A stretch of 5,356 bases of DNA from Desulfobacteraceae bacterium (GTDB lineage Bacteria > Desulfobacterota > Desulfobacteria > Desulfobacterales > BuS5). Shown here one piece after another: positions 1 to 5,356 of this stretch. The stretch covers positions 1-5,356 of the forward strand of contig JAUVKE010000194.1 in the NCBI GenBank assembly GCA_030592105.1. The letters run 5' to 3'. Position numbers and translations under genes: made by a program. Every line of letters starts with the position of its first letter. Positions within the stretch are counted from its first letter, which is position 1. The notes below the pieces were generated by a model. It made no database searches and was not told where the DNA came from. It saw nothing but the letters and a program-made list of their open reading frames with translations.

Positions 1-1668
1 GAAATTCAGCACGGTCTCCTTGCAGAAACCCATCGGGGAATTCTTTACATAGATGAAACCAACCTCCTTGATGATCATATCGTGGATGTTATTCTGGATG
101 CAGCATCATCAGGTAAAAATGTGGTTGAAAGAGAGGGTATCTCATTTACTCATTCCTCCAACTTTATTCTTGTGGGTACCATGAACCCCGAAGAAGGAGA
201 GCTGCGGCCCCAGCTTCTTGACAGATTCGGTCTTTGTGTGGAAGTAAAAGGAGAAACCGATCCTGCTGAGCGAATCCTTTTAATGGAGAGGAGGGAAAAT
301 TTCGATTCCAATCCCGTGGCATTTATTAAAAAATTCAAACAGGAAAATAAAATTATTTCAAGCAATATTATTAATGCCAGAAAAATTCTGCCTGGAATCA
401 GATTTCCAAAACATCTAAGGCATTTTATTTCTGAACTCTGTACTGAAAGTAATGTGGCCGGTCACAGAGCCGATATTATCCTTGAACAGGCTGCTAAAGC
501 CGTTGCTGCTCTGGAACAAAGAAGCGATGTTACAATAGACGATATCCAAAAAATTGCATTATTTGTTCTTTCCCATCGAAGAAGAGATTCTGCTCCTCCT
601 CCCCCCCCTCAGCCTGAAGAAAAAGAAGAACAAAAAAATAACAATCAAAAAGAGCAGGACGAGGATACAAATCAGGATCACGATCAGGATACAAAAAATC
701 AGGGAAACAACCAGGAGCCGGAAGAGAACGGAGATTCCATGGAAGGGGAGGATGGCGCTGAAGAAAGAGATCCTTCTGATTTTGACCCGGATATTAAAGA
801 GGATGAAAAAAGCCATGCTGCCCCGGAACAAATTTTTGAAGTCGGAAAAACATTTAAAATAAAAAATTTTTCAGCGCCCAAGGATCGTACTTTCAGAAGA
901 GGTTCGGGAAAACGGTCCAGAACCCGTATTTTTCAAAAACAGGGGAGATATATTAAAAGCACAACTCAAAACATTTCCGGAGACATAGCCCTGGATGCCA
1001 CCCTGCGGGCGGCAGCTCCTTTTCAAAAAAAGCGCAAAAATATCAACGGAATTGCGGTCTCTTTAACCAAAGAGGACATAAGAGAAAAAATAAGAGAAAA
1101 AAGAATAGGCAATCTCCTCCTTTTTCTGGTGGACGCAAGTGGCTCCATGGGCGCCAAAGGAAGAATGGCCGCCTCCAAAGGGGCGGTAATGTCCCTGCTC
1201 CTTGATGCCTATCAAAAGCGTGACAAAGTCGCCATGGTCTCATTTAGAAAGGATGAGGCCGTGGTTAATCTCCCCCCCACATCCTCCGTGGAACTGGCCG
1301 GAAATCTATTGAAAAAAATGCCCGTGGGGGGAAGAACCCCTTTTTCGGCAGGCATCTTAAGGGGATATGAGCTTCTTCAAAATTATTTATTAAAAGAACC
1401 TTCTGGCCGTCCCATTGTTATTATTATTTCGGACGGCAAGGCCAATAAAGCGCTGGGAGACGAAAAACCTGTTACAGAAGCCCTCTATTTTGCTGCTAAA
1501 ATGGCAGCCGATGAAAGGATCAGATTTATTATAGTCGATACGGAAGAAAAAGGTCTGGTTGTGTTCGGCCTGGCAAAACAGTTTGCAGAAGTAACCAATG
1601 CAAAATATTTTAAAATTGACGACCTTCAAGCGAATCAACTGGTTAATATAATAAAGGAAAAAATCTAA
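1..1668 (+). CDS. AAA+/VWA chelatase-type ATPase (ChlD/BchD or cobaltochelatase subunit-like), 5' partial
   Basis: The frame is open from base 1 to the TAA at 1666-1668, giving 555 visible residues. A GTG at 82 could be mistaken for a start, but conserved AAA+ sequence precedes it, so the true start is upstream. Visible order: Walker B ILYIDE (residues 15-19 of the fragment), sensor-1 region [18 protein letters not shown] (about 59-76), an AAA+ lid with AGHRADI, a Pro/Glu/Gln/Asn/Asp-rich linker (about 196-290), a basic segment, then a von Willebrand A domain. Its MIDAS metal site is complete: DASGS (D378, S380, S382), T446 in GGRTPFS and D478 in SDGK. In the family this subunit joins a ChlI-type ATPase to drive metal insertion into a tetrapyrrole by the large H/CobN subunit, in the cytoplasm. 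Aligned on Walker B with the next gene, about 130 residues are missing, so the full protein would be near 690 residues, which suits single-chain AAA+VWA cobaltochelatase-like proteins. Whether the metal is Mg, Co or another, or whether it acts as a non-chelatase MoxR-like chaperone, cannot be decided here. Confidence 0.9.
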
Positions 1669-2705
1669 TGCATACAAAAGAGATATACCCCTTTACAGCT
1701 ATTGTAGGGCAGGAGAATATGAAACTTGCTCTTATATTGAATATTATCAATCCATCTATTTCCGGAGTTTTAATCCGCGGAGAAAAGGGCACAGCCAAGT
1801 CCACGGCTGTAAGGGCCCTGGCAGCAATTCTCCCTGAAATCGAAGTTATAAAAAACTGCCCTTTTCAGCTTGCACTGGAAAATGAGCATGATCTCTGCAT
1901 GGAATGCCAGCACCTGGATTGCAGGGATAAAATTTTGTCCCACAGGCCTGTTGAAACAAAAAAAAGAAAAATTAAGGTGGTGGAGCTTCCAGTGGGAGCC
2001 ACAGAAGATCGGGTGGTGGGAACCATGGATCTGGAGCAGGCCATAAAAAAAGGTGAAAAAAGAATCGAACCCGGTCTTCTGGCCGGAGCTCACAGGGGGA
2101 TTCTCTATATGGACGAAGTTAACCTCCTTGACGACCATGTGGTTGATCTCCTCCTCGACTCTGCAGCCATGGGCGTTAATACAATAGAGAGGGAGGGAGT
2201 ATCCTTTTCCCATCCTGCCAGGTTTACCCTTGTCGGAACCATGAATCCGGAAGAGGGTGAACTTAGGCCCCAGCTTCTTGATCGTTTTGGTTTATGCGTT
2301 CACATAGAGGGGATTCTGGACCCTGATGCCCGTGTTAACATTATGGAGCGAAGAACTGCTTATGACGATGACCCTGCGTCTTTTTGCAGTAAATGGGAAA
2401 AGGATTCAAAGGAGATAGTTGAAAAAATAGAAAAGGGAGCAAAGCTATATCCCGGGGTAAGCATAGAACGCTCCCTTTTACTGGAGATTGCCGATTACTG
2501 CATAGACGTTGGAGTGGACGGGCACAGGGGAGATATTATAATGCTGAAAACAGCAAAGACCCTTGCGGCATTTGCGGGGAGAAAAACCGTAATTAAAAAA
2601 GATATTGAAAAAGCAGCGGAACTTGCTCTGCCCCATCGTGTACGGCGGCAGCCGCTTCAAGATATTGTGGTCGATATAAACAGTGCGCGGAGGCAGAAAG
2701 CATGA
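1668..2705 (+). CDS. ChlI/BchI-type AAA+ ATPase (magnesium/cobalt chelatase subunit I-like)
   Basis: Complete protein of 345 residues, the usual size for BchI/ChlI. The ATG shares its A with the TAA of the preceding gene (TAATG, 1666-1670) and has AAGGA at 1654-1658 inside that gene's end, so translation is probably coupled and this start is secure. Motifs: Walker A GEKGTAKST (residues 38-46), a four-cysteine set (C64, C77, C80, C85) seen in this ATPase family and possibly binding metal, Walker B ILYMDE (D149, E150), sensor 1 GTMNPEEGE (190-198), the LRPQLLDRF arginine region (199-207) and GHRGD in the lid. It would form a ring ATPase that works with the preceding VWA subunit on a metal chelatase. 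Its AAA+ core is strikingly like that of the preceding gene, with long identical runs around sensor 1, so the two are paralogues. No chelatase catalytic subunit is visible, so the tetrapyrrole product is unknown. The TGA at 2703-2705 is followed by a spacer without an evident terminator. Confidence 0.92.
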   Translation: MHTKEIYPFTAIVGQENMKLALILNIINPSISGVLIRGEKGTAKSTAVRALAAILPEIEVIKNCPFQLALENEHDLCMECQHLDCRDKILSHRPVETKKRKIKVVELPVGATEDRVVGTMDLEQAIKKGEKRIEPGLLAGAHRGILYMDEVNLLDDHVVDLLLDSAAMGVNTIEREGVSFSHPARFTLVGTMNPEEGELRPQLLDRFGLCVHIEGILDPDARVNIMERRTAYDDDPASFCSKWEKDSKEIVEKIEKGAKLYPGVSIERSLLLEIADYCIDVGVDGHRGDIIMLKTAKTLAAFAGRKTVIKKDIEKAAELALPHRVRRQPLQDIVVDINSARRQKA

Positions 2706-2847
2706 TCTTTCTCCGACTTAGGATTAGCTTTGAAAATAACCTGGACTTAATAAAAAAATAACGCTACTGGCAGTTTGTTGAAAGTTATGATATGGTTCAC
2801 TGATTTTAATTTTATACTTCGACGGTATTTAAAAAAAGGGAACAGAA

Positions 2848-3609
2848 ATGGTAAAAATAGGAATTATAGGCGGGTCAGGCTTAGATAATGCTCCCATCCT
2901 TTCAGAATCTGTTGAGATCAAGTGCGATACACCATTTGGAAGCCCTTCCTCGAAACTTGTTGCAGGTAAAATAGCCGGAGTTGATGTTATTATTCTGTCA
3001 AGGCATGGAAAAAAACATCAGCTGAACCCAACACAGGTCAACTACAGGGCCAATATATCAGCCCTTAAGGACCAGGCCGTAACCCATATTATTGCAACAA
3101 CAGCCTGCGGAAGCCTGCGGGAGGAGATAGGAAGGGGCGATCTTGTAATTCTTGACCAATTTATCGATTTTACAAGACACAGGAAAATATCCTTTCATGA
3201 TTCATTTGACAACGGACCTGTTCATATGCCCATGGCTGAACCCTTTGATCCATCCCTGAGAAAAATTCTTTGCAAAAAATCAAAAGAGCTTGGATATAAT
3301 ACCCATGAAAAAGGGACGGTTATAACCATAGAAGGCCCAAGGTTTTCAACCATCGCTGAATCAAACATGTTTAGAATCTGGGGCGCTGATGTTATAAATA
3401 TGTCTGTTGCAACTGAAGCGATTCTTGCCAACGAGGCGGGGATCCCCTACTCGGTTATTGCCATGTCCACAGATTATGATTGCTGGAAAGAAGATGAAGA
3501 TCCTGTTTCCTGGGATGAAATTGTCGAGGTCTTTACACAAAATGCAGATAATGTAATTAATCTTTTAAAAAATGTTATTCCAGAAATTGCTGTCCTTGCA
3601 AAAAAATAA
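2848..3609 (+). CDS. mtnP: S-methyl-5'-thioadenosine phosphorylase
   Basis: Complete protein of 253 residues. It cleaves methylthioadenosine with phosphate to adenine and 5-methylthioribose-1-phosphate, the first step in recycling the by-product of polyamine and related S-adenosylmethionine reactions, in the cytoplasm. Evidence: N-terminal phosphate-loop GGSG (8-11), SRHGKKH (51-57) followed by NPTQVNYRAN, TTACGSLREEI (84-94), DQFIDFT, MPMAEPF, EGPRFST, NMS (184-186) and TDYDCW with D209 and D211. The last aspartates are the family's 6-aminopurine recognition residues; purine nucleoside phosphorylases acting on guanosine/inosine carry Asn there, so adenine specificity is expected. The ATG has AAGGGAA at 2836-2842 with good spacing. 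One difference: where many relatives have a proline in the NMxxxPE motif this protein has T189 (NMSVATE). Some archaeal relatives also use 5'-deoxyadenosine, which would matter in an anaerobe rich in radical-SAM enzymes. It looks monocistronic, with an inverted-repeat-rich region after it. Confidence 0.95.
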   Translation: MVKIGIIGGSGLDNAPILSESVEIKCDTPFGSPSSKLVAGKIAGVDVIILSRHGKKHQLNPTQVNYRANISALKDQAVTHIIATTACGSLREEIGRGDLVILDQFIDFTRHRKISFHDSFDNGPVHMPMAEPFDPSLRKILCKKSKELGYNTHEKGTVITIEGPRFSTIAESNMFRIWGADVINMSVATEAILANEAGIPYSVIAMSTDYDCWKEDEDPVSWDEIVEVFTQNADNVINLLKNVIPEIAVLAKK

Positions 3610-3645
3610 TTTTTGTAACTATTCAGCGTCGCTGATTTAAGACAC

Positions 3646-3676
3646 GCAACAGGTATAATCTGATTATACCTGTTGC
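3646..3676 (+). terminator. Perfect 14-bp hairpin downstream of mtnP, possible terminator without a T-tract
   Basis: Arms GCAACAGGTATAAT (3646-3659) and ATTATACCTGTTGC (3663-3676) are exact reverse complements around the three-base loop CTG. The hairpin begins 36 bases after the mtnP stop, a usual place for a transcript end. Neither strand has a T-run directly after the stem (+ strand continues TTACATAT), so this is not a classic intrinsic terminator. It may instead stabilise the mRNA 3' end, work with Rho, or be part of the repeat cluster that follows. A second pair, ATTCAGC (3621-3627) and GCTGAAT (3687-3693), encloses it. The symmetry is certain; the terminator role is inferred. Confidence 0.5.
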
Positions 3677-3692
3677 TTACATATCAGCTGAA

Positions 3693-3797
3693 TATAGATT
3701 GCCACATAAATAATTTCACTGCGTTATCGGTCGTCGGAGTATTACAATACGCCTTCCTCCCTCTGGCCTTGTGAAATTAATTATTTAACAATCTATA
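3693..3797. repeat. Inverted-repeat element of about 105 bases, REP/MITE-like
   Basis: The left end 3693-3719 and right end 3771-3797 are imperfect inverted repeats of 27 bases each. The outer nine bases TATAGATTG / CAATCTATA match exactly, the inner eight bases AATTTCAC (3712-3719) / GTGAAATT (3771-3778) match exactly, and a shared TAAATAATT lies between them, shifted by four bases. The 51-base core (3720-3770) is GC-richer than its surroundings, centred on GTATTACAATAC (3739-3750), with purine-rich GGTCGTCGGAG on one side and pyrimidine-rich CTTCCTCCCTC on the other, so it could fold into an imperfect hairpin. There is no open reading frame of note. The form resembles dispersed non-coding palindromic repeats found between genes in many proteobacteria; calling it mobile or multicopy is inference because only one copy is in the window. 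No clear target-site duplication is seen. Confidence 0.55.
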
Positions 3798-3825
3798 GTT
3801 ACCTAATTTTTTTAAATTTTAAGCC

Positions 3826-3839
3826 GGAGAATAAAAATG
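3826..3839 (+). promoter_or_regulatory. Ribosome binding site and start of the RnfB fusion gene
   Basis: GGAG at 3826-3829 lies seven bases before the ATG at 3837-3839. The next in-frame ATG (3858) would remove most of the first part of the membrane helix, and conserved RnfB-type N-terminal length fits the 3837 start (first cluster cysteines then fall at residues 46, 49, 54 and 71, nearly the positions in E. coli RnfB). This decides the start. Confidence 0.75.
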
Positions 3840-5356
3840 ACAGATGCTTTTTTTATAATGGGAGGATTCGGACTGGTTATCGGTGTAGGTTTGGCCATTG
3901 CCTCAAAAATTTTTTATGTATATGTAGACCCTTTGATACTTTCAATTGAAGATGTTCTTCCCGGTGCAAATTGCGGCGGATGCGGCCTTCCAGGCTGCAG
4001 TTCCAATGCAGAAGCGATTGTGGCAGGGACTGCCGCCCCCAATTCATGTGTGGCCGCAGGGGACGACGTTGCAGAGGCCATTGCGGGAATTTTGGGAGTT
4101 ACTGTTGAAGCAAAAGAGCCTGATATTGCAAAACCAGGCTGCACCTACAGTACAGCAGATGCCGAGCTAAAATATATCTATGACGGATTAAATGATTGCA
4201 AGGCTGCTGCACTTTTCAGCGGGGGGATGAAAGTCTGTTCCATCGGCTGCCTCGGCCTTGGAAGTTGTGTAAAAGCCTGCCAGTTCGGTGCCCTTTCCAT
4301 GGGACAGGACGGTCTCCCCATAGTTGATGAAGCACTTTGCACAGGATGCGGGGCCTGTGAAAAAGCCTGTCCCAAAAATATCATAAACCTTTCCTCTGTA
4401 ACAAGACGAATCATGCGGGAGTACACAACCGAAATGTGTACTACTCCCTGCCAGAGATCCTGCCCCGCTGGAATAAATATAAGTGAATATATTCATCAAA
4501 TTGCCATGGGAAATTACCACCAGGCTGTTCAGGTTATCAAAGAACGGAACCCTTTTCCCACAGTTATAGGAAGAATCTGTCCCCGGCCCTGTGAAGATGA
4601 CTGCAGGCGAAAATATGTGGATGACCCTGTGGCTATAAATTTTCTCAAACGATTTGCGGCTGATTTTGAAAAAAGAGAGAATAAAAGGATACTCCCGTAC
4701 AAGGCTCCATCTACAAATCGAAAAATCGCTATTATTGGTGGAGGCGTGGAAGGCCTTTCTGCTGCTTTTTTTGCGGCCAGACTGGGACACGACCCAACAA
4801 TATTTGAGGCGGGCACACACCTTGGGGGATTATTAAGAAGTGCCATAGCAAGATACAGGCTTTCAGATAAAATCCTTGACTGGGATATTGAGGGAATCCT
4901 TGAAATGGGTGTCAAAGCAGAAACAAAAAAAGTTATGGGAAAAGACATTTCTCTGCAATCCCTTTTAAAAGATGATTACGAAGCGGTTTTTACAGCCTCC
5001 GGCGGATGGGACAGCCGTTTGTTAAAAAATTCAAAAGAGACTGCCGGGCCGGTACCAGGGCTTCATCTCCTCATTGATCTCCTTAAAGGGGCTGAAACTG
5101 ATAAATTTCAGTGGGGATCAGACGTTGTAATTGCAGGAGGTGGAAAATCTGCTTTTAAAGCTGCAGGGCTTTGTAAAAACCATGGCGCAAAAAAGGTCTC
5201 CATTATATTCAGGGAAACTAGAGATCAGGTTAAAATAGAAAAATCCGACTTTGAAAACATTGAAAAGGAAGGGATTAAACTTATATTTAACTCGGGAATA
5301 ACCGAAATTACCGGCGAAGAAGACCAGCTTTCATCTTTAGAGTATACCTGTTTAGA
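3837..5356 (+). CDS. rnfB: RnfB fused to a GltD/NfnB-like FAD-NAD(P)H oxidoreductase, 3' partial
   Basis: The frame is open from ATG 3837 to the window edge (506 codons, no stop). Residues 5-28 form one membrane helix, followed by the RnfB iron-sulfur domain ANCGGCGLPGC...C (C46, C49, C54, C71). C102 and C121 follow, then CSIGCLGLGSCVKAC (C134, C138, C144, C148) and a ferredoxin motif CTGCGACEKACP (C168, C171, C174, C178). A normal short RnfB would end near 190. Here the chain continues into the GltD-type N-terminal iron-sulfur domain: CTTPCQRSCP (C201, C205, C209), NPFPTVIGRICPRPCEDDC (C248, C252, C256) and LKRFAADF. Next come the FAD site GGGVEG (301-306) with LGGLLR and YRLSDKILD, and a second dinucleotide site AGGGKSAFKAA (433-443). 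RnfB carries electrons from ferredoxin in the ion-pumping Rnf complex; GltD/NfnB proteins pass electrons between NAD(P)H, FAD and Fe-S clusters. The fusion could link both at the membrane (inference). By comparison with GltD, about 140 or more residues remain beyond the window. No other rnf gene is visible upstream, so this is either an orphan or the first gene of a cluster continuing to the right. Confidence 0.92.
   Translation, partial: MTDAFFIMGGFGLVIGVGLAIASKIFYVYVDPLILSIEDVLPGANCGGCGLPGCSSNAEAIVAGTAAPNSCVAAGDDVAEAIAGILGVTVEAKEPDIAKPGCTYSTADAELKYIYDGLNDCKAAALFSGGMKVCSIGCLGLGSCVKACQFGALSMGQDGLPIVDEALCTGCGACEKACPKNIINLSSVTRRIMREYTTEMCTTPCQRSCPAGINISEYIHQIAMGNYHQAVQVIKERNPFPTVIGRICPRPCEDDCRRKYVDDPVAINFLKRFAADFEKRENKRILPYKAPSTNRKIAIIGGGVEGLSAAFFAARLGHDPTIFEAGTHLGGLLRSAIARYRLSDKILDWDIEGILEMGVKAETKKVMGKDISLQSLLKDDYEAVFTASGGWDSRLLKNSKETAGPVPGLHLLIDLLKGAETDKFQWGSDVVIAGGGKSAFKAAGLCKNHGAKKVSIIFRETRDQVKIEKSDFENIEKEGIKLIFNSGITEITGEEDQLSSLEYTCL

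Follow-up and report, generated by a model that had tools for sequence, protein, structure and literature searches.

The window, i.e., the whole stretch of 5,356 nucleotides analyzed here, ends inside a gene encoding a fusion between RnfB and a GltD-type protein (positions 3837 to 5354). The frame starts with an ATG located 7 bases after a GGAG motif, runs for 506 codons without interruption, and leaves the window, so that the 3' end of the gene lies beyond it. The single uninterrupted frame described in an earlier note on this DNA is thus present, and the same frame was found in many genomes. The gene upstream is mtnP, encoding S-methyl-5'-thioadenosine phosphorylase (2848 to 3609). Positions 1 to 2705 are occupied by two adjacent chelatase-like open reading frames, the first an AAA+ protein with a VWA domain and the second an AAA+ ChlI-like protein, both of which match TIGR02442 best, under its cut-off. 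The fusion, its domains, and mtnP are all on the forward strand.

The encoded protein starts with a single N-terminal hydrophobic, presumably membrane, helix, identified by eye (around residues 4 to 28, positions 3846 to 3920). The other domains were delimited using Pfam and alignments. The RnfB half contains the four-cysteine Fe-S domain PF04060 (residues 41-72, positions 3957 to 4052, with Cys46, Cys49, Cys54, and Cys71) and ferredoxin-like motifs (Cys134, 138, 144, 148, 168, 171, 174, and 178, positions 4236 to 4385; Pfam Fer4 motifs at residues 138-183). The GltD half opens with the Fer4_20 entry domain (residues 201-281, positions 4437 to 4679, with Cys201, 205, 209, 248, 252, and 256), followed by the GxGxxG loop of FAD type (IAIIGGGVEGLS, positions 4725 to 4760) and by a second Rossmann-like fold (positions 5124 to 5225). 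Pfam reports Pyr_redox_2 at residues 296-498 and Pyr_redox at residues 430-502 of this half. Among proteins of known structure, residues 7-192 match RnfB (7zc6) and the RnfB of a Na+-translocating ferredoxin:NAD+ oxidoreductase (9eri), the alignment with RnfB starting at residue 7, and residues 199-496, approximately, match GltD/NfnB-type proteins. The domain order and the membrane helix of the earlier note are therefore upheld. The closest relative, P0001 (673 aa, encoded on a 29-kb contig), shares 97% identity with the part of the protein inside the window and extends around 170 residues past the window end, finishing with the cysteine motif RCLQCGLIC. Ordinary GltD proteins carry a similar cysteine motif ahead of their entry domain.

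The RnfB-GltD fusion is genuine and is widely found among sulfate-reducing bacteria. Among the 120 best of 4753 matches (7998 candidates scored), 118 are 654 to 713 aa long, 63-97% identical to the fusion of the window; the remaining two, P0033 and P0048, have only 535 and 546 aa, respectively. We then surveyed 291 genomes of the order, which we took as Desulfobacterales, and found a fusion in 224 of them (E <= 1e-100). These are of two types, one resembling the gene of the window (window type) and one resembling the fusions of rnf operons (rnf type). The window type was listed in 150 rows (E <= 5.2e-200); adding three genomes with best E-values of 4e-193 to 6e-188, and dropping an ambiguous one at 5.8e-165, it is counted in 153 genomes. 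The rnf type is present in 183 genomes (E <= 1e-190). Both types co-occur in 114 genomes, while 39 have only the window type and 69 only the rnf type, some of these genomes being plainly partial. In a wider sample of the phylum, 36 of 395 genomes have a match at E <= 1e-160.

Fusions of this architecture have been described before. The available text on the Rnf2 complex reports an RnfB of around 700 aa with NAD-binding sites, an RnfC devoid of NADH-type domains, and occurrences of the large RnfB in Desulfobacula toluolica, Desulfococcus multivorans, and Desulfobacterium autotrophicum, and it states that the mode of action of Rnf2 still awaits experiment (PMC5109826). Rnf2 is also cited, in the part available of another study, as a component of the core genome of Desulfobacteraceae (PMC11887813). 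The genome G001 (1.6 Mb) includes a public contig (L001, Desulfobacteraceae bacterium isolate CSMAG_3012) that is 91-95% identical to the window in mtnP and in the first part of the fusion. On C34, this genome encodes rnfE and rnfA together with a plain RnfB that is divided between two frames. On C58, it encodes a class III cytochrome c followed by rnfC-D-G-E-A and a large fused RnfB, its RnfC scoring under the rnfC cut-off; this arrangement fits the published Rnf2. The gene of the window is a third kind of RnfB-like protein, 42% identical to the C58 fusion. It resembles the large RnfB of Rnf2 in joining an RnfB half and an NAD-binding-type half in one chain of around 700 aa, the full length being known from relatives, and the rnf-type genes of our survey share with the window type both the domain order and the C-terminal cysteine motif. 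In contrast, the RnfB of Rnf2 is part of an rnf cluster and the rnf-type genes keep an NADP(H) signature, whereas the window type forms a separate clade with neither.

We aligned 80 window-type and 78 rnf-type proteins, each set chosen from 120 listed. Both types have the GltD cysteines (205, 209, 248, 252, 256, 660, 663, and 667) and the FAD glycines. All 80 window-type proteins have Cys46, Cys49, Cys54, Cys71, the ferredoxin cysteines, the three glycines of GxGxxG, and E324, and each GltD cysteine is kept in 79 or 80 of them. Cys201 is present in 80/80 of them and is mostly replaced by alanine in the rnf type, and the acidic residue of the FAD fold is always a glutamate, whereas it is a glutamate in 58 and an aspartate in 20 of the rnf type. 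The D of the FAD motif GD is found at its column in only 71 of the 80 window-type proteins, and the copy of the window itself lies past the window end. The NADP(H) motifs differ between the two types. In the rnf type, the three glycines, the N, and the A of GGGN(S/T)A are present in 78/78 proteins and YRRT..EMPAN hardly varies. Of the window-type proteins, 65/80 retain the third glycine and 62/80 the A, whereas asparagine does not rank among the four most frequent residues at the site of the N; at the YRRT site, Y is changed to F in 61/80 and the second R to E in 68/80, the first R being kept in 76/80. The protein of the window has GGGKSA and FRETRD in these places, and other members drift further from the NADP(H) motifs. 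It thus has the FAD loop and the entry-domain cysteines of NfnB/GltD proteins and lacks their NADPH motif, GGGN(S/T)A with YRRT. Since the FAD glycines and the cysteines are kept and the two NADP(H) motifs lost, the window type likely binds FAD and is unlikely to bind NADP(H). The second nucleotide-binding fold of the earlier note exists, but without its NADP(H) signature, and the second NAD(P)H site it proposed for the complex is unlikely, as the motifs are invariant at nearly every position in the rnf type and lost in most of the window type. The GltD-like subunits NfnB and StnC (available text for Stn: PMC7483475) are similar in having Fer4_20 and an FAD fold; the window type differs from them by the lost NADP(H) motif and the gain of a membrane RnfB half.

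In a midpoint-rooted tree of the fusions, the window type forms one clade (108 leaves, support 0.961) and the rnf type of the order another (29 leaves, support 0.995). Among 20 loci sampled elsewhere in the phylum, we found nine degenerate fusions, each following rnfA in an rnfCDGEA operon. The window type has six of these as its sister group (support 0.999), a value that drops to 0.816 once the remaining three are included. Such sister proteins being members of rnf operons, the window-type subfamily probably began as a subunit of Rnf whose gene moved out of the operon in this order. Canonical and degenerate fusions were each found both inside and outside rnf operons. Five genomes of the wider phylum sample have two matches to the fusion (G306, G458, G481, G563, and G610), and the four sampled, all except G458, have one canonical and one degenerate copy. 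Two fusions outside rnf operons, L239 and L240, have intact NADP(H) motifs, and the former is near dsrM and a DsrK-like gene (by eye). A degenerate orphan fusion, L227, lies near a gene for formate-tetrahydrofolate ligase and one for a long HdrA-like protein (also by eye).

We studied the genetic neighborhood of the window type in 60 loci (L129-L188) of 8-14 kb. This sample is not random, since it consists mostly of contigs with several kb on each side of the fusion, and L188 was picked because it looked odd. The neighbors were counted with tblastn; the picking of open reading frames had missed 4 of the 60 fusions beneath long antisense frames. None of the 60 loci encodes rnfA, rnfC, rnfD, rnfE, or rnfG within these 8-14 kb, and there is no sign of an rnf operon downstream of the fusion in these relatives. 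By comparison, rnfA adjoins 25 of 29 rnf-type loci, for which the flanks were only 1.5 kb. With mtnP upstream of it and, to judge from these relatives, no rnf genes downstream, the gene of the window differs from the large RnfB of Rnf2, which is encoded next to rnfA in an rnf operon.

Other neighbors recur. A gene for an RseC-like membrane protein lies downstream on the same strand in 47 of the 60 loci and NuoF is encoded immediately upstream in 32, leaving 13 and 28 loci, respectively, without them. NuoE was found in 31 loci and DRTGG in 34; representatives of these neighbors were named NuoE/HoxE-like, NuoF, RseC_MucC, and DRTGG. One NuoF adjacent to a fusion aligns end to end with HydB of bifurcating hydrogenases, and the 37 full-length adjacent copies all have the N-terminal 2Fe-2S and the C-terminal double 4Fe-4S motifs that, according to the text available, distinguish BfuB from plain NuoF (PMC9304861). 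Of 48 fusion-adjacent NuoF sequences, two of which duplicate a gene that has a second locus identifier, 47 group in a single 53-leaf clade (support 0.94), and only that of L153 falls outside. The six further leaves are four extra copies of the same genes, the NuoF of L132, where the fusion had been missed by the picking of reading frames, and one from G117, where the fusion is located elsewhere in the genome. In many relatives, the fusion occupies the place of BfuA/HydA in the gene order.

These loci recall the Bfu family (HydABC, Stn/Nfn-Bfu, and Type 4 Rub-Bfu), because BfuB- and BfuC-like genes lie upstream of the fusion in around half of the sampled relatives. Another link is that the closest match of the GltD half among known structures is a NfnA of 963 aa whose partner, NfnB, is BfuB-like. 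They differ from this family in having RnfB-GltD in the place of BfuA, and P0001 has no 2Fe-2S ferredoxin domain in Pfam. The nearest Bfu type is Type 4, which, according to the available text, has no BfuA and often leaves the identity of the third partner unclear (PMC9304861). The window-type fusion may be the missing third partner of some of these enzymes that lack BfuA. Nucleoside-salvage genes are frequent beside the module, with a purine nucleoside phosphorylase in 32/60 loci (also, e.g., L094, L096, and L135) and an amidohydrolase (labelled MtaD; Amidohydro_1) in 29/60; the lineage of the window has mtnP in that place. In L066 and L188, the gene just before the degenerate fusion encodes a GltD-like protein with YRRTRNEMPAD. 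Two other loci, L237 and L242, looked like BfuBC genes beside an Rnf operon and were discarded: the next operon, seen in L247 (G515), includes a NuoG/molybdopterin-type gene of its own with a NuoE domain fused to it, and therefore says little about the fusion.

The arrangement is different in G002-G004, the other genomes searched from the group of G001 and the lineage of the window. In G002 and G003, the order is mtnP-apt-fusion, followed by a reversed potassium-channel gene, and G004 has all of this distributed over two contigs; in the window, no apt separates mtnP from the fusion. G002 is near-complete, with one contig of 4.07 of around 4.2 Mb. At E <= 1e-120 neither G002 nor G004 encodes a BfuB-like protein, G001 and G003 have only distant ones (50-51%), and RseC is encoded away from the fusion in G002, G003, and G004. 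Since G002 has the fusion and no BfuB-like protein, the Bfu-like module is not obligatory. The link to confurcation raised in the earlier note would take a different form, in the BfuB/BfuC-like genes that neighbor many relatives; for the lineage of the window it is not demonstrable.

Among the 150 listed window-type rows, 11 (L071, L076, and L082-L090) have a single in-frame TGA, or 11 of the 147 that cover the codon, as three begin after it. In 11/11 cases it replaces the first cysteine codon of GAN(C/U)GGCG, the four-cysteine motif of RnfB. The 11 genes form one clade (support 0.997, pairwise identity 62-88%) and do not represent 11 independent events. In nine of them, the frame continues past the TGA and stays aligned up to the usual end; it stops at the contig end in G200 and is shorter in G152 (635 aa). 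All 11 genes have a SECIS-like hairpin with GCUGC/GCAGC arms and a CGGG(U/G)U loop 12-27 nt 3' of the UGA. Although this definition was drawn after inspecting the UGA sequences, the strict hairpin occurs in only 1 of 145 distinct pieces with a cysteine codon (all fetched loci of both fusion types plus the window), while 5 of the 145 pair at all five positions and 26 at four. Synonymous codons are more conserved over the next 14 positions than elsewhere in the UGA genes (0.80 vs 0.62, permutation p 5e-5), whereas 11 cysteine-encoding relatives, hand-picked from the tree, show no such difference (0.595 vs 0.588, p 0.47). The hairpin count and this test, which do separate the two groups, were made after a test of folding energy on 45-nt pieces, which gave no separation between the 11 UGA genes (z from -1.82 to +0.08) and 17 cysteine-encoding ones (-1.84 to +1.06). 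Rfam reported no SECIS family in the 11 loci at E <= 5. Nine of the 11 UGA genomes, all except G078 and G118, have SelB above the cut-off, as do 8 of the 9 genomes without the UGA in that search, so it does not discriminate between them. These loci have the usual neighbors, with NuoF upstream in 10/11 (not L090) and RseC downstream in 10/11 (not L089, at a contig end).

From these sequence patterns, the fusions of the UGA clade probably carry a selenocysteine at an Fe-S ligand cysteine. If so, this clade would be a natural case of a Sec-ligated Fe-S cluster at the membrane entry point. The window has TGC in this position (3972 to 3974), hence Cys46, and is not a UxxC protein. Selenocysteine in Rnf-type proteins is not a new idea, since the texts available list a UxxC member of PRK07118 "Fe-S cluster domain-containing protein" among predicted selenoproteins (ABC78902.1; PMC9312934, Table 1) and an RnfC selenoprotein family (PMC5029168). 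The RnfB-type UxxC of the former fits the UGA position of the 11 relatives; unlike them, it is a single table row, with no mention there of a fusion, gene neighbors, or a ligand role. In the available portions of the selenoprotein and RnfB literature, we found no fusion-borne selenocysteine, nor its single clade or its hairpin. More broadly, neither the orphan subfamily nor the UGA form appeared in the available texts on RnfB fusions, GltD, Desulfobacteraceae, Bfu/NuoF, and selenoproteins. The in-frame TGA of an rnf-type gene in G036 was rejected as a selenocysteine codon because it is not at a cysteine, and the rnf-type row of G186 has an in-frame TAA.

What could be the role of such a protein? 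Our preferred reading, to which we give about an even chance of being right, is that the gene of the window encodes an orphan protein, paralogous to the large RnfB of the Rnf2 complex, that would act as a membrane-anchored Fe-S/FAD electron conduit without a pyridine-nucleotide site of its own. The GltD half would take electrons from a soluble partner, and these would pass through the FAD and the Fe-S chain, the four-cysteine cluster, and the RnfB half to a membrane acceptor, or in the reverse direction. In around half of the sampled relatives, the partner would probably be the NADH/ferredoxin module of BfuB/BfuC type encoded next to the fusion; the fusion would then replace BfuA, and RseC would be its membrane neighbor. 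The lineage of the window appears to lack this module. There, the obvious candidate would be the RnfA/E core of either Rnf2 or Rnf1, given that in other orders the sister proteins serve as the rnfB of rnf operons. We infer these partnerships from gene order only. A widespread second large RnfB without NADP(H) signature, frequently next to a bifurcation-type core and in one clade with a probable selenocysteine at a cluster ligand, would be a testable candidate for NADH/ferredoxin electron exchange with the membrane.

More tentatively, an electron-bifurcating BfuBC core could, in this order, have adopted RnfB-GltD where BfuA would otherwise stand, and so form with RseC a confurcating NADH/ferredoxin complex anchored in the membrane, in which one clade would have a Sec-ligated entry cluster in RnfB and from which the lineage of the window would have kept the subunit and lost the core. 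It is also conceivable, if rather doubtful, that the orphan replaces the plain or large RnfB of Rnf1/Rnf2 and thereby alters the electron input. The position of the sister degenerate fusions in other orders and the two additional RnfB-encoding rnf loci of G001 fit such an exchange, as does the presence of the rnf type in 114 of the 153 window-type genomes (Fisher p 2e-5, uncorrected for kinship and incomplete genomes). However, 39 of the 153 have no rnf-type fusion at E <= 1e-190, a count in which many genomes look incomplete and operons with a plain RnfB are not included, and no rnf gene adjoins any of the 60 loci.

Two further explanations bear on the GltD half. It is unlikely to be a pseudo-enzyme serving in structure or partner docking, with electron transfer left to the RnfB half. 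The loss of the NADP(H) motifs, the replacement of GGGPAGL by GGG(V/A)EGL, and the change of GGD to PVD, DVD, or EGD in some members would agree with this, but the invariance of GxGxxG and E324 and the near-invariance of the GltD cysteines are unexpected for a cofactor-free domain. Quite improbable is the model of the earlier note, in which an Rnf complex would contain a membrane NAD(P)H:ferredoxin junction whose NfnB-type pyridine-nucleotide site is functional; the domain architecture and the motifs kept by the rnf-operon paralogues could be invoked for it, and the lost signature of the window type and the lack of rnf genes nearby speak against it. The joining of two genes by assembly error, for which we found no argument, although the window does end inside the gene, is negligible given the lengths of 118 of the 120 best relatives and the recurrence of the fusion in separate genomes, sometimes on contigs of several Mb.

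The DNA between mtnP and the fusion has two repeats. A perfect inverted repeat of 15 nt just 3' of mtnP (3646 to 3676) is perhaps its terminator. It is followed by an element of around 125 bp with imperfect inverted arms of 37 nt (3683 to 3807), which L001 lacks in the corresponding place. With up to 3 mismatches allowed, 118 copies of a 37-nt piece of this element were counted in G002, against 0 for the reversed control, and the element is a member of a dispersed MITE/REP-like family.
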